A DNA stretch of 64,000 nt from an uncultured Myxococcales bacterium (GTDB lineage: Bacteria > Myxococcota_A > UBA9042), in NCBI GenBank assembly GCA_903842345.1, contig CAIMLR010000014.1, forward strand, positions 124,001 through 188,000. Reading direction: 5' to 3'. The notes beneath the pieces are model-generated. The model searched no databases, was not told where the DNA came from, and saw only the letters and a list, made by a program, of their open reading frames with translations. How positions within the stretch are numbered: position 1 is the stretch's first letter; each line of letters begins with the position of its first letter. This document shows, piece after piece, positions 1 through 64,000 of the stretch. The translations under genes and the position numbers were made by a program.

Positions 1-58
1 GGCAGGCGTCGTCGTCATAGGCGGCAGTGTAGGCTGGGCGCGGCGGTGCTGCCAAGCG

Positions 59-86
59 TTGACAAATCGCGCCAGATGAGTACCAT
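59..86 (+). promoter_or_regulatory. Probable sigma70 promoter for tRNA-Asn
   Basis: A perfect -35 hexamer TTGACA (59-64) is followed after 16 bases by TACCAT (81-86), a moderate -10. Transcription would begin near 93, leaving a leader of about 70 bases before the mature tRNA. No other gene lies downstream that it could serve. Confidence 0.4.
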
Positions 87-161
87 GTCTGCGTTCGTGC
101 GGTCGAGAGGCCGCGCGGGCACGACTCGCCTCAGGGCCTGTCGGCGCGGTGTAAGTTCGAT

Positions 162-237
162 TCCGATGTAGCTCAGTTGGTAGAGCGGGTGACTGTTAAT
201 CACCATGTCCCGTGTTCGAGTCACGGCATCGGAGCCA
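162..237 (+). tRNA. tRNA-Asn (anticodon GTT)
   Basis: A complete cloverleaf can be read. The 7-bp acceptor stem TCCGATG pairs with CATCGGA, the D-arm contains AGCTCAGTTGGTAGAGC, the anticodon loop is CTGTTAA with anticodon GTT (Asn), and the T-arm contains GTTCGAGTC. The 3' CCA is encoded, preceded by discriminator G. Total length is 76 nt. It stands alone, with a probable intrinsic terminator starting about 9 bases downstream. Confidence 0.97.
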
Positions 238-245
238 AGAAGATC

Positions 246-280
246 AAGGGGTTGGGCGGAGACGTCCGGCCCCTTTTTCG
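246..280 (+). terminator. Intrinsic terminator after tRNA-Asn
   Basis: AAGGGG and CGGA on the left arm pair with TCCG and CCCCTT on the right arm around a GACG loop, with an internal bulge on the left. The right arm runs straight into TTTTT. Its position just after the CCA end fits termination of the tRNA transcript. Confidence 0.7.
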
Positions 281-320
281 TTCGGGGTCAGGTTTGGGTC
301 AGGTTCGCGGGGTGTCGGCG

Positions 321-599
321 CTACTTGCCGCCCGGAGCGCGTCGCACCAGCGCTGCCCGTTCGTCACTCAGAGCCGGCGCCGCAAAGTCCAGCAAATCCG
401 CGTCCAGCCGCGCCGCGATCTGCGCCAACACCGGCAACGCCGGCAACCGACGTCCCGCTTCACTGCGGCCGATGTAGGCGCGGTCAAGGTCGCAGTCCCA
501 TGCCAGCCGTTCGCGTTTGATTCCACCCGACTCGCGGAGCTCGCGGACGCGGGCGCCCACTCGTTTGGCCATCTCCGGGTTTTGACGAGTGCGCGGCAT
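321..599 (-). CDS. XRE-family helix-turn-helix transcriptional regulator
   Basis: Small DNA-binding protein of 92 residues. Residues about 10-72 match the Cro/C1-type (XRE) HTH fold: VGARVRELRESGG, the recognition-helix region with YIGRSEAGRR, and LPVLAQIAARLDADLLDF. There is no effector domain. The canonical Q of the first turn helix is replaced (the segment reads IKRERLAWDCDLDRAYIGRSE), but the helix order and spacing are normal. It stands alone between the tRNA and a stretch without genes, so its target cannot be inferred. Proteins of this size often regulate themselves, or repress a restriction or toxin gene, but neither partner is seen here. Confidence 0.8.
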   Translation of the reverse strand: MPRTRQNPEMAKRVGARVRELRESGGIKRERLAWDCDLDRAYIGRSEAGRRLPALPVLAQIAARLDADLLDFAAPALSDERAALVRRAPGGK

Positions 600-946
600 G
601 GCCAGACGATAGGCGACAGAGTGCGAACCGTGTTGGGACTACCAGACCGCAGCGAGGACGTTTGGCTGCGCTTGACGCGGCGGGAATCGGCGCGGACACT
701 TGAGCGGCCAGTTATCCGTTTCGAAACAGTACACCGCACTGGTTCGCCTACGCGGGTGGGGCGGAGCAGGTTGTCGCCTGCTTTGACGCGGCGGATCTCG
801 TCGCCGGGGCAACGGTCTTCGCGCTCAATGGCACGGCAAAGTCTTGTTCTCCGGGAGTGCCAGACGCCGTCGGTCTCTGGATTTCAGACGTGCCGGGCTT
901 GTCCAAGTGCCTTGCACAATAGGCAGAGCGAGTGATTGGAGGTCAA
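600..946. other. Gene-poor stretch with a possible coding remnant
   Basis: No complete gene is evident. On the plus strand, an open frame from just after a TGA (701-703) to a TAG (920-922) reads as plausible protein (HWFAYAGGAEQVVACFD, then GLWISDVPGLSKC). It has no ATG, GTG or TTG near its start and no ribosome-binding site. It could be the 3' end of a decayed gene. The promoters of the flanking divergent XRE gene and Cys-rich lipoprotein must also lie here, but I could not recognise them. Confidence 0.3.
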
Positions 947-1555
947 ATGCGTTGGATTCTCGTGTTGTCTTTGACGGCGTGTGCGGCAACGCCGTCGGTG
1001 CCGGACGCTTCGAACGGTGCGGCGAGTGACGTTGAACCTGAGGATGGGGCCGGAAGTGAGGTCTCCGCCCAGGCGGATTCCATCGTCGACGCGGGGCCGC
1101 TCGGACCTGACGTGCAAGTCGTCCCGCCCGCGGACACCTGCGCCTGTCCCGACGATGGCAATCCATGTACGGTTGACCAGTGCGAGGCCGGGGGGTGTAA
1201 GCATGTACAACACGATGGGCCCTGTGACGACGGCAACGTCTGTACGTTGGACGACGCCTGCATAATGGGGAAGTGCGTCGGCAAGGCAGCGGCGAACACG
1301 TACTGCGGTCAGGACGACAAGTGCCGTTTCGGCGGACACTGTGAGAATGGCGCTTGCGTGTTCCAAGTCAATAAGGATTGCAGCACGTCGCAAATCTGTG
1401 GGCAGCCATACTGCGATCCGGCCGACGGTGTGTGCAAAATGAAACCTACTCCGGAAGGAATGCTGCAATGCGACGACAAAAACCCATGCACATCTGAAAC
1501 CTGTACGATCAACATGGGCTGTGTGCATACGCCGGTTCCCGGTTGCTCACCCTAG
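947..1555 (+). CDS. Cysteine-rich secreted lipoprotein
   Basis: Predicted lipoprotein of 202 residues. The start is ATG 947, chosen because GGAGG (938-942) sits 4 bases upstream; a GTG at 932 precedes the ribosome-binding site. A very short signal peptide ends in the lipobox LTAC. An Asp/Ala/Glu-rich linker follows, then repeated Cys modules of the type CPDDGNPCTVDQCEAGGC, CDDGNVCTLDDACIMGKC and CDDKNPCTSETCTINMGC. Such modules are common in secreted proteins of Myxococcota and presumably form disulfide-bonded knots. Function is unknown. It is monocistronic, and the next gene starts about 350 bp downstream. Confidence 0.8.
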   Translation: MRWILVLSLTACAATPSVPDASNGAASDVEPEDGAGSEVSAQADSIVDAGPLGPDVQVVPPADTCACPDDGNPCTVDQCEAGGCKHVQHDGPCDDGNVCTLDDACIMGKCVGKAAANTYCGQDDKCRFGGHCENGACVFQVNKDCSTSQICGQPYCDPADGVCKMKPTPEGMLQCDDKNPCTSETCTINMGCVHTPVPGCSP

Positions 1556-1906
1556 CCCACCCGCATCACCGCCAGCAAGTCCCGACAGATGGTGGACCGC
1601 TGCCCGTTGTCGCGCCGTCTGCCGCCCGCACGCCTGGGGCTGCGTGCGGGGTCGTCGACCCGGCTACTTCGCGTCCACCGCTGGGGGCGATGGGCCAAGC
1701 GCCCCCTCAATCGGGGGCGCTCCCAAATCCATCGGCATCTGCGTCAGAGCGGCGCGGAATACCCCATTCACCCCAAGCCAACGCCCCCCAAACCAACGAA
1801 CTCTTTACCCAAAACCTCCAACTCCTTTCTCATCTCCCGCCCCATTCGGCATACTGCCGTCGGCGACACGCTCCAACGCGACCAGGCGCCGCGCCAAGGA
1901 GTCTCG
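1556..1906. other. Intergenic region with a perfect hairpin
   Basis: I see no gene in this 351-bp stretch. It holds a perfect 9-bp inverted repeat, AGCGCCCCC (1698-1706) and GGGGGCGCT (1713-1721), around a 6-base loop. No T-run follows, so it is at best a weak or Rho-assisted terminator for the upstream lipoprotein gene. Confidence 0.5.
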
Positions 1907-2953
1907 ATGCCCATTGACGACAACCGGCTCAAGCGCATCCAGGCCTCGCCGCGCTTTCGCGATGGCCAGTTCCGCAACACCAACCGCGTCGAGATGATGC
2001 AGAACCCGATGACGCTTGGCATGGTCGCGGACTTTGCCCTGGGCGGAGCGAAACGGCGGCCTCCCGCCGCGCTGCCGATTTGGACCGATACCCAGGCGCG
2101 CCTGTCGCGGCCGCCTGATTCCGGGCTGCGCGTGACTTGGCTGAGTCATTCTACCGTGCTGCTGGAGGTCGATGGCATGCGCCTGCTGACCGATCCGGTC
2201 TGGGGCAACCGCGCGAGTCCGCTGTCGTTTGCCGGGCCGCTGCGCTTTCATCCCATGCCGCTGCAGTTGCACGAACTGGGTCGCATCGACGCGATGATCC
2301 TGAGTCACGACCACTACGACCACCTGTGCGCGGAGACGTGGCGCAAGCTCGCTTTGGGCGCGTGCCCGGGCTGGAGCGGCCAGGTCGTGACGGCGTTGGG
2401 CGTCGGCGCGCACCTGACGGCGCTCGGCATTCCGGCGGAGCACATCACGGAGCTGGATTGGGGCGAAGGCGCGCGCGTCGGTGAAGTGGAGTTGATTGCG
2501 ACGCCGGCGCAGCATTTCTCCGGCCGCAGCTTGGGCGATCGCAACCGCACGCTGTGGATGGGTGTGGCGATCCGCGGACCGCGGCACCGCGTCTTCTTTT
2601 CGGGCGACACGGGACCGACGGAGGAGCACATCGACGTCGCTGCGTCGCTTGGGCCTTTTGACGTCGCGATGTTTGAGATTGGCGCCTGGAATGCAGCCTG
2701 GGGTGGCATCCATCTGGGCCCCACCGCGGCGTTTGACACGTTCGCGCGCATGCGCGCCCGGACGCTCCTGCCGATTCACTGGGGCACTTTTGACCTTGGG
2801 CTGCATCCATGGGAGCAGCCCGGCGAGGAGTTGTACAACCTGGCGCGCGCCAACGGCGCCGATGTCTGGTTTCCGCTCATCGGTCAGCCGCTGGAATTGG
2901 GTGAAGTTGCGGATCAGCCCTGGTGGCGGACGGTGGCGAACGGCGCGAAATAG
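1907..2953 (+). CDS. Metallo-beta-lactamase-fold hydrolase (UlaG / NAPE-PLD-like)
   Basis: Protein of 348 residues. ATG 1907 is preceded by AAGGA (1896-1900); the reading frame is open further upstream without a better start. The MBL metal-binding signature SHDHYDHL lies near residue 131, with an earlier WLSHSTVLLEVDG strand. Later come a GDTG motif (FFSGDTGPTEEH) and a C-terminal PIHWGTFDLGLHPWEQP segment, an arrangement shared by the UlaG/NAPE-hydrolysing phospholipase D branch (Zn-dependent hydrolases, COG2220). No signal peptide is seen, so it is probably cytoplasmic. The substrate cannot be told from sequence; phosphodiester or lactone hydrolysis are family possibilities. It stands alone. 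Confidence 0.85.
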   Translation: MPIDDNRLKRIQASPRFRDGQFRNTNRVEMMQNPMTLGMVADFALGGAKRRPPAALPIWTDTQARLSRPPDSGLRVTWLSHSTVLLEVDGMRLLTDPVWGNRASPLSFAGPLRFHPMPLQLHELGRIDAMILSHDHYDHLCAETWRKLALGACPGWSGQVVTALGVGAHLTALGIPAEHITELDWGEGARVGEVELIATPAQHFSGRSLGDRNRTLWMGVAIRGPRHRVFFSGDTGPTEEHIDVAASLGPFDVAMFEIGAWNAAWGGIHLGPTAAFDTFARMRARTLLPIHWGTFDLGLHPWEQPGEELYNLARANGADVWFPLIGQPLELGEVADQPWWRTVANGAK

Positions 2954-3185
2954 CCGCATTCCGCGTGATGGCGCGGGCCTCGCGAATGATCGAAACATCT
3001 CAAAATCACCCACGAATCAGAGACGCGCAATCGACATCGCGCCAATTCCGCCCTGCGCTCGCTGCCCGCACACGCGATGATTGCCGATGAATCGCCGCTG
3101 CGCGGCGTCGGCAAGACACGACCGGCTATCCGCGCTTCTACTGAACCGGATGTGACGGTCAAATGGCGCGGACGTCGACGCGCGC
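2954..3185. other. Convergent intergenic region
   Basis: This stretch lies between the ends of two converging genes. A short GC hairpin (CGCCGC/GCGGCG near 3091-3106) is present. I see no T-tract, gene or promoter. Confidence 0.4.
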
Positions 3186-3365
3186 CTACCGCTTGGGGTG
3201 ATGGCCCATCGCGATGATCCGCAGCATCTTCAGGTTGAGCACGACAAATCGCACGAGCTGCCAAAGCAGGAACGTGCGGAGGAAGCGCGTCATCGCGGTC
3301 GGCTTGGTCACCGTCAGCCAGTGCTCGTCGCGACCGAGGGGCGTCACGGTTTTGGGCGTCGTCAT
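3186..3365 (-). CDS. Small membrane-associated protein downstream of sqr
   Basis: A 59-residue protein starting at ATG 3365, two bases after the sqr stop codon. Its ribosome-binding site (GGAG) lies within the last sqr codons, so the two genes are translationally linked. The N-terminal half is polar. The C-terminal half is a single hydrophobic/basic helix (FLRTFLLWQLVRFVVLNLKM) ending in HHPKR. I do not recognise the family. The position suggests a partner of the SQR protein, for example a membrane anchor or quinone-pool docking peptide, but that is inference from gene order only. Confidence 0.65.
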   Translation of the reverse strand: MTTPKTVTPLGRDEHWLTVTKPTAMTRFLRTFLLWQLVRFVVLNLKMLRIIAMGHHPKR

Positions 3366-3367
3366 GG

Positions 3368-4822
3368 TTACTCCGGGATGAGCGACCAGAGGGGTCGCAT
3401 GCGGGCCTTGTGCAGGAACAGGTGGTGCAGCAGGATCTTGATCCAATGCCCCGCGAGGCCAATTTCGCCAAACGTGTGGTTCAGGTCGCGGCCATACTCC
3501 GGGTACTTCTCAAAGTCCGGCACGATCGGAAACACGGTGATGGACGCCGCCGTGCCTGTGAACGGATTCGCGCCGGCCGAGGCCACGCACGCCGCCCCCA
3601 TCTCCGCCATCGACGCCGTCTGCGTCGGCTCTTTTGCGCCGTGGATCATGTCGACGATGCTGCGCGCCACCGCCTTGCCAATGGTCGCCGAGGGCATCCC
3701 CGTGCGCGGCGGCGCGGGCGTAATGTTGGTCCCCTTGGAACTCACGCGCGGCACGGAAATCGGATGGGGCGGGGCAAAGGCGATGCCTGCGGCAAACACG
3801 TTCTTGAACTCGGTCTGGTAGGTCCGCGGCCAATCGGCGGCGCGCCACTGCTCATACGGCTTGGCCGCGTAGTCCGCGTCCACCTTCATGAACCCGCTCG
3901 GGGCAAACAGCCGCGCGGTGATGTCCGTCCCATCCTTGGCAAAAGCCGAGAGCGCCGCGCCGCGAAATGGCGGCAGCAGCATCGCCATGTCAAACGCCAG
4001 CTCCTTTTCCTCACCCGCCAACGTCTCGATGAACACGCGCCCCGGCTCGATCTTGGACACGTGCGCCCGCGTCACCCAGTCGATGCCGCGCTCGGCAAAC
4101 AGCGACTCCGTGAAGATCTTGCTCGGCGTCACGTAGCCGCCTTGCCGGAGGTGCAGACCACCCATGCCAAAATCGCCCAACTCGTACTCGTTGCTCAGGT
4201 AGGTGATGTCCGCCATCTCGCGCACGCCGCGGTGGCGGAGCTCAAATTCCAGGTTGACGATGTACTCAAACGCCGCGCCCTGACACGTGCACGTGCCGTG
4301 GCCCATGCCGACAAGGAACTTCTGGCGCTCGCCCTTGCGCATGCGCTCGACCTTTTCGTCCAGCAGTGCGGCGGTTTGCACCGCGTGTTCCGCCGTGCAG
4401 ACGGAGACGGTGAACTTGTCCGGACCCAAGCCCGGCGTGGCGTCAAAGTTCAGCTTTGGTCCGGTCGCATTGATGAGGAAATCGTAGGCGACGCGTTCGC
4501 GCTGCCCCGCCTTGTCCGCCGAGGTGTATTCGATGTCGACAAACGCGCTTGGCTCGTCGGCAGCGCCTTCCGGGTGAATCGCGACGGCTTTGGCTTGCCG
4601 GTAGTCGATGCCCACGCGCTTGTAGACCGGCGGCAGCGGAAAGAGCACCTGATCCGCGCGCAAAAGGCCAACGCCGACCCAGATGTTGGACGGAATCCAA
4701 TTGTAGTCGCTCTTGGGCGACACGACGATGACCTGATGTTCCTTGCCGAGCCACTTGCGCAAGAACGACGCGGCGGTGTGACCCGCGATGCCAGACCCCA
4801 GAACGACGACACGTGAACCCAT
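3368..4822 (-). CDS. sqr: Sulfide:quinone oxidoreductase (SQR-family flavoprotein)
   Basis: A 484-residue FAD-dependent oxidoreductase that would oxidise sulfide to sulfur or polysulfide and pass electrons to quinone at the cytoplasmic membrane. The N-terminus has the dinucleotide-binding motif VVLGSGIAGHTAA. Three cysteine sites expected for SQR can be found: SVCTAEHA (about residue 142), GTCTCQG (about 174) and GAACVAS near the C-terminal third. The C-terminal segment from about residue 430 is rich in hydrophobic and aromatic residues, consistent with membrane association. The start ATG is preceded by AGGAG. It is longer than classic type I SQR (about 430 residues), so the subtype is unsettled. 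A possible sigma54 site lies at 4855-4870. It forms a two-gene unit with the 59-residue protein after it. Confidence 0.82.
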   Translation of the reverse strand: MGSRVVVLGSGIAGHTAASFLRKWLGKEHQVIVVSPKSDYNWIPSNIWVGVGLLRADQVLFPLPPVYKRVGIDYRQAKAVAIHPEGAADEPSAFVDIEYTSADKAGQRERVAYDFLINATGPKLNFDATPGLGPDKFTVSVCTAEHAVQTAALLDEKVERMRKGERQKFLVGMGHGTCTCQGAAFEYIVNLEFELRHRGVREMADITYLSNEYELGDFGMGGLHLRQGGYVTPSKIFTESLFAERGIDWVTRAHVSKIEPGRVFIETLAGEEKELAFDMAMLLPPFRGAALSAFAKDGTDITARLFAPSGFMKVDADYAAKPYEQWRAADWPRTYQTEFKNVFAAGIAFAPPHPISVPRVSSKGTNITPAPPRTGMPSATIGKAVARSIVDMIHGAKEPTQTASMAEMGAACVASAGANPFTGTAASITVFPIVPDFEKYPEYGRDLNHTFGEIGLAGHWIKILLHHLFLHKARMRPLWSLIPE

Positions 4823-4854
4823 CTTGGACTCCTTTTGTGACGCGCGTTCCAGGA

Positions 4855-4870
4855 TGCAATCTCCACGCCG
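4855..4870 (-). promoter_or_regulatory. Possible sigma54 promoter of sqr
   Basis: Read on the minus strand the site is CGGCGTGGAGATTGCA. The -24 GG and -12 GC are exactly 12 bases apart and the -12 part TTGCA is perfect, but the -24 part CGGCGT departs from TGGCAC at three positions. Transcription would start near 4844, with a leader of about 22 bases. Confidence 0.35.
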
Positions 4871-5056
4871 CGACCATCACCTTCGTTTGAGACGTCAACA
4901 ACATAGGAGGGTTCGGAAAGCGCGCACGAATCTGCCGATCGGCGTCGCGCAGCCTGTTCAGCCCGCCGACGCGCGATCCGCGTGAATCCAATCAGCCGCA
5001 TCCGGCTCTGACGGTCCACGCCCCACTTCCGGGGCGCAACTTGCGGAGTCCAATCC

Positions 5057-5236
5057 ATGTGCCGTCGAATCACTTGCCCCCAGTGCGGAAAACCCAGCTT
5101 TGCCGGTTGCGGCGCACACATTGAACAGGTCCTCGGCGACGTTCCGCTCGCCAAGCGCTGCCGCTGCAACGAGGAACCCGCCGCGCCGCGGACGGGTACG
5201 TCAGGCGGAACCCGTTCGTCGAACAGCGACAAGTGA
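5057..5236 (+). CDS. Small zinc-ribbon-like CxxC protein
   Basis: A 59-residue protein, ATG 5057 to TGA 5236, preceded by GGAG at 5045-5048. It begins MCRRITCPQCGKPSFAGCG and continues through HIEQVLGDVPLAKRCRC to a polar Ser/Thr/Gly tail. The C-x4-C-x2-C pattern, the following GCG-H and the closing C-x-C are those of a widespread small protein family that I recall from actinobacteria and other phyla, whose function is not established. Metal (probably zinc) binding is inferred from the cysteines. It lies divergent from sqr and upstream of the YgaP-like gene. The short tail after CRC is low in complexity. Confidence 0.75.
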   Translation: MCRRITCPQCGKPSFAGCGAHIEQVLGDVPLAKRCRCNEEPAAPRTGTSGGTRSSNSDK

Positions 5237-5377
5237 CGGTGGCGGGTCGGAGCTCAAGCCCCGATCCTGACCCATCGCCAACGACAGTGCGCCGATTGCG
5301 ACGACAGCCTGAACCCTCCGCGCACGCGCTGGCTCCCACGCGCTGTCGGCCCACCATTTCCCCGACGGAGACTCGTC

Positions 5378-5569
5378 ATGCCCATCAATCTCGGAACGCT
5401 TGACCGCATCCTGCGCTTTGTCGCCGGCGGTGTCCTTGTCGGCCTCGCCGCCACGCAAACCGTCGGCCCTTGGGGCTATGCGGGGCTGATCCTCGTAGGA
5501 ACGGCCGCGGCCTCACGCTGCCCCTTGTACCTGCCATTTGGCCTCTCCACTTGCAGCAAACCAAAGTAG
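5378..5569 (+). CDS. YgaP-like inner-membrane protein (DUF2892)
   Basis: A 63-residue protein with two hydrophobic segments. It begins MPINLGTLDRILRFVAGGVL, the typical N-rich start followed by D/R of the YgaP transmembrane family (DUF2892), and ends SRCPLYLPFGLSTC. In E. coli YgaP this membrane domain follows a rhodanese; here it is free-standing. The context of sqr, a rhodanese fusion and YeeE-type genes within 5 kb supports a role in sulfur handling, though the biochemical role of the domain alone is not known. A GGAG ribosome-binding site precedes the ATG. Confidence 0.82.
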   Translation: MPINLGTLDRILRFVAGGVLVGLAATQTVGPWGYAGLILVGTAAASRCPLYLPFGLSTCSKPK

Positions 5570-5764
5570 TTTCAAAGCTTTTCCGGCCGGCGCTTGCCGA
5601 CACAATCAGCGACGGCGAGGATTCCGCGACTGCGGAACCTTTCCGCGTTGGCAAGGCTCCAATGCCGTTGTAAGGTGCTGCACCCGCGGGCGCAGGCCTT
5701 GGGGTCGCCGTTTGCGCAGTCCCGCCGACGCCCATTTCTCACCCCGCGAGGCCAGAGGCGCATC

Positions 5765-6100
5765 ATGACGAACGACGCAAAAGCTCCCCACCTGCCCGGC
5801 ACGTACAAGACCTTCATCGCCAAATACCCCGAGTTGGGCGCGGCGCATGAGCGGATCGCCAAGACCGTGGACGTCGTGGGACCACTCGACCGCAAGACCT
5901 GTGAACTCGTGAAGATTGGCCTCGCGACCGGCGCTGGCCTGGAATCAGCGGTGCGCAGTCACGTGCGCCGGGCGATGCAAGAAGGCGCGACGCAGCTCGA
6001 AATCGAGCAGGCCATCCTGTTGGCGATGAATACGCTGGGCTTTCCGCGCACCGTCGCCGCCTGGTCGTGGGCACAGCAGCAGTTTGAGCGTGGCATCTGA
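5765..6100 (+). CDS. Carboxymuconolactone decarboxylase / AhpD-like protein
   Basis: A 111-residue all-helical protein of the CMD/AhpD superfamily (LDRKTCELVKIGLATGAG, then ESAVRSHVRRAMQEGATQLEIEQAILLAMNTLGFP). The AhpD redox pair CxxC is absent; the equivalent site reads ESAVRSH and keeps the His. A peroxidase-reductase role is therefore unlikely and a decarboxylase-like or non-catalytic role more likely. Its stop overlaps the start of the sigma54 activator gene (TGATG, 6098-6102), so the two are translationally coupled. The perfect inverted repeat TTCCGC-GACT-GCGGAA at about 5624-5639 may be an operator for this pair. Confidence 0.82.
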   Translation: MTNDAKAPHLPGTYKTFIAKYPELGAAHERIAKTVDVVGPLDRKTCELVKIGLATGAGLESAVRSHVRRAMQEGATQLEIEQAILLAMNTLGFPRTVAAWSWAQQQFERGI

Positions 6101-7539
6101 TGACGGCGGGAGACGCAACGCGGCTTGGCGTGCGCCAGCCAGAGCTTGAGCGCGCCCTGCCCGCCTCGCTGGCCGCAGCCAACCACGCGGGCTGGGCGGC
6201 GCTTGAAATTGCGTTTGCCGCCTTGGGCCGCGCGCTCCTCGTCCTCGACAGCCAATTCCGCATCCTGCGCGCCAGCAAGACCCTGGACACGCTGGCTTGC
6301 CCGCACGCAGCGGTGAAAGCCATCGGCCGACCGATCCGCGATTTGCTCGACACCCAGGCCTTTGACGCGCCGGACGAGCTCCGCATCGCGCTGAACGCCG
6401 GTGGCCGGGAGGAAGGGCGCCGCGCGTTTGTCCGCTGCGGTGAGCACGGCGCGCGCCTCGTTTCCCTGACCGTCGCGGCGCTCCCCACGGACGACTGCGA
6501 CTTCTGCGACCCGCTCGCCCGCTATCTGGTCGTCCTGCGCCCGGCGGAAGACGACGCGCTGCTCCTGCACGGGGCGATGGCCGCGCAAGGCGTCGTGGCG
6601 CGGTCGGAGGCGATGATTCGCATCGTCCACCTCGTGGAGAACCTGCACCGCTCGGACGTCAACGTGCTGATCACGGGCGAGAGCGGCTCGGGCAAGGAAG
6701 TCGTGGCGCGCGCCGTGCACGCGATGTCGCCCATGCGCGCGGGACCGTTTGTCGGCGTGAATTGCGCCGCCCTGCCCGGCGATCTGCTGGAGAGCGAGCT
6801 GTTCGGCCATGTCCGCGGCGCGTTTACCGGCGCCGTGAAGGATCGCGTCGGTCGGCTGGAATTGGCGCGCGGCGGGACGTTGTTCCTGGACGAAATTGGC
6901 GAGATGCCGCCGCAACTGCAGGTGAAACTGCTGCGCGTGCTGCAGGAGCGCTCCTACGAGCGCGTGGGCGAGAGCCATCCGCGCAAAGTGGAGGCCCGCA
7001 TCATCGCGGCGACGAACGCGGACTTGCCCGATGCGGTGCGTGCGGGGCGTTTTCGCGACGACCTGTACTACCGGCTGCGCGTGGTGCCGATCCACATTCC
7101 GCCGCTCAGCGAGCGCACAGAGGACATTGAACCGCTGGCGCGCCACCTGCTGGCGCGGATCGCCGCCCGCCACAACCGGACGGTGCAGTTGTCCCCGGAT
7201 GCGTTGCGCTACCTGCTGGCGTGGCCCTGGCCCGGCAATGTCCGGGAGCTGGAGAACGCCCTGGAGTACGCGGTCGCGTTCTGCAAAGGCCAGACGCTGC
7301 AAGTGGAAGACCTGCCTTTGGAGCTGCGCGACCACCCGCGGCAGCCGCAGACGCCGGTGCTGATGCGGCGCGTCGGCGCAACGGTGCGTGCCGGGCGGCT
7401 GGATGCCGCTGATTTGCTGGGCGCGCTGCACGCCAACAAGTGGAATCGCGCGGACGCTGCGACCGCGCTCGGCTTGAGCCGGACGACGCTGTGGCGGCGG
7501 ATGCGCGCGCTGGGCTTGGATCAGGAAAACGTGGGCTGA
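6100..7539 (+). CDS. Sigma54-dependent transcriptional activator (enhancer-binding protein)
   Basis: A 479-residue bacterial enhancer-binding protein. Residues about 25-155 form a PAS-like sensor region (LLVLDSQFRILRAS) with several cysteines, including CDFC near residue 133. The AAA+ domain has Walker A GESGSGKE at about 193-200, the sigma54-contacting GAFTGA loop at 240-245, and Walker B LFLDEIGE. The C-terminus is a Fis-type HTH (NRADAATALGLSRTTLWRRM). It would remodel sigma54-RNA polymerase bound at -24/-12 promoters. Its stop codon directly abuts the stop codon of the converging sulfur operon, whose own promoter is sigma54-type. It is therefore the obvious candidate activator for that operon. 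There is no receiver domain, so the PAS region probably senses a small molecule or redox state. Confidence 0.93.
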   Translation: MTAGDATRLGVRQPELERALPASLAAANHAGWAALEIAFAALGRALLVLDSQFRILRASKTLDTLACPHAAVKAIGRPIRDLLDTQAFDAPDELRIALNAGGREEGRRAFVRCGEHGARLVSLTVAALPTDDCDFCDPLARYLVVLRPAEDDALLLHGAMAAQGVVARSEAMIRIVHLVENLHRSDVNVLITGESGSGKEVVARAVHAMSPMRAGPFVGVNCAALPGDLLESELFGHVRGAFTGAVKDRVGRLELARGGTLFLDEIGEMPPQLQVKLLRVLQERSYERVGESHPRKVEARIIAATNADLPDAVRAGRFRDDLYYRLRVVPIHIPPLSERTEDIEPLARHLLARIAARHNRTVQLSPDALRYLLAWPWPGNVRELENALEYAVAFCKGQTLQVEDLPLELRDHPRQPQTPVLMRRVGATVRAGRLDAADLLGALHANKWNRADAATALGLSRTTLWRRMRALGLDQENVG

Positions 7540-9273
7540 TCAGTCGGCCAAGAGCCAAGCCTGATGCGCGCCGGCACACGGACTCGCGGGACGGCGAATC
7601 GACTGCCGCGCCTTGGCAAAGTCGGCAAAAATCCTCGATTCGCCGGCATCGTGACAGCGCAGACATGCACCTGCGCGCACAATCCGGCGCAATTCCAACG
7701 CGTTCAAGGAACGAAGCCCCACGCGCGTGCCCTGAGCCGGATCCACCGCGGTCAGCGTCGTCCAGCGATCGGCAGCCAATCCAGTCGCATCCACGTGGTC
7801 CGGCACGAACTGCGGCCCGTCCGGCGCGTCGAGCAGGCGTCCTTGACCGAGCCCCAGCGCGGCCGGCGACTGGTGGCAGCTCGCACAGGTGCGCGCCTCA
7901 CGCACCGTCGTGTGCGGGTCAAACGCGCTGAACCAACGCGCTTTGACGACGTCGCCTCCGCGCGCCGTCGCATCGAGCTCCAGGATCATGCCGGGGGCAG
8001 CCGGCGCGATCTGGCCATCAGCCCTCACTGCCAGAACGGGAGGCGCGTGCGCCGGCCCGCCGGAAGTCTCGCGCCAACGACCGGGACGAAGCGCACCCAA
8101 GGCGAAATCCCATTGCGTTTCAGTCGCGACAAAATCCGTATGGCAGGTCAAACACGTCGGCGTCCACGCTGCGTGGCAGCTCGCACAGGTCAGCCGCCCG
8201 TGCCCGGTCAGGCTGTGCGCGGCGTCGACTGGCGTTGGTGCAATCGGATGATCCTTGCCATCGAGCTTGCCGCGCAGCACCCACGCGCCGGACGCGAGTT
8301 GCCGCACGTTCCAAAGCGGTGTGCCCCGGGACGCCAGCAGCACGGGTTCCTGCGCCAGATGGGCGGCGGCCCGCACGGGGGAAAGCCGCAGCGTCACAGC
8401 GTCCGTCACCTGCCCCCAAGTCGACGTCCGCCGCCCGGGACCGTGGCAGGATTCGCACGTCACCTCCACCTGCTCCGCCTCGTGGTTGCGCGCGACGCCG
8501 TCGCCCATCAGCTCCGTGTGCACATGGCAATCGATGCAGGCGAGCCCAGCGGCATGGTGCGCATCCGGTTTCGCGGCGCACGCTGCGCGGCCATCCGGGA
8601 GCAGGACGGGGTCCGCACAAGCCGTCGCAGTCACGGCTTCAGCGAGGCCCTGGTAGGACAAGCCGATGCGGGCGCTGCGGCTGTGACACCCCACGCAGCG
8701 GTCATCGGCGACCTGGGCATCGATGCGCGCGTGGTCGACGGACGCGCCAGCGGGAATGTGGCACGCGGAGCAGCCGGAACCCGTCGCGTAGCGGCCGCTG
8801 ATGGCGTCGTCCCGGTTGGCGCGGCGGGTATTGAGATGACAGCCGGCGCACAGCTTGCGCAGGTGCTCGTCGGCCGCGGTCGGCGTCGGGCTGGCCAGCA
8901 GCTCCACGACCGTGGTCGCGCCGTTGGGCAGCGCAATCTCGCCCAAAGCCCAGCGGTCCACAGCTATCAGGCCGCGGCCGGTGGCCATCAGGGAGGTGGC
9001 GACTGTCCGTCCCTCATCGGAATGGCAGCCGCTGCGCGCGCAGGTCTGACCAACCGTTGCCAACGCCCCGGGTTCCCTCTCAAGACCGCGATGGGCTGCG
9101 GGCTTGGCGGCGGCGAGCACGTCGCCCAAGTGGCAGATCGCGCAGCCCATCTCCGCGTGCGGCGCATTGGGCAGGTCGTGGGGCGTCGTGTGGCAATCCA
9201 GGCAGCGTTCATGCCCCTGCTGCGGGACGATCGGCGCGTGAGGGGACAGGAGCCGCCAGACAAGGAGGCCCAA
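7540..9273 (-). CDS. Membrane-anchored multihaem cytochrome c (about 12 haems)
   Basis: Periplasmic electron carrier, the last gene of the sulfur operon. I count eleven CxxCH haem motifs (CLDCH, CAICH, CAGCH, CSACH, CVGCH, CIDCH, CESCH, CASCH, CLTCH, CASCH, CLRCH) plus one CARSGCH (C-x4-C-H). The coordinates begin at TTG 9273, the first standard initiator (577 residues). However, the frame stays open upstream and encodes LKNRLWKGGAIALL, which completes an N-terminal signal anchor of the NapC/NrfH-like one-helix type. A CTG at 9315 would overlap the preceding stop as CTGA, mirroring the ATGA overlaps elsewhere in the operon. I suspect that is the true start. The family of the haem domains is not one I can name. 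Confidence 0.88.
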   Translation of the reverse strand: MGLLVWRLLSPHAPIVPQQGHERCLDCHTTPHDLPNAPHAEMGCAICHLGDVLAAAKPAAHRGLEREPGALATVGQTCARSGCHSDEGRTVATSLMATGRGLIAVDRWALGEIALPNGATTVVELLASPTPTAADEHLRKLCAGCHLNTRRANRDDAISGRYATGSGCSACHIPAGASVDHARIDAQVADDRCVGCHSRSARIGLSYQGLAEAVTATACADPVLLPDGRAACAAKPDAHHAAGLACIDCHVHTELMGDGVARNHEAEQVEVTCESCHGPGRRTSTWGQVTDAVTLRLSPVRAAAHLAQEPVLLASRGTPLWNVRQLASGAWVLRGKLDGKDHPIAPTPVDAAHSLTGHGRLTCASCHAAWTPTCLTCHTDFVATETQWDFALGALRPGRWRETSGGPAHAPPVLAVRADGQIAPAAPGMILELDATARGGDVVKARWFSAFDPHTTVREARTCASCHQSPAALGLGQGRLLDAPDGPQFVPDHVDATGLAADRWTTLTAVDPAQGTRVGLRSLNALELRRIVRAGACLRCHDAGESRIFADFAKARQSIRRPASPCAGAHQAWLLAD

Positions 9274-9311
9274 CAGCAGCGCGATCGCGCCCCCCTTCCA
9301 CAGCCGATTCT

Positions 9312-10508
9312 TCAGCAGCCACCGCCTTTCTTGGCCGCGGGCGCCGCCGGCCCCGGGCTCGTGCTGGGCGCACGCTGCACAATCGGCGCCGCCTGCTGGC
9401 CTGTAAAATGCGTGTGCAAGGCGCTCTGCGCGCGGTACGCCGTCAAATTGGCGAGCGTCGTCTCCGTTGGCGCAACGGGCGGATCCAGAATGGCGTGCTG
9501 GAAGGCCGGGAAGCCGCCACGCAGGATCAGCACGTCGCCAGGGAAACGCGCCAACTCAGCCGGAACCTGCCGCAGGTCCGCGTCGCCGTACAGGACCAAC
9601 GCGCGGGTTGGCAGCAAGCGCGCCGGCCAGTCGTCCTTCTCATCCTTGCGACACGTCGCGGTTGGCACGCGATGTTGGTGACAGGCTTCTTGCGCGCGCA
9701 TATCCACCACCTGCAAGCGGGACGGGTCCTGCGCAAGTTGCCGCGCCAGCGTCGTGGCGTCAATGGCCGTCGCCCGCTTGACCGCAGTCGCACTCGCACT
9801 CGCACTCGCACTCGCGGATCGCGTGGCAAACGCCGGGACGACCGCAATGACGGCCAGCGCGAGCATCACCGCCATCGCCCGATTGCGGAACGGCCGGGCG
9901 ACGATGGGCTGCGCCTCGGCGTTGCGCCGGGTGAAAATGCGTTCGAGCGCCTCCGCGCCAAAGAAACAGGCAACCGCCATGACCACGACACCCGCGGCGA
10001 CGACGCCAAATGGCACACCGAGGAGCAGGTCCAGGCGGACGACGCCGAGGTTGCTGCCCGTGTAGAACGCCTGCAGCTGCGGGTAGAAAGCGCCAAAGAC
10101 CAGGGTACCCAAGCCGACTCCGACGTAGGTGATGAGGCCGTCGACGTGGCCTGAAGCCGCCGCGACGCACGCTGTGCCAGGGCAATAGCCCGCGACGATG
10201 AACCCGACGCCCAACAAGAGACCACCGATCAGTTGCGGCCACAGGAATGTCTCGGGGATGGTGAGTTGGGCCAAGTCCACGAGGCCGAATCCGCCCAGCA
10301 ACCCCAAGCCCGCCGCAGCCGTAGCGATGCCGGTAAACATGACTTTGAAGACGCGCATGTCCGTGCCGTAGAACTGAGCGGCTAGATTGGGCGCTCGCCC
10401 AAATCCGGCGCGTTCGAGCACAAAACCGAACGCGACGCCGGTCAAGGTGCCGACGACCATGCCAAAGGGACGGCCAAAATACTCGTTTGGATAAAGTGGC
10501 AGGTTCAT
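9312..10508 (-). CDS. YedE-type sulfur transporter fused to a rhodanese domain
   Basis: A 398-residue fusion. Residues about 1-230 are a YeeE/YedE membrane protein with many helices (FGMVVGTLTGVAFGFVLERAGFG, then VAGYCPGTACVAAASG with the conserved Cys motif). A low-complexity Ala-Ser linker (about 228-240) follows, then a rhodanese-like domain (VVDMRAQEACHQHRVPTA, LVLYGDAD, VLILRGGFPAF). The usual rhodanese active-site Cys loop is not clear, since RGGFPAF occupies its place; the domain may bind rather than transfer sulfur. The start is ATG 10508, 8 bases after GGAGG, overlapping the upstream stop as ATGA. Likely role: import of thiosulfate or another sulfur compound for the reductase. Confidence 0.85.
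   Translation of the reverse strand: MNLPLYPNEYFGRPFGMVVGTLTGVAFGFVLERAGFGRAPNLAAQFYGTDMRVFKVMFTGIATAAAGLGLLGGFGLVDLAQLTIPETFLWPQLIGGLLLGVGFIVAGYCPGTACVAAASGHVDGLITYVGVGLGTLVFGAFYPQLQAFYTGSNLGVVRLDLLLGVPFGVVAAGVVVMAVACFFGAEALERIFTRRNAEAQPIVARPFRNRAMAVMLALAVIAVVPAFATRSASASASASATAVKRATAIDATTLARQLAQDPSRLQVVDMRAQEACHQHRVPTATCRKDEKDDWPARLLPTRALVLYGDADLRQVPAELARFPGDVLILRGGFPAFQHAILDPPVAPTETTLANLTAYRAQSALHTHFTGQQAAPIVQRAPSTSPGPAAPAAKKGGGC
9788..9811 (+). repeat. Hexanucleotide tandem repeat encoding the Ala-Ser linker
   Basis: Four perfect copies of TCGCAC in tandem. On the minus strand they encode the Ser-Ala linker between transporter and rhodanese. The unit is a multiple of three, so copy-number changes would alter linker length without shifting the frame. 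Confidence 0.8.
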
Positions 10509-11026
10509 TTCCATTGCCTCCGCACAAACGGTGCGACCAGATACCCGCCGGCGAAGACCGCGAGCATGAAGATCCAGGATCCCGCTGAAAGCACCGCGCC
10601 GCCGCTCAGCGCCTGACCGGACGTGCAGCCGCGCGCGAGCCGCGCCGCGACGCCCATGATGATGCCGCCCGTGAGGGCGAAGGCGATGCGTTTGCCAGTT
10701 GTGGCGCGCGGTCCGCGAAGAATGTCGAGCTTCATTCGGCCAGCGGCGTAGGCGGAGAGCGCGCCGCCGAGGAAGACGCCGAGGACTTCCCAGACCAGCC
10801 AGTCGTCGAGCACCGGTGCGCCGCGCGCAACGAAGGGGCCAAAATAGCCGTTCTGCTCCACCGCAGTTGGCGCAATCCAATGCGCCGCGCCGATCGCCAG
10901 CCGATTCGCCGCGCCCGACGAGCCCACGCCTGTCCCCATCACGAGGTACGACGCGATGAGCACCAGACCGAGCAGGATGCCGGCGAAGTACGGATTCCAG
11001 AGCGGTTTTTCAAGTTGATGTGGCAT
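10505..11026 (-). CDS. YeeE/YedE-family sulfur transporter
   Basis: A 173-residue membrane protein with about four helices. It carries the family motif RGCTSGQALSGGAVLSAGSW with the conserved Cys and paired Gly, as in YeeE/TsuA-type thiosulfate or selenium transporters. It is shorter than the full-length family (about 350 residues). With the next gene, also YedE-like, it probably makes up one transporter from two half-proteins. It overlaps that gene by four bases and follows nrfD by 12 bases. It is clearly part of the sulfur operon. Confidence 0.85.
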   Translation of the reverse strand: MPHQLEKPLWNPYFAGILLGLVLIASYLVMGTGVGSSGAANRLAIGAAHWIAPTAVEQNGYFGPFVARGAPVLDDWLVWEVLGVFLGGALSAYAAGRMKLDILRGPRATTGKRIAFALTGGIIMGVAARLARGCTSGQALSGGAVLSAGSWIFMLAVFAGGYLVAPFVRRQWK

Positions 11027-11038
11027 GACTAGTTTCTC

Positions 11039-11977
11039 CTATGGCAGCAGCCGAAATCCGGTCTCTTGCCCCGACGCCAGCAAAATGGCCCGCAGCGACA
11101 GGCCGCCAATCAGCACCAGGACCGGCGTGAGCGCGATGAGCGGCAGGTGTTTGCGCACCTCCAGCAGCCCCATCGCCAGCGGCACGCAAAGTCCGACGAC
11201 GACGACGAGGGACCAGAAGCTCGCCGTCCACGCGCCGCCCATAAAAACTGCACCGGCCATGCGCGCCGCGGAGCTGCCCGAGGCGTAGCCGATCAGGAGA
11301 AGCGCCAGCAGCAGCAGCTCAGTGGCGATCGCGACCAGATCCCAGCGAATCAGCGTCTTCCGCTCGTCGGCATGGAGGGGCAACAGCAGCAGGAGCGCGG
11401 CGCCCGTGGAAATGCCCGACGTCAGGAACAGCGGCCCCAGCACCGTCGAACTCCACTGGATGCGCGCGGACAGGGTGCCCAGCAGGAGCCCGGTGTAGAG
11501 CCCGAGGCCGACGCCCATCGCGACGCTCAGCCACAGGAGGGGCCGCCGCCAGCGCTGCGCCACTGCCATCGGGCGAGCGAGGACCGGCAGCTGGAGTGCG
11601 GCCGGCAAGTTGCCCAGCCAAAGCAGCAAACCCACCGGATAGACAAGCAGCAGGATCCACGCCCCCCACGACATGGGAGAAGAGGGCCGGAACGCCAGAT
11701 AGAAACGGTAGACGTGAGCCTTGTATTCCAGATCGAGGAACAGCGTGCCCATGCCCAATGAGAGGAGAACGAGCGCGAGGAGGGGCACCGACCGCATCCC
11801 GGAAGACGTTGATGGCTTGGCTTTCTGCAGCTCAAACAATGCCGAAAGGATGAACAGCCCGGCGACAAGGCCGCCGAGGAAGAGGTAGACCGTGATCTCC
11901 CAGCCCCAGATGTGCAGCGCGGGGTCGATCGCGGGGTTGAGGCGGGTCGTCACGGTCTCATGGACGGGGCTTGTCAT
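11039..11977 (-). CDS. NrfD/PsrC-like membrane quinone-interacting subunit
   Basis: A 312-residue integral membrane protein with about eight helices. It begins with a short polar N-terminus, then WGWEITVYLFLGGLVAGLFI, the typical NrfD/PsrC start. Family role: it anchors the molybdoenzyme complex and exchanges electrons with menaquinone or ubiquinone. The ATG at 11977 was chosen because GAGGTG lies 5 bases upstream; a GTG one codon earlier is also possible. It follows the iron-sulfur protein by 9 bases, in the canonical PsrABC order (catalytic, Fe-S, membrane). Confidence 0.9.
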   Translation of the reverse strand: MTSPVHETVTTRLNPAIDPALHIWGWEITVYLFLGGLVAGLFILSALFELQKAKPSTSSGMRSVPLLALVLLSLGMGTLFLDLEYKAHVYRFYLAFRPSSPMSWGAWILLLVYPVGLLLWLGNLPAALQLPVLARPMAVAQRWRRPLLWLSVAMGVGLGLYTGLLLGTLSARIQWSSTVLGPLFLTSGISTGAALLLLLPLHADERKTLIRWDLVAIATELLLLALLLIGYASGSSAARMAGAVFMGGAWTASFWSLVVVVGLCVPLAMGLLEVRKHLPLIALTPVLVLIGGLSLRAILLASGQETGFRLLP

Positions 11978-11986
11978 CACGGCACC

Positions 11987-12529
11987 TCAAACCAGGAAAT
12001 AGAGATTGGGCTCCGCGCCGGTCTCCGGATGGTCGACTTTCCATTCCCGCGAGCGCAGCAGCGCCGACACTTCCGAGTGCGGGTCGTTGGCGTCGCCAAA
12101 ATGCAGCGTGCGCGTCGGACAGACGGTCACGCATGCCGGCAACTCACCGCGCGCGACGCGGTGCAGGCAGAACGTGCACTTGTCCACGTAGCCGTCCGGG
12201 TGCACGTAGCGGGCGTCGTACGGGCACGAGGCGATGCAGGCTTTGCAGCCGGTACAAGCGTCGTGATCGACGAGGACAACGCCGCCGAGGGCGAAATGGC
12301 TGGCGCCGGTGGGGCACGCGTCGACGCACGGGGCGTTGCTGCAGTGGTTGCAGCGGGTGGAGCGAATCTCGGCGCGCAAGTCGGGAAACTCCCCCCAGAT
12401 GTCTTCGACAATCCACTCGCGGCAGTAGCCGTCGGGCACGTTGTTTTCTGACTTGCAGGCGAGGACGCAGGCCTTGCATCCCACGCACAACCGCGTGTCG
12501 ACCAACATGACGTAACGCGGGTTTCTCAT
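11987..12529 (-). CDS. 4Fe-4S ferredoxin-type electron-transfer subunit (PsrB/NrfC-like)
   Basis: A 180-residue protein with four cysteine clusters: CVGCKACVLAC, CNHCSNAPCVDAC, CTGCKACIASC, and CTFC followed later by CVTVC. That is the four-cluster layout of the beta subunits of CISM molybdoenzymes (PsrB, PhsB, NrfC). It carries electrons between the NrfD subunit and the molybdopterin subunit. It lacks its own signal peptide, so it would travel with the Tat-exported catalytic subunit. Its ATG overlaps the upstream stop by four bases (ATGA, 12526-12529). Confidence 0.92.
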   Translation of the reverse strand: MRNPRYVMLVDTRLCVGCKACVLACKSENNVPDGYCREWIVEDIWGEFPDLRAEIRSTRCNHCSNAPCVDACPTGASHFALGGVVLVDHDACTGCKACIASCPYDARYVHPDGYVDKCTFCLHRVARGELPACVTVCPTRTLHFGDANDPHSEVSALLRSREWKVDHPETGAEPNLYFLV

Positions 12530-14739
12530 GGCGTCACCTGTTCAATGCGGACAAAGTTGACGCTCATGCCCGTGCCGCCCATCAACGGGTCGATCTTGGT
12601 GCGCGACATCAGCTTGCTGTCATTCCCGCCGCGCCCGCGGGCGAAGTGCAGCCCTTTGGATTCATGGCCGTAGCCGTGCACCATGAACACGCAATCCGGC
12701 CGGATGCGCTGGGTCGCCTTCAGCCGGATCGGCCCGGCGCGCTCGCCATCCTGGTTGACGAGCGACACCATCTCGCCGTTGGCCAGCCCGCGCTCCTTGG
12801 CGATCCGCGCGTTCAGCCAAACTTCGTTCTCGCTATAGACCTGCGACAGGAAGCGGTTGTTCGTCGTCCGGCCAAACGTGTGCGTCGGCGTGCGTCCCGT
12901 CAGCAGGCGAAACTGTCCCTCGGGCGGCTCCTCCGGCGGCGTGTACTTGGGCATGGGGTCAAAACCGGCGTCGGCGAGCTGCTGGGAGAAGAGTTCGATC
13001 TTCTTGGACGGCGTCGCGAACGTCGGCTCCAGGCCTTCCTCCAGGCAAATCGGCTTGTGCTTGGCCACGAAAACGCCGGTCTTCTTGACCTGCGCCACGT
13101 CAAATCCAGCCGCGCTCAGCCGCGCTTCGACCATCTGCCCCGCGTCAGTCCACGGAAAGTACGTCTCCAACCCAAGGCGTTTGCTCAGTTCGCGCGCGAT
13201 CCACCAGCCCGGTTTGCTGCCATACATCGGCGGCACAACCGGTTGCCGAATCGCCACAAACGGCTCCTTGTACGGCGTGACCGCCACGTCATCCCAGCGC
13301 TCCAGATAGGTCGCCTCAGGCAGCACAACGTCGGCAAAACCGGTGATTTCCGCAGGCAGCACGTCAATCGCCAGCAGGAAGTCGAGGTGCTGAATCGCCG
13401 CGAGCGTCTTCTTGGGCTCCGGCAGCGCCTGCATCAGATTGGTGCCGTAGACAATCCAGCCCTTGATGTCGTACGCCGCCGTCCCGGGCACGGACGCATC
13501 GCGCAGGCCGTGGGCCAGCGACTCGTCCGCGAACGGATAGGTCACGCCCTTGGGCTTGTCCGGCGCGGGCGGCGGCTTGGTCGCATACGCCGGAACGCCC
13601 GGATATTTCGCAACCGGGAGCTTGGTCGGCAGGTAGAAGCCGCCCTGGCGGCCATAGTTGCCCAACAGCGCGTTGACAATCGCCATCGCGCGCGCCCGCT
13701 GCGCGTCGTCGCCATACCACGCCGTGTGCCGCCCGGGGTGGAGCATCGCCGCCGGCCGCGCGCCCGCCAGAAGCCGAATGCTGTCAACAATCTGGCCAGC
13801 GCTCAACCCGGTTTCCACAGCCGCCCATTCCGGCGTCTTGTCGGCGACGTGGGCTTTGAGCTCCTCCAGACCCAGCGCGTATTTCGCAATGTAGTCATGG
13901 TCGTACAGGTTTTCGCTGAGCATCACGTGGATCCACGCCAGCAGCAGCGCAATGTCCGTTCCCGGCTTGATCGGCAGCCAGTGTTTCGCCTTTCCCGCCG
14001 CCGTAGAGAAACGCGGATCGACGACAATCAGCTGGGCGCCACGCGACAGGGCGGTCGCAAACTCCTGCACCTGCGTGTTGTGCATGTTCTCGCCGAGATG
14101 CGAACCAATGAGCGCGATGGCGCGGCAATTCTCCAGGTCGAGCACTTCAGGCGAACCGACCGGGGCGCCAAACGTCAGCTGAAAACCGACTTCGCGACCG
14201 CCGCGGCACTGTGCGTAGGACGGCGCGCCGACGTTGTCCGATCCGTACGCGTTGAGCAGGTGCTTGAAGAACGATCCGCCAAAGCCGTGGCTGAACAACG
14301 CCACCGCTTCCGGCCCGTACTTCGCCTTGATTTTCAGGAGATTTTCAGCCGTGTGATCGAGCGCGGCCTCCCAACTCACCGCCTCGTAGTGCTGCGATCC
14401 GCGATCCCCGCGGCGGATGAGGGGCTGTTTCAGCCGGTCCGGGTCGTAGAGGAGGCCAATGCCGCCCGTGCCGCGCGGACAGAGCTTGCCGCCGGAGAGC
14501 GGATGCGCCGGATTGCCGACGATTTTCGTGACGCGTCCGTTCTGGACGTGAGCGAGGACCCCGCACTTCCAGAAGCAGAGTTCGCACAGCGTGGCCACAA
14601 CGCGGTCGCCGTCAGTATGCGGATCGGCGACGTCGGGGCTGTCCAAGCCGAAGAGGGAGCGCCTGCCGCCGAGCGCCAAGGACGTGGCGCCCAAGGCGAC
14701 CGAGCCAATTTGGATGAATTCGCGCCTGCTCCAAGACAT
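12526..14739 (-). CDS. Tat-exported molybdopterin oxidoreductase, PsrA/PhsA-like
   Basis: A 737-residue catalytic subunit of a complex iron-sulfur molybdoenzyme. The N-terminus MSWSRREFIQIGSVALGATS is a twin-arginine signal. A [4Fe-4S] site follows: Cys52, Cys55, Cys59 and Cys87 (CELCFWKCG and KLCPRG). Cys178 in SYAQCRGG sits where PsrA uses a cysteine to ligate Mo, pointing to the polysulfide/thiosulfate reductase branch rather than the Ser or Asp branches. The C-terminal molybdopterin-binding region (RLLTGRTPTHTFGRTTNNRF) is present. It is the first gene of the operon. Reduction of polysulfide, thiosulfate or tetrathionate is likely; the reverse (oxidation) cannot be excluded. Arsenate is less likely. 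Confidence 0.9.
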   Translation of the reverse strand: MSWSRREFIQIGSVALGATSLALGGRRSLFGLDSPDVADPHTDGDRVVATLCELCFWKCGVLAHVQNGRVTKIVGNPAHPLSGGKLCPRGTGGIGLLYDPDRLKQPLIRRGDRGSQHYEAVSWEAALDHTAENLLKIKAKYGPEAVALFSHGFGGSFFKHLLNAYGSDNVGAPSYAQCRGGREVGFQLTFGAPVGSPEVLDLENCRAIALIGSHLGENMHNTQVQEFATALSRGAQLIVVDPRFSTAAGKAKHWLPIKPGTDIALLLAWIHVMLSENLYDHDYIAKYALGLEELKAHVADKTPEWAAVETGLSAGQIVDSIRLLAGARPAAMLHPGRHTAWYGDDAQRARAMAIVNALLGNYGRQGGFYLPTKLPVAKYPGVPAYATKPPPAPDKPKGVTYPFADESLAHGLRDASVPGTAAYDIKGWIVYGTNLMQALPEPKKTLAAIQHLDFLLAIDVLPAEITGFADVVLPEATYLERWDDVAVTPYKEPFVAIRQPVVPPMYGSKPGWWIARELSKRLGLETYFPWTDAGQMVEARLSAAGFDVAQVKKTGVFVAKHKPICLEEGLEPTFATPSKKIELFSQQLADAGFDPMPKYTPPEEPPEGQFRLLTGRTPTHTFGRTTNNRFLSQVYSENEVWLNARIAKERGLANGEMVSLVNQDGERAGPIRLKATQRIRPDCVFMVHGYGHESKGLHFARGRGGNDSKLMSRTKIDPLMGGTGMSVNFVRIEQVTP

Positions 14740-14795
14740 ACCCCGCCTCCAGCGTTGCGGAGGCCATGAGAGGCGCCAACCGCACGTCCAAGCAG

Positions 14796-14812
14796 TGCAA
14801 GCAACATGCCAA
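14796..14812 (-). promoter_or_regulatory. Sigma54 promoter of the sulfur operon
   Basis: The minus strand reads TTGGCATGTTGCTTGCA. GG and GC are 12 bases apart, matching TTGGCACGNNNNTTGCA with a single change (CAT for CAC). Transcription would start near 14785, about 46 bases before the molybdoenzyme ATG. The only enhancer-binding protein gene in the window lies at the far end of the same operon. Confidence 0.8.
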
Positions 14813-14884
14813 GTTCAGAGAATCGCCAATCATCCGGAATGGCTGAAGTTTTCAGGTCGCCAGCGACGGCGTTCCTGGCAACGA

Positions 14885-14929
14885 TGTTTCACACGCGACA
14901 CATCGTTTCAACCGAATTGAAACGTTTCA
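14885..14929. promoter_or_regulatory. Candidate enhancer (UAS) of the sulfur operon
   Basis: Three overlapping dyads lie 100-144 bp upstream of the predicted start site. They are TGT-N10-ACA (14885-14900), CGTTTCAA-CCGAA-TTGAAACG (14904-14924), and the perfect 12-bp palindrome TGAAACGTTTCA (14918-14929). The distance is typical for sigma54 activators. The flanking gene runs in the same direction and ends at 14944, so the site serves only the operon. Confidence 0.6.
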
Positions 14930-14943
14930 TATGGAACGCCGCG

Positions 14944-16989
14944 CTACTCCACGCTGTCCGGATACCGCACGACCAGCGCCTTGCGCGGCGCGATCTTCGC
15001 CGGATCGAGCGTCACGACCTTGCCGTCGGGCCAACGCACCTGGACCGTGAAGTCGCAGCCCAGATCGCCGAGGCCAAAATGCAGCGCGCGGCCGTCCATG
15101 GAGTCGTGCATCCCCCGGCTCGCCTTGACCTCGCGGGTCAGGATGCCGCCTTTGGCAAACGTCAGGGTCACGCGCGCGCCAATGGCATCGCGGTTCACGT
15201 TCACGCCGTCGCCCACCATCCGCAACTTCAGCCACGGTAGCTTCTGGCCGACGTCGTTGCGGAACAGGAAATTCGGCCGTCCACCGCCCGTGTCCCGTCC
15301 GCCGACCAGCAAGTCCATGTCGCCGTCGCCGTCGATGTCCGCCCAGGCGTGGTTTTGGGCGTTCTTCATGCCCAACAGGTCTTTGCAGTACCCGCCCGTC
15401 GCGCAGTTTTCGTTGCCCAGCAGGCATTGCGCGTCGCTCGTGCACGGCGTGCGACAGGCTTTGGCGAGGCATTTTTCGCCGCTCACGGCGCACTCCGTGT
15501 CCTGCGCGCAGGTGGTTTGGGAAGCGCTGGGCTTGCTGTTCAGGCTGTTGATGCCGCTCACCGGACCGACGCTGGCGAAGCTGCCGTCCGCCTCCTGGTG
15601 CATCAAGCCGAACCACGCTTTCTGGTCGACGCCGGTGTAGCCGCCCTCGTATTTCCGGTCGCGGGAGATCGACGCGTCCAGGCGGCCATCGTTGTCAAAA
15701 TCCACCATCGCGCCGTCGACATCGCCTTCGTTGAACGGCAACTTGCGGTCGGCGCCCTCACTGACGAACCAGACCTTGCCGTCCTTGAGCGTGTTGATGA
15801 GGAGCAGCGTCGGATCGGACCACTTGCGCGAATAGTCGTCCGCGACCGGGTGGCTGATGGCCGTGATGAAGACGTCCATGCGTCCGTCGCCGTTGAAGTC
15901 GCCGCAGTCGAGGCCAAAACCGTTGCTGCCGATGTAGCCGCTGGTGCCGGGCGTGGGTTCGTCGCCGGACATGACGCCCTGTTGCACGAGCCACGGATTG
16001 CCGGTCTTGAGGTAGGCGAAGCCGACGGATTCAGCGACTTCAGCAAAGTGTCCCGTGCCGTCGTTTTCGTAGAGCGCGTTGTGACCGGCAAGGACGCTGA
16101 CGCCGTAGTTGCTGACGAGCACATCCATGTCGCCGTCGCCGTCGTAGTCGCAGGCGACGGTGCCGTTGGTAGGCTGGGCGGGATTGCTGCCGAGCCAGTC
16201 CGTGTGGTTGACGAAAGTGCCGTCGCCGTTGCCGATCAGCAAGACGTTTGGGGCGCTGTAGGAGGTGTGGCCCATGCCGATGAAGACGTCCAATTTGGCG
16301 TCGCCGTTGAAGTCGGCAAAGACGGCGTTGCCCGCGACGGACTGCAGTTTTTCCACGCCGCTCGCCGGCTTGGGCGTGAAATGGCCCTTGCCGTCGTTCA
16401 GCAGGATCTGGTGCGTCTTGCCGGTCAGGGGCACGTCCAGGCCGGCCAGGCAATCCTGATCGCCGTCGTTGTCCACGTCGCCAAAGGCGAACCAACCGGC
16501 GGGAACGGCGCGCAGACCGCTGGCGTCGGAGATGTCGGCAAAGGTGCCATCGCCCAGGTTGCGGTAGATCAGGTTCTCAAAGGGCACACCGGCCTGCGGA
16601 TTGGGGTAGAGGCTGTGGGTCACGATGTCGTCCAGGCCATCGCCGTCCAGATCGACAAAGCCGAGGCGGCTGTGATCGTTGATGGGAATGGCCGTGGCGC
16701 TGCCGTAGACGACGTTGCCGTGGCGGATGCCGCTGGCCGCGGAGATGTCGACGAAGAAGCCTTCGCCCAACGGCGTGATTTCGCCGGGCAGACAGATGGG
16801 CGTGAAGGCGTCCGGGAGCGCATCGGAATCCGCAGCATCATCATCAGCGGTCTGGACATCCGTCGTCGCAACAGCGTCGTCCAACGCATCGGCGAGCGTC
16901 GCGACGTCCGTGCGCGCGCTGTTGCCGCACCCCCAGGTGCTGGCGAGCGGGCACAAAAGCGCGAGGACGAAAAGGCGGTTGCGGCGCAT
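14944..16989 (-). CDS. FG-GAP/VCBS-repeat lipoprotein with ASPIC/UnbV C-terminus (CRTAC1-like)
   Basis: A 681-residue secreted lipoprotein. The start is ATG 16989 with GGAG upstream; the open frame continues far beyond, antisense to ppsA, and is not coding there. The signal peptide ends in the lipobox STWGC. An Asp/Ala/Thr-rich linker runs to about residue 60. At least six FG-GAP-type calcium-binding repeats follow (FVDLDGDGLDD, FGDVDNDGDQD, FADFNGDAKLD, CDYDGDGDMD, CGDFNGDGRMD, ADIDGDGDMD). A Cys-rich insertion (CAQDTECAVSGEKC, CTSDAQC) interrupts before the last repeat. The end matches the ASPIC/UnbV domain (GARVTLTF, REVKASRGMHDSMDGRALHFGLG). It probably forms a beta-propeller on the cell surface with a binding or adhesion role. 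Confidence 0.88.
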   Translation of the reverse strand: MRRNRLFVLALLCPLASTWGCGNSARTDVATLADALDDAVATTDVQTADDDAADSDALPDAFTPICLPGEITPLGEGFFVDISAASGIRHGNVVYGSATAIPINDHSRLGFVDLDGDGLDDIVTHSLYPNPQAGVPFENLIYRNLGDGTFADISDASGLRAVPAGWFAFGDVDNDGDQDCLAGLDVPLTGKTHQILLNDGKGHFTPKPASGVEKLQSVAGNAVFADFNGDAKLDVFIGMGHTSYSAPNVLLIGNGDGTFVNHTDWLGSNPAQPTNGTVACDYDGDGDMDVLVSNYGVSVLAGHNALYENDGTGHFAEVAESVGFAYLKTGNPWLVQQGVMSGDEPTPGTSGYIGSNGFGLDCGDFNGDGRMDVFITAISHPVADDYSRKWSDPTLLLINTLKDGKVWFVSEGADRKLPFNEGDVDGAMVDFDNDGRLDASISRDRKYEGGYTGVDQKAWFGLMHQEADGSFASVGPVSGINSLNSKPSASQTTCAQDTECAVSGEKCLAKACRTPCTSDAQCLLGNENCATGGYCKDLLGMKNAQNHAWADIDGDGDMDLLVGGRDTGGGRPNFLFRNDVGQKLPWLKLRMVGDGVNVNRDAIGARVTLTFAKGGILTREVKASRGMHDSMDGRALHFGLGDLGCDFTVQVRWPDGKVVTLDPAKIAPRKALVVRYPDSVE

Positions 16990-17093
16990 GGCAGGCTCCA
17001 AGGCGCGCCAGAAACGGCGGCGCGGCGCAGGGGACCACCTTCTCTGGCGGAGCGCAAGTGTGACGGGGCGCCTCGCGCCTCCGGACGACGCGG

Positions 17094-17109
17094 TGCGGCA
17101 AACGCCGCA
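17094..17109. promoter_or_regulatory. Inverted repeat upstream of ppsA (possible UAS)
   Basis: TGCGGC-AAAC-GCCGCA, a perfect 6-bp dyad about 125-140 bp upstream of the predicted ppsA transcription start. That is the usual distance for an enhancer-binding site. High GC makes chance dyads common, so this is tentative. Confidence 0.3.
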
Positions 17110-17205
17110 GGCCATCGGGGAAAGCTGCGCAATCGCCCGCCAGAACGATCGGCATTTTTGGCCACACGAGCCTTGCCGTCTCCGTTCAGCGGATTGCCGC
17201 CGACG

Positions 17206-17221
17206 TGGCACGGAACTTGCT
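17206..17221 (+). promoter_or_regulatory. Sigma54 promoter of ppsA
   Basis: TGGCACGGAACTTGCT is a perfect match to the -24/-12 consensus TGGCACGNNNNTTGCW. The predicted start is near 17232, leaving a leader of about 46 bases before the ATG at 17278. Confidence 0.87.
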
Positions 17222-17277
17222 TCGGATCCCAATGGGTGGGTCTTTTGGTCCGACATCCCATCCACAGGAGAAAGTCC

Positions 17278-19716
<2,439 letters not shown>

Positions 19717-19754
19717 ACGGGAAAGGTCCGCGCCCTAGCCACACGGAGGTTTCC

Positions 19755-20129
19755 ATGCTGCCACGTGACCGATTTATCCTCGGCGCCTGTGCCGGTTTTG
19801 CCACAGCGACCGCATTGCTCCTCAGTCGTACCGGCCCCCATGGGCCCGTCGCCCACCGACCACCGCACCCGTGGCAGGTCGCTTACGTGGGCGGCGTGCC
19901 ATCCGCGTCCGCGCAATCGGATCCCCGGCCGGCAACTGCGGATGGCGCTGTCACGTCTGCGCTGCCCATCGACTACGGCACGCGCTTCACCCGTTGGGGC
20001 ATGCCGTGTGAACAGCCGTACGGCCCGGTTGAGGACGTCCGCGGCTCCTGGGTCCTGGCGGCGCACGGCGACGCGGGAAAGGCGTGGCACAACATCGCGA
20101 TGTGGCCGGATCTGATTGTCTGCCCGTAG
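19755..20129 (+). CDS. Hypothetical protein with N-terminal membrane segment
   Basis: A 124-residue protein starting at ATG 19755 behind CGGAGG, 38 bases after ppsA and probably cotranscribed with it. The N-terminus MLPRDRFILGACAGFATATALLL is a signal peptide or single-helix anchor. The rest is Pro/Ala-rich and ends in WGMPCEQPYGPVEDVRGSW and a short tail. I do not recognise the family. The ribosome-binding site and position support a real gene; composition alone would not. Confidence 0.55.
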   Translation: MLPRDRFILGACAGFATATALLLSRTGPHGPVAHRPPHPWQVAYVGGVPSASAQSDPRPATADGAVTSALPIDYGTRFTRWGMPCEQPYGPVEDVRGSWVLAAHGDAGKAWHNIAMWPDLIVCP

Positions 20130-20147
20130 CCGCGGCACGTCGGGCCG

Positions 20148-21272
20148 TCACGCCTTCTCGACAAGGAACAGGAACTCCCGCACGTGGATTTCCCGATTGC
20201 GCAGGTTCCGGCTGCCGCGAAACGCGTTGTACTCCGTCTCCAGCACCGTCGTTTTGCCGACGCCCGACAGCATCGCCAGCATCGCTTCGCGGCTGATGAA
20301 GCCCTGCGAATTGAACGAGATCAGCAGGAACTTCGCCGGCACCGCCGTGACCAGATGCGTCAGCGCCGCCAGCGCCTCTGCGCGCCGGTTGTAGGCCGAT
20401 CGCCGCCAATCCTTTGGGATCCCGGACACTTCGCTCACGCCGCGCGGCCGTTGATAGTCGGCGAGCAGGTTGAGCATAAAGTAGTTGGCGCCATACGGAT
20501 GCTGGTTGTACGGCGGATCGATGTAGGCGAGGTCCAGGTCCGGCAGCTCCCCCATCAGCGCGTTGGTGTCGCGTTGGTGCACCTCGCAATCGACCGCGAA
20601 CCGGCTGAATACTGGCAGCGGCAACGCGATGTCCCGCGTGATGCGCGTCAGGGCATCCCGGCGGTTGCCGCCAAATTGGCCCATCCCAGACGCGGTGTCC
20701 TTGTAGAATCCCTTGAACACGCCCGAGGTGTTGGCGTGGATCGACGCCTGCGACAGCAGCGGCGCGATAAAAAAATCCTGCAAATACGACGGAACACCGT
20801 CAATGAGCTGGCGCATCGTGTCGAGATAGCGGGCATTGCGGGTCGTGTAGAAGACGCGGTCGTGCGGCTGAATCGCCGCGTCGTCGGCCGGCGCGTACAG
20901 CTCCGCGATGAATCCCGGCTTCAGGCCGTGCACGCGGATCTGCGCCAGCAGCTCGGCGTGATGCGCGTTCAGCTCGGCGAGCAAATCCGCCGTCGAATTG
21001 GCCAGATAGCACCGGTTGATGACGGCGGAATACGCCTCGCAATCGTTGACGATGAGCCGGTCACTGTCCCGCCGCAGGTAGCGTGCCACCACGCCCGAAC
21101 CCGAGAAGGCGTCCAACGTGGTGAGTTTGCGCTGGCCAAGCCGCGCCCGCACGCGCGCCACGCCCGCGCCGATGAACGCCAGCAGCGCCCGCTTGTTGCC
21201 AAGGTACGTGATGAGCTGTTGCGACAGATACTCGGGATTTTCGGCTGTCGTCACCGTGGCGTTGCTCCGCAT
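20148..21272 (-). CDS. DNA adenine-N6 methyltransferase (D12 class)
   Basis: A 374-residue methyltransferase that would methylate adenine in DNA using S-adenosylmethionine. The SAM-binding motif I is TLDAFSGSGVVARYL, near residue 50, preceded by the class-typical YLGNKRALLAFI. The catalytic motif IV is DLAYIDPPYNQHPYG, near residue 235. The order (SAM motif before DPPY) is that of D12/alpha-type Dam-like enzymes. ATG 21272 is the likely start; its ribosome-binding site is poor. No restriction endonuclease is adjacent, so it is either a solitary methylase or part of a system split elsewhere. It converges on the small gene downstream of ppsA. Confidence 0.88.
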   Translation of the reverse strand: MRSNATVTTAENPEYLSQQLITYLGNKRALLAFIGAGVARVRARLGQRKLTTLDAFSGSGVVARYLRRDSDRLIVNDCEAYSAVINRCYLANSTADLLAELNAHHAELLAQIRVHGLKPGFIAELYAPADDAAIQPHDRVFYTTRNARYLDTMRQLIDGVPSYLQDFFIAPLLSQASIHANTSGVFKGFYKDTASGMGQFGGNRRDALTRITRDIALPLPVFSRFAVDCEVHQRDTNALMGELPDLDLAYIDPPYNQHPYGANYFMLNLLADYQRPRGVSEVSGIPKDWRRSAYNRRAEALAALTHLVTAVPAKFLLISFNSQGFISREAMLAMLSGVGKTTVLETEYNAFRGSRNLRNREIHVREFLFLVEKA

Positions 21273-21577
21273 GCGCTGGCCTGCAGTGTGGCCGAACGGG
21301 CGTTGCGCCGCAATTGGCGCTTGCGGCGGTAGCCGACGGCGGGCGGCGCGTCGCATCGTCGCCGATGGCCGTGGTTCAGCGCTCGCCCGCGGCGTGTGTT
21401 GGAATTTCCGACACGCGTGCAGTAAAACCCGACACCACCGCATCGGGGTCGCCGTCGCACGCCGCCCAAGCACTCAGGATGGCTGCAGAAAATGCCGACG
21501 ACTGGCGTGGCACGGCTTGTGCATCCTAACTTGGATAACGGCCGCATCGCGCGGCGGCATCTGACTTGGAGGACCCC
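21273..21577. other. Promoter region between the methylase and the Kazal lipoprotein
   Basis: This 305-bp region between divergent genes contains no additional gene. It holds the sigma54 site at 21508-21523 and a near-perfect dyad, GTGTTGGAATTTCCGACAC (21396-21414), 120-138 bp before the predicted start site. The dyad is a good candidate enhancer. Confidence 0.5.
21508..21523 (+). promoter_or_regulatory. Sigma54 promoter of the Kazal lipoprotein gene
   Basis: TGGCACGGCTTGTGCA has a perfect -24 half (TGGCACG) and a -12 half of GTGCA instead of TTGCA, at the correct 12-base spacing. The start site would be near 21534, about 44 bases before the ATG. Confidence 0.65.
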
Positions 21578-22639
21578 ATGCATCTATCCCGCTTGTGCTA
21601 CTGGACGTGGAGCGCCGCCTTCGCCTTGGCGCTGGTCTCATGCGATGCCGCAACTGCCGGCGGTGGCGCCGATGCGGGCGACGGCGGCGATGACTTGGGG
21701 GCCATCAGCGACGTCGCCACCGACGCCTTGGGCGGCAGTGACACCGCGGGCGTGGACATCAGCGACACCACCGGCAGCGACGTGAGCGCGCAGTGCCCCG
21801 CCAATCCGGTCCTGCAAGGCACGTGCAGCGCGGACAACCTGAAGTGCGAGTACGGCCAGGAGTGCTGCTGCGGCAAGTGCTATCCGTCGACCGTGTGCAC
21901 CTGCACGGGCGGCCAGTGGGGCTGCTACGCGACGGACGCGTGCATGATCCCGCCAGGCTACTGCGACGACGCCGGGATTGACGCGAGCTACGACCAGGCC
22001 GGCGGCGCGTGCGAGAGCGACACCGTGTGCAAGACCGGCGAATTCTGTCAGCGCGCGTCGAGCAGCTGCGGCGGCACTGGAACATGCACCGTGAAGCCGC
22101 AGGCATGCCCGGCGATTTATCAGCCCGTCTGCGGCTGCGACGGCAAGACCTATGGCAACGATTGCGAGGCCGCCGGCAAGGGCGTCAGCGTCGCGGCGAG
22201 CGGCGCGTGTCCAACCGGCTGCCTGACCGATAGCGCGTGCAAGGTGGGGGAGTTCTGCCAACTCAACGCGTTCGCGTGCGACGGCGCGGGCAGTTGCACC
22301 GTCAAGTCGGTCATCTGCGATGACATCTACGCGCCGGTCTGTGGCTGCGACAACAAGACCTATGCCAACGCGTGCAGCGCGCAAGCCGCGGGCATGAGCA
22401 TCGCCAAGAACGGCGCATGTGCCGCAAAATGCACCGCCAGCACGGACTGCACCGGCGGCCAGTTCTGCAGCAAGCCAGCGGGGCAATGCGCCGGCAACGG
22501 CCTGTGTTCGCCCTTCCCTGACGCGTGCGACGCGATCTATGACCCGATCTGCGGCTGCGACGGCAAGACCTACAGCAGCGCTTGCACGGCGGCATTGCAG
22601 GGCAAGAACGTGTCAACGAAGGGCGCGTGCGTGCCGTAG
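21578..22639 (+). CDS. Lipoprotein with three Kazal-type protease-inhibitor domains
   Basis: A 353-residue secreted lipoprotein. ATG 21578 follows GGAGGA. The signal peptide ends in the lipobox ALVSC, with an Ala/Gly/Asp/Thr linker to about residue 70. Next comes a Cys cluster (CKCEYGQECCCGKCYP type), then three copies of a two-part unit. The first part is C-x4-C-x2-GEFC or GQFC with 8-10 further residues. The second is a Kazal-like domain (IYQPVCGCDGKTYGNDCEA, IYAPVCGCDNKTYANAC, IYDPICGCDGKTYSSAC). Kazal domains inhibit serine proteases, so a role in protection or predator-prey interaction at the cell surface is plausible. Its sigma54 promoter suggests conditional expression. Confidence 0.9.
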   Translation: MHLSRLCYWTWSAAFALALVSCDAATAGGGADAGDGGDDLGAISDVATDALGGSDTAGVDISDTTGSDVSAQCPANPVLQGTCSADNLKCEYGQECCCGKCYPSTVCTCTGGQWGCYATDACMIPPGYCDDAGIDASYDQAGGACESDTVCKTGEFCQRASSSCGGTGTCTVKPQACPAIYQPVCGCDGKTYGNDCEAAGKGVSVAASGACPTGCLTDSACKVGEFCQLNAFACDGAGSCTVKSVICDDIYAPVCGCDNKTYANACSAQAAGMSIAKNGACAAKCTASTDCTGGQFCSKPAGQCAGNGLCSPFPDACDAIYDPICGCDGKTYSSACTAALQGKNVSTKGACVP

Positions 22640-22646
22640 GGTCGGT

Positions 22647-25616
22647 CTAGCGGGCGTTGATCGCCATCATGCCCCACGCTTGGACGGTGCCGTCAAAACG
22701 GGTGACCGCGCCTTCCCACTCGCCGGCCGTGATGGTGACTGCGCCGGTGACTTTCTTGGCGGCGGTTGTCGTGCCCATCAGGTTGCGGCCAGAGGCCCAG
22801 AGGGTGCCGTCTTTGCGGACCGCGTACCACTGCGCGCCAGGCATGGCGTCATTTCCGTCGGCAGTGTGCCAGGAACTGCCGACCGCGACGGCGATGGCGT
22901 CCGTGACTTGCTGCGGCGTCGGATCGCCGGGGTCGGAGTAATTGAGGCCCCAGAGCGCGATCGTGCCGTCCTTCTTGAGGGCGATGGCGTTGACACCCGC
23001 CGTGTCCATGGCCACGACGTCCTGCAGGCCAGCCGGGGCGGACGCTGCGTTGACGAAGAGCTTGCCCCAGGCGCTGAGCGTGCCGTCTTTGAGCAAGGCC
23101 ATGCCGGCGACGCCGCCCGCGTTGACACCGACCGCGCCCGTCGGCTGGACCTCGGTGGCGCACGGCTTGGAGCAGTAGACCGCCGCCGGCGGCGGGTTGT
23201 AGCTGATCAGCGGGTCCCACATGTAGTTGTACGGGCCGTCACCCCACACGGCGATCGTGCCGTTGGCGCGCAGGGCGATGGAGAAATCGCCGCCCGCGTC
23301 AATCGCCGTGATGCCGGTGACGTCCGCGGGGACGATGGCGGCCGCGGTGCAGCCCCAGCCCACGACGGTCCCGTCCTTCTTGAGCGCCAGCGAGTGCTGG
23401 CCGCCGGACGCCACGGCGATGACGTCGGTGAGGCCAGCGGGCACTTCCGACTCGCCGCACGCGTCCGTGCCCGTGTTGGACCACGCGACCACCGTGCCGT
23501 TGGCGCGGAGGGCCAGCGTGTGGGAGTTGGTCAGCGATGCCGTCCCGTATTGCTGCTGCCCGATAGAGATCGCGACGGCGTCCGTCAGGCCCAGCGCGGC
23601 GAACGGCATGCGCGCGTTGCCTGGACCGTCGACCTGGTACGTGGCGATGCTCCCGTCCGCCTTGAGGCCGACGCAGTAGTGGATGCCCGCGGCGACGGTC
23701 GTGAAGCCGGAGTCACCCGCCGGGCCGTACAGGAAGCTGTATTTGCTGTCCGAGGCCCACAGGAGCAGGGTCCCGTCGTTCTTGAGCACGCAACTGGTGC
23801 GGCCGCTGGTGGCGACGGCCTTGGTATCGGCGAGCGCGGCGGCCTTGGGGGCCGGATAGGCGCCACCGCCCTCGTAGCCAAAGAAGGTGGCTTGGCCGCT
23901 GGCCTGGATGAAGAGCGCGGTTGCGCGGCCCGCGGCGATGGAGGTTACACCGGTGAGCGCCATGCCACCCGAGATCGCGCCCGTACCGTCCGAGCCCCAG
24001 CCGACAACGGTCCCGTCCTTTTTGAGCGCCAGGGAGAAGGAGTCGCCAGCGGCAACTGCCACGACGTCAGTCAGCCCGGCGGGGACAACAGCGACTCCCC
24101 AATTGTCATAGGAGGTCCAAGCCTGCACGGTGCCGTCGGTCATTGCCGCCAAAAAGTGCGTCTCGCCACCGGCCACGGACGCGACGCCACCGGTTGGCAT
24201 CGCCGAGTACGGCGTCCCGATGTCGCCCCACTGCACGATCGTTCCGTCTTTTTTGACAGCAATCGACGCCGTGGCGCTCGCGGCAATGTCCTTGACGTCG
24301 GCCAGGCCGTCTGGAATCACGCACTGGCCGTTGACGTTGCCGCCCCAGCAGGCGACGTGGCCATCCGGCGTCAGCGCGAGGAAGTGACCCCAGCCGGACA
24401 CGACCTTGGTGAAGGTCTCCTTGGGGTTGGGCAACACCGTGACCTGGACGCTGGCCTGGGCCGGCGTGGCCCCCGTCGCGCCTTTGGCGATCAGCGTCAG
24501 CGTGTAGACCTTCGTCAGCGTCGGATCGAGATTGGGCGGCAGTTGCACCGTCGCTGCCGTGGTCGTCGGCGTCAGGACCGGCAGGATCACGCCGGCCACC
24601 GGCAGCGCAGTCAGCGCCACAGTCTGGGCATTTTGCAGCGTCAACTTCAGGTGAACCGTGCCGCCCAGCGACGGCAAGGAGGTCTCGTCCGCGGTGAACG
24701 TCAGCACTTTGGGCTTCGGCACCGAATACGGCTGGAACGTGGAGAACGAGGACGTCTGGACACTGACCAAGGCCGTCGCGATGTCGACGGGCGTCAGCGC
24801 CGTCACTTCTTGCGTGTCGTCCTCGCGGCGCAGCACCACCAGCTCTGAATCCACCGCCACGAGCAGCGGATCGTACGGCAGGGTCACCGTCACCGGCGCC
24901 AGAAACTGCGTGCCACCGGGGCCAAACTGCACGGCCGGCCCCGCCGCCGTCGCACCCGGGTTGTCGATCGTCGTCCCGTCCTGGACGGTCAGCACCACGC
25001 TCGCGTCGATGGCGCCCGCAGGCACGGTCACCAGCGCGCCCGCCGCCGGTCCAGTCGTCAGGCCCGTGGTGTAACTCGCCGCTGGCGTGTGCGTGCACAG
25101 GCCAGCGGCGCCGCACGCGTCAACGGTGAAGGGATCGGCGTCGCTGCAGCCCTCGGTTGAAGTGCAGCCCGTGTACACGTCGACCGGAACGTCCGCGGCG
25201 CTGTCGTCCGCCGCGTCCACGGCATCCTGTTCGATGGCGTCCGTCACCGCTGCATCGGGCGTCGCGGCATCGGCGGCATCGAGACCCGTGGCCTCATCCG
25301 CGCCGGCGTCCGCCGCGTCAGTCCCATCGACGGTGCTTGCGTCAGTAGCCGCGTCCTGCGCGTCGGCGCTGCCATCTGTCCCGGTCGCGTCGCTGTCCGC
25401 CGCGTCCGTGCCGCCAGTGTCGCCGCCTGCCGCGTCGGTGGCCAAAACGTCCAGGCCCGCCGCATCGACGTCTGCCAAGTCCGCGCCATCCGGATCGCTG
25501 TTGACGCCAACGGCGGCCGTGCCGCAGCCGGTCGCCAGCGCGAGGACGGCGCTGAAGCAAAGGGCGACGCGCATCGAGCGCAGGGCAAGGGGCAATCGGG
25601 CGGGGTGCTCGTTCAT
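22647..25616 (-). CDS. RCC1-repeat lipoprotein
   Basis: A 989-residue secreted lipoprotein. ATG 25616 has GGAG 7 bases upstream. The signal peptide ends in the lipobox LATGC. A very long linker of Asp, Ala, Thr and Gly runs to about residue 150 and is followed by a short Cys motif (GCTSTEGCSDADPF). A beta-rich region (about 180-330) may be ZU5-like or Ig-like (VTVPAGAIDASVVLTVQDG). The rest consists of about 14 RCC1/BLIP-type blades (ALKKDGTVVGWG, ALRANGTIAVWG, ALKKDGTIALWG and variants), enough for two seven-bladed propellers. A binding or adhesion role is likely; no catalytic motif is seen. It converges with the Kazal gene, with seven bases between their stops. Confidence 0.88.
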   Translation of the reverse strand: MNEHPARLPLALRSMRVALCFSAVLALATGCGTAAVGVNSDPDGADLADVDAAGLDVLATDAAGGDTGGTDAADSDATGTDGSADAQDAATDASTVDGTDAADAGADEATGLDAADAATPDAAVTDAIEQDAVDAADDSAADVPVDVYTGCTSTEGCSDADPFTVDACGAAGLCTHTPAASYTTGLTTGPAAGALVTVPAGAIDASVVLTVQDGTTIDNPGATAAGPAVQFGPGGTQFLAPVTVTLPYDPLLVAVDSELVVLRREDDTQEVTALTPVDIATALVSVQTSSFSTFQPYSVPKPKVLTFTADETSLPSLGGTVHLKLTLQNAQTVALTALPVAGVILPVLTPTTTAATVQLPPNLDPTLTKVYTLTLIAKGATGATPAQASVQVTVLPNPKETFTKVVSGWGHFLALTPDGHVACWGGNVNGQCVIPDGLADVKDIAASATASIAVKKDGTIVQWGDIGTPYSAMPTGGVASVAGGETHFLAAMTDGTVQAWTSYDNWGVAVVPAGLTDVVAVAAGDSFSLALKKDGTVVGWGSDGTGAISGGMALTGVTSIAAGRATALFIQASGQATFFGYEGGGAYPAPKAAALADTKAVATSGRTSCVLKNDGTLLLWASDSKYSFLYGPAGDSGFTTVAAGIHYCVGLKADGSIATYQVDGPGNARMPFAALGLTDAVAISIGQQQYGTASLTNSHTLALRANGTVVAWSNTGTDACGESEVPAGLTDVIAVASGGQHSLALKKDGTVVGWGCTAAAIVPADVTGITAIDAGGDFSIALRANGTIAVWGDGPYNYMWDPLISYNPPPAAVYCSKPCATEVQPTGAVGVNAGGVAGMALLKDGTLSAWGKLFVNAASAPAGLQDVVAMDTAGVNAIALKKDGTIALWGLNYSDPGDPTPQQVTDAIAVAVGSSWHTADGNDAMPGAQWYAVRKDGTLWASGRNLMGTTTAAKKVTGAVTITAGEWEGAVTRFDGTVQAWGMMAINAR

Positions 25617-25840
25617 CGCGAAACTCCGTGGGTCGAGCTGGCGCACCTTGGGCGGGCGGGTCAGCTGCTGAAATGTGAGGTGCTGCCAGTGCGAGCGTCC
25701 GACGGTATCCGTGGACGCGCGTGCTGTGTCAATGCGGAAATGCGCTGCGACGGGAAATGCCGTCGGGACAAAACACACCATCTTGATTTCACTCTGGAAT
25801 TGTTTGCTCCGGAAATTATCCGCAGTATTTCTGCACGCAC

Positions 25841-27307
25841 TCACAAACGCAGCTGCCCGCCATGGCGCGCCACATACGCTTTGGTTTCCAGTTTGCGCGC
25901 CGTATTTGCCGACGTCATGTACCGAATCGTGCCGAAAATCGGCCGCTCCGGTCCCCACGGCCGGTCATAGCGCCCCAGCACCCAGCAGATACCCGACACC
26001 GAGTTGGGATCGCGCCCGTCCAACGCGTACCGGTCGTTCAATTCCAACATGTGCGCGAGCGCTTGCCGCGGCGACGGCGTCCACTCCAGGATTTTCTTGC
26101 CCCACAGCATCCGCAGGTAGTTGTGCATCTGCCCTTCCTGGACAAGCTGGCGCTGCGCGGCGTTCCACAGCGCGTCGTGCGTCTTCGCGTTCTCCAGCTC
26201 GTAGGGCGTGTACTGCACCGGCCGCGGATCCTGCGCGTGCGCGTCCAGCGTGCGCTGCGCCCACAGAGGCAGCGTCTCATAGGCGTCGTAGTACGGCGTG
26301 AACTGCGCCTCCAGGTGGCCCAGCTCCCGCCACGTCACCAATTGATCGACAAACGCCTCGCCCGCCGCGCTCATGCCCCACCAGCCCGCGCGCGAACCGC
26401 GATTCGGCGCAGCCAGCTTCCCCGGATCCCAATCTTCCGCCGCGGCCAGCGCCAGGAAGATTTCATGCGGAGAAAGATGGCCAAAATGCAGGTAGGGCGA
26501 AAGCCCGCTCGGCCCCTCGCGGTCCGGATGGCTGCGGTCCTCCGGATAGCGCGCGAGGCGATTGGCCATGAATTCGCCCAGCCGCAACTTGGCCGCATGG
26601 GCGCCGCCGCGCACGGCCACCGCGTGGACCTTGTGGTCAATCGGCAGACGCGCCAGCGTTTGACCGGCGAACTCGGCGGCGGTCGCCACCGGCCACGGCA
26701 CCAGGATATCCTCGGAAACCGCGACGGATTGCCGGCGCTGCAAGGCGTCCAGCGGCGCCGCGTCCGGAAACTGCTCCAGATGCTCAGGCAGCGCGTGCTG
26801 CAGAAAACTGCGAAATGCGTGCGCAGACGCAAATGCGCGCCCCGCCACCGATCGCGGCAGCAGCCCCACGGAATCGACGGCGTCGAGGCGAACCGGCAAC
26901 TTCTCCGCCGCGACGCGTTCCATGCGCGGCAGGAAGGACTGCGGCGAATCGTCCGTCACCACAAGCGCCGCATCCCGCGCCAGCGCCGCCAGCAGCCCAC
27001 GACCCGCGCCGTGCTCCGGCTCCAGGTACGCATAGTGCGTCACGCCGTGCGCCGCACAGGCCGCGGCATTGTCGCGCATGCCATCCAGCACAAACTGGTG
27101 AAACCGATCGCTGGCGTGCGCATACCCCACCCGCAGCGCTTCCAGGACCAGCAGTTGCTTGCCCATCAGGTTGGCCTGCTGGACCGCGTGCTGCAACGCA
27201 AAGTTGTGGGTCGTCCGCCGCGCCGCCGTCATCCAGTAGAGGACGTAGGGACCCGAACGCAGGGGCGCGGTGTTCAGCGTTTGCAGTCGGGATGGGGGAA
27301 TCTGCAT
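25841..27307 (-). CDS. Class II deoxyribodipyrimidine photolyase
   Basis: A 488-residue FAD-dependent enzyme that repairs UV pyrimidine dimers using light. The N-terminus IPPSRLQTLNTAPLRSGPYVLYWMTAARR is the class II hallmark. The C-terminal FAD-binding half has YLHFGHLSPHEI, WRELGHLEAQFTPYYDAY, LRMLWGKKILEWT and LNDRYALDGRDPNSVSGICWVLG. The start is uncertain: ATG 27307 fits the family start, while an ATG at 27334 adds nine residues. It is divergent from the CinA-like gene. The shared promoter region carries two copies of GGATGCGCGAAA spaced by exactly 20 bp. Confidence 0.93.
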   Translation of the reverse strand: MQIPPSRLQTLNTAPLRSGPYVLYWMTAARRTTHNFALQHAVQQANLMGKQLLVLEALRVGYAHASDRFHQFVLDGMRDNAAACAAHGVTHYAYLEPEHGAGRGLLAALARDAALVVTDDSPQSFLPRMERVAAEKLPVRLDAVDSVGLLPRSVAGRAFASAHAFRSFLQHALPEHLEQFPDAAPLDALQRRQSVAVSEDILVPWPVATAAEFAGQTLARLPIDHKVHAVAVRGGAHAAKLRLGEFMANRLARYPEDRSHPDREGPSGLSPYLHFGHLSPHEIFLALAAAEDWDPGKLAAPNRGSRAGWWGMSAAGEAFVDQLVTWRELGHLEAQFTPYYDAYETLPLWAQRTLDAHAQDPRPVQYTPYELENAKTHDALWNAAQRQLVQEGQMHNYLRMLWGKKILEWTPSPRQALAHMLELNDRYALDGRDPNSVSGICWVLGRYDRPWGPERPIFGTIRYMTSANTARKLETKAYVARHGGQLRL

Positions 27308-27342
27308 GGGCGCCACCGTATGGCGAGGCGCCATGCTTTGTA

Positions 27343-27412
27343 GGATGCGCGAAAGTTCGATCGGATGCGCGAAAAAAGGCGAACCGGACGCAGGATTTTC
27401 CGCGGATGCGCG
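27343..27412 (+). promoter_or_regulatory. Direct repeats in the photolyase / cinA divergent promoter region
   Basis: GGATGCGCGAAA occurs at 27343-27354 and 27363-27374, a 20-bp period (about two helical turns). A shorter third copy, GGATGCGCG, lies at 27404-27412. They sit 36-105 bp upstream of the photolyase start and look like binding sites for a regulator. The protein is unknown. Confidence 0.5.
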
Positions 27413-27535
27413 CTACGTTGTCCAGGTCGTCGCGCACGTCGCCCCGGTTGCTGGCGCCCGCGCAGGGTGGCAGTATGACCGCGCGTTCCCTGACACGCGG
27501 CCGATTCAGGCCAACGACGACGCAGGCGGTTGAAC

Positions 27536-28327
27536 ATGGCGAAGACGGAAGACATCCGCACCATCGGCATCATCATCATCGGCAATGAAGTGCTGAGCGG
27601 CAAAGTGCGCGACGAGAACACGCCGTTCCTCATCGACAGCTTCAACCGCGCCGGGCTGCGCGTGGGTGAAGTGGCCATCGTCGCGGACGTCGTGCCGCGG
27701 CTGGCGGAAGTGATCCGCAGCTTCTCGGAGCGCTTTGACCTCGTCGTGACGACCGGCGGCGTGGGGCCGACGCATGACGATTGTACCTGGCAGGCCGTCG
27801 CCGTCGCGCTGGACCAGCCGCTGGAGCTGCACAAGGAGCTCGTCTCGCGGATCGAAACGCGCTCGGGCGAGACGATGTCAGAGGAGCAGAAGCGGATGGC
27901 GCTGCTGCCGCGCGGAACGACGCTCCAGTTGCAGGATGGCCGGTGGCCGCTGCTCCAAGCCCGCAATGTGATCGTGCTGCCAGGCGTGCCGTCGATGGTG
28001 GTGGGGCGTATCGAGGCGCTGTGCACCCGGCTGGCGCGGCCGCGGCCGTGGCTGGCGACCGTCTACTTCACCGCCGATGAATGGGTCTGCGTGCCGGCGA
28101 TCGACGCAGTCGTCGCGGATTTTGCCGATCTGGAAATCGGCAGCTATCCAGTGTTCCACGTGGCCGATCACAAGCTGCGCCTGACGTTTGAAGGCGTCGA
28201 GGAAGCGCGCGTGCAGGCCGCCGTCGCCCAGGTGACCGAGGCCATCGGCGCGGACCAGCTTGTGCGCGTGACCTGGCGGCCGCCGACGGACTTGCCGCCC
28301 ACCGATTTGGCGGTTGACCCGGCGTAG
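27536..28327 (+). CDS. CinA-like molybdopterin-binding-domain protein
   Basis: A 263-residue protein of the MoaB/Mog-CinA superfamily. The N-terminus TIGIIIIGNEVLSGKVRDEN, then TTGGVGPTHDD and VIVLPGVPSMVVG, are the conserved motifs of CinA-type domains. The C-terminal nicotinamide-nucleotide amidase domain of full CinA (another 150 residues) is missing, so this is the short version. Possible roles are nucleotide pyrophosphatase (ADP-ribose or FAD) or molybdopterin handling. The latter would fit a genome with molybdoenzymes, but motif evidence does not decide. ATG 27536 has a weak AGGCGG upstream. Next comes the PDZ-thioredoxin gene, 22 bp downstream. Confidence 0.82.
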   Translation: MAKTEDIRTIGIIIIGNEVLSGKVRDENTPFLIDSFNRAGLRVGEVAIVADVVPRLAEVIRSFSERFDLVVTTGGVGPTHDDCTWQAVAVALDQPLELHKELVSRIETRSGETMSEEQKRMALLPRGTTLQLQDGRWPLLQARNVIVLPGVPSMVVGRIEALCTRLARPRPWLATVYFTADEWVCVPAIDAVVADFADLEIGSYPVFHVADHKLRLTFEGVEEARVQAAVAQVTEAIGADQLVRVTWRPPTDLPPTDLAVDPA

Positions 28328-28342
28328 CGGCCCCCCTACGCT
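28314..28342 (+). promoter_or_regulatory. Sigma70 promoter of a probably leaderless gene
   Basis: TTGACC (28314-28319), a 17-base spacer, then TACGCT (28337-28342). The -10 ends six bases before ATG 28349, so transcription would begin at or next to the start codon. No Shine-Dalgarno sequence precedes that ATG, which agrees with a leaderless mRNA. Confidence 0.55.
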
Positions 28343-28348
28343 GCGGAC

Positions 28349-29983
28349 ATGAGCCATCGCCTGCCGCTGCTGATCCTGCCGATTTTGACCGCAACAAGCC
28401 TCGCCGTTCCGGTGCTGGCCAAGCCCAAGCCGCACACGCCCAAGGCGCCTGCCGCCGCGCCGTCGACTGCAACGCCGCCCTCGTCGGCGTGGCCGTTTCG
28501 CATGGCGGCGCCCGAGTCGGACGCGCCCAAGGGCCCGGAGCCGGGCGGTCTGGGCATCGTGCTGGGTGAAAAGAGTGAGGAGATCGTCGTGCAGCAAGTC
28601 GTGCCCGGCGGGCCGGCGCAGAAGGCGGGCCTGCACGTGGGCGATGTACTGGAAGCGACCGACACGATCCCGAAGATCCACGGCATGAAGCTGGCGGACG
28701 TGACGCCGCAGATCCGCGGCTTGCCGGGATCGGTCTGCAAAGTGACGGCGCGGCGCGGCGCGGAGACGCTGCACATCGACATCACGCGCATCGCCTTGAA
28801 GCGGCTGTTCCCGCCGTCGTCCAAGGACGTCATCACGGTGCGGCAAGGCGCGTCCCTGCTCACGACCGGCAATACGCACCAGCTCGCGGTGACCTGGTTG
28901 GCGACCCAAAAAGGCCACGGCGAGCAACCGACGCTTGTGACGGCGCGGATCGCGAGCGCGTCGCTGGACAAGCTGCTGACGCCGGGTACGGGCGAGGCGC
29001 GCGAGGTGCGCATCGCGGCGGAGGCGACGGCGCTCACGATTGAGGATTGGCGGCTGGACCTGCGGTTGCTGCCCGATGGCGAGACCATCGCGGTGACAGC
29101 GTCCAACCTGCCGGTCGTGGATGCCGGCACCAACGCTGCAGCGTGGCAGCAGCCCTGGCCGGATCCCGTGACCCCGCGCGCGCCGGCCAAGCTGGCGATG
29201 AAGTGGCGCGGTCCGGTGGCCGTCAAGCTGCGGGCGATGAGCGGCGGCAAGCCCGTGGCGAACCAGCGCATCGCGCTGCGGATCGGCCAGTCCAAGAAGG
29301 ATCTGGAGTCGGTGACGGTTGTGACCGACGGCGAAGGCCGTTTCCGGGTGAATCTGGAGGCCGGTCCGTTCACCGTGCGGTCGCTGGCGCAGGCGACGCC
29401 GGGCGGCAAGCACGACGCGGCGTTTGCCTTCCAGATGGCCCATGAACTCGAGTTCGTGGCGGCGAACGACGGCGCGGAGCAGGCGCTGCCGCTGGATGCG
29501 CGGCCGCCGACGGTCGGCAACGTGGACGATTGGCAGAAGGACGAACGCGTGGGCCAGGGCCTGCCGATGCTGGACGTGAAGCGGTGGTTTGGCGACAAGC
29601 CGGCCGATCCCAAGGATCTGAAAGGCCAAGTGCTGCTCGTCTATCTCTGGGCGACGTGGTGCGGACCGTGCCGGATGACCGCGCCGATGATCGCGGAACT
29701 GAACGTGCGGATGCAGGACTCAGGTCTGCGCATCGTGGAGGCGTCCGTGGATCGCGACGAGCAGGCGCTGGAGGCGTTTCACCACGAGTTCCTGCCGGGC
29801 GCGCCGGCGGTGGCGTGGCTGGGTCCCGATGGCCTGGATACGCTGGACGTGTCGAGCATCCCGACGTTCATCGTTGTGGATCACACAGGCAAGATTCGCG
29901 GTTTCCGGCGCGGTGGCGGCTGGGCGCTTGAGCCGCTGGAGGCCTGGCTACGGCAGCTGTTGGCGGATGCCAGGAAGGGCTAG
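28349..29983 (+). CDS. Exported PDZ-thioredoxin fusion (TlpA-like)
   Basis: A 544-residue exported protein. A signal peptide (MSHRLPLLILPILTATSLAV, cleavage near VLA-KP) and a Pro/Ala linker precede a PDZ domain at about residues 65-150 (GLGIVLGEKSEEIVVQQV, PGGPAQKAGLHVGDVL). A middle region of about 270 residues has no family I recognise, but part looks like a carboxypeptidase-regulatory beta sandwich (about 310-345). At about 420-540 is a TlpA/ResA-type thioredoxin domain with the redox motif WCGPC (about residue 436) and the cis-Pro region SIPTFIVVD. It is probably a periplasmic thiol-disulfide reductase or cytochrome-maturation helper; the multihaem cytochrome could be a client, but that is speculation. 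Confidence 0.88.
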   Translation: MSHRLPLLILPILTATSLAVPVLAKPKPHTPKAPAAAPSTATPPSSAWPFRMAAPESDAPKGPEPGGLGIVLGEKSEEIVVQQVVPGGPAQKAGLHVGDVLEATDTIPKIHGMKLADVTPQIRGLPGSVCKVTARRGAETLHIDITRIALKRLFPPSSKDVITVRQGASLLTTGNTHQLAVTWLATQKGHGEQPTLVTARIASASLDKLLTPGTGEAREVRIAAEATALTIEDWRLDLRLLPDGETIAVTASNLPVVDAGTNAAAWQQPWPDPVTPRAPAKLAMKWRGPVAVKLRAMSGGKPVANQRIALRIGQSKKDLESVTVVTDGEGRFRVNLEAGPFTVRSLAQATPGGKHDAAFAFQMAHELEFVAANDGAEQALPLDARPPTVGNVDDWQKDERVGQGLPMLDVKRWFGDKPADPKDLKGQVLLVYLWATWCGPCRMTAPMIAELNVRMQDSGLRIVEASVDRDEQALEAFHHEFLPGAPAVAWLGPDGLDTLDVSSIPTFIVVDHTGKIRGFRRGGGWALEPLEAWLRQLLADARKG

Positions 29984-29989
29984 CCCGCC

Positions 29990-31123
29990 CTACCCCTGCG
30001 CCAGGACCCGGCGGTACACAGCCGCGTATTGGTCGACAACTGACCGCTGCGAAAACCGCTCCAGCATGTCCGCGCGTGCCCGTTGGCCCAGCGCATGGCG
30101 CGCCTCCGCCGGCAGGTTGAGCGCCCGATCGAGCGCCGCGGCGAGCGCCTGATCCTCATCTGGCTGGCACAGGATCCCCGTCTCGCCGTCGGCCACAAGC
30201 GTCGGCACTTCGCCCACGCGCGTCGCCACCACGAGCGTTCCAAGGCCCAGCGCCTCCAGCACCACGTTCGGCGTGCCCTCACTGCGCGACGCGAGCACGG
30301 AAAACTGCGCGGCCTCCAGCAGCGTCGCCACGTCCGTCACGGCGGGCACGATGTGCACTTCCAGGTTGGCGTCCGCGGCAAGGCGCCGCACGTGGGCGAC
30401 GCGCGCCTGATCCTCCAGGAAACCCGCGAGCAGCAGCGGCGGCACGCCCTGAGGCCGCTGCGCCCGCACCTGGATGAGCGCGCGCACGAGGCCGTCCTGA
30501 TTCTTGAACGCGTCAAAACGCCCAAGCGCGACGATCGGCGGCCGCGCCGGGTCCAGGCCCAGGGACGTCAGGAGTTCGGCGCGCTCGGTCGGCGTCGACG
30601 GGATGCGCGCGGCGATCCCGGTATCCAGCGCGTTGCCGATGAACTGCAGCTTGGCGGCGGGCACGTGGCGCTCCTGCAGCCAAGCCATGGACGCGTGCGA
30701 ATTGCTCGTCGTCGCCGCCGCGAGGTGCGCCGCCAGAACGGTCATGCGGCCTTGCGTCGGGGCATGGTCAAAGAGGGACGGCGAACAGCGCACAGCCGTC
30801 AGCACCGGTGCCGATCCCGGCAACCGAGCCGCAAGCGTCGCGTAGAGCGCGGGCGCGGGCAGCCACGCGTGCACAAGATCCGTTTCGCGACGGGACACCA
30901 GCCGCCGCAGCGCACGGGCGAACTGCGGATCCAGCCGATGGCGCCGCGGCAATTGCACGGATTCAACGCCAGCGGGCACTTGCAGGAACTGCGCGGTGGG
31001 ATTGTACCAAGCCAGCCGCACCGACCATTGCGCGGGATCCAGGCCAGCCGCGAGCCGGACAATCTGCGTCTGCGCGCCGCCGGCGGCCAGAGAATCGATG
31101 AGGAGCGTCAGACGCGTCGGCAA
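29990..31123 (-). CDS. Glycosyltransferase family 4 (GT-B fold)
   Basis: A 377-residue cytoplasmic glycosyltransferase. The N-terminal domain begins LTLLIDSLAAGGAQTQIVRLAAGL, the loop typical of GT4 enzymes. The C-terminal nucleotide-sugar domain has IVALGRFDAFKNQDGLVRA and the EX7E-type donor motif SRSEGTPNVVLEALGLGTLVVAT. The acceptor is unknown, probably a lipid-linked or surface glycan. The start is a TTG (31121-31123) with GGAGG 5 bases upstream, a strong case for a non-ATG start. It follows the DedA gene by 20 bp and is likely cotranscribed from the promoter at 31814-31842. Confidence 0.88.
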   Translation of the reverse strand: MPTRLTLLIDSLAAGGAQTQIVRLAAGLDPAQWSVRLAWYNPTAQFLQVPAGVESVQLPRRHRLDPQFARALRRLVSRRETDLVHAWLPAPALYATLAARLPGSAPVLTAVRCSPSLFDHAPTQGRMTVLAAHLAAATTSNSHASMAWLQERHVPAAKLQFIGNALDTGIAARIPSTPTERAELLTSLGLDPARPPIVALGRFDAFKNQDGLVRALIQVRAQRPQGVPPLLLAGFLEDQARVAHVRRLAADANLEVHIVPAVTDVATLLEAAQFSVLASRSEGTPNVVLEALGLGTLVVATRVGEVPTLVADGETGILCQPDEDQALAAALDRALNLPAEARHALGQRARADMLERFSQRSVVDQYAAVYRRVLAQG

Positions 31124-31143
31124 GCGGACCTCCGCAGCAACCT

Positions 31144-31773
31144 TCAGGACTTCTTGCGCGTCATGAAGACGACGGCAACGTACAGAAGCGTCATCACGAC
31201 GACGCCGAGCACGATGGTCATCAGCTTGCTCTTGAGCGCGTGGACCATCGCGTTGGGGTCGTTGATGAGGTTCGGCTCAGCGCCCAGCACTTCCTGACCA
31301 AACCACGCGAGCACGCTGCACCACAGGCCAGAGCCGAGGAGCGTCATGGCGCTGTAGACGCCAAATGGCGTGCGGACGATGCCCGCGGGAATGCCGATGA
31401 GGTGGCGCACGACGGGCAGGAGGCGGGCGAAGAACACGCCGCCCGTGTGGAAGCGCGCGAGGAACGTTTCCGCTTGGATCAGCTTTTCCGGAGAAATCAT
31501 CACGTATTTGCCGTACCGCAGGATCAGCGGGCGGCCGAGCCAGCGCGACGTCCAATACATGATGGTCGCGCCGAGGTAGGAACCGAGCGTGCCCGCGATG
31601 ATGACCGCCCAAATATTGAGCTTGCCCTGGGACGCCCAGTAGGCGGCAGGCGGAATGACCACTTCTGAAGGCAATGGAATAATGGAGGATTCCGCGGCCA
31701 TCGAGGCGACGAGGCCGGCGTAACCCCAGTCGCGAACCCAGGTGAACCACAGCGCGATCAAGTTGTGCATCAT
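31144..31773 (-). CDS. DedA-family membrane protein
   Basis: A 209-residue polytopic membrane protein. It has the DedA signatures: AESSIIPLPSEVVIPPAAYWA near the N-terminus, GTLGSYLGATIMYWTSRWLGRP, and FFARLLPVVRHLIGIPAGI with the conserved Arg residues. DedA proteins act as lipid scramblases, recycling undecaprenyl phosphate or phosphatidylethanolamine. Pairing with a glycosyltransferase fits envelope glycan assembly. Two ATGs (31773 and 31770) are adjacent. The longer frame upstream overlaps the promoter and is not used. Confidence 0.92.
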   Translation of the reverse strand: MMHNLIALWFTWVRDWGYAGLVASMAAESSIIPLPSEVVIPPAAYWASQGKLNIWAVIIAGTLGSYLGATIMYWTSRWLGRPLILRYGKYVMISPEKLIQAETFLARFHTGGVFFARLLPVVRHLIGIPAGIVRTPFGVYSAMTLLGSGLWCSVLAWFGQEVLGAEPNLINDPNAMVHALKSKLMTIVLGVVVMTLLYVAVVFMTRKKS

Positions 31774-31813
31774 TGGCAGACGTCCATGCGATGCGCGGCG
31801 CATCGGGTCGCGG

Positions 31814-31842
31814 AGACTAGCGATCCCCCGGCGCGGTGGCAA
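31814..31842 (-). promoter_or_regulatory. Sigma70 promoter of the DedA-glycosyltransferase pair
   Basis: The minus strand reads TTGCCA (31842-31837), 17 bases, then TAGTCT (31819-31814). The start site would be near 31807, giving a leader of about 34 bases. The same extended -10, GCTAGTCT, occurs upstream of the PPDK regulatory protein gene (34765-34772). Confidence 0.55.
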
Positions 31843-31862
31843 GAAGCTGCGCGACGCACGAA

Positions 31863-32609
31863 TTACTCAGCGGCGTCCAAATCCTGCTGCACGCGTTCCA
31901 GCGTCGCCATGGCCGCGGCCAGGTCGCGCGCGAGCTGTTGGCGTTCCGTGGAGGAAAGCGCGGTCGGGTCCACGGACGAGAGCGAACTCACGGCGGAGCG
32001 CAGACCAATGCCAGGGTCCAGATAGTGCCCGGAATCCGAGTCTGACATGCCGCGCAGCAGCGTGCGCCGCCGGGCATCTTCATTCAATTCGCGGCGCGCG
32101 CGCTCAGGCATGAGTTCCGGCTGCCGGACCATCAGCCCGGCGATCCGCAGCGCTTCTTCACCGCCAACATCCGGATTGCCGAGCATAAACGCGTGCAGAC
32201 GTTCAGCCGCCACTTCCAGATCGGCCAGCCGCACGAGCGCCGCGCCGTGGCGCAGGCCGATCCGCCGCTGCCGCAGAGACTCCTTGAAGCCTTCGCGCAA
32301 TTTGATGATGCCCGCGATGACCTGCAGACTGCGCGCTGAGACGCCGACCCACCGCGCGACCGACTCCCAATCGACCTGGAGGTACGACTTCAGCGCGACC
32401 ACGGCCTCCGCGCGCTCGAGGCTGTCCAGGCGTTCATCGAGGATCGAGGCGACGAGGCTGTCGATGACCGACTCGGTGTAGGAGGACTCCGACGACGCGG
32501 CCATTCGTGCGGCCATCGCGGCAACGGCCGACGCCGGCGGCGCCTCATCGCGCTGCGCGCTCACATCGCTGACATCCGAAAACCCTTCAGAATTTGCGTG
32601 CTTGGTCAT
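31863..32609 (-). CDS. Orphan ParB/KorB-like DNA-binding protein
   Basis: A 248-residue protein. Residues about 60-150 resemble the helix-turn-helix core of ParB: RAEAVVALKSYLQVDWESVARWVGVSARSLQVIAGIIKLREGFKESL, followed by the RIGLRHGAALVRLAD segment that in ParB ends the domain. The N-terminal CTPase/sulfiredoxin-like domain with the GERRxRA motif, needed for ParB sliding, is absent. The N-terminus here is a polar Ala/Ser-rich stretch. The C-terminal helices (about 215-248) may dimerise. No parA is nearby. A non-partition regulator or nucleoid factor is more likely than a segregation protein. Confidence 0.6.
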   Translation of the reverse strand: MTKHANSEGFSDVSDVSAQRDEAPPASAVAAMAARMAASSESSYTESVIDSLVASILDERLDSLERAEAVVALKSYLQVDWESVARWVGVSARSLQVIAGIIKLREGFKESLRQRRIGLRHGAALVRLADLEVAAERLHAFMLGNPDVGGEEALRIAGLMVRQPELMPERARRELNEDARRRTLLRGMSDSDSGHYLDPGIGLRSAVSSLSSVDPTALSSTERQQLARDLAAAMATLERVQQDLDAAE

Positions 32610-32837
32610 GAGCCCTCCTCGCCGCGATCACCGCAGCGAGCCAACAGCGCCACAGGCCCACCTGCGTCGCTGCGTCACCCATTTCAGTACCAGGACCCCA
32701 CGTCACCGGTACAGCGATACTCGCCGCGGCTGTTGCTTCGCGCAAGACAAACCGCACTGCCACCAAAGATTTCACGAATGTGACAGAACTGCAACAGACG
32801 CGACGCGCCGGCAGGCTGTGCGCTACGATGGCGCACG

Positions 32838-33962
<1,125 letters not shown>

Positions 33963-33986
<24 letters not shown>

Positions 33987-34715
33987 CGCGACCAGCCAGC
34001 GCAGCGCCAGCGCGATGACGGCAATGGCGAGCGCCGGCAGCAACGCCCCGCACATCTGGGTCAGCGCCTTGAGCACGTGAAAGCCAAACGGCATGTGCAG
34101 CAGGCGCCCGAGACCCCAAACGCCGAGCCCGGCAAGTAGCACGAGCGACAGCCCGCGCCACGTGCCCTGGAGATCCGCCTGCGACGGCACCCCGTGCGCG
34201 GCAATCGCCACCATCGCGTAGAGCCGGAGCAGCGTCGCCGTGCGCGCCCAGCCGCCCGCCGCGAGATGCGTGCCAGAAATGCTCGCCAGCTGCTGCAGAT
34301 CGTGGGACAGCGCGCCCGGGTCCGTCGTCTGCGTCGGCCACTGGCCACCTTCCTGCCACGCCAGCACCAGCATCACCGCCAAGGAAGCCAGCAGCGGCGC
34401 GAGACCGACAAAAAGCTCAGCCAGCCACGCCACCGGCCCCGTTCCCGGCTCCCACAGCACGTAGCCCAACACGCCAGTCTGGCGATCCGGCGCCAACAGC
34501 CGCATTTCGCGGATTTTGCGCCCCGTGAGCAGGCACGCCACCGCGTGCGCGCCCTCGTGCAGGGGGACGCCGATCCAGCCCGTGGTCGCCAGCAGCGGCC
34601 GCCAACCGACGCGCTGGAGCCACGCCTGATCCGCAACCTTGGCCAAACGCTGGACAAAAAGCAGCAGCGCGGCGGTCGTTGCGATGGTCAGCAGCATGTC
34701 CTCGTGGGCAACCAT
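33963..34715 (-). CDS. M50-like membrane metalloprotease homologue
   Basis: A 250-residue membrane protein with about six hydrophobic segments. An HExxH motif lies inside a helix ([20 protein letters not shown], about residues 51-70), followed by GVLGYV. This resembles M50-type intramembrane zinc proteases, which place HExxH in a transmembrane helix. The second metal-ligand motif (NxxPxxxxDG) of true M50 proteases is not visible, so activity is uncertain. It could be a non-catalytic relative. Its 3' end overlaps queG tail-to-tail by 24 bp. Confidence 0.6.
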
Positions 34716-34798
34716 GCGGCGAGCTTAGCGCGCCCCGCAGACCTGTCGCGTTTTGCCTCCACGTGCTAGTCTGCTGCGCGGTTGAACCACGAGGCCCC

Positions 34799-35710
34799 AT
34801 GCCAAGCGCCGCCGTTGCCCAAGCCCTCTTTGATGTGGCAGCGCGCAGTGCCGCGGCCTCGGTTGACGGCCCACGCGTCTTCATCGTCTCCGATTCGCTC
34901 GGCGAGACGGCTGAACTCGTAACCAAAGCCGCGCTCTCGCAGTTTGGCGACACGCCAATCACGATGCACCGCTTTCCGATGATCTCGACGAGTTCGGACG
35001 TCGACGTGATCGTGCTCGCGGCGACCGAGAGGCCGACGCTGATCGTCTACACGCTCATCGTGCCCGAGGTCCGGCAGGCGATGGATGCGGCGACTGAGGC
35101 GCGCGGCGTCATCGCCATCGACGTGATGGGACCGATGATGTCCGGCTTCATCCAGCTCCTCGGCGAGCCGCCGCAGCTGCGGCCAGGCTTGATCCACCAG
35201 ATGGACGCCGCGTATTTCCGCCGCATCGAATGCGTCGAGTTTGCCGTCAAGTACGACGATGCCCGCGATCCCAAAGGTTTCCTGCTTGCCGACGTGGTCC
35301 TGCTCGGCGTGTCGCGCTGCTCCAAGACGCCGGTTTCCATGTACCTGGCGCACCGCCGCTATCGCGTGGCCAACCTGCCGCTCGTCCCAGAAGTCCCCTT
35401 GCCCAAAGAGATTTTTCAGGTTCCGCGGCACAAGATGGTGGGTTTTCGCATCGACCCGCGCACGCTGACGGACATCCGCATCGAGCGCATGCGCACGATG
35501 GGCCTGCGCCGCGACGCCAACTATGCAGATCCGGGGCGTATTCTCGGCGAGCTGGAGTGGGCCGATCAGGTCTTCCGCAAGCTGGGCTGCGCCGTCATCG
35601 ACGTAACGAACAAGGCGATTGAAGAGACGGCAGTGCGCGTGCTGGAGATCGTGTCTCCACCGCCGCCCACTGGGCCGAGCGGAACCTTTCCGGCTGCGGA
35701 AGGTGGCTGA
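34799..35710 (+). CDS. PPDK/PEP synthase regulatory kinase-phosphatase (DUF299)
   Basis: A 303-residue bifunctional regulator that inactivates PPDK (or PEP synthase) by ADP-dependent phosphorylation of a Thr beside the catalytic His and reactivates it by Pi-dependent dephosphorylation. The N-terminal [20 protein letters not shown] and the P-loop-like [17 protein letters not shown] (about residues 175-191), plus [18 protein letters not shown], are family hallmarks. It sits 55 bp upstream of ppdK, which favours PPDK as its target, although ppsA elsewhere in the window is a second potential target. GAGG precedes ATG 34799. A -10-like TAGTCT lies at 34767-34772. Confidence 0.92.
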
Positions 35711-35765
35711 TTCACGACGAACCGCGTTGCTGGCCGTGTCCGGCGGCGACGCAGACGAGGTCCCC

Positions 35766-38426
35766 ATGACGACGCAACGCTACGTTTACGCATTCTCAGA
35801 AGGTCGGGCGAGCCAGAAGAGCCTGCTCGGCGGCAAGGGTGCCAATCTCGCGGAGATGTGCCACATCGGCCTGCCGGTGCCGCCGGGATTCACGCTGACG
35901 ACCATCGCGTGCAACGCCTATACCGGGCTCAACGCCCTGCCCGACGGCCTGATGGACGAGGTCGCAACCGCGCTCGCGGCACTGGAAACGGCGACGGGCA
36001 AGACGCTGGGCGATCCCAAGAATCCGCTCCTGGTGTCCGTGCGCTCGGGCGCGGCGGTGTCGATGCCGGGGATGATGGATACGGTGCTGAACCTCGGTCT
36101 GAACGACGCGACGGTGCAGGGGCTGGCCGACGCGACGCAGAATCCGCGGTTTGCGTGGGACTGCTACCGCCGGTTCCTGCAAATGTTTGGCAACGTGGTG
36201 CTCGGCCTGGGACTGCACGAATTTGAGCGCGCGTTCTACGCCCGCAAGGAACAGTGCGGCGCGCAGAGCGATCCGGAAGTGCCGGCGGAAGTGCTCAAGC
36301 AGGTGGCGCACGACCATCAGGGCATCATCCAGCGCCTGACCGGCAAGCCGTTTCCGCAGGATCCGCGCGAACAGCTGCGGGCGGCGATCTGCGCCGTTTT
36401 CGAGTCGTGGAACAATCCCCGCGCCGCGGTGTATCGGCAGTTGCACAAGATTCCCGAGTCGCTGGGCACGGCTGTGAGCGTACAGTCGATGGCGTTTGGC
36501 AACCTGGGCGACGACTCCGGCACGGGCGTTGTGTTCACGCGCAATCCCAACACCGGCGACAAGGAGTTCTACGGCGAATTCCTCCTCAACGCGCAGGGTG
36601 AGGACGTCGTTGCCGGCATCCGCACGCCGCTGACCATCAGCCACCTGCAGGAGACGCTGCCTGACGCGTATCGCCAGCTGTTTGAGACCTGCGAGCTGCT
36701 GGAGCGGCACTACGCCGACATGCAGGACATTGAATTTACGGTGGAACGTGGCCGGCTCTACATGCTCCAGTGCCGCATTGGCAAGCGGACAGCGCAGGCG
36801 GCGGTGCAAATTGCCGTGGACATGGTCGCGGAAGGGCTGATTGAGAAGGAGCAGGCGTTGCTGCGCGTCGATCCGTCGCAAATTGAGACACTGCTGCACC
36901 GGCGTATCGACCCGAAGGCGCAGCTCGACGTGATCGCGACGGGCTTGCCGGCGAGTCCGGGCGCGGCGACGGGCGTGATGGTCATGGACCCGGACGAGGC
37001 GGTCAAACAGCAGAAGGAAGGCCACAAAGTCATCCTCGTGCGGCATGAAACGACGCCGGATGACATCCACGGCATGGTCGCGAGCGAAGGCGTGCTGACC
37101 GCGCGCGGCGGCATGACGTGTCACGCGGCGATCGTCGCGCGCGGCATGGGCAAACCGTGCATCGTCGGCTGCGAAGCGCTGCGCCTGGACATGGCCGCGG
37201 GCACCCTGCGGGCGGGCGGACGCACGGTCAAGGTCGGTGACATCATTGCGATCGACGGCGGCACCGGGCGGGTCATCCTCGGCGATGTGCCGTTGGTCGA
37301 CGCGCAACTGTCGCCGGCGTTCCAGAAGCTGCTCGGGTGGGCCGATGCGTTGCGTAGGCTCGGTGTGCGCGCCAATGCCGACAATCCGGCGGACGCGCAA
37401 AAGGCGCGGGCGTTTGGCGCGGAGGGCATCGGCCTGTGCCGCACGGAACACATGTTCGGCCAAGGCGGCCACGAACCCGAACGGATGGCGGCGGTCCAGG
37501 AGATGATCCTCGCGGAGACGTTTGAGGATCGCGAACGCGCGCTGGAGAAGCTGTTCCCGATGCAGCTTGGCGATTTCCTCGGGATCTTCCGCGCCATGGC
37601 GCCGTTTCCCGTGACGATTCGCCTGCTGGACCCGCCGCTGCACGAATTCCTGCCCGCGGAGGAAGACCTGGCGGTGGAAGTTGCCGTCGCGCACGCGCTC
37701 AACCGCGATCCGGGGCGCGCCGCCGTCCTGCTGCGCAAGGTGCGGGCGTTGGCGGAGACCAATCCGATGCTCGGCTTTCGCGGTGTGCGGCTCGGCATCG
37801 TCTATCCGGAGATCTACGAGATGCAGGTGCGGGCGATCCTGACGGCCGCGAAGCAGCTGACCGATGCGGGCGTCACGGTGCACGCGGAGATCATGGTGCC
37901 GCTCGTCGGGCACGTGGCGGAACTGATCCCGATTCGCCAGATGATTGAGGCGGTCGCGCGCGAGGTGGCGCCGGATCTGAAGTTCCTGATCGGGACCATG
38001 ATTGAGGTGCCGCGGGCGGCGCTCACGGCGGACGAAATCGCGCCGTACGCCGACTTCTTCTCGTTTGGCACCAATGATCTGACGCAGACGACGTTTGGCT
38101 ACAGCCGCGACGACGCGGAAGGCCGCTTCCTCGCGCATTACGTCGCGCAGAAGCTGCTGCCGGAGAATCCATTCGTGGCGCTCGACCAGAAAGGCGTGGG
38201 CAAACTGGTCAAGATGGCGGCCGAGCTGGGGCGCGCGGCGCATCCGGGCATCAAGCTGGGCATCTGCGGCGAACACGGCGGCGAGCCCTCGTCCATCGAT
38301 TTCTGCCACCGCATCGGCCTGAGCTACGTCTCCTGCTCGCCATTCCGCGTCCCGGTCGCCCGCCTCGCCGCAGCGCAGTGCGCGGTGCGTGAGAGCGGAA
38401 TGCAAGTCTCCGGCTCGGCCATCTGA
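35766..38426 (+). CDS. ppdK: Pyruvate, phosphate dikinase
   Basis: An 886-residue enzyme, typical for bacterial PPDK (pyruvate + ATP + Pi to PEP + AMP + PPi, reversible). The N-terminal ATP-grasp domain starts YAFSEGRASQKSLLGGKGANLAEM and contains SVRSGAAVSMPGMMDTVLNLG. The phospho-His domain has GGMTCHAAIVARGMGKPC at about 446-463, with the Thr that the regulatory protein would modify two residues before the His. The C-terminal barrel has SFGTNDLTQTTFGYSRDD and GICGEHGGEPSSI. The upstream gene encodes its regulator. The sequence after the stop carries a separate sigma54-driven RNA, not a further protein gene. Confidence 0.97.
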   Translation: MTTQRYVYAFSEGRASQKSLLGGKGANLAEMCHIGLPVPPGFTLTTIACNAYTGLNALPDGLMDEVATALAALETATGKTLGDPKNPLLVSVRSGAAVSMPGMMDTVLNLGLNDATVQGLADATQNPRFAWDCYRRFLQMFGNVVLGLGLHEFERAFYARKEQCGAQSDPEVPAEVLKQVAHDHQGIIQRLTGKPFPQDPREQLRAAICAVFESWNNPRAAVYRQLHKIPESLGTAVSVQSMAFGNLGDDSGTGVVFTRNPNTGDKEFYGEFLLNAQGEDVVAGIRTPLTISHLQETLPDAYRQLFETCELLERHYADMQDIEFTVERGRLYMLQCRIGKRTAQAAVQIAVDMVAEGLIEKEQALLRVDPSQIETLLHRRIDPKAQLDVIATGLPASPGAATGVMVMDPDEAVKQQKEGHKVILVRHETTPDDIHGMVASEGVLTARGGMTCHAAIVARGMGKPCIVGCEALRLDMAAGTLRAGGRTVKVGDIIAIDGGTGRVILGDVPLVDAQLSPAFQKLLGWADALRRLGVRANADNPADAQKARAFGAEGIGLCRTEHMFGQGGHEPERMAAVQEMILAETFEDRERALEKLFPMQLGDFLGIFRAMAPFPVTIRLLDPPLHEFLPAEEDLAVEVAVAHALNRDPGRAAVLLRKVRALAETNPMLGFRGVRLGIVYPEIYEMQVRAILTAAKQLTDAGVTVHAEIMVPLVGHVAELIPIRQMIEAVAREVAPDLKFLIGTMIEVPRAALTADEIAPYADFFSFGTNDLTQTTFGYSRDDAEGRFLAHYVAQKLLPENPFVALDQKGVGKLVKMAAELGRAAHPGIKLGICGEHGGEPSSIDFCHRIGLSYVSCSPFRVPVARLAAAQCAVRESGMQVSGSAI

Positions 38427-38508
38427 GCCGGACGGTCGCGGCCAAGCGCCGTCCTGCGCGGCACGCTGTATCGATTGGGCGCCAACTCGATGCAGCGCGC
38501 GACCGGCG

Positions 38509-38564
38509 TGTCTCAATTTGCAACACACACTTGGCGGGTCGGCGGCCAGTATCAATTAGAGACA
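38509..38564. promoter_or_regulatory. Inverted half-sites upstream of the small RNA promoter (possible UAS)
   Basis: TGTCTCAATT (38509-38518) and its near-complement AATTAGAGACA (38554-38564) face each other 126-181 bp before the predicted RNA start, the right range for a sigma54 enhancer. The long spacing between half-sites is unusual, so a dimer of dimers or two separate sites would be needed. Confidence 0.4.
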
Positions 38565-38630
38565 GAATTCGGCCACTTGGCGTCCGCGCCCGCGCGGCCC
38601 TGACACCACAAAACATTCCCATCACGTTGA

Positions 38631-38643
38631 TATCAAACACTTA
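38631..38643 (+). promoter_or_regulatory. IHF-consensus match before the small RNA promoter
   Basis: TATCAAACACTTA fits the IHF consensus WATCAANNNNTTR at every position. It lies between the candidate enhancer and the -24 box, at about -47 to -59, where IHF typically bends DNA in sigma54 promoters. It overlaps a perfect TTGATATCAA palindrome (38627-38636). Confidence 0.55.
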
Positions 38644-38663
38644 TCAAGACGGCGCCGACATGT

Positions 38664-38679
38664 TGGCATGAAGCTTGCA
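38664..38679 (+). promoter_or_regulatory. Sigma54 promoter of a predicted small RNA
   Basis: TGGCATGAAGCTTGCA matches TGGCACGNNNNTTGCA with one change (CAT for CAC) at exact 12-base spacing. It is the same -24 variant as in the sulfur operon promoter. The predicted start is near 38690. No credible protein gene begins downstream before the terminator. Confidence 0.82.
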
Positions 38680-38689
38680 TTGATTCAGG

Positions 38690-38940
38690 AGCGAGTGAGC
38701 TGAATCCCTATGACTTCCATGAACTCCTTTCACCAACTCCTTTCACCCTGCGACGGGTCTCGGCCCGTTAGCGCCCCCACGGGCGCGTAGCATCGACTGC
38801 TCTGCCGGCTCTCCATCGTTAGGGAGTGGAGACCCGGAAGCGAAAGCTGCAGTCGCAAAGCGCGCGCCCCCTTCCACCAAGAAACTCTCGCTCCAGGCTG
38901 AGGCGACCGTGACGAAAGTCCGGTCGCCTTCGCCTTTTTT
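38690..38940 (+). ncRNA. Predicted structured sigma54-dependent small RNA
   Basis: About 250 nt from the predicted sigma54 start to an intrinsic terminator, in the gap between ppdK and the converging serB. The 5' part carries two tandem copies of AACTCCTTTCACC (38722-38747), which resemble the 16S anti-Shine-Dalgarno sequence. A long-range stem follows: TGCGAC (38749-38754) pairs with GTCGCA (38852-38857), and GGGTCTC (38755-38761) pairs with GAGACCC (38829-38835). Enclosed or adjoining hairpins are GCCCGT/ACGGGC (38763-38784), CTCTC/GGGAG (38810-38826) and AGC-GAAA-GCT (38839-38848), a GNRA tetraloop. A 26-codon frame from ATG 38710 exists, but without a ribosome-binding site. I do not recognise an Rfam family. 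Interpretation as a trans-acting RNA is inference. Confidence 0.65.
38901..38940 (+). terminator. Intrinsic terminator of the small RNA
   Basis: AGGCGACCG (38901-38909) pairs with CGGTCGCCT (38921-38929). Five bases later comes T6 (38935-38940). An alternative register pairs GGCGA with TCGCC directly before the T-run. The T-run is on the plus strand only, so it serves the RNA and not serB. Confidence 0.75.
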
Positions 38941-39000
38941 GGCGCTGCGCTTCGCTTCGGGGATGGAGTGGCTTTGCGCTCTCGCACGTCGCTGGGAAAA

Positions 39001-40209
39001 TCAGATCGCGTTGGCCTCGGCGTCGCGAATCCCCAACAGATACAGGATCGCGTCCAGGTTCCGCTGATTCACCACGTACTTCGCTTGCTCGCGGACAACC
39101 TGCTTCGCGTTGAACGCGATGCCCAAGCCGGCGCGGTTCAACATGTCCAGGTCGTTGGCGCCGTCGCCGATCGCGATCACTTGCTCCAGCGCGATTCGCT
39201 CGGTCGCAGCGATCTGCTCCAGCAGTTCCGCCTTGCGCTGGCGATTGACGATGGCGCCCAACACGCGCCCGGTCAGCTTGCCGTTGACGATCTCCAGCTC
39301 GTTGGCGAACGCGTAGTCCAAGCCGAGGCGCGCGCGGATCGGTTCGGCGACCTCGATGAAGCCACCGGAGATCACGGCCAGGCGGTAGCCAAGCCGCTTC
39401 AGCACGCGGATCAGCGACTCGGCGCCCGGCGTCAGGTGAATCACGTCTTGCACTTCCGTCAGGATGCTTGCCGGCGCGCCCTTGAGCAGCATCACGCGTT
39501 CCCGCAGGGCGTCGTCAAAGTGCAGTTCACCGTTCATCGCGCGGTGGGTGATCGCAGCAACCTTGTCAAACACGCCGTACTTACGGGCCAATTCATCGAT
39601 TACTTCCTGCTGGATCAGCGTCGAATCCATGTCCATCACGACGAGGCGCTTGGACCGCCGCATCAGGCCTTCGCGTTGCAGCGCCACGTCACAGCCGAGC
39701 AGCGCCTGCATTTGCAGCAGATCGCACTTCAGCCCCGCGTCGTCGCCGGCGTTGCCCTCGGCGGACAGGATCAGTTCGATCGACAGCAGGCTCGCGTCGG
39801 ACAACCGGTGGATGTTGTCGATCGTGAAACCGCGCGCTGCGGCGTAACCCGCTGCGATCGCGAGCATTTCCGCGGAGACTTGCGGCGCCAACAGCGTGAC
39901 GGCCCAACTGTGCCGATCGGGCAGCGCAGCGCGCTTCTGGCGATCGACAAAGCGGAACGCGATCTGCACGTCCAGGTCCGCGGCCAGCTTGCGCAGCTCC
40001 TCCTGCAGTTCAGCGGTCGCGGGATGCGTCTCCGCGGCGTCGGCCAGCAGGTTCAGCGTCAGGTTGCCCTGGACGACCACTTGCTCCACATCGAGCAACT
40101 GCACCGACTTGCGGGCGAGAAGGCCCGCAATTTCAGCGGTCAAGCCGGCGCGATCGGCGCCTGTGAGGACAATCAGGAGCGCGGTAGGATGGAATGCGGG
40201 AATCGTCAT
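39001..40209 (-). CDS. serB: Phosphoserine phosphatase with N-terminal ACT domains
   Basis: A 402-residue cytoplasmic enzyme for the last step of serine synthesis. Residues about 10-170 contain two ACT-like regulatory domains (LIVLTGADRAGLTAEIAGLLA and a second copy). The HAD phosphatase core follows: motif I VVMDMDSTLIQQEVIDELA, motif II VISGGF, motif III and IV GDGANDLDMLNRAGLGIAFNAK. The start is ATG 40209; a TTG nine bases earlier is less likely. It is divergent from prmC, with 98 bp between them. Long SerB proteins with ACT domains are known in actinobacteria and some proteobacteria. Confidence 0.95.
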   Translation of the reverse strand: MTIPAFHPTALLIVLTGADRAGLTAEIAGLLARKSVQLLDVEQVVVQGNLTLNLLADAAETHPATAELQEELRKLAADLDVQIAFRFVDRQKRAALPDRHSWAVTLLAPQVSAEMLAIAAGYAAARGFTIDNIHRLSDASLLSIELILSAEGNAGDDAGLKCDLLQMQALLGCDVALQREGLMRRSKRLVVMDMDSTLIQQEVIDELARKYGVFDKVAAITHRAMNGELHFDDALRERVMLLKGAPASILTEVQDVIHLTPGAESLIRVLKRLGYRLAVISGGFIEVAEPIRARLGLDYAFANELEIVNGKLTGRVLGAIVNRQRKAELLEQIAATERIALEQVIAIGDGANDLDMLNRAGLGIAFNAKQVVREQAKYVVNQRNLDAILYLLGIRDAEANAI

Positions 40210-40307
40210 GGCGGCCAAAGTTTCGCATGCCGCATCGCGTCATTCAAGCCGCGGAGGTTGCAACGCGGCGGCCGCTGTGGCACTCCCGTGACGCTCAGGG
40301 GGCTTGT

Positions 40308-41189
40308 GTGACCGACGACATCTGGACCATTCAACGGCTGCGCGACTGGACGTGCGACTACCTGCAGAAGCACGGGTCGCCGACGCCGCGGCTGGACGCC
40401 GATTTGCTGCTGGGCGAAGTGCTGAAATTGCCGCGCCTACAAATCCTGATGCGGCTGGAACAAGCTGTACTCAAAGATGAACTGGCGCAGTTCAAGGGAT
40501 TGGTCAAGCGGCGATCGGCGCGCGAGCCGGTCGCTTACATTCTCGGTCGACGGGCGTTTCACGATCTGGAGCTGCGGGTGGACGCGCGCGTCCTTGTGCC
40601 GCGGCCGGAAACGGAGTCGCTTGTCGACGCGCTGCTGCTCTTTCTGAAGGAGCCGACTGCGCCGGAGGGGCCGGTGCTGGACCTCTGCACAGGCTCGGGC
40701 GCGATCGCGCTGGCGGTGGCCAAGGCGTTGAAGCTGCGGCAGCCGGAGCGCCCGATCGTGGCGACGGACGTCAGCGCGCCGGCTTTGGAAGTGGCGGCGC
40801 AGAACGCGGCGCTGCTGGAACTGCCCGTGCAGCTGCTGGCCGGCGATCTGTGGAGCGCCCTGCCCGCTGGCCAGCGATTCGCCGTTGTGGCAAGCAATCC
40901 GCCGTACGTGCTGCACGACGCGATCGCGGGCCTGGACCCGGACGTGCGCGCCTGGGAGCCGCATGTGGCGCTGGATGGCGGCGTGGACGGTCTGGACATC
41001 CTGCGGCGGATCGCCGAGCAAGCCGCAGCGCGCCTGCTGCCGGGAGGCCTGCTGGTTGTGGAGTTGGGCAGTCCGGCCCAGGGGCGCGCGTTCATCGACG
41101 TGCTGGCGGCGCATGGCCTGCCCGGCGGCAAGGTTGAGCTGATCACGGAAGGGCCGACGAGCCTCGTGCTGGTGCGCGCGCCCGACTAG
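40308..41189 (+). CDS. prmC: Peptide chain release factor N5-glutamine methyltransferase
   Basis: A 293-residue SAM-dependent methyltransferase that modifies the GGQ glutamine of release factors. GTG 40308 was chosen because AGGGGG lies about 6 bases upstream; the open frame further upstream overlaps the serB promoter. The N-terminal helical domain has TPRLDADLLLGEVLKLPRLQIL. The SAM site is LDLCTGSGAIALAVAKAL and the catalytic motif SNPPYV, near residue 200. RRAFHDLELRVDARVLVPRPETE is the family-specific segment. It is followed by a TTGCG-CTAT-CGCAA dyad (41225-41238). Confidence 0.94.
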   Translation: MTDDIWTIQRLRDWTCDYLQKHGSPTPRLDADLLLGEVLKLPRLQILMRLEQAVLKDELAQFKGLVKRRSAREPVAYILGRRAFHDLELRVDARVLVPRPETESLVDALLLFLKEPTAPEGPVLDLCTGSGAIALAVAKALKLRQPERPIVATDVSAPALEVAAQNAALLELPVQLLAGDLWSALPAGQRFAVVASNPPYVLHDAIAGLDPDVRAWEPHVALDGGVDGLDILRRIAEQAAARLLPGGLLVVELGSPAQGRAFIDVLAAHGLPGGKVELITEGPTSLVLVRAPD

Positions 41190-41294
41190 CCGCCCACGCG
41201 ACATTCCTGACCGCCCGGGCGACGTTGCGCTATCGCAAAGCCGCAACTTCAGCTAAGAAAGCGCAGGGGGCGGCCCCCAACGACGGAGATGAGG

Positions 41295-42122
41295 ATGGCA
41301 GTGGATGCGCGACGCTTGGCGGTCATCACCGGGGCTTCTGCCGGTCTTGGCGCTGATTTTGCTCGGCAATTGGCAGCGCAAGGCTGGCATCTTGTGCTCG
41401 TAGCGCGGCGGCTTGATCGGCTCCAGGCGCTGGCAGACGAGATCCGCAACGCCCATCGCGACCTCGAGGTCGAAGTCATCGCCCTGGATCTGGACTTGCC
41501 GGACGCACCTGCGGCGCTGCTGGATCGCGCGACGACGCGGAATCGCCAGGTGCACGCGCTGATCAACAACGCGGGGTTTGGCACGTACGGGCCGTTTGAA
41601 GAGCTGGCGTGGGAGCGCCAGCAGCAGATGTTGACGCTCAACGTGATGCGCCTCACGGAGCTGTGCTGGCTGTTTGCCCGACACATGCGCGGCCACGGCC
41701 AACCGGCGCACATCCTGAACGTCGGCTCCGTGGCGGCGTTTCAACCCACGCCGTTCTTCTCTGCCTACGGCGCCACCAAGGCGTATGTGCGCAATTTCTC
41801 TGAATCTCTGGCTTGGGAGCTGCGGGACAGCGCCATTCGGGTCTCCTGCCTCTCGCCCGGCGCGACGCGCACGGAATTTTCGGATGTCGCCGGCATCGAG
41901 ATCCCCGCGCTGTCCGACCATGCACAGATGGAGTCAGCCGCCGTCGTCCGCATTGGCATCGCCGGCATGTTGGCCGGCAAGCCGCAGATCGTGCCGGGCT
42001 TCGTCAACATCCTGACCGCGCTCATCAGCCGCCTGTTGCCGCGCCGGCTCCTGGCCTGGGGAGCCGTCCTCGCGATGGGCGGCCGCGCGACGATGCGCAA
42101 CAAAAACGGAGGCCCATCGTGA
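41295..42122 (+). CDS. Short-chain dehydrogenase/reductase
   Basis: A 275-residue classical SDR. The cofactor motif GASAGLG lies near residues 13-19, NNAG near 90, and the catalytic Ser and YGATK near 143-161. VLVARR after the second strand suggests NADP preference. The C-terminal hydrophobic stretch ILTALISRLLPRRLLAWGAVLAMGG indicates membrane association, as in the DltE/acyl-CoA reductase-like branch acting on lipids. ATG 41295 has CGGAG 6 bases upstream; the ATG at 41289 is too close to it. The stop overlaps the next start (TGATG), so it is coupled to the DUF4442 gene. Confidence 0.9.
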   Translation: MAVDARRLAVITGASAGLGADFARQLAAQGWHLVLVARRLDRLQALADEIRNAHRDLEVEVIALDLDLPDAPAALLDRATTRNRQVHALINNAGFGTYGPFEELAWERQQQMLTLNVMRLTELCWLFARHMRGHGQPAHILNVGSVAAFQPTPFFSAYGATKAYVRNFSESLAWELRDSAIRVSCLSPGATRTEFSDVAGIEIPALSDHAQMESAAVVRIGIAGMLAGKPQIVPGFVNILTALISRLLPRRLLAWGAVLAMGGRATMRNKNGGPS

Positions 42123-42649
42123 TGCTGCAAGGCTGGTTCCAACGCACGCCTGCGGGCCTGCGAAGCGCGTTTGTCCGCGCGGTGAACCTCTATCCGCCGT
42201 TCATCGGCGCGGGCATCCGCATCACGGAAGTCGCGCCCGACCTCAGCAGCTTCGCCGTTGAAATGCGCCTGCTGCCGTGGAACCGCAACGCTGGCGGTGT
42301 GCACCTCGGCGGATCGATCTACGCCATGTGCGATCCGTTCTTTCACGTCGCGCTGACGCAACAGCTCGGTCCCGACTACCTGATCTGGGACAAGACCGCG
42401 CGCATCGACTTCCGCCGGCCCGGGCGCGGCACGGTCCGCGCGGAATTTGCGATCTCGCCCGCGCAGGTCGCCGCCATCCGCGCGCAGGTGGAGCGACACG
42501 GCAAGAGCGAGCCGACCTTTGCGACAGAAGTGCTTGGACCGGCAGGAGAAGTCGTCGCGACCGTGCACAAGGACCTTTGGGTGAAAAAGAAAGTGGCGAG
42601 GTCGCCAGCAGCCAAGACGGAGCCCCATCATGTCCCTCCCACCGCGTGA
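42122..42649 (+). CDS. DUF4442 hotdog-fold thioesterase-like protein
   Basis: A 175-residue protein resembling DUF4442, a hotdog-fold family related to PaaI acyl-CoA thioesterases. The characteristic segment is LLPWNRNAGGVHLGGSIYAMCDPFFHVAL (about residues 50-80), followed by WDKTARIDFRRPGRG. GGAGG precedes the start. It is translationally coupled to the SDR gene, which suggests that both act on an acyl thioester or lipid intermediate. The 3' end overlaps the next gene by 20 bp. Confidence 0.85.
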   Translation: MLQGWFQRTPAGLRSAFVRAVNLYPPFIGAGIRITEVAPDLSSFAVEMRLLPWNRNAGGVHLGGSIYAMCDPFFHVALTQQLGPDYLIWDKTARIDFRRPGRGTVRAEFAISPAQVAAIRAQVERHGKSEPTFATEVLGPAGEVVATVHKDLWVKKKVARSPAAKTEPHHVPPTA

Positions 42650-43142
42650 TCCGCGTCTGAAAGAGCGCGCCGAGACACCCACGGATCCGTACGCTGACTT
42701 CGATCTCAAGGACGATCCGCACGCGCGTTTCATCGCCGCGCGCAGCCGTCGCGCCCACGAGTCCACCGGCGGCCTGACGCAATTCTTCGGCGGCGTCGCG
42801 GCCTTTGGCATTGGCACATACATGCTTTTCGCGCGCGTCATGGTCAGCGCGGGCATTTCGGGCGCGGGCATGTTCGGCGTCGGCTTCGGCAGCGGGCCGC
42901 ACGTGGGCATGACGCTCCTGCCGTTCATCGCCGGGATCATCGTACTCTTCGTTCAGGGCAGCGGCGTCCTGGGCTGGGGCTTGATGGGCGGCGGCATCGC
43001 GCTCTTGATCGTGCAGATCATCGCCAGCATGCAAATGCACTTCCTGGCGACGTCGCTGCCGATGGTCCTGTTGATCGTCGGACTCATGGCCTCAGGCATC
43101 GGCCTGATGGCCCGATCGCTGCGCGGCGACGACGGGCAATAG
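42630..43142 (+). CDS. Hypothetical integral membrane protein
   Basis: A 170-residue protein with a polar N-terminus (about 45 residues, rich in charged residues) and four Gly-rich hydrophobic helices. I do not recognise a family. It overlaps the DUF4442 gene by 20 bp and is probably in the same operon. The Gly-rich helices (GVGFGSGPHVGMTLLPFIAG) could be a small pore or scaffold, but nothing supports a specific function. Confidence 0.7.
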   Translation: MSLPPRDPRLKERAETPTDPYADFDLKDDPHARFIAARSRRAHESTGGLTQFFGGVAAFGIGTYMLFARVMVSAGISGAGMFGVGFGSGPHVGMTLLPFIAGIIVLFVQGSGVLGWGLMGGGIALLIVQIIASMQMHFLATSLPMVLLIVGLMASGIGLMARSLRGDDGQ

Positions 43143-43147
43143 CTAAG

Positions 43148-43357
43148 CTACTTGGCGAATTCGTTGCGGTTTGTGCAACCCTGCGGACAGTGATAGCAGG
43201 CGGAACGCTTGTCATCAAACGCGTTCGCGTCGAGGTAGTCCTCCAGACAACGTTCGATCGTCAGGCGCCGACGGCGCGGCCGACAGTAGAACTCATTGTC
43301 CAAGGTCATGCGCTCCGAACGAACGCGGCGTACTTCCTGGATCTCGGCGAGAGTCAT
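43148..43357 (-). CDS. Small cysteine-containing protein
   Basis: A 69-residue protein from ATG 43357 (GAGG 5 bases upstream). A longer version to GTG 43498 (116 residues) is possible, but it would include the promoter at 43418-43446. It has a basic middle (YCRPRRRRLTIERCLEDYLDAN) and a C-terminal YHCPQGCTNR, so five cysteines in total, with C-x2-C-x3-C at the end. It may bind zinc or an Fe-S cluster. I do not recognise the family. It is divergent from the Rrf2-type regulator, and the palindrome at its -35 box suggests repression by that or another regulator. Confidence 0.6.
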   Translation of the reverse strand: MTLAEIQEVRRVRSERMTLDNEFYCRPRRRRLTIERCLEDYLDANAFDDKRSACYHCPQGCTNRNEFAK

Positions 43358-43417
43358 GGCGGCCTCGGGGCGGCTGGCACGTTGATTTTTGAACTCGGAC
43401 CAAATCGGTCCTGTTTC

Positions 43418-43447
43418 AAAGTAAGCTACCACTTGACCGTCGTCAAG
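43418..43447 (-). promoter_or_regulatory. Sigma70 promoter with overlapping operator for the small Cys protein
   Basis: The minus strand reads TTGACG (43446-43441), 17 bases, then TACTTT (43423-43418). The perfect inverted repeat CTTGACCGTCGTCAAG (43432-43447) covers the -35 box, and a second dyad, GGACC-AAATC-GGTCC, lies just downstream (about 43397-43411). The layout indicates repression by a dimeric regulator; the divergent Rrf2 protein is the nearest candidate. Confidence 0.6.
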
Positions 43448-43567
43448 CCCCTCTATGATGCACGTCTGGTTCCCTTGGATGCGCGGCAAGCACTTCACAC
43501 TTCAACACACTCAGGGCACAAACGGGGAATACATAAGGGAGTGGGCGCTATCGCCCAAGGTTCACGT

Positions 43568-44059
43568 ATGTTCAAGGTCAGCAGAAAGTCAGAATATGCC
43601 CTCATCGCGATCCAACATCTCGCGCGGCGGGCGCGCGACGGCGTGACGTCGGTCGCTGAGCTGGCGCAGGCGGAGAACATTCCGCCTGACATCCTGGCCA
43701 AGGTGCTGCAGGGGCTCAAGCGCGCCGGGCTGCTGACGGCGGCCAAGGGCGCGGGCGGTGGCTATCGTTTGTCGCGTCCGGTCAAGGAGATCCACTTTCT
43801 GGAGGTCGTGCGGCCGTTTGAAGAGCAGCTGTGCGTGGTCTCCTGTCAAAACGACCACGGCGGCTGCGAACGCGGCGGCGATTGCACGTTGCGCGATCCG
43901 ATGACGGTCCTGAACGCGTACATGCTGCGCCAATTCGCGGATCTGACGATGGACATGTTCCTCTCGCCGCACAAGTTGTTGCACGGCACCCACATGGATG
44001 TTGCGATCGGCGAAACCAGCCTGGGCCGACTGACATCGACCGCGCATCCCGCCGACTAG
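43568..44059 (+). CDS. Rrf2/IscR-family transcriptional regulator
   Basis: A 163-residue winged-helix regulator. The N-terminus SRKSEYALIAIQHLARRARDG, then LAQAENIPPDILAKVLQGLKRAGLL and KGAGGGYRLSRP, are the classic Rrf2 DNA-binding motifs. Four cysteines (CVVSCQNDHGGCERGGDC, about 93-110) occupy the cluster-binding loop, so it probably carries an Fe-S cluster and senses iron-sulfur status, NO or redox. The ATG lies 11 bases after a GGGCG-CTAT-CGCCC hairpin (43543-43556). The GGGAG before that hairpin is far from the start, so translation may depend on RNA folding. Confidence 0.92.
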   Translation: MFKVSRKSEYALIAIQHLARRARDGVTSVAELAQAENIPPDILAKVLQGLKRAGLLTAAKGAGGGYRLSRPVKEIHFLEVVRPFEEQLCVVSCQNDHGGCERGGDCTLRDPMTVLNAYMLRQFADLTMDMFLSPHKLLHGTHMDVAIGETSLGRLTSTAHPAD

Positions 44060-44305
44060 CGGTGGCGCAGACAACGCCAACTCAGCTCAGGTTTCTGCTT
44101 GCGCAAACACGCCGAAGCTGGCAGAATCTCGGCCCTCGCGCTTCCCTTAACGGGAGAGAGCGCGGGCGGGATCGCATGGCGATTGCCGCGCAAGTGCGCG
44201 GAGAGCAAAAGCATCCGCGGCTTGAGCCGCTCGATAGACCGACCCTTTGAACACCGTCCGTCGACTTGACGAAACGGCCGACCAGACAGCCAAGGACAGC
44301 ACAGC
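44060..44305. other. Leader region upstream of rpsU
   Basis: I see no gene in these 246 bp. The region contains CTTAACGGGAGAG and several GC dyads that could form an mRNA leader for rpsU. I could not identify a convincing promoter. Confidence 0.35.
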
Positions 44306-44593
44306 ATGAGTGATTCTCTCGACTTGACGCAGGACCAGAAACTTCGCGCTGACCGCCCGCACCGGGCCTCGGCGCGTTCCGTGGAATTCCGCCCGATTGA
44401 AGTGGCCGTGCAGGACGGCAATGTCAACCGCGCGATGTCCATGCTGAAGCGCAAGATGGCGTCGGAAGGCATCTACAAGGAGCTCCGCAAGCGCCGCTTC
44501 TTCGAGAAGCCGTCGGAAGAGAAGAAGCGCCGTGGCCGTGAAGCCGAGCGTCGTCGCAAGAAAGCCGTCCGCATCGCTCGCGAGCGCGGATAA
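44306..44593 (+). CDS. rpsU: Ribosomal protein bS21
   Basis: A 95-residue protein of the 30S subunit. The core VEFRPIEVAVQDGNVNRAMSMLKRKMASEGIYKELRKRRFFEKPSEEKKR matches bS21, and the Arg/Lys-rich C-terminus contacts rRNA. It has an N-terminal extension of about 25 residues compared with E. coli (71 residues), as in some deltaproteobacterial homologues. The codon choice is strongly biased toward C- and G-ending codons, as expected for a ribosomal gene. Confidence 0.93.
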   Translation: MSDSLDLTQDQKLRADRPHRASARSVEFRPIEVAVQDGNVNRAMSMLKRKMASEGIYKELRKRRFFEKPSEEKKRRGREAERRRKKAVRIARERG

Positions 44594-44843
44594 GCCAGAA
44601 CTGAGGTGACAGCGCGCTGTCACTGATGCTGGCGCTGTCACCGGCGCTGGCGCTCTCCGCTGGGTCGCATGGCGCGCCTACCTTTGGCGAGACGCGGTGC
44701 GACATGAACGGTTCGGTGATCACGCTGGCTCGTCCACGGATCCCGATTCTCGACTGCGGCGGCTTGGTTTCCAACGTCGCGGTCAGACGTGGCAGCGGTA
44801 GCAAGCAAGAAAAACAATGCCCTTGAGCGCATGAGGTTCGTCC
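44594..44843. other. Downstream region of rpsU with a perfect palindrome
   Basis: GTGACAGCGCGCTGTCAC (44606-44623) is a perfect 18-bp palindrome starting 13 bases after the rpsU stop, and GCGCTGTCAC recurs at 44632-44641. There is no T-run. It may act as a terminator-like hairpin or a protein-binding site. A 66-codon frame at 44626 lacks a ribosome-binding site, and I do not call it a gene. Confidence 0.45.
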
Positions 44844-45806
44844 ATGATCGGTCTGCGAACACCTGTGGTTGCCTTCGCTGTAGCGATCGCGCTGCTCCTG
44901 CCTCTCGGCGCGTACGCCGCCAAGCCCCCCGCCAAGAAGAAGCCCGAAGCGACGACGCCAGCCGTCTCGCCGGAAAAGCCATCGGTTGTCACGACGACGC
45001 CAGGTGAGGCGCCTGTAGCCGCGCCCGCACCCGCGGAAGCACCTGGCACGTTGCCGCCGCCCGCCGCCTCGCCGTTTGGTGATGATGGCGCCAAGGACAC
45101 GGTCAAGGCCAAAGAGGAAGCGGAGCCCACGCGCTCGTTGTTTGAAGGCTTCTTCATCAACTTCAACCTCGGCTATGCCACGGCCGGCGGCAAAGACGGC
45201 CCAGTCATCCCCGACCCGAGCAACTCATCAGAAATCAGCCAGTTCGGCGCATTTGCCAAGTGGGCAGCCAAAGACTGCCTGTACCCGGGCCAGGCGTGCT
45301 ACAGCAAGGCTGTGACGACCAACAAGGGCGCCGGCTTGGCCATCGCGCTGCAGATTGGCTACAACATCAAAGGTTACGTGTCCTTGTGGGCTGACGTCAG
45401 CGGCCATGGCAGCTTTGGCGCCTCGACCGATCTCGCGGGCGTCGGCACCGGCGCGGCGATGGTCGGCTTCCACCCGCTGCGCTTCGTCAAGAAAGGCCAG
45501 CTGCCCGTCGATCTGAAGGTCTACGGCGGCTTCGGCTTCTTTGAAATCCTCGGCTACAACGAGAACCAGTTCCAGAGCGACGCCAAGGGCAAAGCCTGGC
45601 TCGGCACGTCGATTCCGTTCGGCCTCTCAACCGAGGTCAAGTTCGACAAGAAGAGCGTGTTCGCCATGGGCCTCGACCTCCGCTTCGTCGCCGCGTCCTA
45701 CGACAAGTGGGTCTACAACAACGACAAGGACATCTCGTCCAAGTTGTCCACGCCTGAGACGACGCTCCGATTCGAGCCGCGCGTCATGTTTGGCTGGCAC
45801 TTCTAG
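44844..45806 (+). CDS. Putative outer-membrane beta-barrel protein
   Basis: A 320-residue exported protein. A signal peptide (about residues 1-25, ending AYA) is followed by a Pro/Ala/Lys linker to about residue 90. Then come alternating amphipathic strands: FFINFNLGYATAGG, GLAIALQIGYNIKGYVSLWADVSG, DLKVYGGFGFFEILGY, STEVKFDKKSVFAMGLDLRFVAASY. It ends with LRFEPRVMFGWHF, the aromatic C-terminus recognised by the BAM complex. Two Cys in a loop (CLYPGQAC) could form a disulfide. It is probably an eight- to ten-strand OmpA/OmpW-type barrel. No specific family is recognised. Confidence 0.75.
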   Translation: MIGLRTPVVAFAVAIALLLPLGAYAAKPPAKKKPEATTPAVSPEKPSVVTTTPGEAPVAAPAPAEAPGTLPPPAASPFGDDGAKDTVKAKEEAEPTRSLFEGFFINFNLGYATAGGKDGPVIPDPSNSSEISQFGAFAKWAAKDCLYPGQACYSKAVTTNKGAGLAIALQIGYNIKGYVSLWADVSGHGSFGASTDLAGVGTGAAMVGFHPLRFVKKGQLPVDLKVYGGFGFFEILGYNENQFQSDAKGKAWLGTSIPFGLSTEVKFDKKSVFAMGLDLRFVAASYDKWVYNNDKDISSKLSTPETTLRFEPRVMFGWHF

Positions 45807-45982
45807 ACCTGCTGACCTGATTCCACTACCCGACCTCGCCAGTCAGACCTGTTGCCTTCCGGTCCTGGACGCGAGCACGCGCCGGATCGGCAGGTGATGA
45901 TCGCGAACTTCGGTCAGCACGCAGCGTCGGCAAAACCAGCCCCTCTCGCGTTCGCGGCCAAATCAGCTATGCTCGCGCCGCG

Positions 45983-47431
45983 ATGAGCTTGCCCTTCCGC
46001 CACATTCTGTTCGCGATCGTGATGGCCGGTCCGGCGCTGAACGCCTGTGGCCCGGTGCCGATTGAGACGCTGCCCGACGCGTTCACCAAGGACGCGGCTG
46101 ACGCCGGCGACGACGTGGCGATCGACATCAACCAGGACATCCAGGTGCCGGATGCGGGCGCGGATGCCAAGAAGGACGTCGATCCGAACGCCAAGGAACT
46201 CTGCAACAACAACCTGGACGACAACGGCGATGGCCGCGTCGACGAGAACTGCTGGCCGGCGCCCAATCTGCGCGCGGACGAGACGTGGTACGACTTTGGC
46301 ACCGTCACGATCGGCGGCGGCAAAGGTCCCGCGCCGACGCTGACGTTCAACGCGTCGGAGAAGAGCCAGGGCATGGTGCTTGTCGCGCGCGACATCACCG
46401 CGACGCAGAAGGCGTACGTGTGGCTCGAACAGCTTGTGACGCCGGCGGGCTTGCAGGTCATCGGCAGCGGCGATCAATGGGCGACGTCGTTCAACCGCTC
46501 CGCCGCGAGCATCGGCGAGGCGACGGCGCTTGTCGGCGAATCGCCCGAAGTGACGGTGTCCGCGGGCACGTGGACGTTCGGCTTTGTGCGCGCGCTGCAG
46601 GTGCCCTGGGAGTACGGCGGCGTGCCGCAGAAAGGCTACTTGCAGGTGGGCCTGCTGACCCGGCCGGACAACAGCGACAAGCAGGTGGTGCTGGATCTGG
46701 ACGTCTTCCTCGTGGGCGGGACGACCGGCATGACGCCCGACGCGTTTGGCAAATCCGTGCAGTGGCAGCAGATGCGCGCGAAGATCGAGTCGCTGTGGGG
46801 CGGAAAGGACAAGGTGCAGAACCCGATCGGCATCAAGCTCGGCAACGTGCAGTTCTTCGCGATGGACGGCGACGACGGCGTGAAGTTCAAGTACCTGGAC
46901 AACGTGCTCGCGGGCGACGCGACAAACGAACTGCCGCTTGTCTATCAGGCGACCGGCGCGCTGCGGCCGCAATCGACCGCGGCGACGCTCGTGCTTGTCT
47001 CCGGGCTGGACGACAAGGGGATGCCGGTCGCGGCGGGCTTGTCCCAGCTTGCCGGCATCAATGGCCTGGCGAATTCCCGCGCGAGCGGCATGGCTGTGGC
47101 GATCGACGAAGCGACGTGGGCGCAGGCACTGGCCGAGGCCGGAACGACGACGACCGCGGGCGACGTGTGGGGTGTCATCATCGCCCACGAGATCGGCCAT
47201 TTCCTCGGGCTGTGGCACACGGACGAGCACGACGGCAGCCTGCACGATCCGCTGGGCGATACGCCGGAATGCCAGATCACCGGTCAGACGTTGACTCCCG
47301 CAGCGTGCGGCAGCGTGATCGCGCGCAATTTGATGTTCTGGGCGCCCGACAGCGAAGGCAAGGCGCTCAGTATTTCCGCCGATCAGCACACCGTCGTGCG
47401 GCGATCGGCGGTCCTGCACGCGGCGCCCTAG
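45983..47431 (+). CDS. Metzincin-type metalloprotease lipoprotein
   Basis: A 482-residue lipoprotein. The signal peptide ends in LNAC (lipobox), with an Asp/Ala/Lys linker to about residue 70. It continues with a MopE-like calcium-binding motif (CNNNLDDNGDGRVDENC). The C-terminal domain carries VIIAHEIGHFLGLWH, near residue 397, the HExxHxxGxxH zinc motif of metzincins. A downstream Met-containing turn (NLMFWAP) fits the Met-turn. It is a secreted zinc endopeptidase, presumably at the cell surface. TATGCT (45969-45974) ends eight bases before the ATG with no ribosome-binding site, so the mRNA may be leaderless. Confidence 0.87.
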   Translation: MSLPFRHILFAIVMAGPALNACGPVPIETLPDAFTKDAADAGDDVAIDINQDIQVPDAGADAKKDVDPNAKELCNNNLDDNGDGRVDENCWPAPNLRADETWYDFGTVTIGGGKGPAPTLTFNASEKSQGMVLVARDITATQKAYVWLEQLVTPAGLQVIGSGDQWATSFNRSAASIGEATALVGESPEVTVSAGTWTFGFVRALQVPWEYGGVPQKGYLQVGLLTRPDNSDKQVVLDLDVFLVGGTTGMTPDAFGKSVQWQQMRAKIESLWGGKDKVQNPIGIKLGNVQFFAMDGDDGVKFKYLDNVLAGDATNELPLVYQATGALRPQSTAATLVLVSGLDDKGMPVAAGLSQLAGINGLANSRASGMAVAIDEATWAQALAEAGTTTTAGDVWGVIIAHEIGHFLGLWHTDEHDGSLHDPLGDTPECQITGQTLTPAACGSVIARNLMFWAPDSEGKALSISADQHTVVRRSAVLHAAP

Positions 47432-47461
47432 CTCGTACCGCACCTGGGCATGGAGGTTCTT

Positions 47462-48430
47462 GTGTTGCATCGCCTGTTGATCCGTCTCGTGTTTCTTGCC
47501 CTGCTGACCCCGTCGCTCGCGTTCGCCTACCCGGCGCAGGTGCGCGAGTTGCTGAAGAACGCCGGCCAATCGTTCGTGGTGCGCGCGCCGGGCACGATCG
47601 ACGAGCTGACCAAGAAAGAGCTGGAGGTCACGGCGCAAATGACCGCGCAGAAGACCGGCGGCAAGGTCTATTTCGTCATCGACAACAAGACCAAGCCGTC
47701 CGATTACGACCTGCTGTACACCGATCTGAGCCTGTCCGGCCACGACGTGGTGATTGCGTCCAACGGCCCGGGGTGGTCGCTGCAGTGCGGTAGCCTGACG
47801 GCGCAGCAGAAGCAGGACATCCTCAACCGCGAAGGTGTGGCGGGCGGCAAGCCGCTGGATCGCATGAAGGCGATCGCGAACGACGTGTCCAACGCGCTGG
47901 CCAACACAAAGGCCGTCGCGGCGCAGCTTTCCTGGAACGAGTTCCAGCACGCCAACCGCGATCGCGGACTCTCGCCCGCGCAGATGTCGGACGCGTACGC
48001 GCGCTACAAGCAGACCGGCGCGATGCCCGGCGCGGCGACGACGGTGGCGACAACGGGCCAACTGACGCCGGTCCAGCAGCCCAATGGCGGCCATGGCGGG
48101 CTGATTTTCCTCGGCGTGCTTGTCGTCGCGATTGCCGGCATCGTGTTCTGGCGGCGGCGCAAGCGGGACGCGGCGCTGGCCCAGGAATGGACGCCTGCCC
48201 TGGAAGCGCCGACGCAGATCATGACCGCGGTGTACATGAACCTGGACGGCATGGAGAAACACCCGAACTTCTCCGCGCTGATGGATCAGGCGACTGCGGT
48301 GCAGCAGAAACTGGACGCGCTCAAGGGCCAATCGCCGTCGCGCGAAGGCATCGCCCGCGCGCAATCCTTGACGGAAGAAGCCAACCGGGTGCGCCTGAGC
48401 TTTGATCAGGCCCGCCGCACACTGCGCTAA
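47462..48430 (+). CDS. TPM-domain-like membrane protein
   Basis: A 322-residue protein. GTG 47462 was chosen because GGAGG (47452-47456) is 5 bases upstream. A signal peptide (LLIRLVFLALLTPSLAFAYP) leads to an extracytoplasmic domain resembling TPM (KGG/Psb32-like): APGTIDELTKKELEVTAQMTAQKTGGKVYFVIDNKT. One transmembrane helix (LIFLGVLVVAIAGIVFW) and RRRKR follow, then a cytoplasmic helical tail of about 110 residues. TPM domains have been linked to acid phosphatase activity and photosystem repair; no function is assured here. It forms a two-gene unit with the Asp-Cys-tail protein 27 bp downstream. Confidence 0.72.
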   Translation: MLHRLLIRLVFLALLTPSLAFAYPAQVRELLKNAGQSFVVRAPGTIDELTKKELEVTAQMTAQKTGGKVYFVIDNKTKPSDYDLLYTDLSLSGHDVVIASNGPGWSLQCGSLTAQQKQDILNREGVAGGKPLDRMKAIANDVSNALANTKAVAAQLSWNEFQHANRDRGLSPAQMSDAYARYKQTGAMPGAATTVATTGQLTPVQQPNGGHGGLIFLGVLVVAIAGIVFWRRRKRDAALAQEWTPALEAPTQIMTAVYMNLDGMEKHPNFSALMDQATAVQQKLDALKGQSPSREGIARAQSLTEEANRVRLSFDQARRTLR

Positions 48431-48457
48431 ATGCGCCACCACGCCCTGAGGTAGCCC

Positions 48458-49696
48458 ATGCGTTTGACAGCCCAAGCCCGGATTTTCCTGCCCGGTGAAG
48501 ACGTGTTCCGCAAACCGACTTTTTGGGACAAGGTCGGCAGCTTCTTTGGCGGCGAGGCCGATCTGCGCACGGGCGAGATCCAGCTGACTCAGGACGTGCT
48601 CGCGCTGACGGAGCAACTGCAGCAGGCGCTGGCGCTGGCCAGGATCAAGAACGCGGTGACGCTCGTTGTCGATACCGACGTGCTGTATCAGGACCTGGAA
48701 GATCGCCCGGACGACGCCGATTTGCTGGTGAATGCCGCGCGCGACAATGCGCCGCGCTTCATTCGCGGTTTTCAGGTGCTGCGGGCGGTTTTTGAACACG
48801 AAGCGGACGGTTTGCACGCGCTGATCGAGATTACCGTGCGCGCCAAGGCCAAGAAGACGGAGCCGACCGCGACCGTGTCCGTGGGCGCGCGGATCCAGGA
48901 GCTGCGCCCCAAGGAGGGCGAGTCGCTCGAGGACGCGAAGGAGCGCATCGGCAAGGCGTTGGGCAACGCGCAGCTGGTGCCGACGTACCGCAACGCGCTG
49001 AACAACTTGATGAACAAGATCGGCGCGGGCCTGCAACGCGTGTTCGCGTCGGGGCGCGTGGAAGTGGATCCGGCGGACGCGCAGATTGTCCGGCCGTCGG
49101 GCGCGGATGTGCGCGATTTGGGCCAGAACGGCGGCAACCAGCGCGACGCGGACCTGCGCAGCGCGCCGATGTACCCGGGGCGCGGTGGCTACGGTCCGTA
49201 TTACGACCCGTGGGGCACGTACTATCACGACCCGATGGACACCTTCGTGAACCTCATGATCCTGGACGCGGTCATGCACCCGCACTACAGCTGGGGCTAC
49301 GGCCCGGGCTGGCTGGGCAGCCAATGGAGCAGCTACGGCGCGCCCGTCACGATCATCAACTACAACGGCCAGCCGTACGGCAACGCGAGCGACGCGCTGC
49401 AGTATGAAGACCGCTTGGGCAACGTCCACGACACCGCCAACATGGACTTTGAAGCGGCGCACTGGGACGACAGCACGATGGCGAGCTACGACGCGGGCGA
49501 CAGCACCTGGGGCGGCAGCGGCGGCAATGGCACGTTTGACTGCGCGGGCAGCGGCGGCAGCGGCGGCGGGACGTTTGACTGCGCGGGCACGGATTGCGCG
49601 TCGTCGGACTGCTCCAGCGACTGCAGCAGCGACTGCTCGTGGGATTGCAGCAGCGACTGCAGCAGCGACTGTTCGTTTGACTGTTCGAGCGACTGA
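48458..49696 (+). CDS. Protein with C-terminal Asp-Cys repeat tail
   Basis: A 412-residue protein of unknown family with no signal peptide. The N-terminal half (about 1-200) is mixed helix and strand (LTEQLQQALALARIKNAVTLVV). The middle is Tyr/Gly/Pro-rich (MYPGRGGYGPYYDPWGTYYHDP). The last 55 residues hold ten cysteines, each preceded by Asp, in a DCSSDCSSDCSWDCSSDC-type array. Such a tail could bind metal or be a substrate for modification. It follows the TPM-like gene and likely works with it. The repeats are nearly identical at the DNA level too (GCAGCGACTGC units), a sign of recent expansion. Confidence 0.75.
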   Translation: MRLTAQARIFLPGEDVFRKPTFWDKVGSFFGGEADLRTGEIQLTQDVLALTEQLQQALALARIKNAVTLVVDTDVLYQDLEDRPDDADLLVNAARDNAPRFIRGFQVLRAVFEHEADGLHALIEITVRAKAKKTEPTATVSVGARIQELRPKEGESLEDAKERIGKALGNAQLVPTYRNALNNLMNKIGAGLQRVFASGRVEVDPADAQIVRPSGADVRDLGQNGGNQRDADLRSAPMYPGRGGYGPYYDPWGTYYHDPMDTFVNLMILDAVMHPHYSWGYGPGWLGSQWSSYGAPVTIINYNGQPYGNASDALQYEDRLGNVHDTANMDFEAAHWDDSTMASYDAGDSTWGGSGGNGTFDCAGSGGSGGGTFDCAGTDCASSDCSSDCSSDCSWDCSSDCSSDCSFDCSSD

Positions 49697-49899
49697 AAGC
49701 GTTTGCCGACGGGTATTCGCGCGCGCTCCGCTGAAGGATCCGGGACGAATGCCGCGCCAACGCCATTTTCTCGCGCAGGAGTGCGCGCCAGTCGTTTACA
49801 CCTCGACGCGAATATTCATGGCAAATTCCGCGCCGATCGCATATGCTCCCGCACCCCGGGTCGGCAGCTTCGCCACGCCGGACGACCAGGAGTTCCCAA
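49697..49899. other. Upstream region of the DEAD-box helicase
   Basis: No gene lies in these 203 bp. TATGCT (49842-49847) is a plausible -10, the same hexamer as before the metalloprotease gene (45969), but no clear -35 precedes it. Confidence 0.35.
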
Positions 49900-51810
49900 G
49901 TGACCACGCCAGATACGCCCGCTTCGGCCTTTGCAGAGCTGGGCGTCAATCCTCAGTTGTGCGCCGCCCTCGCTGCGCTTGATATCACCATTCCGACAGA
50001 AATCCAGACGCGCGCCATCCCGGAGATGCTGGCAGGCCGCGACGTGCTGGGCCGCGCACAGACGGGCACCGGCAAGACGGCCGCCTATGGCTTGCCGCTG
50101 CTGCAAATGCTCGATCCGAACGATCGCCGCGTTCAGGCGTTGGTGCTCTCCCCGACCCGCGAGCTCGCCGTGCAGGTGACGTCCGCGCTGGCCGATCTGG
50201 TCAAGAATACTGCGGATCCGGGCATCCTGGCGATCTACGGCGGCGACAGCATGGTGCGGCAGTTCCGCGCGCTGCACGCTGGCGTGCGCGTTCTGGCGGC
50301 GACGCCGGGCCGGCTGATCGACCACTTGAACCGCGGGTCCGTCGACCTGTCGGGCCTCAAGGTGATCGTGTTGGACGAAGCCGACGAGATGCTCAAAATG
50401 GGCTTTGTCGATGACGTGAAGCAGATCCTGAGCCACGCGCCTGCGCAGCGGCAGACGGCGCTCTTTTCGGCGACGCTCTCAGGCGAAATCCGCGCGATTG
50501 CCGACAGCTACCAGAAGTCGCCCGTGGTCATCGACGTGCAGTCGGTGGCGCGCACGGCGTCCACGGTGGAGCAGCGGTACGCGGTGTGCAATACCGACGA
50601 GCGCGCGGAAGCCGTGGCTCGCCTGCTGGAAGTCGAGCCCTTTGAGTCCGCGCTGGTTTTTGCCCGCACGCGGGCTGGCTGCGATCAGCTGACCGACGAA
50701 CTGCAGCGCCGCGGCGTGCCGTGTGAAGCGTTGCACGGCGACCTGGCGCAGCCCGCGCGCGAGATGGTGCTCCGGCGCCTGCGCGAGGGTCGCTTGAAAG
50801 TCGTGATTGCGACCGACGTGGCGGCGCGCGGCCTGGATGTGCCGAGCCTCGACCTCGTCGTGACGATTGAATTGCCGGGCCACTTGGAGACGTACGTGCA
50901 CCGCATTGGCCGCACGGGGCGCGCGGGTCGCACGGGCACGTCGATCCTGGTGCTCGGCCAGCGCGACGAGCGCAAGCTGCGCGGGCTGGAACGGTTCATC
51001 GGTCAGGCGCTCAAGTACCAGGCGATCCCGACTCCCGCGGAAGTGGAATGGTCGCGCCTGGAGCGGTTCGTCAACGAAGTGCGCGAGCGTGCGACGAAAG
51101 TCGACCTGACGCCGTGGCGCCGGTTGATCGAGCGCTGTGTGACCGACGAGCTGCCGCTCGAGACGATCGCCGCGACGCTTGTGCAGATGGCTGCGCCGCG
51201 GAGCTTGACGCCGGAGACGGTGATGCTCGGCACGGAGCCGAATCATCCGAGCACGGAGGGTGGCCTGCCGCTGCGCCCGCATCCAAAAGCGGTTGCGCCG
51301 CGCGAAACCCGTGAGACGAAACGTCAGGACAAGCGCGAAATGGCGCAGCCGACGCGCGACCACGTGAGCGATATGCCGCAGCCGCGCGGTGATGTTGCGC
51401 CGCGTCCGGAGCGCCCTGCCCGCGCTGAGAAAGCGCCGCGCGCTGAACGGGCGCCGCGCGATGTGGCGCCGCATGAGATTCCGCAGGATGCGCCGCAGCC
51501 GGCGATGCCGCGTGGCCTCCAGCCGTCGGACGAGCCCAAGGGCGCGAATGCCCCGAAGCGCAAGATGGTCATGATGTCCCTGGGCGTGGGTCGCCGCAAT
51601 GGCGTGACTCCGGCGATGCTGGTGGCGTGCCTGCAGACGCAGGCCAAGCTGCCGTCGCGCCTGCTCGGGACGATCGACATCATGGAGAACTTCAGCCGCG
51701 TGGAAGTGCCGGCTGAAGCGGCGCAGCACATGGCGGAAGTCCTGCGCGGCGTGCTGGTCTGCGGTCGCTACCTGAATCCGCGTCCGGCCAGCGAGACGAT
51801 GGGCGATTGA
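49900..51810 (+). CDS. DEAD-box RNA helicase (DeaD/DbpA-like)
   Basis: A 636-residue ATP-dependent RNA helicase. GTG 49900 has AGGAG seven bases upstream. The Q-motif region (PTEIQTRAIPEMLAGRD) precedes motif I AQTGTGKT (about residue 52), PTRELAVQ, DEADEM (about 158) and SAT. In the second RecA domain come VFARTRAG, ATDVAARGLDVPSLDLVV and HRIGRTGRAGRTG. A charged, repetitive linker (PERPARAEKAPRAERAP) leads to a C-terminal DbpA-type RRM (about 550-636: SLGVGRRNGVTPAMLVACL). It probably acts in ribosome assembly or cold-dependent RNA remodelling. Confidence 0.95.
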   Translation: MTTPDTPASAFAELGVNPQLCAALAALDITIPTEIQTRAIPEMLAGRDVLGRAQTGTGKTAAYGLPLLQMLDPNDRRVQALVLSPTRELAVQVTSALADLVKNTADPGILAIYGGDSMVRQFRALHAGVRVLAATPGRLIDHLNRGSVDLSGLKVIVLDEADEMLKMGFVDDVKQILSHAPAQRQTALFSATLSGEIRAIADSYQKSPVVIDVQSVARTASTVEQRYAVCNTDERAEAVARLLEVEPFESALVFARTRAGCDQLTDELQRRGVPCEALHGDLAQPAREMVLRRLREGRLKVVIATDVAARGLDVPSLDLVVTIELPGHLETYVHRIGRTGRAGRTGTSILVLGQRDERKLRGLERFIGQALKYQAIPTPAEVEWSRLERFVNEVRERATKVDLTPWRRLIERCVTDELPLETIAATLVQMAAPRSLTPETVMLGTEPNHPSTEGGLPLRPHPKAVAPRETRETKRQDKREMAQPTRDHVSDMPQPRGDVAPRPERPARAEKAPRAERAPRDVAPHEIPQDAPQPAMPRGLQPSDEPKGANAPKRKMVMMSLGVGRRNGVTPAMLVACLQTQAKLPSRLLGTIDIMENFSRVEVPAEAAQHMAEVLRGVLVCGRYLNPRPASETMGD

Positions 51811-52042
51811 TCCCGGTCGGGAGGGTCGCCGTTTCGTTTCGGCGGCCACCTCGCAGGGTGTGGGCACGGGCGGATCGCGCCACGAGAAGATCGGCGTTTG
51901 GCGTCGTCCCAGCCGCGGCAGGGACCCGACGCGAAGCGCCGAGACCCGCATCGGGGCTCGGTTCTGGCTGTTCGACAGCCAGAATCGGCGGCCCGGTCCC
52001 CGCTTCCGAAGCGGGGAGCCGCCCAAATGCCGCTTCTGCGCG
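51811..52042. other. Convergent intergenic region with two perfect hairpins
   Basis: TTCTGGCTG-TTCGA-CAGCCAGAA (51962-51984) and TCCCCGCTT-CCG-AAGCGGGGA (51997-52017) are two adjacent, perfect 9-bp stems between converging genes. Neither has a T-tract. They may act as bidirectional transcription stops or RNA stabilisers. Confidence 0.5.
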
Positions 52043-53104
52043 CTAGATTTTCCCCCGCAAATACTGATCCGGCCACACCACGTCCGCGCCCAATACGCGC
52101 GCCGCGCGCAGGGGCCAGCGCGGATCGCGCAGCAGCTCACGCGCGAGGAACACCACGTCGGCTTGCTCCGTCGCGACGATCTGCTCGGCCTGCGCCGGCG
52201 CGGTGATCATCCCGACTGCGCCAGTCGCAATCCCGGCGTGCTGGCGGATCGCCGCGGCAAACGGCACCTGGAAACCCGGCCCAACGGGAACGACCGCATC
52301 GTGAACGAGCGCACCTGTCGACACGTCGATGAGGTCAATCCCGAGCGCGTTGAGCTCCTGGCACAGCGCGATCGAGCCGGCGAGATCCCAACCGCCGTCT
52401 TTCCAATCCGTCGCGGAAATGCGCACGAACACCGGGAGATCGTGCGGGAACGCCTCGCGCACCGCCTGAGCGACGCGGAGCGGCAGGCGCATCCGATTGG
52501 CCAGCGAGCCGCCGTAGTCATCCGTGCGGTGATTGGCGAGCGGCGACAGGAACTGGTGCAGCAGGTAGCCGTGGGCGGCGTGCACTTCCACACACTGGAA
52601 ACCGGCGGCATGCGCGCGTTGCGTCGCGGTACCAAACGCCGCTACGACTGCGTCTATCTCGTCCAGCGTCATGGCCACGGGCGCTGGCGAATGGCCAAAT
52701 GCCACGGCGGACGGCGCCAGCGTCTGCCAACCGCCATCCTCCGGAAGCACGGGCTTGCCCCCCTGCCACGGCGGCGAAGTCGACGACTTGCGGCCCGCGT
52801 GCGCCAACTGCACGGCCGGAATCGCGCCATGCGCCGCGACAAACCGCGTGACCCGCTGCCAATCGGCAATGTGCGCGTCCGACCACAGCCCGGCGTCATC
52901 TGGACTGATGCGCCCCTCCGGCAGCACGGCGGTCGCCTCGGCCATCACAAGCCCCGCGCCGCCCGTCGCCAGCCCGCCCAAGTGCACGAGATGCCAGTCA
53001 TTGACGTGGCCGTCGTCGCACGAGTACATGCACATCGGCGCAACGAAGATGCGGTTGCGTGCCGTCAGGCTGCGCAACTTCAAAGGTTCAAAAAGCTTGA
53101 CCAT
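52043..53104 (-). CDS. NADH:flavin oxidoreductase (YqjM-type old yellow enzyme)
   Basis: A 353-residue FMN enzyme that reduces activated C=C bonds with NAD(P)H. The start is ATG 53104 with GGAG six bases upstream. It has MFEPLKL-type N-terminal VKLFEPLKLRSLTARNRIFVAPMCMYS, QLAHAGRKSS, GFQCVEVHAAHGYLLHQFLSPLANHRTDDYGGS (the substrate His pair and Tyr region), and the C-terminal GMITAPAQAEQIV and FLARELLRDPRWPLRAA. The Cys in APMCMYS is the redox-tuning Cys of the YqjM/thermophilic-like class. It converges with the helicase gene. Confidence 0.93.
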   Translation of the reverse strand: MVKLFEPLKLRSLTARNRIFVAPMCMYSCDDGHVNDWHLVHLGGLATGGAGLVMAEATAVLPEGRISPDDAGLWSDAHIADWQRVTRFVAAHGAIPAVQLAHAGRKSSTSPPWQGGKPVLPEDGGWQTLAPSAVAFGHSPAPVAMTLDEIDAVVAAFGTATQRAHAAGFQCVEVHAAHGYLLHQFLSPLANHRTDDYGGSLANRMRLPLRVAQAVREAFPHDLPVFVRISATDWKDGGWDLAGSIALCQELNALGIDLIDVSTGALVHDAVVPVGPGFQVPFAAAIRQHAGIATGAVGMITAPAQAEQIVATEQADVVFLARELLRDPRWPLRAARVLGADVVWPDQYLRGKI

Positions 53105-53155
53105 GGCGGGCTCCACGGGCGAATTGCCGCGGGGATCTTGGCAGATCGCGCGGCG

Positions 53156-53848
53156 CTACGCCAAAATCTCCTGCGTCCGCGCCACAACCTCGCCCGTCGC
53201 CACGTGCCCGTGCGCCGGCACCACCGCGATCAGCCGCTCACGCCCCATGCGCGCGCGCACGTCCGCCTTCCACGCCTGCTTGTCCTTCAGGTACAGCAGC
53301 GACGCCAGCGGGTTGTACCGATAGCCCGGACCGCCGCCGGCCAGCCTTGAAATCGCGCGGAAAATCAGCCCGCCCTCGCCCGGCGCCTGATTGGAGATCA
53401 AATCGCCGCCAAACCAGATCGCGCCCTCGGGCGTCGAGGCGTGCACGAGCAAATCGGTCGATTTCAACCCGTGGGGCGCGATCACCTGCACGTGCGGCCC
53501 AAGCCGCGGCTGGAGCGCGCTGATCGGCTGGTAGTCGAGGCCGCTCTTCTTGGAAACGCGCGGGATCGCGTCCTCAGGCGCGTAGCTCACGGCGTTGGGA
53601 AAGTGCTTGCGCCACTGCGCCTGGCCCAGGTGGTGGAAGGCGTTGGGCGCCAAAAGCGCACTCACGGCGCCGTGTTTCGCCAAGGCGTCAAGGGCCGCCT
53701 CGGGCGCACGGGAAGCCGGGCTGACGACAAGAAAGGTGCCGTCATCGAGCCTCACCGCCATCGTGTTGGCGGTGCCCGGACCAAACGAATACGTCAGCAT
53801 CTGCACGTTACCGGTGGAGTCCAACGCTTGCCATTGATACAGTGCCAT
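53156..53848 (-). CDS. DUF4336-like (metallo-hydrolase-fold) protein
   Basis: A 230-residue protein related to DUF4336/MBL-fold proteins: FGPGTANTMAVRLDDGTFLVVSP, APNAFHHLGQAQWRKHFPNAVSYAP, and the late VPAHGHVATG. The classic HxHxDH metal motif is missing, so hydrolase activity is doubtful. ATG 53848 is preferred over the upstream start. It is divergent from the radical SAM gene, with 59 bp between the starts. Confidence 0.7.
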   Translation of the reverse strand: MALYQWQALDSTGNVQMLTYSFGPGTANTMAVRLDDGTFLVVSPASRAPEAALDALAKHGAVSALLAPNAFHHLGQAQWRKHFPNAVSYAPEDAIPRVSKKSGLDYQPISALQPRLGPHVQVIAPHGLKSTDLLVHASTPEGAIWFGGDLISNQAPGEGGLIFRAISRLAGGGPGYRYNPLASLLYLKDKQAWKADVRARMGRERLIAVVPAHGHVATGEVVARTQEILA

Positions 53849-53907
53849 CTCGCCCTCGCGCATGTCCCGAAACTGGGTGCGCTGAGTCTACGCAAGGTTG
53901 AACGCCA

Positions 53908-55440
53908 GTGTCCACGCCGACTACCGCAACCGCTGAGTCTCTGCCCCCGCGTTCTGCGTGGCCGGATCTGGCCATTCGCCGAGCGCCCAGCCTCGCGCAT
54001 GGCCACGTGCGCGGCCAAGCCTGGCTGCATAACCCGCATGGCTACAACGCGTTGGCGCTGCTCTCCCCGGTCGCCTGGCAAATCTGGTCGGCCGCTGACG
54101 GTCGGAGCGTGACGGACGTGCTGGCGGACCTGCCGGAAATACCGCTGGAACGCGCGCTCCAGGAGCTCCCACTGCTCTGGCGCAACGGCTTCCTGCTGTC
54201 GCCGGGTATTGCGCTGCAGCGGCCGCCGCCCAGGACGGAGCGCGTGTTCAACGCCTGGCTGCACCTGACCAACGCCTGCAACCTCGCGTGTCCGTACTGC
54301 TACATCCACAAGTCGACCGATCACATGGAAGGCCACGTCAGCCAAAAGACGCTGGAAGCGATCGAGGCGACGGCGAAGTCGGGCGACGTCGAGCGCATTC
54401 ACGTCCGATTCGCCGGCGGCGAGCCCATGCTGCAGTTCCCGCAGATGCAGCAGTTCTTTGCCGACGCGACCGCGCGCTGCGAGGCGCACGGCGTGAAATT
54501 CTCCGCAGCGGTGCTGACCAATGGCGTGCTGGTGCCCGACGGCGCGATCGCCTGGCTGCAGGCCAACCACGTCTCGGTGTCGGTGTCGATTGACGGCGTG
54601 GGCTCGGTTCAGGACGCGATGCGCCCAGTCAAAGGCGGCGGGCCGTCGTTTGCCCGGCTGGAGGCGGGGCTAGACGCCTATCTCGCCGCGGGCATTCGCC
54701 CGTACATCCTCATCACCATTGGCGAATCGAATATCGACGGGCTGGCGGAACTGACCGATTGGCTGCTGGCGCGCGACCTCTCGTTTCGCTACAGCCTTGT
54801 GCGCGATCTGGAATGGGGCGCGGGTGAACTGGACGATCGGCGCGGTGCCGCGGAGGCAGAGCTGCATCAGGACGTGCCGCAGACGATGCTCGCGGGCGAG
54901 GCGCTGGCACGCGTGCAGCGCGCGCTGGCCCAAGCGTATGACCGGATTGAACGGCACCTGATCGCCGCGCACGCCGCGGGACGGCGGCCAAAGGCGTCGT
55001 TCCGGCAGTCGCACAAATTCTGCGATCTGGAGCTGTGGCGGCCGATTGAGCAAGCGTGTGGCGCGGGGCGCAGCTACGTCGCGATCGCGGAGACGGGCGC
55101 GGTGAGTCCCTGCCAGGCCGCGCTTCACCACCCCGGAACGCAGCCGATTCGCGCCGAGAGCCTGCTGAGCCAAGCCCGCGCCCAGACGCAATTCCAGCCG
55201 TTCCAACGCCACACGCTCAACGCGGAATGCGCGCGGTGCCCGTTCAAGGCAAGCTGCGCTGGCGGCTGTCCGCTGCTGCTGTACCGACGCGAAGGTCACG
55301 TCGACGGCCGGTCGCCGTATTGCGAAGTGTTCCGCGCCGTGATTCCGCGCATTCTGGCCATCTCTGCACTGGAGATGCTGCTGCAACGTCAGGCGGGCCC
55401 CGCGCCGGCTCCCGGGAGAATGGATGCTCAACTGGCATGA
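53908..55440 (+). CDS. Radical SAM/SPASM peptide-modifying enzyme
   Basis: A 510-residue radical SAM maturase. Residues about 45-110 resemble a PqqD-like RiPP recognition element (LALLSPVAWQIWSAADGRSVTDVLADL). The radical SAM [4Fe-4S] motif CNLACPYCY lies at about 126-134, followed by RFAGGEPMLQF. The C-terminal SPASM domain holds at least seven cysteines (FCDLELW, QACGAG, SPCQAAL, ECARCPFKASCAGGCPL, YCEVF) for two auxiliary clusters, as in anSME and other peptide maturases. No sulfatase and no obvious precursor peptide lies next to it. It overlaps mscS by 17 bp. Confidence 0.9.
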   Translation: MSTPTTATAESLPPRSAWPDLAIRRAPSLAHGHVRGQAWLHNPHGYNALALLSPVAWQIWSAADGRSVTDVLADLPEIPLERALQELPLLWRNGFLLSPGIALQRPPPRTERVFNAWLHLTNACNLACPYCYIHKSTDHMEGHVSQKTLEAIEATAKSGDVERIHVRFAGGEPMLQFPQMQQFFADATARCEAHGVKFSAAVLTNGVLVPDGAIAWLQANHVSVSVSIDGVGSVQDAMRPVKGGGPSFARLEAGLDAYLAAGIRPYILITIGESNIDGLAELTDWLLARDLSFRYSLVRDLEWGAGELDDRRGAAEAELHQDVPQTMLAGEALARVQRALAQAYDRIERHLIAAHAAGRRPKASFRQSHKFCDLELWRPIEQACGAGRSYVAIAETGAVSPCQAALHHPGTQPIRAESLLSQARAQTQFQPFQRHTLNAECARCPFKASCAGGCPLLLYRREGHVDGRSPYCEVFRAVIPRILAISALEMLLQRQAGPAPAPGRMDAQLA

Positions 55441-56500
55441 AATCAATGGCATGTTGCAGGTCCACTACGCCGGCAATTCGCTGCGCAAGTGGCTTGTCGT
55501 CGTCGGGCTGGTGTTCATTGGCGTGCTCGCGGCGCTGTTCGTGCGTTTCGTCCTGACGCGGATCCTCGCCAAGCTCACGGCGCACACAAAGACGCAGCTG
55601 GACGACCGCCTCGTCGCCGCGACGAGCATGCCGTTCGCCCTGCTGACGTTTTTCGGCTTCGTCCACGCCGCCCTGCTGGTGCCGCGCCTGCCCGCGCGGT
55701 TGCACGAGCTGGTGCTGGACAGCAACGCCGTCGCGATGGCGCTCATCACGGCGGTTCTGCTCTGGCGCGCGCTGGACGTGCTGTTTGACGAGATCATGAC
55801 GCCGTGGGCAGACCAGCACGTGCCGCCGATCAACCAGCAAGTCGTCGCGATCACGCGCTCGGCGACAAAGTGGACAGTGGTGGCGTTCCTGGCCGTGACG
55901 GCGCTGCACCGCGCGGGTTTCGACGTCATTTCCGTGATCACCGGCCTGGGAATCGGCGGTGTCGCGGTCGCGTTCGCTGCCCAGGAAACGCTGGGCAACG
56001 TGCTGGGGGCGCTGCAGATCATGACGGATCAGCCGTTCGTGGTGGGCGACGTGGTCAAAATCGACAACGACTACTCTGGCCGCGTGCTGCGGATGGGGCT
56101 GCGGTCCACGCGCCTTGTCACCACGTCTGGCGTCCAAATCATCGTACCCAATAAGAAAATCGCCGCGGCGGTCCTGCAGAATTTCAGCCACGCGAACGGC
56201 TTGGTCAAGGACGTGACGTTCCAGCTCGACCGCCTGCTGACGGCAAACCAGCTGCGCCAGGCCAAGACGCTCGCTGAAGACGTGCTGCGCGACGAGCCGC
56301 GTGTGTCGAGCGATTTCAGCGTGGCGGTGAGCGCGTTTGGCGACTGGTCCGCCAATCTGCGGGTGATCTACTACATCACCAAGCTGGACGAGTCGGTCGA
56401 GGCCTCCCACGACGTGCTGCTGGCGGTTCGGGAACGGCTGCACGCCGCCGGCATCGCGCTGGCCGCGCCGACCGTGGCACCGACAGTCGCAGGAAAATAG
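55424..56500 (+). CDS. Small-conductance mechanosensitive channel (MscS family)
   Basis: A 358-residue inner-membrane protein. Four to five transmembrane helices (LVVVGLVFIGVLAALFVRFVL and others) precede the pore helix and beta domain: VITGLGIGGVAVAFAAQETLGNVLGALQIMTDQPFVVGDVVKI, the MscS signature. The C-terminus has VPNKKIAAAVLQNFS and a mixed cytoplasmic domain. Released solutes during osmotic downshift are its known role. The start overlaps the radical SAM gene by 17 bp, so the two are probably cotranscribed, though a functional tie is not evident. Confidence 0.93.
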   Translation: MLNWHEINGMLQVHYAGNSLRKWLVVVGLVFIGVLAALFVRFVLTRILAKLTAHTKTQLDDRLVAATSMPFALLTFFGFVHAALLVPRLPARLHELVLDSNAVAMALITAVLLWRALDVLFDEIMTPWADQHVPPINQQVVAITRSATKWTVVAFLAVTALHRAGFDVISVITGLGIGGVAVAFAAQETLGNVLGALQIMTDQPFVVGDVVKIDNDYSGRVLRMGLRSTRLVTTSGVQIIVPNKKIAAAVLQNFSHANGLVKDVTFQLDRLLTANQLRQAKTLAEDVLRDEPRVSSDFSVAVSAFGDWSANLRVIYYITKLDESVEASHDVLLAVRERLHAAGIALAAPTVAPTVAGK

Positions 56501-56524
56501 CCGCCGGCCGGGCCTGGCGCCTGC

Positions 56525-56534
56525 GGAATGTTCC
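56525..56534. promoter_or_regulatory. Palindrome upstream of hsp20 (possible UAS)
   Basis: GGAATGTTCC lies about 140 bp before the predicted hsp20 start. It resembles the centre of the Kazal-gene dyad (TTGGAATTTCCGA), hinting at a shared activator. It is short, so chance cannot be excluded. Confidence 0.3.
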
Positions 56535-56646
56535 CCACCGATTTGGGCAATCTTCCGCAACGATCCGGTGCCCCGACCAGCGTTTGCCGACGGTCCCCGC
56601 GCGCAAACCCGCGCCGTCACAGCGCTCTGTGGGTGTTGTCACCGGT

Positions 56647-56662
56647 TGGCACGCTGTTTGCT
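56647..56662 (+). promoter_or_regulatory. Sigma54 promoter of hsp20
   Basis: TGGCACGCTGTTTGCT matches TGGCACGNNNNTTGCW at every position. The predicted start is near 56673, 56 bases before the ATG. Confidence 0.87.
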
Positions 56663-56728
56663 TCAGTCCACGGCAGGTTGACAGCGCAGGGTGTGCGGTC
56701 AATCAAGCCCGTTCTGGAGGATATTGCA

Positions 56729-57238
56729 ATGAACCTGACCACTTGGCGTTCTCCGTCCAAATCCATCCGTCAAGACACTGACCGCTCGACTGACATCGCG
56801 CCGTTTGGCTCGCTGCAAGAGGAAGTCAACCGGCTGTTTGACCAGTTCCTGACGAGCTGGCCGTCCAGCTATGTGGCGCCGCGGTACGGCAATGAGTACA
56901 CGGCGTTCTACCCAAAGATGGACCTGCGCGAGGACGACAAGTACGTCAACATCTCCGCGGACCTGCCCGGGATGACCGACAAGGACGTGGAAGTCATGGT
57001 GTCGCCCGGCGGGATCACGATCCGCGGCGAGCGCAAGGATGAGAGCAGCCGCAAGGAAGGGGGCTACTACATGAGCGAGCGGACGTTCGGCCAGTTCGAG
57101 CGCACGTTCGCGTTGCCCAATGGCTTGGACATCGAAAAGGCGCACGCCACATTCAAGAACGGCGCCCTGACGGTGACCGTGCCCAAGACCGCGGAAGCGC
57201 GGAAGTCGGTTCGGAAGTTGGAGCTGAGTCACAACTGA
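56729..57238 (+). CDS. Hsp20 / alpha-crystallin small heat-shock protein
   Basis: A 169-residue chaperone. The N-terminus (about 1-55) includes LQEEVNRLFDQFL, typical of the bacterial class A type. The alpha-crystallin domain (about 60-160) has FYPKMDLREDDKYVNISADLPGMTDKDVEV and the conserved FKNGALTVTVPK near the end. There is an L-x-L-type tail (RKLELS). It holds unfolding proteins in an ATP-independent way. TGGAGG precedes the ATG. Control by sigma54 rather than a heat-shock sigma factor is unusual. Confidence 0.94.
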   Translation: MNLTTWRSPSKSIRQDTDRSTDIAPFGSLQEEVNRLFDQFLTSWPSSYVAPRYGNEYTAFYPKMDLREDDKYVNISADLPGMTDKDVEVMVSPGGITIRGERKDESSRKEGGYYMSERTFGQFERTFALPNGLDIEKAHATFKNGALTVTVPKTAEARKSVRKLELSHN

Positions 57239-57397
57239 CTTGACTGCCAACCCAGCCGGGGAGGACGCCCTCATCCCGGCGCGTGCGCGACCACCCTCGA
57301 CCATGAAATGGCCGGGGGGCGTGGTCCCTCCAGCCCCTTCTCCTGCATGGCGGGAGTCCGGGATGCCGCACGCGCGCCGGGGTGACGGGCGTTTTGG

Positions 57398-57721
57398 CTA
57401 TTTTGGCCCACACGCGCCGCACACGTCCGTCCACGGCGCCTCGTCCAACACACTGTCGGCCACACGCGCCTGGCAGCGCACGCACAGCCCCCACGCGGGC
57501 GTACCCAGGCGCTTTTGTGCGCGCGACACCAGATCCAGGTAACGCCGCAACCGTTCTTCTTTCTTCTCGCCCGGTTTCTGCTCGTGCGGCAGCTTCAGCG
57601 TAGCGAGCGTGACGTCCTTGCCGGCCAGCACATCGGTCAGGAGCGCGTACAAATCCGACCCCTTGCGCGCCAAATCGCGCTGCCAACGCTGGTCCTGCTC
57701 GGGCGTGGGTTTCGCAGTCAT
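57398..57721 (-). CDS. DksA/TraR-like zinc-finger protein
   Basis: A 107-residue protein. The C-terminal zinc finger WGLCVRCQARVADSVLDEAPWTDVCGACG follows the DksA/TraR pattern (Y/W-G-x-C-x2-C, then C-x2-C). The N-terminal half is helical and charged (EKKEERLRRYLDLVSRAQKRL). It lacks the coiled-coil tip with two Asp residues that DksA uses in the RNA polymerase secondary channel, as far as I can see, so it may only bind zinc and nucleic acid. It is divergent from clpS. Confidence 0.75.
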   Translation of the reverse strand: MTAKPTPEQDQRWQRDLARKGSDLYALLTDVLAGKDVTLATLKLPHEQKPGEKKEERLRRYLDLVSRAQKRLGTPAWGLCVRCQARVADSVLDEAPWTDVCGACGPK

Positions 57722-57820
57722 CTTGGCGTCCTTGCCCGGCGTGAGTTGCAGGGGACGCAGAGTGTCCTACCATGGCCGCATCAACGCCGCCATTTTGGGC
57801 AGGCGCAGTCAGGACGGAAG

Positions 57821-58153
57821 ATGGCCAATCCCACCCCGCCGCAAGGCCAAGATCACGACGAGTCAGGCGTCCTCCTGGCGCCGCGCCAGAAGGTCAAGCG
57901 GCCGGTGCTGTACAACGTCGTGCTGCACAATGACGACTACACGACGCAGGAACTGGTCGTGGACGTGCTGCGCCAGTTCTTCCACAAGACCGACGCGGAA
58001 GCGCAGACGATCATGCTGAATGTGCACAATAAGGGGCGCGGCGTGGCGGGAACGTATAGCAAGGATATGGCGGAGTCCAAGGTCGCGCAGGTCACGGACT
58101 ACGCGCGGACCCAAGGGGCACCGCTGAAACTGACCGTCGAGCCGGCGATTTAG
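57821..58153 (+). CDS. clpS: ATP-dependent Clp protease adaptor ClpS
   Basis: A 110-residue adaptor that delivers N-end-rule substrates to ClpA. The core PVLYNVVLHNDDYTTQELVVDVLRQFFHK and the MLNVHNKGRGVAGTYSKDMAESK segment are hallmark sequences; the NDD motif and the His pocket (VHNKG) for the N-degron are present. An N-terminal flexible tail of about 25 residues matches the part that enters the ClpA pore. It lies nine bases before clpA, in the normal operon. Confidence 0.97.
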   Translation: MANPTPPQGQDHDESGVLLAPRQKVKRPVLYNVVLHNDDYTTQELVVDVLRQFFHKTDAEAQTIMLNVHNKGRGVAGTYSKDMAESKVAQVTDYARTQGAPLKLTVEPAI

Positions 58154-58162
58154 GAGTCACGG

Positions 58163-60454
58163 ATGCTGAGTCTGGAATTGGAAATTGCCATCCAAGTGGC
58201 GGCGAGCGAAGCACAAACGCGACGCCACGAGTTCTTTGGCTTGGAGCACATGCTCTATGCGCTGCTGCATGACAAGGCGACGGCCAAGGTCATTTCCCGC
58301 TGCAACGGCGACGTCGCGGCGCTGCGGGAGGCGCTGGAGGCTTGGCTGTCGACCGAAGTGGAGCGCATTCCGTCCGATGAAGACCTGACGACGCAGCCAA
58401 CGCTGGGCTTGCAGCGCGTGATCCAGCGCGCGGCGCTGCATGTGCGCGGCGCCGGCAAGGAGTCCGTCACGGGCGCCAACGTGCTGGTGGCGATGTTCAG
58501 CGAGGACGACTCCTTCGCGGCGTACTTCCTGCAGCAAGAAGGCGTGTCGCGGCTGGACGTGGTGAGCTATCTGGCGCACGGCGAAGACGAAAAGGACGAG
58601 CCGGGCTTGCTGCGCCGCGACGACGACGACGAGGAGAACGAGGAAGGCGAAGGCGAGAAAGCCGAATCGGACGGCGGGCTGTCGGCGTACTGCGTCAACC
58701 TGAACGAGGAAGCGCGCGCGGGCCGGATCGACCCGCTTGTCGGCCGCGACGTGGAGCTGGAGCGCATGGCACAGGTGCTGCTGCGGCGGCGCAAGAACAA
58801 TCCGCTGCTTGTCGGCGACTCCGGCACCGGCAAGACGGCGATCGTCGGCGGTTTGGCGCTGCAGATTGTCCAAGGCAAGGCGCCGTTTCCGCTCAAGAAC
58901 ACGACGATCTGGTCGCTTGACGTGGGCGCGCTGCTCGCGGGCTCCAAATACCGCGGCGATTTTGAGAAGCGCTTGAAAGGCGTGCTGGCGGGGCTGGCGG
59001 AGCAGAAAGACACGATCCTGTTCATCGACGAACTGCACACGATCGTTGGCGCGGGCGCGACGACCGGCGGGGCGATGGACGCGTCCAACCTGCTGAAGCC
59101 GGCGCTGGCGTCGGGGCAGCTGCGGTGCATCGGCTCGACGACGTGGGACGAATTGCGCGGGCACATCCAGCGCGACAAGGCGTTTGCCCGGCGGTTCCAG
59201 AAGATCGACGTGGGCGAACTCTCCGTCGAGGACACGATCGCGGTGCTGCGCGGCCTGCGCAAGCACTATGAAGCGCACCACAAAGTCACGTACACCGATG
59301 CGGCGCTCACGTCCGCGGCGACCTTGGCAGCCAAGTACCTGGCGGATCGGCGCATGCCGGACAAGGCGATTGACCTGCTGGACGAGGCGGGCGCGTCCGT
59401 GCGGCTGCGCGCGGGGCAAAAAGGCCTGGGCACGGACACGACGAAGGTGCGCGTGACGGTGCGTGACATCGAACGCGTGCTCTCCAAGATGGCGCAGATT
59501 CCGGAGCGGCAAGTCGGCCACGACGACCGCGCGGCGCTGATGGACCTGGAGAAGCAGCTCAAGGGCGTGGTGTTCGGTCAGGACGAAGCGGTGTCCCAGA
59601 TCGCCACGGCGATCAAGGTCGCGCGCGCGGGTTTGGGGCATCCCAAAAAGCCGATGGGCTCGTTCCTGTTTACCGGACCGACGGGCGTGGGCAAGACCGA
59701 GCTGGCCAAGCAGTTGGCGCAGGTCCTGGGGCTGCACTTCCTGCGCTTTGACATGAGCGAATACATGGAGCGCCACACGGTTTCGCGGCTGATTGGCGCG
59801 CCGCCGGGCTACGTGGGCTTTGACCAGGGCGGGCTCTTGACCGAGGCGATCACCAAGAATCCGCACGCGGTGCTGCTGCTGGACGAAATTGAGAAGGCGC
59901 ATCCGGACGTGTTCAACGTGCTGCTGCAGGTCATGGACCACGGCACGCTGACGGACAACAATGGCAAGTCGGCGGATTTCCGCCATGTCGTGCTGATCAT
60001 GACGTCCAACGTCGGCGCGCGCGACCTGGAGAAAGGGCGCGTGGGCTTTGGCGGCGGTCAGGGCGAGGGCGACGACGACAAGGAATTCAAGTCGCTCTTC
60101 AGCCCGGAATTCCGCAACCGCTTGGACGCGCGGGTGAAGTTCGGTCGGTTGGACGAGGCGACGATGATCCGCATCGTCGACAAGTTCCTGGCGGAGCTGG
60201 AAGGTCAGCTGAGCGAGAAGCGCGTGGTGCTGGACGTGGACGACGAGGCCAAGAAGTACCTCGCGGCCAAGGGTTTTGACCCGAAATTCGGCGCGCGGCC
60301 GATGGCGCGGCTCATCCACGAGGAGATCCGCAAGCCGCTGGCCGACGAACTCCTGTTCGGCTCGCTGCAAAAAGGCGGCACGGTGGAAGTGACGGCGGAG
60401 GGCGAAAAGCTGGTGCTGAGCTTCCTGCCGCGCGAGGGCAAGGCCGCGGCGTAG
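58163..60454 (+). CDS. clpA: ATP-dependent Clp protease ATP-binding subunit ClpA
   Basis: A 763-residue AAA+ unfoldase that feeds ClpP. The N-terminal Clp_N repeat domain (about 1-140: LELEIAIQVAASEAQTRRHEFFGLEHML) is followed by an acidic linker. Two AAA+ modules follow: Walker A GDSGTGKT (about 219) and GPTGVGKT (about 506), with pore and sensor motifs such as GSTTWDELRGHIQRDKAFARRFQ and LLDEIEKAHPDVFNVLLQVMD. The IGF/L-type ClpP loop is not obvious by eye. It is cotranscribed with clpS. A tight GC hairpin after the stop may end the transcript. Confidence 0.97.
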   Translation: MLSLELEIAIQVAASEAQTRRHEFFGLEHMLYALLHDKATAKVISRCNGDVAALREALEAWLSTEVERIPSDEDLTTQPTLGLQRVIQRAALHVRGAGKESVTGANVLVAMFSEDDSFAAYFLQQEGVSRLDVVSYLAHGEDEKDEPGLLRRDDDDEENEEGEGEKAESDGGLSAYCVNLNEEARAGRIDPLVGRDVELERMAQVLLRRRKNNPLLVGDSGTGKTAIVGGLALQIVQGKAPFPLKNTTIWSLDVGALLAGSKYRGDFEKRLKGVLAGLAEQKDTILFIDELHTIVGAGATTGGAMDASNLLKPALASGQLRCIGSTTWDELRGHIQRDKAFARRFQKIDVGELSVEDTIAVLRGLRKHYEAHHKVTYTDAALTSAATLAAKYLADRRMPDKAIDLLDEAGASVRLRAGQKGLGTDTTKVRVTVRDIERVLSKMAQIPERQVGHDDRAALMDLEKQLKGVVFGQDEAVSQIATAIKVARAGLGHPKKPMGSFLFTGPTGVGKTELAKQLAQVLGLHFLRFDMSEYMERHTVSRLIGAPPGYVGFDQGGLLTEAITKNPHAVLLLDEIEKAHPDVFNVLLQVMDHGTLTDNNGKSADFRHVVLIMTSNVGARDLEKGRVGFGGGQGEGDDDKEFKSLFSPEFRNRLDARVKFGRLDEATMIRIVDKFLAELEGQLSEKRVVLDVDDEAKKYLAAKGFDPKFGARPMARLIHEEIRKPLADELLFGSLQKGGTVEVTAEGEKLVLSFLPREGKAAA

Positions 60455-60644
60455 GGACAGAGCGGCGTGGCCGTTGCGGCCTGGCGCCCGCGCGTGAGGG
60501 ATCGTTACCCGGAGGGCGGAGGCCTGCGCAGCGGGCCTCCGGTCGCGGCACGGCGTCAGCCGGGACGCGAGTAGAGCCCGACCCCGGCCGCGAGGCCGGG
60601 GGCACGCCCAACAGAATCAGCGTCGGACCGGCAAGCCTTGGCGG
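60455..60644. other. Convergent intergenic region with GC hairpins
   Basis: Two stems, GGAGGCC/GGCCTCC (around 60518-60542) and CCCCGGCC-GCGA-GGCCGGGG (around 60582-60602), lie between the converging clpA and DUF4407 genes. There is no T-tract. I see no gene. Confidence 0.45.
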
Positions 60645-62018
60645 CTATTCCAGATGTTCCAGTGGGTCTTTGCCGGCGAAATACGCCTTGGTCGGCTTGT
60701 TGAACAGCGCCTTGGTCGTCAGCACCAGCAGACCAAACGACACGAACAGCACCCGCACCGCGTACTTGGCCACCGCGTACAGCGGATCTTCCTTCTCCAG
60801 GTCGTTCATAATCTTCCAGCGCCGGGCAAAGCCGTCGACAACCGTGAATTCCTTCTTGGTCGCCCGCTTCAGGTCCTCGTCCGTCATCCGGTCAATGTCG
60901 CGCCGCTTCTTCTCCAGTTCGCGCTTGCGCGGCTCGTAGCGGTCGCTGATTTTTTGCAGCTCGCTGAAATGCCGGTCCGCGCCCGAGGCTTCCGCCGACC
61001 GGTTCGCCGTCGTCAGCCGATCCAGCTCAGCCTTCCGCTGGTTCTTGACCTCTTCCAACTGGCTCTCCAGCGCCTCTTTCTCGTCGTGCAGCCGCCACCA
61101 CTGCGGGCCCTGACCCACCGCGCCGGAACGCCAGCCTTTCTCTTCCTGCCGCAAATCGATCGCAACGGATTCGATCTTCGCCTGCAAATCCTTGATCTGC
61201 GTGTCGAATTTCGGCGTCGCGACGGCCTCCAGCTTGGCCTCCGGCGCTTCGTCCTTCAGGCGCTTGCGGGAAATGCCCTCTTCGGATTCCAGATCCTCCA
61301 GATCCTTCTTGAAATCGCCGCGCAATTGCTGGCGCGCCGCCTCGCGAATGCCCTGCACTTCACCGTTCAGGCGCCCCTGAATCACGTCGTTGAACACCAG
61401 CAATTCCACCGGAATCGCCGTGACCGTGGCAAAGATGATGACCACCAGCACGCGCATCAGGATGGCGGGACTGAGGAAGATCGGCGTCTTGCGGCTTTCC
61501 ACGTCGGCGGTCACGACGAAGCGCTCGAAGATAATGATGATGCCGGAGATCAGGAACGCGAAAAGGAATGTGAGCAGCCAGCCCGCCGGGCCGAGCGCAT
61601 TGACGAAAACCCAGCGAAAACCGAGGGTCCAAGCCAAGAAGTCCATGCAGAACTGCACGCCCATCAGGAGCGACGCGAAGCCGACCTGCGCCTGCACCGT
61701 GCGCGGCATCGGGCCATGCTCGTCCAGGATCATGAGCTTGATGAGCGGGTTGAGCCACGTCGGCTTGTACAGGTCGACGTACGGCGCGTACTGCCGCCGA
61801 GTATGGCGACGCACGGGCGGCTCCGGCTCGGGCGCGACGGCGGGCGGCGGCTCAGGCGTGTCGACTTGCGCAACCACCGGATCGTCGGCGTTCACTGCGG
61901 GCACCCCATCCATGGGCGTGTCTTCACGGTGCACGACTTCCAACGGCGGGTGTTCACGATGGGTTTCGGTGCCGAAAGGTTGCTCAGCGCCGGGCTGCTT
62001 AAAGGGCGAGGTAGCCAT
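60645..62018 (-). CDS. DUF4407 membrane protein with coiled coil
   Basis: A 457-residue protein. The N-terminus (about 1-95) is polar and Pro/Glu-rich. Transmembrane helices lie near 110-225 (VGFASLLMGVQFCMDFLAWTLGF, WLLTFLFAFLISGIIIIF, ILMRVLVVIIFATVTAIPVELLV). The following 150 residues are a long charged coiled coil (KDLEDLESEEGISRKRLKDEAPEAKL and on). A last helix (AVRVLFVSFGLLVLTTKALF) closes it. The layout matches DUF4407, known from several phyla and of unknown function. The start at ATG 62018 lacks a ribosome-binding site, so an upstream ATG near 62073 is possible. Confidence 0.75.
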   Translation of the reverse strand: MATSPFKQPGAEQPFGTETHREHPPLEVVHREDTPMDGVPAVNADDPVVAQVDTPEPPPAVAPEPEPPVRRHTRRQYAPYVDLYKPTWLNPLIKLMILDEHGPMPRTVQAQVGFASLLMGVQFCMDFLAWTLGFRWVFVNALGPAGWLLTFLFAFLISGIIIIFERFVVTADVESRKTPIFLSPAILMRVLVVIIFATVTAIPVELLVFNDVIQGRLNGEVQGIREAARQQLRGDFKKDLEDLESEEGISRKRLKDEAPEAKLEAVATPKFDTQIKDLQAKIESVAIDLRQEEKGWRSGAVGQGPQWWRLHDEKEALESQLEEVKNQRKAELDRLTTANRSAEASGADRHFSELQKISDRYEPRKRELEKKRRDIDRMTDEDLKRATKKEFTVVDGFARRWKIMNDLEKEDPLYAVAKYAVRVLFVSFGLLVLTTKALFNKPTKAYFAGKDPLEHLE

Positions 62019-62155
62019 GCAATTCGTTGACAGCAGCGCGGGATGCGCCGGTCCAACAGGATAAGGGCGCATGCCGGGACTGTCTAGGAGAAACGCGCGA
62101 ACCGGCACATCCGGCGCAAAAAGCCACACGAACCGCGACGTCACATGGCCGTCGC

Positions 62156-62207
62156 TTGCGCGTCATGGCAGCGCCCGCTAGAGTCGGAAATGTGCTCAGG
62201 TCAGCAC
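62156..62207 (+). promoter_or_regulatory. Sigma70 promoter and operator of the MopE-like gene
   Basis: TTGCGC (62156-62161), a 17-base spacer, then TAGAGT (62179-62184). The start site would be near 62191. A GTGCT-CAGGTC-AGCAC dyad covers 62192-62207, directly at the predicted start, where a repressor could act. Confidence 0.45.
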
Positions 62208-62224
62208 GTACACTGTGAATTTTG

Positions 62225-64000
62225 ATGAACGCACTGCCCCGCAGCTCCGTCCTCGTCGCCGCGCTCGCGCTGGCCTTCGCATGCAGTTCGCCACCGAGCG
62301 GCGCGGGCGCGGGCGACGTCAGCCTCACCGACCTTGGGTTCACCGGGTCAAAGTTGGATGGCACCGGCGACACCGGCGCCAAGGACAGCAATTCGCCGCC
62401 GAGTGACGCCAAGGTCGACCCGGCGAGCTGTCCCTTTCCCGCCAACCCCGCCAGCGGCGAAGCGGGCGCCGCTTGCAAGGTCGCCGGCGACTGCCAAAGC
62501 GGCTTTTGCGTGGAATCCGCCGACGGCAAGATCTGCAGCCGCGGCTGTGTCGATTGCTGCCCCGGCGGCATGACGTGCACGCAACTCGCCAATGGCGCGG
62601 ACTTCGCGCTCGTTTGCGTGCCACAGATGCTCGCGCTTTGCCGCCCGTGCGCGACGGACGCTGAGTGCGCGGCGGTCGACAAGGGCGCGCTCTGCATCGA
62701 CCGCGGCGACAACGACTTGGGCAATATCGGCAAATACTGTGGCGGGGGCTGCGCCGATGCGAGCGACTGTCCAGGCGGCTATTCCTGCAAAACCGTGCAA
62801 GGGGAAAAAGGCGCGGGCACCCAGTGCGTCCCCGACAGCGGCGAATGCACGTGCGGCAAGACCGCCATCCTCGCGGGCGCAACGACAACGTGCAAGACGA
62901 CCAATGACCTGGGCACGTGCGCCGGGAGCCGCAAGTGCGCGCTGGACGGCTTGACGCTCTGCGACGCACCAAGTCCGACGGCGGAAGTCTGCAATGGCAA
63001 GGACGACAACTGCGATGGCGCCACGGACGAGCTCGGCGCAGTCGGCTGCAAGCTGTACTTCGGCGACGGCGACGACGACGGTTTTGGCGGCGGCACGGGC
63101 GCATGCCTGTGCGCGCCCGACCTCGCCCACGCGCACAGCCAAGGCGCGGATTGCGACGACGCGACTGCCGCCATCCATCCCGGCGCCGCCGAACTGTGCA
63201 ACGGCAAGGACGACAACTGCGACGGCAAGACCGACGAACCCGGCGCGCAGGGGTGCAAATCCTACTTTGCCGACGCCGATCACGACGGCTTTGGCGCTGG
63301 TGCGGGCGCGTGCCAGTGCGCCGCCGACCTCGCGTTTCCGGTGACGAGCAGCAACGACTGCAACGACGCCTCGGTCGCCATCAGCCCGGCGGCCAGCGAA
63401 ACGTGCAACCAGATCGACGACAACTGCAACGGCGTGACGGACGAGGGCGGCGTGTCCTGCGTCGTGTTCTACGTCGACGCCGACAGCGATGGCTACGGCA
63501 GCAGCGACGGGGCGTGCCTGTGCCAGCCCGACGCCATCCACACCGCCACCAAGAACGGCGACTGCGACGACGACGCGCCCAACGTGCACCCCAAGGGCGT
63601 GGAAATCTGCAACGGCGTCGACGACAACTGCAACGGCTTGACCGACGAAGGCGCGGCGACCGGCTGCACCGTGTTTTTCGTGGACGGCGACGGCGACAAG
63701 TTCGGCGGCGGAACCGGCGCGTGCCAGTGCGCCGCTGACGCGACGTACACAACCGCGAAGGGCGGCGACTGCAACGACGGCGACAAGAGCATCAACCCCA
63801 AGGTCGACGAAACCTGCAACGGCAAGGACGACAACTGCGATGGCCTGACCGACGAAGTCGGCGCGGAGGGCTGCATCAGCTACTTCGTCGACAGCGACGG
63901 CGACGGCTTTGGCGGCGACGCGCTCGCCCCCAAGTGCCAGTGCGCGGCCGCGGGCGTCTACGCGGCGCTCGTTGCGGGCGACTGCCTGGACAGCAACAAG
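62225..64000 (+). CDS. MopE-repeat lipoprotein (runs off the window)
   Basis: An open frame of 592 codons from ATG 62225 to the window edge with no stop, so it is partial. The signal peptide ends in the lipobox AFAC. After an Asp/Ser/Gly linker come Cys modules (CKVAGDCQSGFC, CATDAECAAVDKGALC). Then a tandem array of MopE-type putative metal-binding units begins with CNGKDDNCDG-type sequences at 62990, 63197, 63404, 63608 and 63815. The period is 69 residues (one copy 68), and each carries GDGDDDGFGG-like calcium loops. It is a secreted surface protein of unknown function; in Methylococcus the MopE family includes a copper-binding protein. Confidence 0.88.
   Translation, partial: MNALPRSSVLVAALALAFACSSPPSGAGAGDVSLTDLGFTGSKLDGTGDTGAKDSNSPPSDAKVDPASCPFPANPASGEAGAACKVAGDCQSGFCVESADGKICSRGCVDCCPGGMTCTQLANGADFALVCVPQMLALCRPCATDAECAAVDKGALCIDRGDNDLGNIGKYCGGGCADASDCPGGYSCKTVQGEKGAGTQCVPDSGECTCGKTAILAGATTTCKTTNDLGTCAGSRKCALDGLTLCDAPSPTAEVCNGKDDNCDGATDELGAVGCKLYFGDGDDDGFGGGTGACLCAPDLAHAHSQGADCDDATAAIHPGAAELCNGKDDNCDGKTDEPGAQGCKSYFADADHDGFGAGAGACQCAADLAFPVTSSNDCNDASVAISPAASETCNQIDDNCNGVTDEGGVSCVVFYVDADSDGYGSSDGACLCQPDAIHTATKNGDCDDDAPNVHPKGVEICNGVDDNCNGLTDEGAATGCTVFFVDGDGDKFGGGTGACQCAADATYTTAKGGDCNDGDKSINPKVDETCNGKDDNCDGLTDEVGAEGCISYFVDSDGDGFGGDALAPKCQCAAAGVYAALVAGDCLDSNK

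Follow-up and report, generated by a model that had tools for sequence, protein, structure and literature searches.

The most constant companion of a C-terminal Asp-Cys tail found in Myxococcota is a gene for a radical-SAM/SPASM maturase. The tail was identified in a stretch of 64,000 nucleotides (the window; G000:C14:124001-188000) in a 5.8 Mb assembly, whose named relatives are uncultured Myxococcales MAGs. The original prediction paired the tail protein (protein 2) with a TPM-like membrane protein (protein 1) and overlooked the third gene, for the maturase. The actual system is the tail protein plus the maturase, with the former as the putative substrate of the latter. Judged from the sequences, the tail is very probably modified by the maturase encoded downstream of it, and the product is probably a Cys-Asp thioether. 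The best explanation, which we consider likely, is that protein 2 carries a built-in ranthipeptide-like substrate, the tail of which would be converted into Cys-Asp thioether rings that are kept on the protein. Features of the locus are listed in the table.

Features of the window (window positions; strand as annotated)
Feature	Position	Strand	Remarks
Secreted protein, unknown family, outer-membrane-like	44844..45806	+	Conserved upstream neighbour; system membership uncertain
Lipoprotein-type metzincin-like protease	45983..47431	+	Lipobox LNAC, HEIGHFLGLWH; conserved upstream neighbour
Protein 1	47450..48430	+	326 aa; divergent TPM-fold membrane protein; ORF call
Protein 2	48458..49696	+	412 aa; cytosolic scaffold plus C-terminal Asp-Cys tail
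Scaffold part of protein 2 (residues 1 to ~341)	48458..49480	+	Proposed built-in leader or docking part
Asp-Cys tail	49532..49693	+	Ten D-C units, mainly DCSSDCSWDCSS, 4-residue period, Asp end, disordered in model
Intervening genes, not part of system	49843..53863	.	DEAD-box helicase, OYE-type flavin oxidoreductase, metallo-hydrolase-like protein; named by eye
Radical-SAM/SPASM peptide maturase	53908..55437	+	GTG start assumed; RRE-like N-terminal region, CNLACPYC, SPASM cysteines

The genes for proteins 1 and 2 are co-directional and lie 27 bp apart. All ten Cys of protein 2 fall in its last 55 residues, each within an Asp-Cys pair, as originally predicted, and when the residues of the tail were shuffled 200,000 times, no shuffle placed an Asp before every Cys. 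A DNA tandem repeat artefact was ruled out by the alternation of synonymous codons along the tail (GAC/GAT, TGC/TGT, AGC/TCG/TCC). Over the last 36 tail residues, the window and G002 are 94% identical in protein and 86% in DNA. The scaffold of protein 2 was modelled reasonably well, with a mean pLDDT of 75.5 for the whole protein; values fell below 50 over residues 346-412. No family in Pfam or NCBIfam was matched by protein 2; an identity with DUF1517 was considered and set aside on these searches. Solved folds gave no confident match to the scaffold model, the best (YwmB, 2fpn) being rejected at a probability of 0.77 and an rmsd of 19.

Tail statistics were collected from 18 homologues, comprising the 17 members of the window's family (f1) with an assembled 3' end and the distant G342. 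The tail was present in all 17, i.e. in every full-length family homologue, and arrays ranged from 7 to 18 units. Asp precedes 170 of 170 tail Cys. The distance n from a tail Cys to the next Asp is 0-6 for 167 of the 170 (n=2 in 119, n=3 in 26), so that nearly all of them form a Cys-Xn-Asp within the range accepted by PapB. The last Cys is followed by Asp in 17 of 18 tails, in endings that vary (DCSSD, DCGGD, DCGGGGD, DCSDW, DCGGSDW, DCGGGGSDW); the G007 tail ends DCS and is the only one to lack the closing Asp. With an Asp before each Cys and a further Asp at the end, each Cys thus owns one downstream Asp. If the unit were simply repeated, no closing Asp would be required. Spacers are variable (SS, SW, SF, SA, AW, GG).

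Neither a signal peptide nor a transmembrane segment was found in protein 2, in agreement with the lack of a signal peptide noted originally. The protein looks cytosolic, which is the compartment where a radical-SAM enzyme could act. The same localisation bears on a reading of the tail as a structural low-complexity element that engages in disulfides or polymerises through disulfides between chains. In other Myxococcota, the same scaffold carries C-termini of low complexity, some of them containing Cys. Such a tail is nevertheless very improbable here, since a protein with neither signal peptide nor transmembrane segment would remain in a reducing compartment, and disulfides leave unexplained the maturase, the closing Asp and the constant presence of Asp ahead of each Cys.

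The conserved gene order is Rrf2, S21, secreted protein, metzincin, TPM, Asp-Cys protein and maturase. The maturase lies directly behind the tail gene in 13 related genomes. In G342 the two genes overlap, the maturase starting within the stop codon of the tail protein (TGATG). In the window the two genes are ~4.2 kb apart. Insertion between them of the helicase and oxidoreductase genes is limited to the window's genus (G000, G002, G004), with the extra hydrolase-like gene in G000 and G004; in G001 and G003 the tail gene and maturase are on separate contigs. The TPM gene adjoins the Asp-Cys gene throughout the family, which bears out the proposed pairing of the two, and no TPM partner was found near the G342 copy. 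The TPM protein is thus a conserved and not a universal partner of the tail protein. The further suggestion of a closed two-protein surface or metal-storage system was not supported, since the maturase accompanies the tail even in the TPM-less G342. The metzincin-like lipoprotein, which contains a weak MopE-like acidic Cys motif and precedes the TPM gene in most genomes of the family, is possibly an accessory protease, and as a conserved neighbour it bears on whether a leader might be cleaved off and a core set free as in RiPP precursors. No qhp genes were found among the conserved neighbours examined.

The window's own genome yielded no other Asp-Cys-tail protein. When the phylum was searched for DNA resembling the tail, a single genuine member from beyond the family was recovered. 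It is in G342, a genome of another Myxococcota family, whose protein 2 is 36% identical and has 18 tail Cys. Matches in G015 (L026, L027), G344, G154, G189, G263 and G009 were rejected on inspection as out-of-frame or unrelated low-complexity sequence, and those in G158 and G067 as unrelated Cys-rich or out-of-frame sequence.

A total of 379 Myxococcota genomes were surveyed for the maturase and with a profile of protein 2. The profile matched 39 genomes: 20 with the tail (19 from f1 plus G342), 18 with the scaffold only, and G344, where the match was to out-of-frame tail-like sequence. The maturase was found in 22 of the 379. Its orthologue was present in 19 of the 20 tail genomes, the exception (G020) being cut by a contig end within the tail gene, in 3 of the 359 other genomes searched, and in 0 of the 18 genomes, from several families, with the scaffold and without the Asp-Cys tail. 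The f1 genomes represent one lineage and G342 a second, and the 20 tail genomes are therefore not 20 independent events. No maturase was found on plasmids. Homologues without the tail, which had been named as grounds for refutation, were confined to other families within the phylum; the second such ground, a lack of linkage elsewhere between the genes for proteins 1 and 2, is countered by their linkage across the whole family. The option of a modified tail gains support from the co-conservation of the tail with the maturase.

The three maturase genomes without an Asp-Cys repeat (G008, G105, G139) had no Asp-Cys substrate near the maturase. In G008 (L053:4436-6667), a protein 1 without the TPM domain is followed directly by an intact maturase, and the tail gene is missing. 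In G105 (L144:5690-9231), the maturase is right behind a gene resembling glutamate-cysteine ligase by eye, and this enzyme possibly acts on another substrate. Persistence of the maturase in these three genomes, together with its position after the TPM-less protein 1 of G008, would fit a true substrate elsewhere in the cluster, with the tail as an incidental feature. We regard this as quite improbable, given that the Asp-Cys protein was the only neighbour found common to G342 and the f1 cluster, and that protein 1 of the window contains a single Cys.

The first ~276 residues of protein 2 are also found elsewhere in the Myxococcota, followed by different tails. The tails read in these scaffold homologues were Cys-free Asp/Gly repeats (G340, G371, G369, G293, G336, G287, G299, G370), Gly-Cys (G109, G283, G269, G368, G354) or unrelated ends. 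Acidic Cys-free Asp/Gly tails at L169, L180, L181 and L182 (G340, G287, G299, G336) read, for example, GGDDFGGDDFGGDWGGFD or DDGDYEDDGDYEDDGDYED. In G109 (L170:5340-9272) and G283 (L184:1941-5754), the scaffold with a SSCGSSCGGGCGGGY tail is followed directly by a radical-SAM gene of the SbtM family (TIGR04082, 463 bits, over the cut-off of 350); the scaffold protein of these two genomes appears to be a protein-sized SbtM substrate. SbtM was not found in the other Gly-Cys-tail genomes G269, G368, G354 and G232, and no SbtM-type gene was found in the window's genome. At L171:2614-3384 (G269), a weak TPM-family profile match (E 1.2e-6) lies beside a scaffold protein with a SCGSSCGSSCGGGCGGGGD tail, hinting that the pairing of TPM protein and scaffold may be older than the family. 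Because one scaffold occurs with differing tails and differing radical-SAM types, it can be argued that the tails are substrates and the scaffold is a docking part.

The joint switch of tail type and radical-SAM type in G109 and G283 is also relevant to the tail as an unmodified metal- or cluster-ligand array of Asp carboxylates and Cys thiolates, in keeping with the metal binding suggested originally, with the radical-SAM gene as an unrelated neighbour. Acid and thiol ligands do alternate along the tail, the last 72 residues of protein 2 contain 13 acidic and no basic residues, the upstream protease has its weak MopE-like motif, and the window maturase is set off from the tail gene by the 4.2 kb noted above. 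The adjacency or overlap of the two genes in other genomes and the absence of the maturase from all scaffold genomes without the Asp-Cys tail argue, along with the joint switch, against an unrelated neighbour, and a bare ligand array is accordingly judged improbable.

The enzyme was identified as a radical-SAM/SPASM peptide maturase by its CX3CX2C motif, SPASM cysteine pattern and PqqD/RRE-like N-terminal region. The motif is CNxxCPYC, invariant, with C124, C128 and C131; the SPASM cysteines follow C384-X12-G-X4-C402 and then CX2CX5CX3C-gap-C. PF04055 was detected in 19 of 19 maturases and the SPASM model PF13186 weakly in 9. Orthologues were present in 19 of the 22 family genomes and are ~50% identical to that of G342 (E ≤1.2e-117). 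The best solved relative was 5wgg (2.5e-32), which we take to be the structure of the SCIFF maturase CteB; the alignment begins at residue 25 and resumes in the SPASM part. Among NCBIfam families the window maturase scored highest against the nif11-type maturase (TIGR04064; 129 bits, below the cut-off of 518.7), followed by PapB (NF047865; 119 bits, E 2.1e-34, below 340), QhpD (TIGR03906; 106 bits, below 453) and the SCIFF maturase (TIGR03974; 98.5 bits, below 425). The best NCBIfam relatives of the G342 enzyme were PapB (110 bits, 1.5e-31) and QhpD (E 3.3e-31), and the G008 enzyme gave 119 bits against PapB; none of these scores reached its cut-off. PapB and QhpD matches fall mainly on the radical-SAM core. 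Because the maturase is below every curated cut-off, assignment to a family does not reveal which bond it forms. The maturase is a separate subfamily, and the bond type proposed here is inferred from the substrate.

Similar scores for the nif11, SCIFF, PapB, QhpD, DynA and cyclophane maturase families would also accommodate a radical-SAM product of another kind on the same tail, such as a sactionine (S to C-alpha), a Cys-Ser or Cys-aromatic link, or a decarboxylated or epimerised tail. Ser fills most spacer positions, and aromatics recur in them (SW 24, SF 11, SY 3). The spacers vary, however, while the Asp before Cys is invariant and Asp almost always closes the tail; moreover, the Asp-using relative PapB makes S to C-beta links (PMC9413430). 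A product of another kind is therefore considered unlikely, although it is the alternative to which we give some weight.

Protein 1 was confirmed as TPM-like at the level of the fold. Its ORF starts at 47450, and 47462, the start taken previously, is an internal GTG. The protein comprises a signal peptide, a TPM-fold domain (~28-155), a W-N-E-F-Q linker, a transmembrane helix (~216-236) and a C-terminal helical domain. The helix is followed by RRRKRD on the presumed cytosolic side, and by the positive-inside rule the C-terminal domain would be cytosolic. Window protein 1 gave no match to the Pfam TPM model PF04536, which was matched by 10 of 20 protein 1 homologues (best E 1.3e-4). In a Foldseek search with the AlphaFold model (pLDDT 83), the top nine matches were all TPM or TPM-like structures at a probability of 1.00 (best E 2.3e-4, Psb32 8c7i), and the matches included Psb32, TLP18.3, cg2496, BA41, PG_0361 and 7tbr.

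In the preferred reading, Cys-Asp thioether formation on the tail, protein 2 would act as a protein-sized substrate, the folded scaffold serving as a permanent leader recognised by the maturase. Binding of the scaffold would probably involve the RRE-like N-terminal region of the enzyme. A side-chain carbon of Asp would lose a hydrogen to a 5'-deoxyadenosyl radical, and the sulfur of the Cys three positions upstream would close a CX2D ring; most rings would be CX2D, with CX1-6D also formed. Repeated closure would produce a string of adjacent thioether rings, the last at the terminal Asp. The modified tail, acidic and protease-resistant, would remain in the cytosol and work with the cytosolic helical domain of the TPM protein, with which we infer a partnership, possibly as a rigid metal-binding element. 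Several findings were counted against the thioether proposal. The preferred CX2D is shorter than the native CX3D of PapB; three genomes have the maturase without the tail, and G007 lacks the closing Asp; the maturase is below all curated cut-offs, with the nif11 type scoring above PapB; and the co-occurrence derives from two independent lineages, f1 and G342. More tentatively, and with slightly less than even confidence, the Myxococcota scaffold may be a permanent radical-SAM platform with exchangeable tails, which here would bear an unreleased ladder of Cys-Asp thioether rings on a TPM-partnered cytosolic protein.

To our knowledge, nearly all known cases of thioether formation by radical-SAM enzymes concern short precursor peptides, QhpC being the notable exception among proteins. 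If the proposal is true, this chemistry extends to a larger protein that is retained and permanently modified, and a protein-borne polythioether, a new kind of modified tail, takes the place of a released natural product. The natural swap of tail type and enzyme type on one scaffold would be useful for studies of leader recognition. The proposal further provides a testable explanation of the Asp-Cys motifs that were described in precursors in 2022 (PMC9062424). These motifs, up to six per precursor, belong to the radical-SAM 'Cluster 59' and 'Cluster 115', have no known product, and are the sole published mention found of repeated Asp-Cys motifs beside a radical-SAM gene (PMC9062424). Those clusters combine a peptide with a recombinase gene, whereas the present system has a scaffold protein, 7-18 units, a TPM partner and a Myxococcota host. 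A literature search for TPM proteins linked with radical-SAM genes returned no paper.

The locus was compared with several known systems. TPM domain proteins (PF04536; Psb32, TLP18.3, cg2496) share the fold of protein 1, which is missed by the Pfam model in the window and has a C-terminal helical domain of its own. The SbtM thio(seleno)oxazole maturase systems (TIGR04082) are linked through G109 and G283, where the scaffold bears a Gly-Cys tail and has an SbtM-type gene behind it; the window system has another radical-SAM family and another tail. For SCIFF/CteB (5wgg), the alignment to the window maturase spans the RRE-like region, the radical-SAM core and the SPASM part, and the SCIFF maturase is thioether-forming; the SCIFF substrate, however, is a 45-residue six-Cys peptide, compared with 412 aa here. 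QhpD forms Cys-Asp/Glu thioethers in the QhpC protein, the gamma subunit of quinohemoprotein amine dehydrogenase, and the modified protein stays a working protein (PMC7876137), but the Asp-Cys repeat array is absent from QhpC as described. In PapA/PapB, the freyrasin-type ranthipeptide system (NF047865), a radical-SAM/SPASM enzyme is likewise encoded next to a substrate rich in Cys-Xn-Asp. The Cys-Asp links made by PapB span 0-6 residues (Cys-Xn-Asp), can be nested or arranged in line, and may occur several times per chain (PMC9413430). PapA is a short peptide with six CX3D, whereas the proposed substrate here is a protein of 400 aa in which the DC units recur every 4 residues (CX2D).
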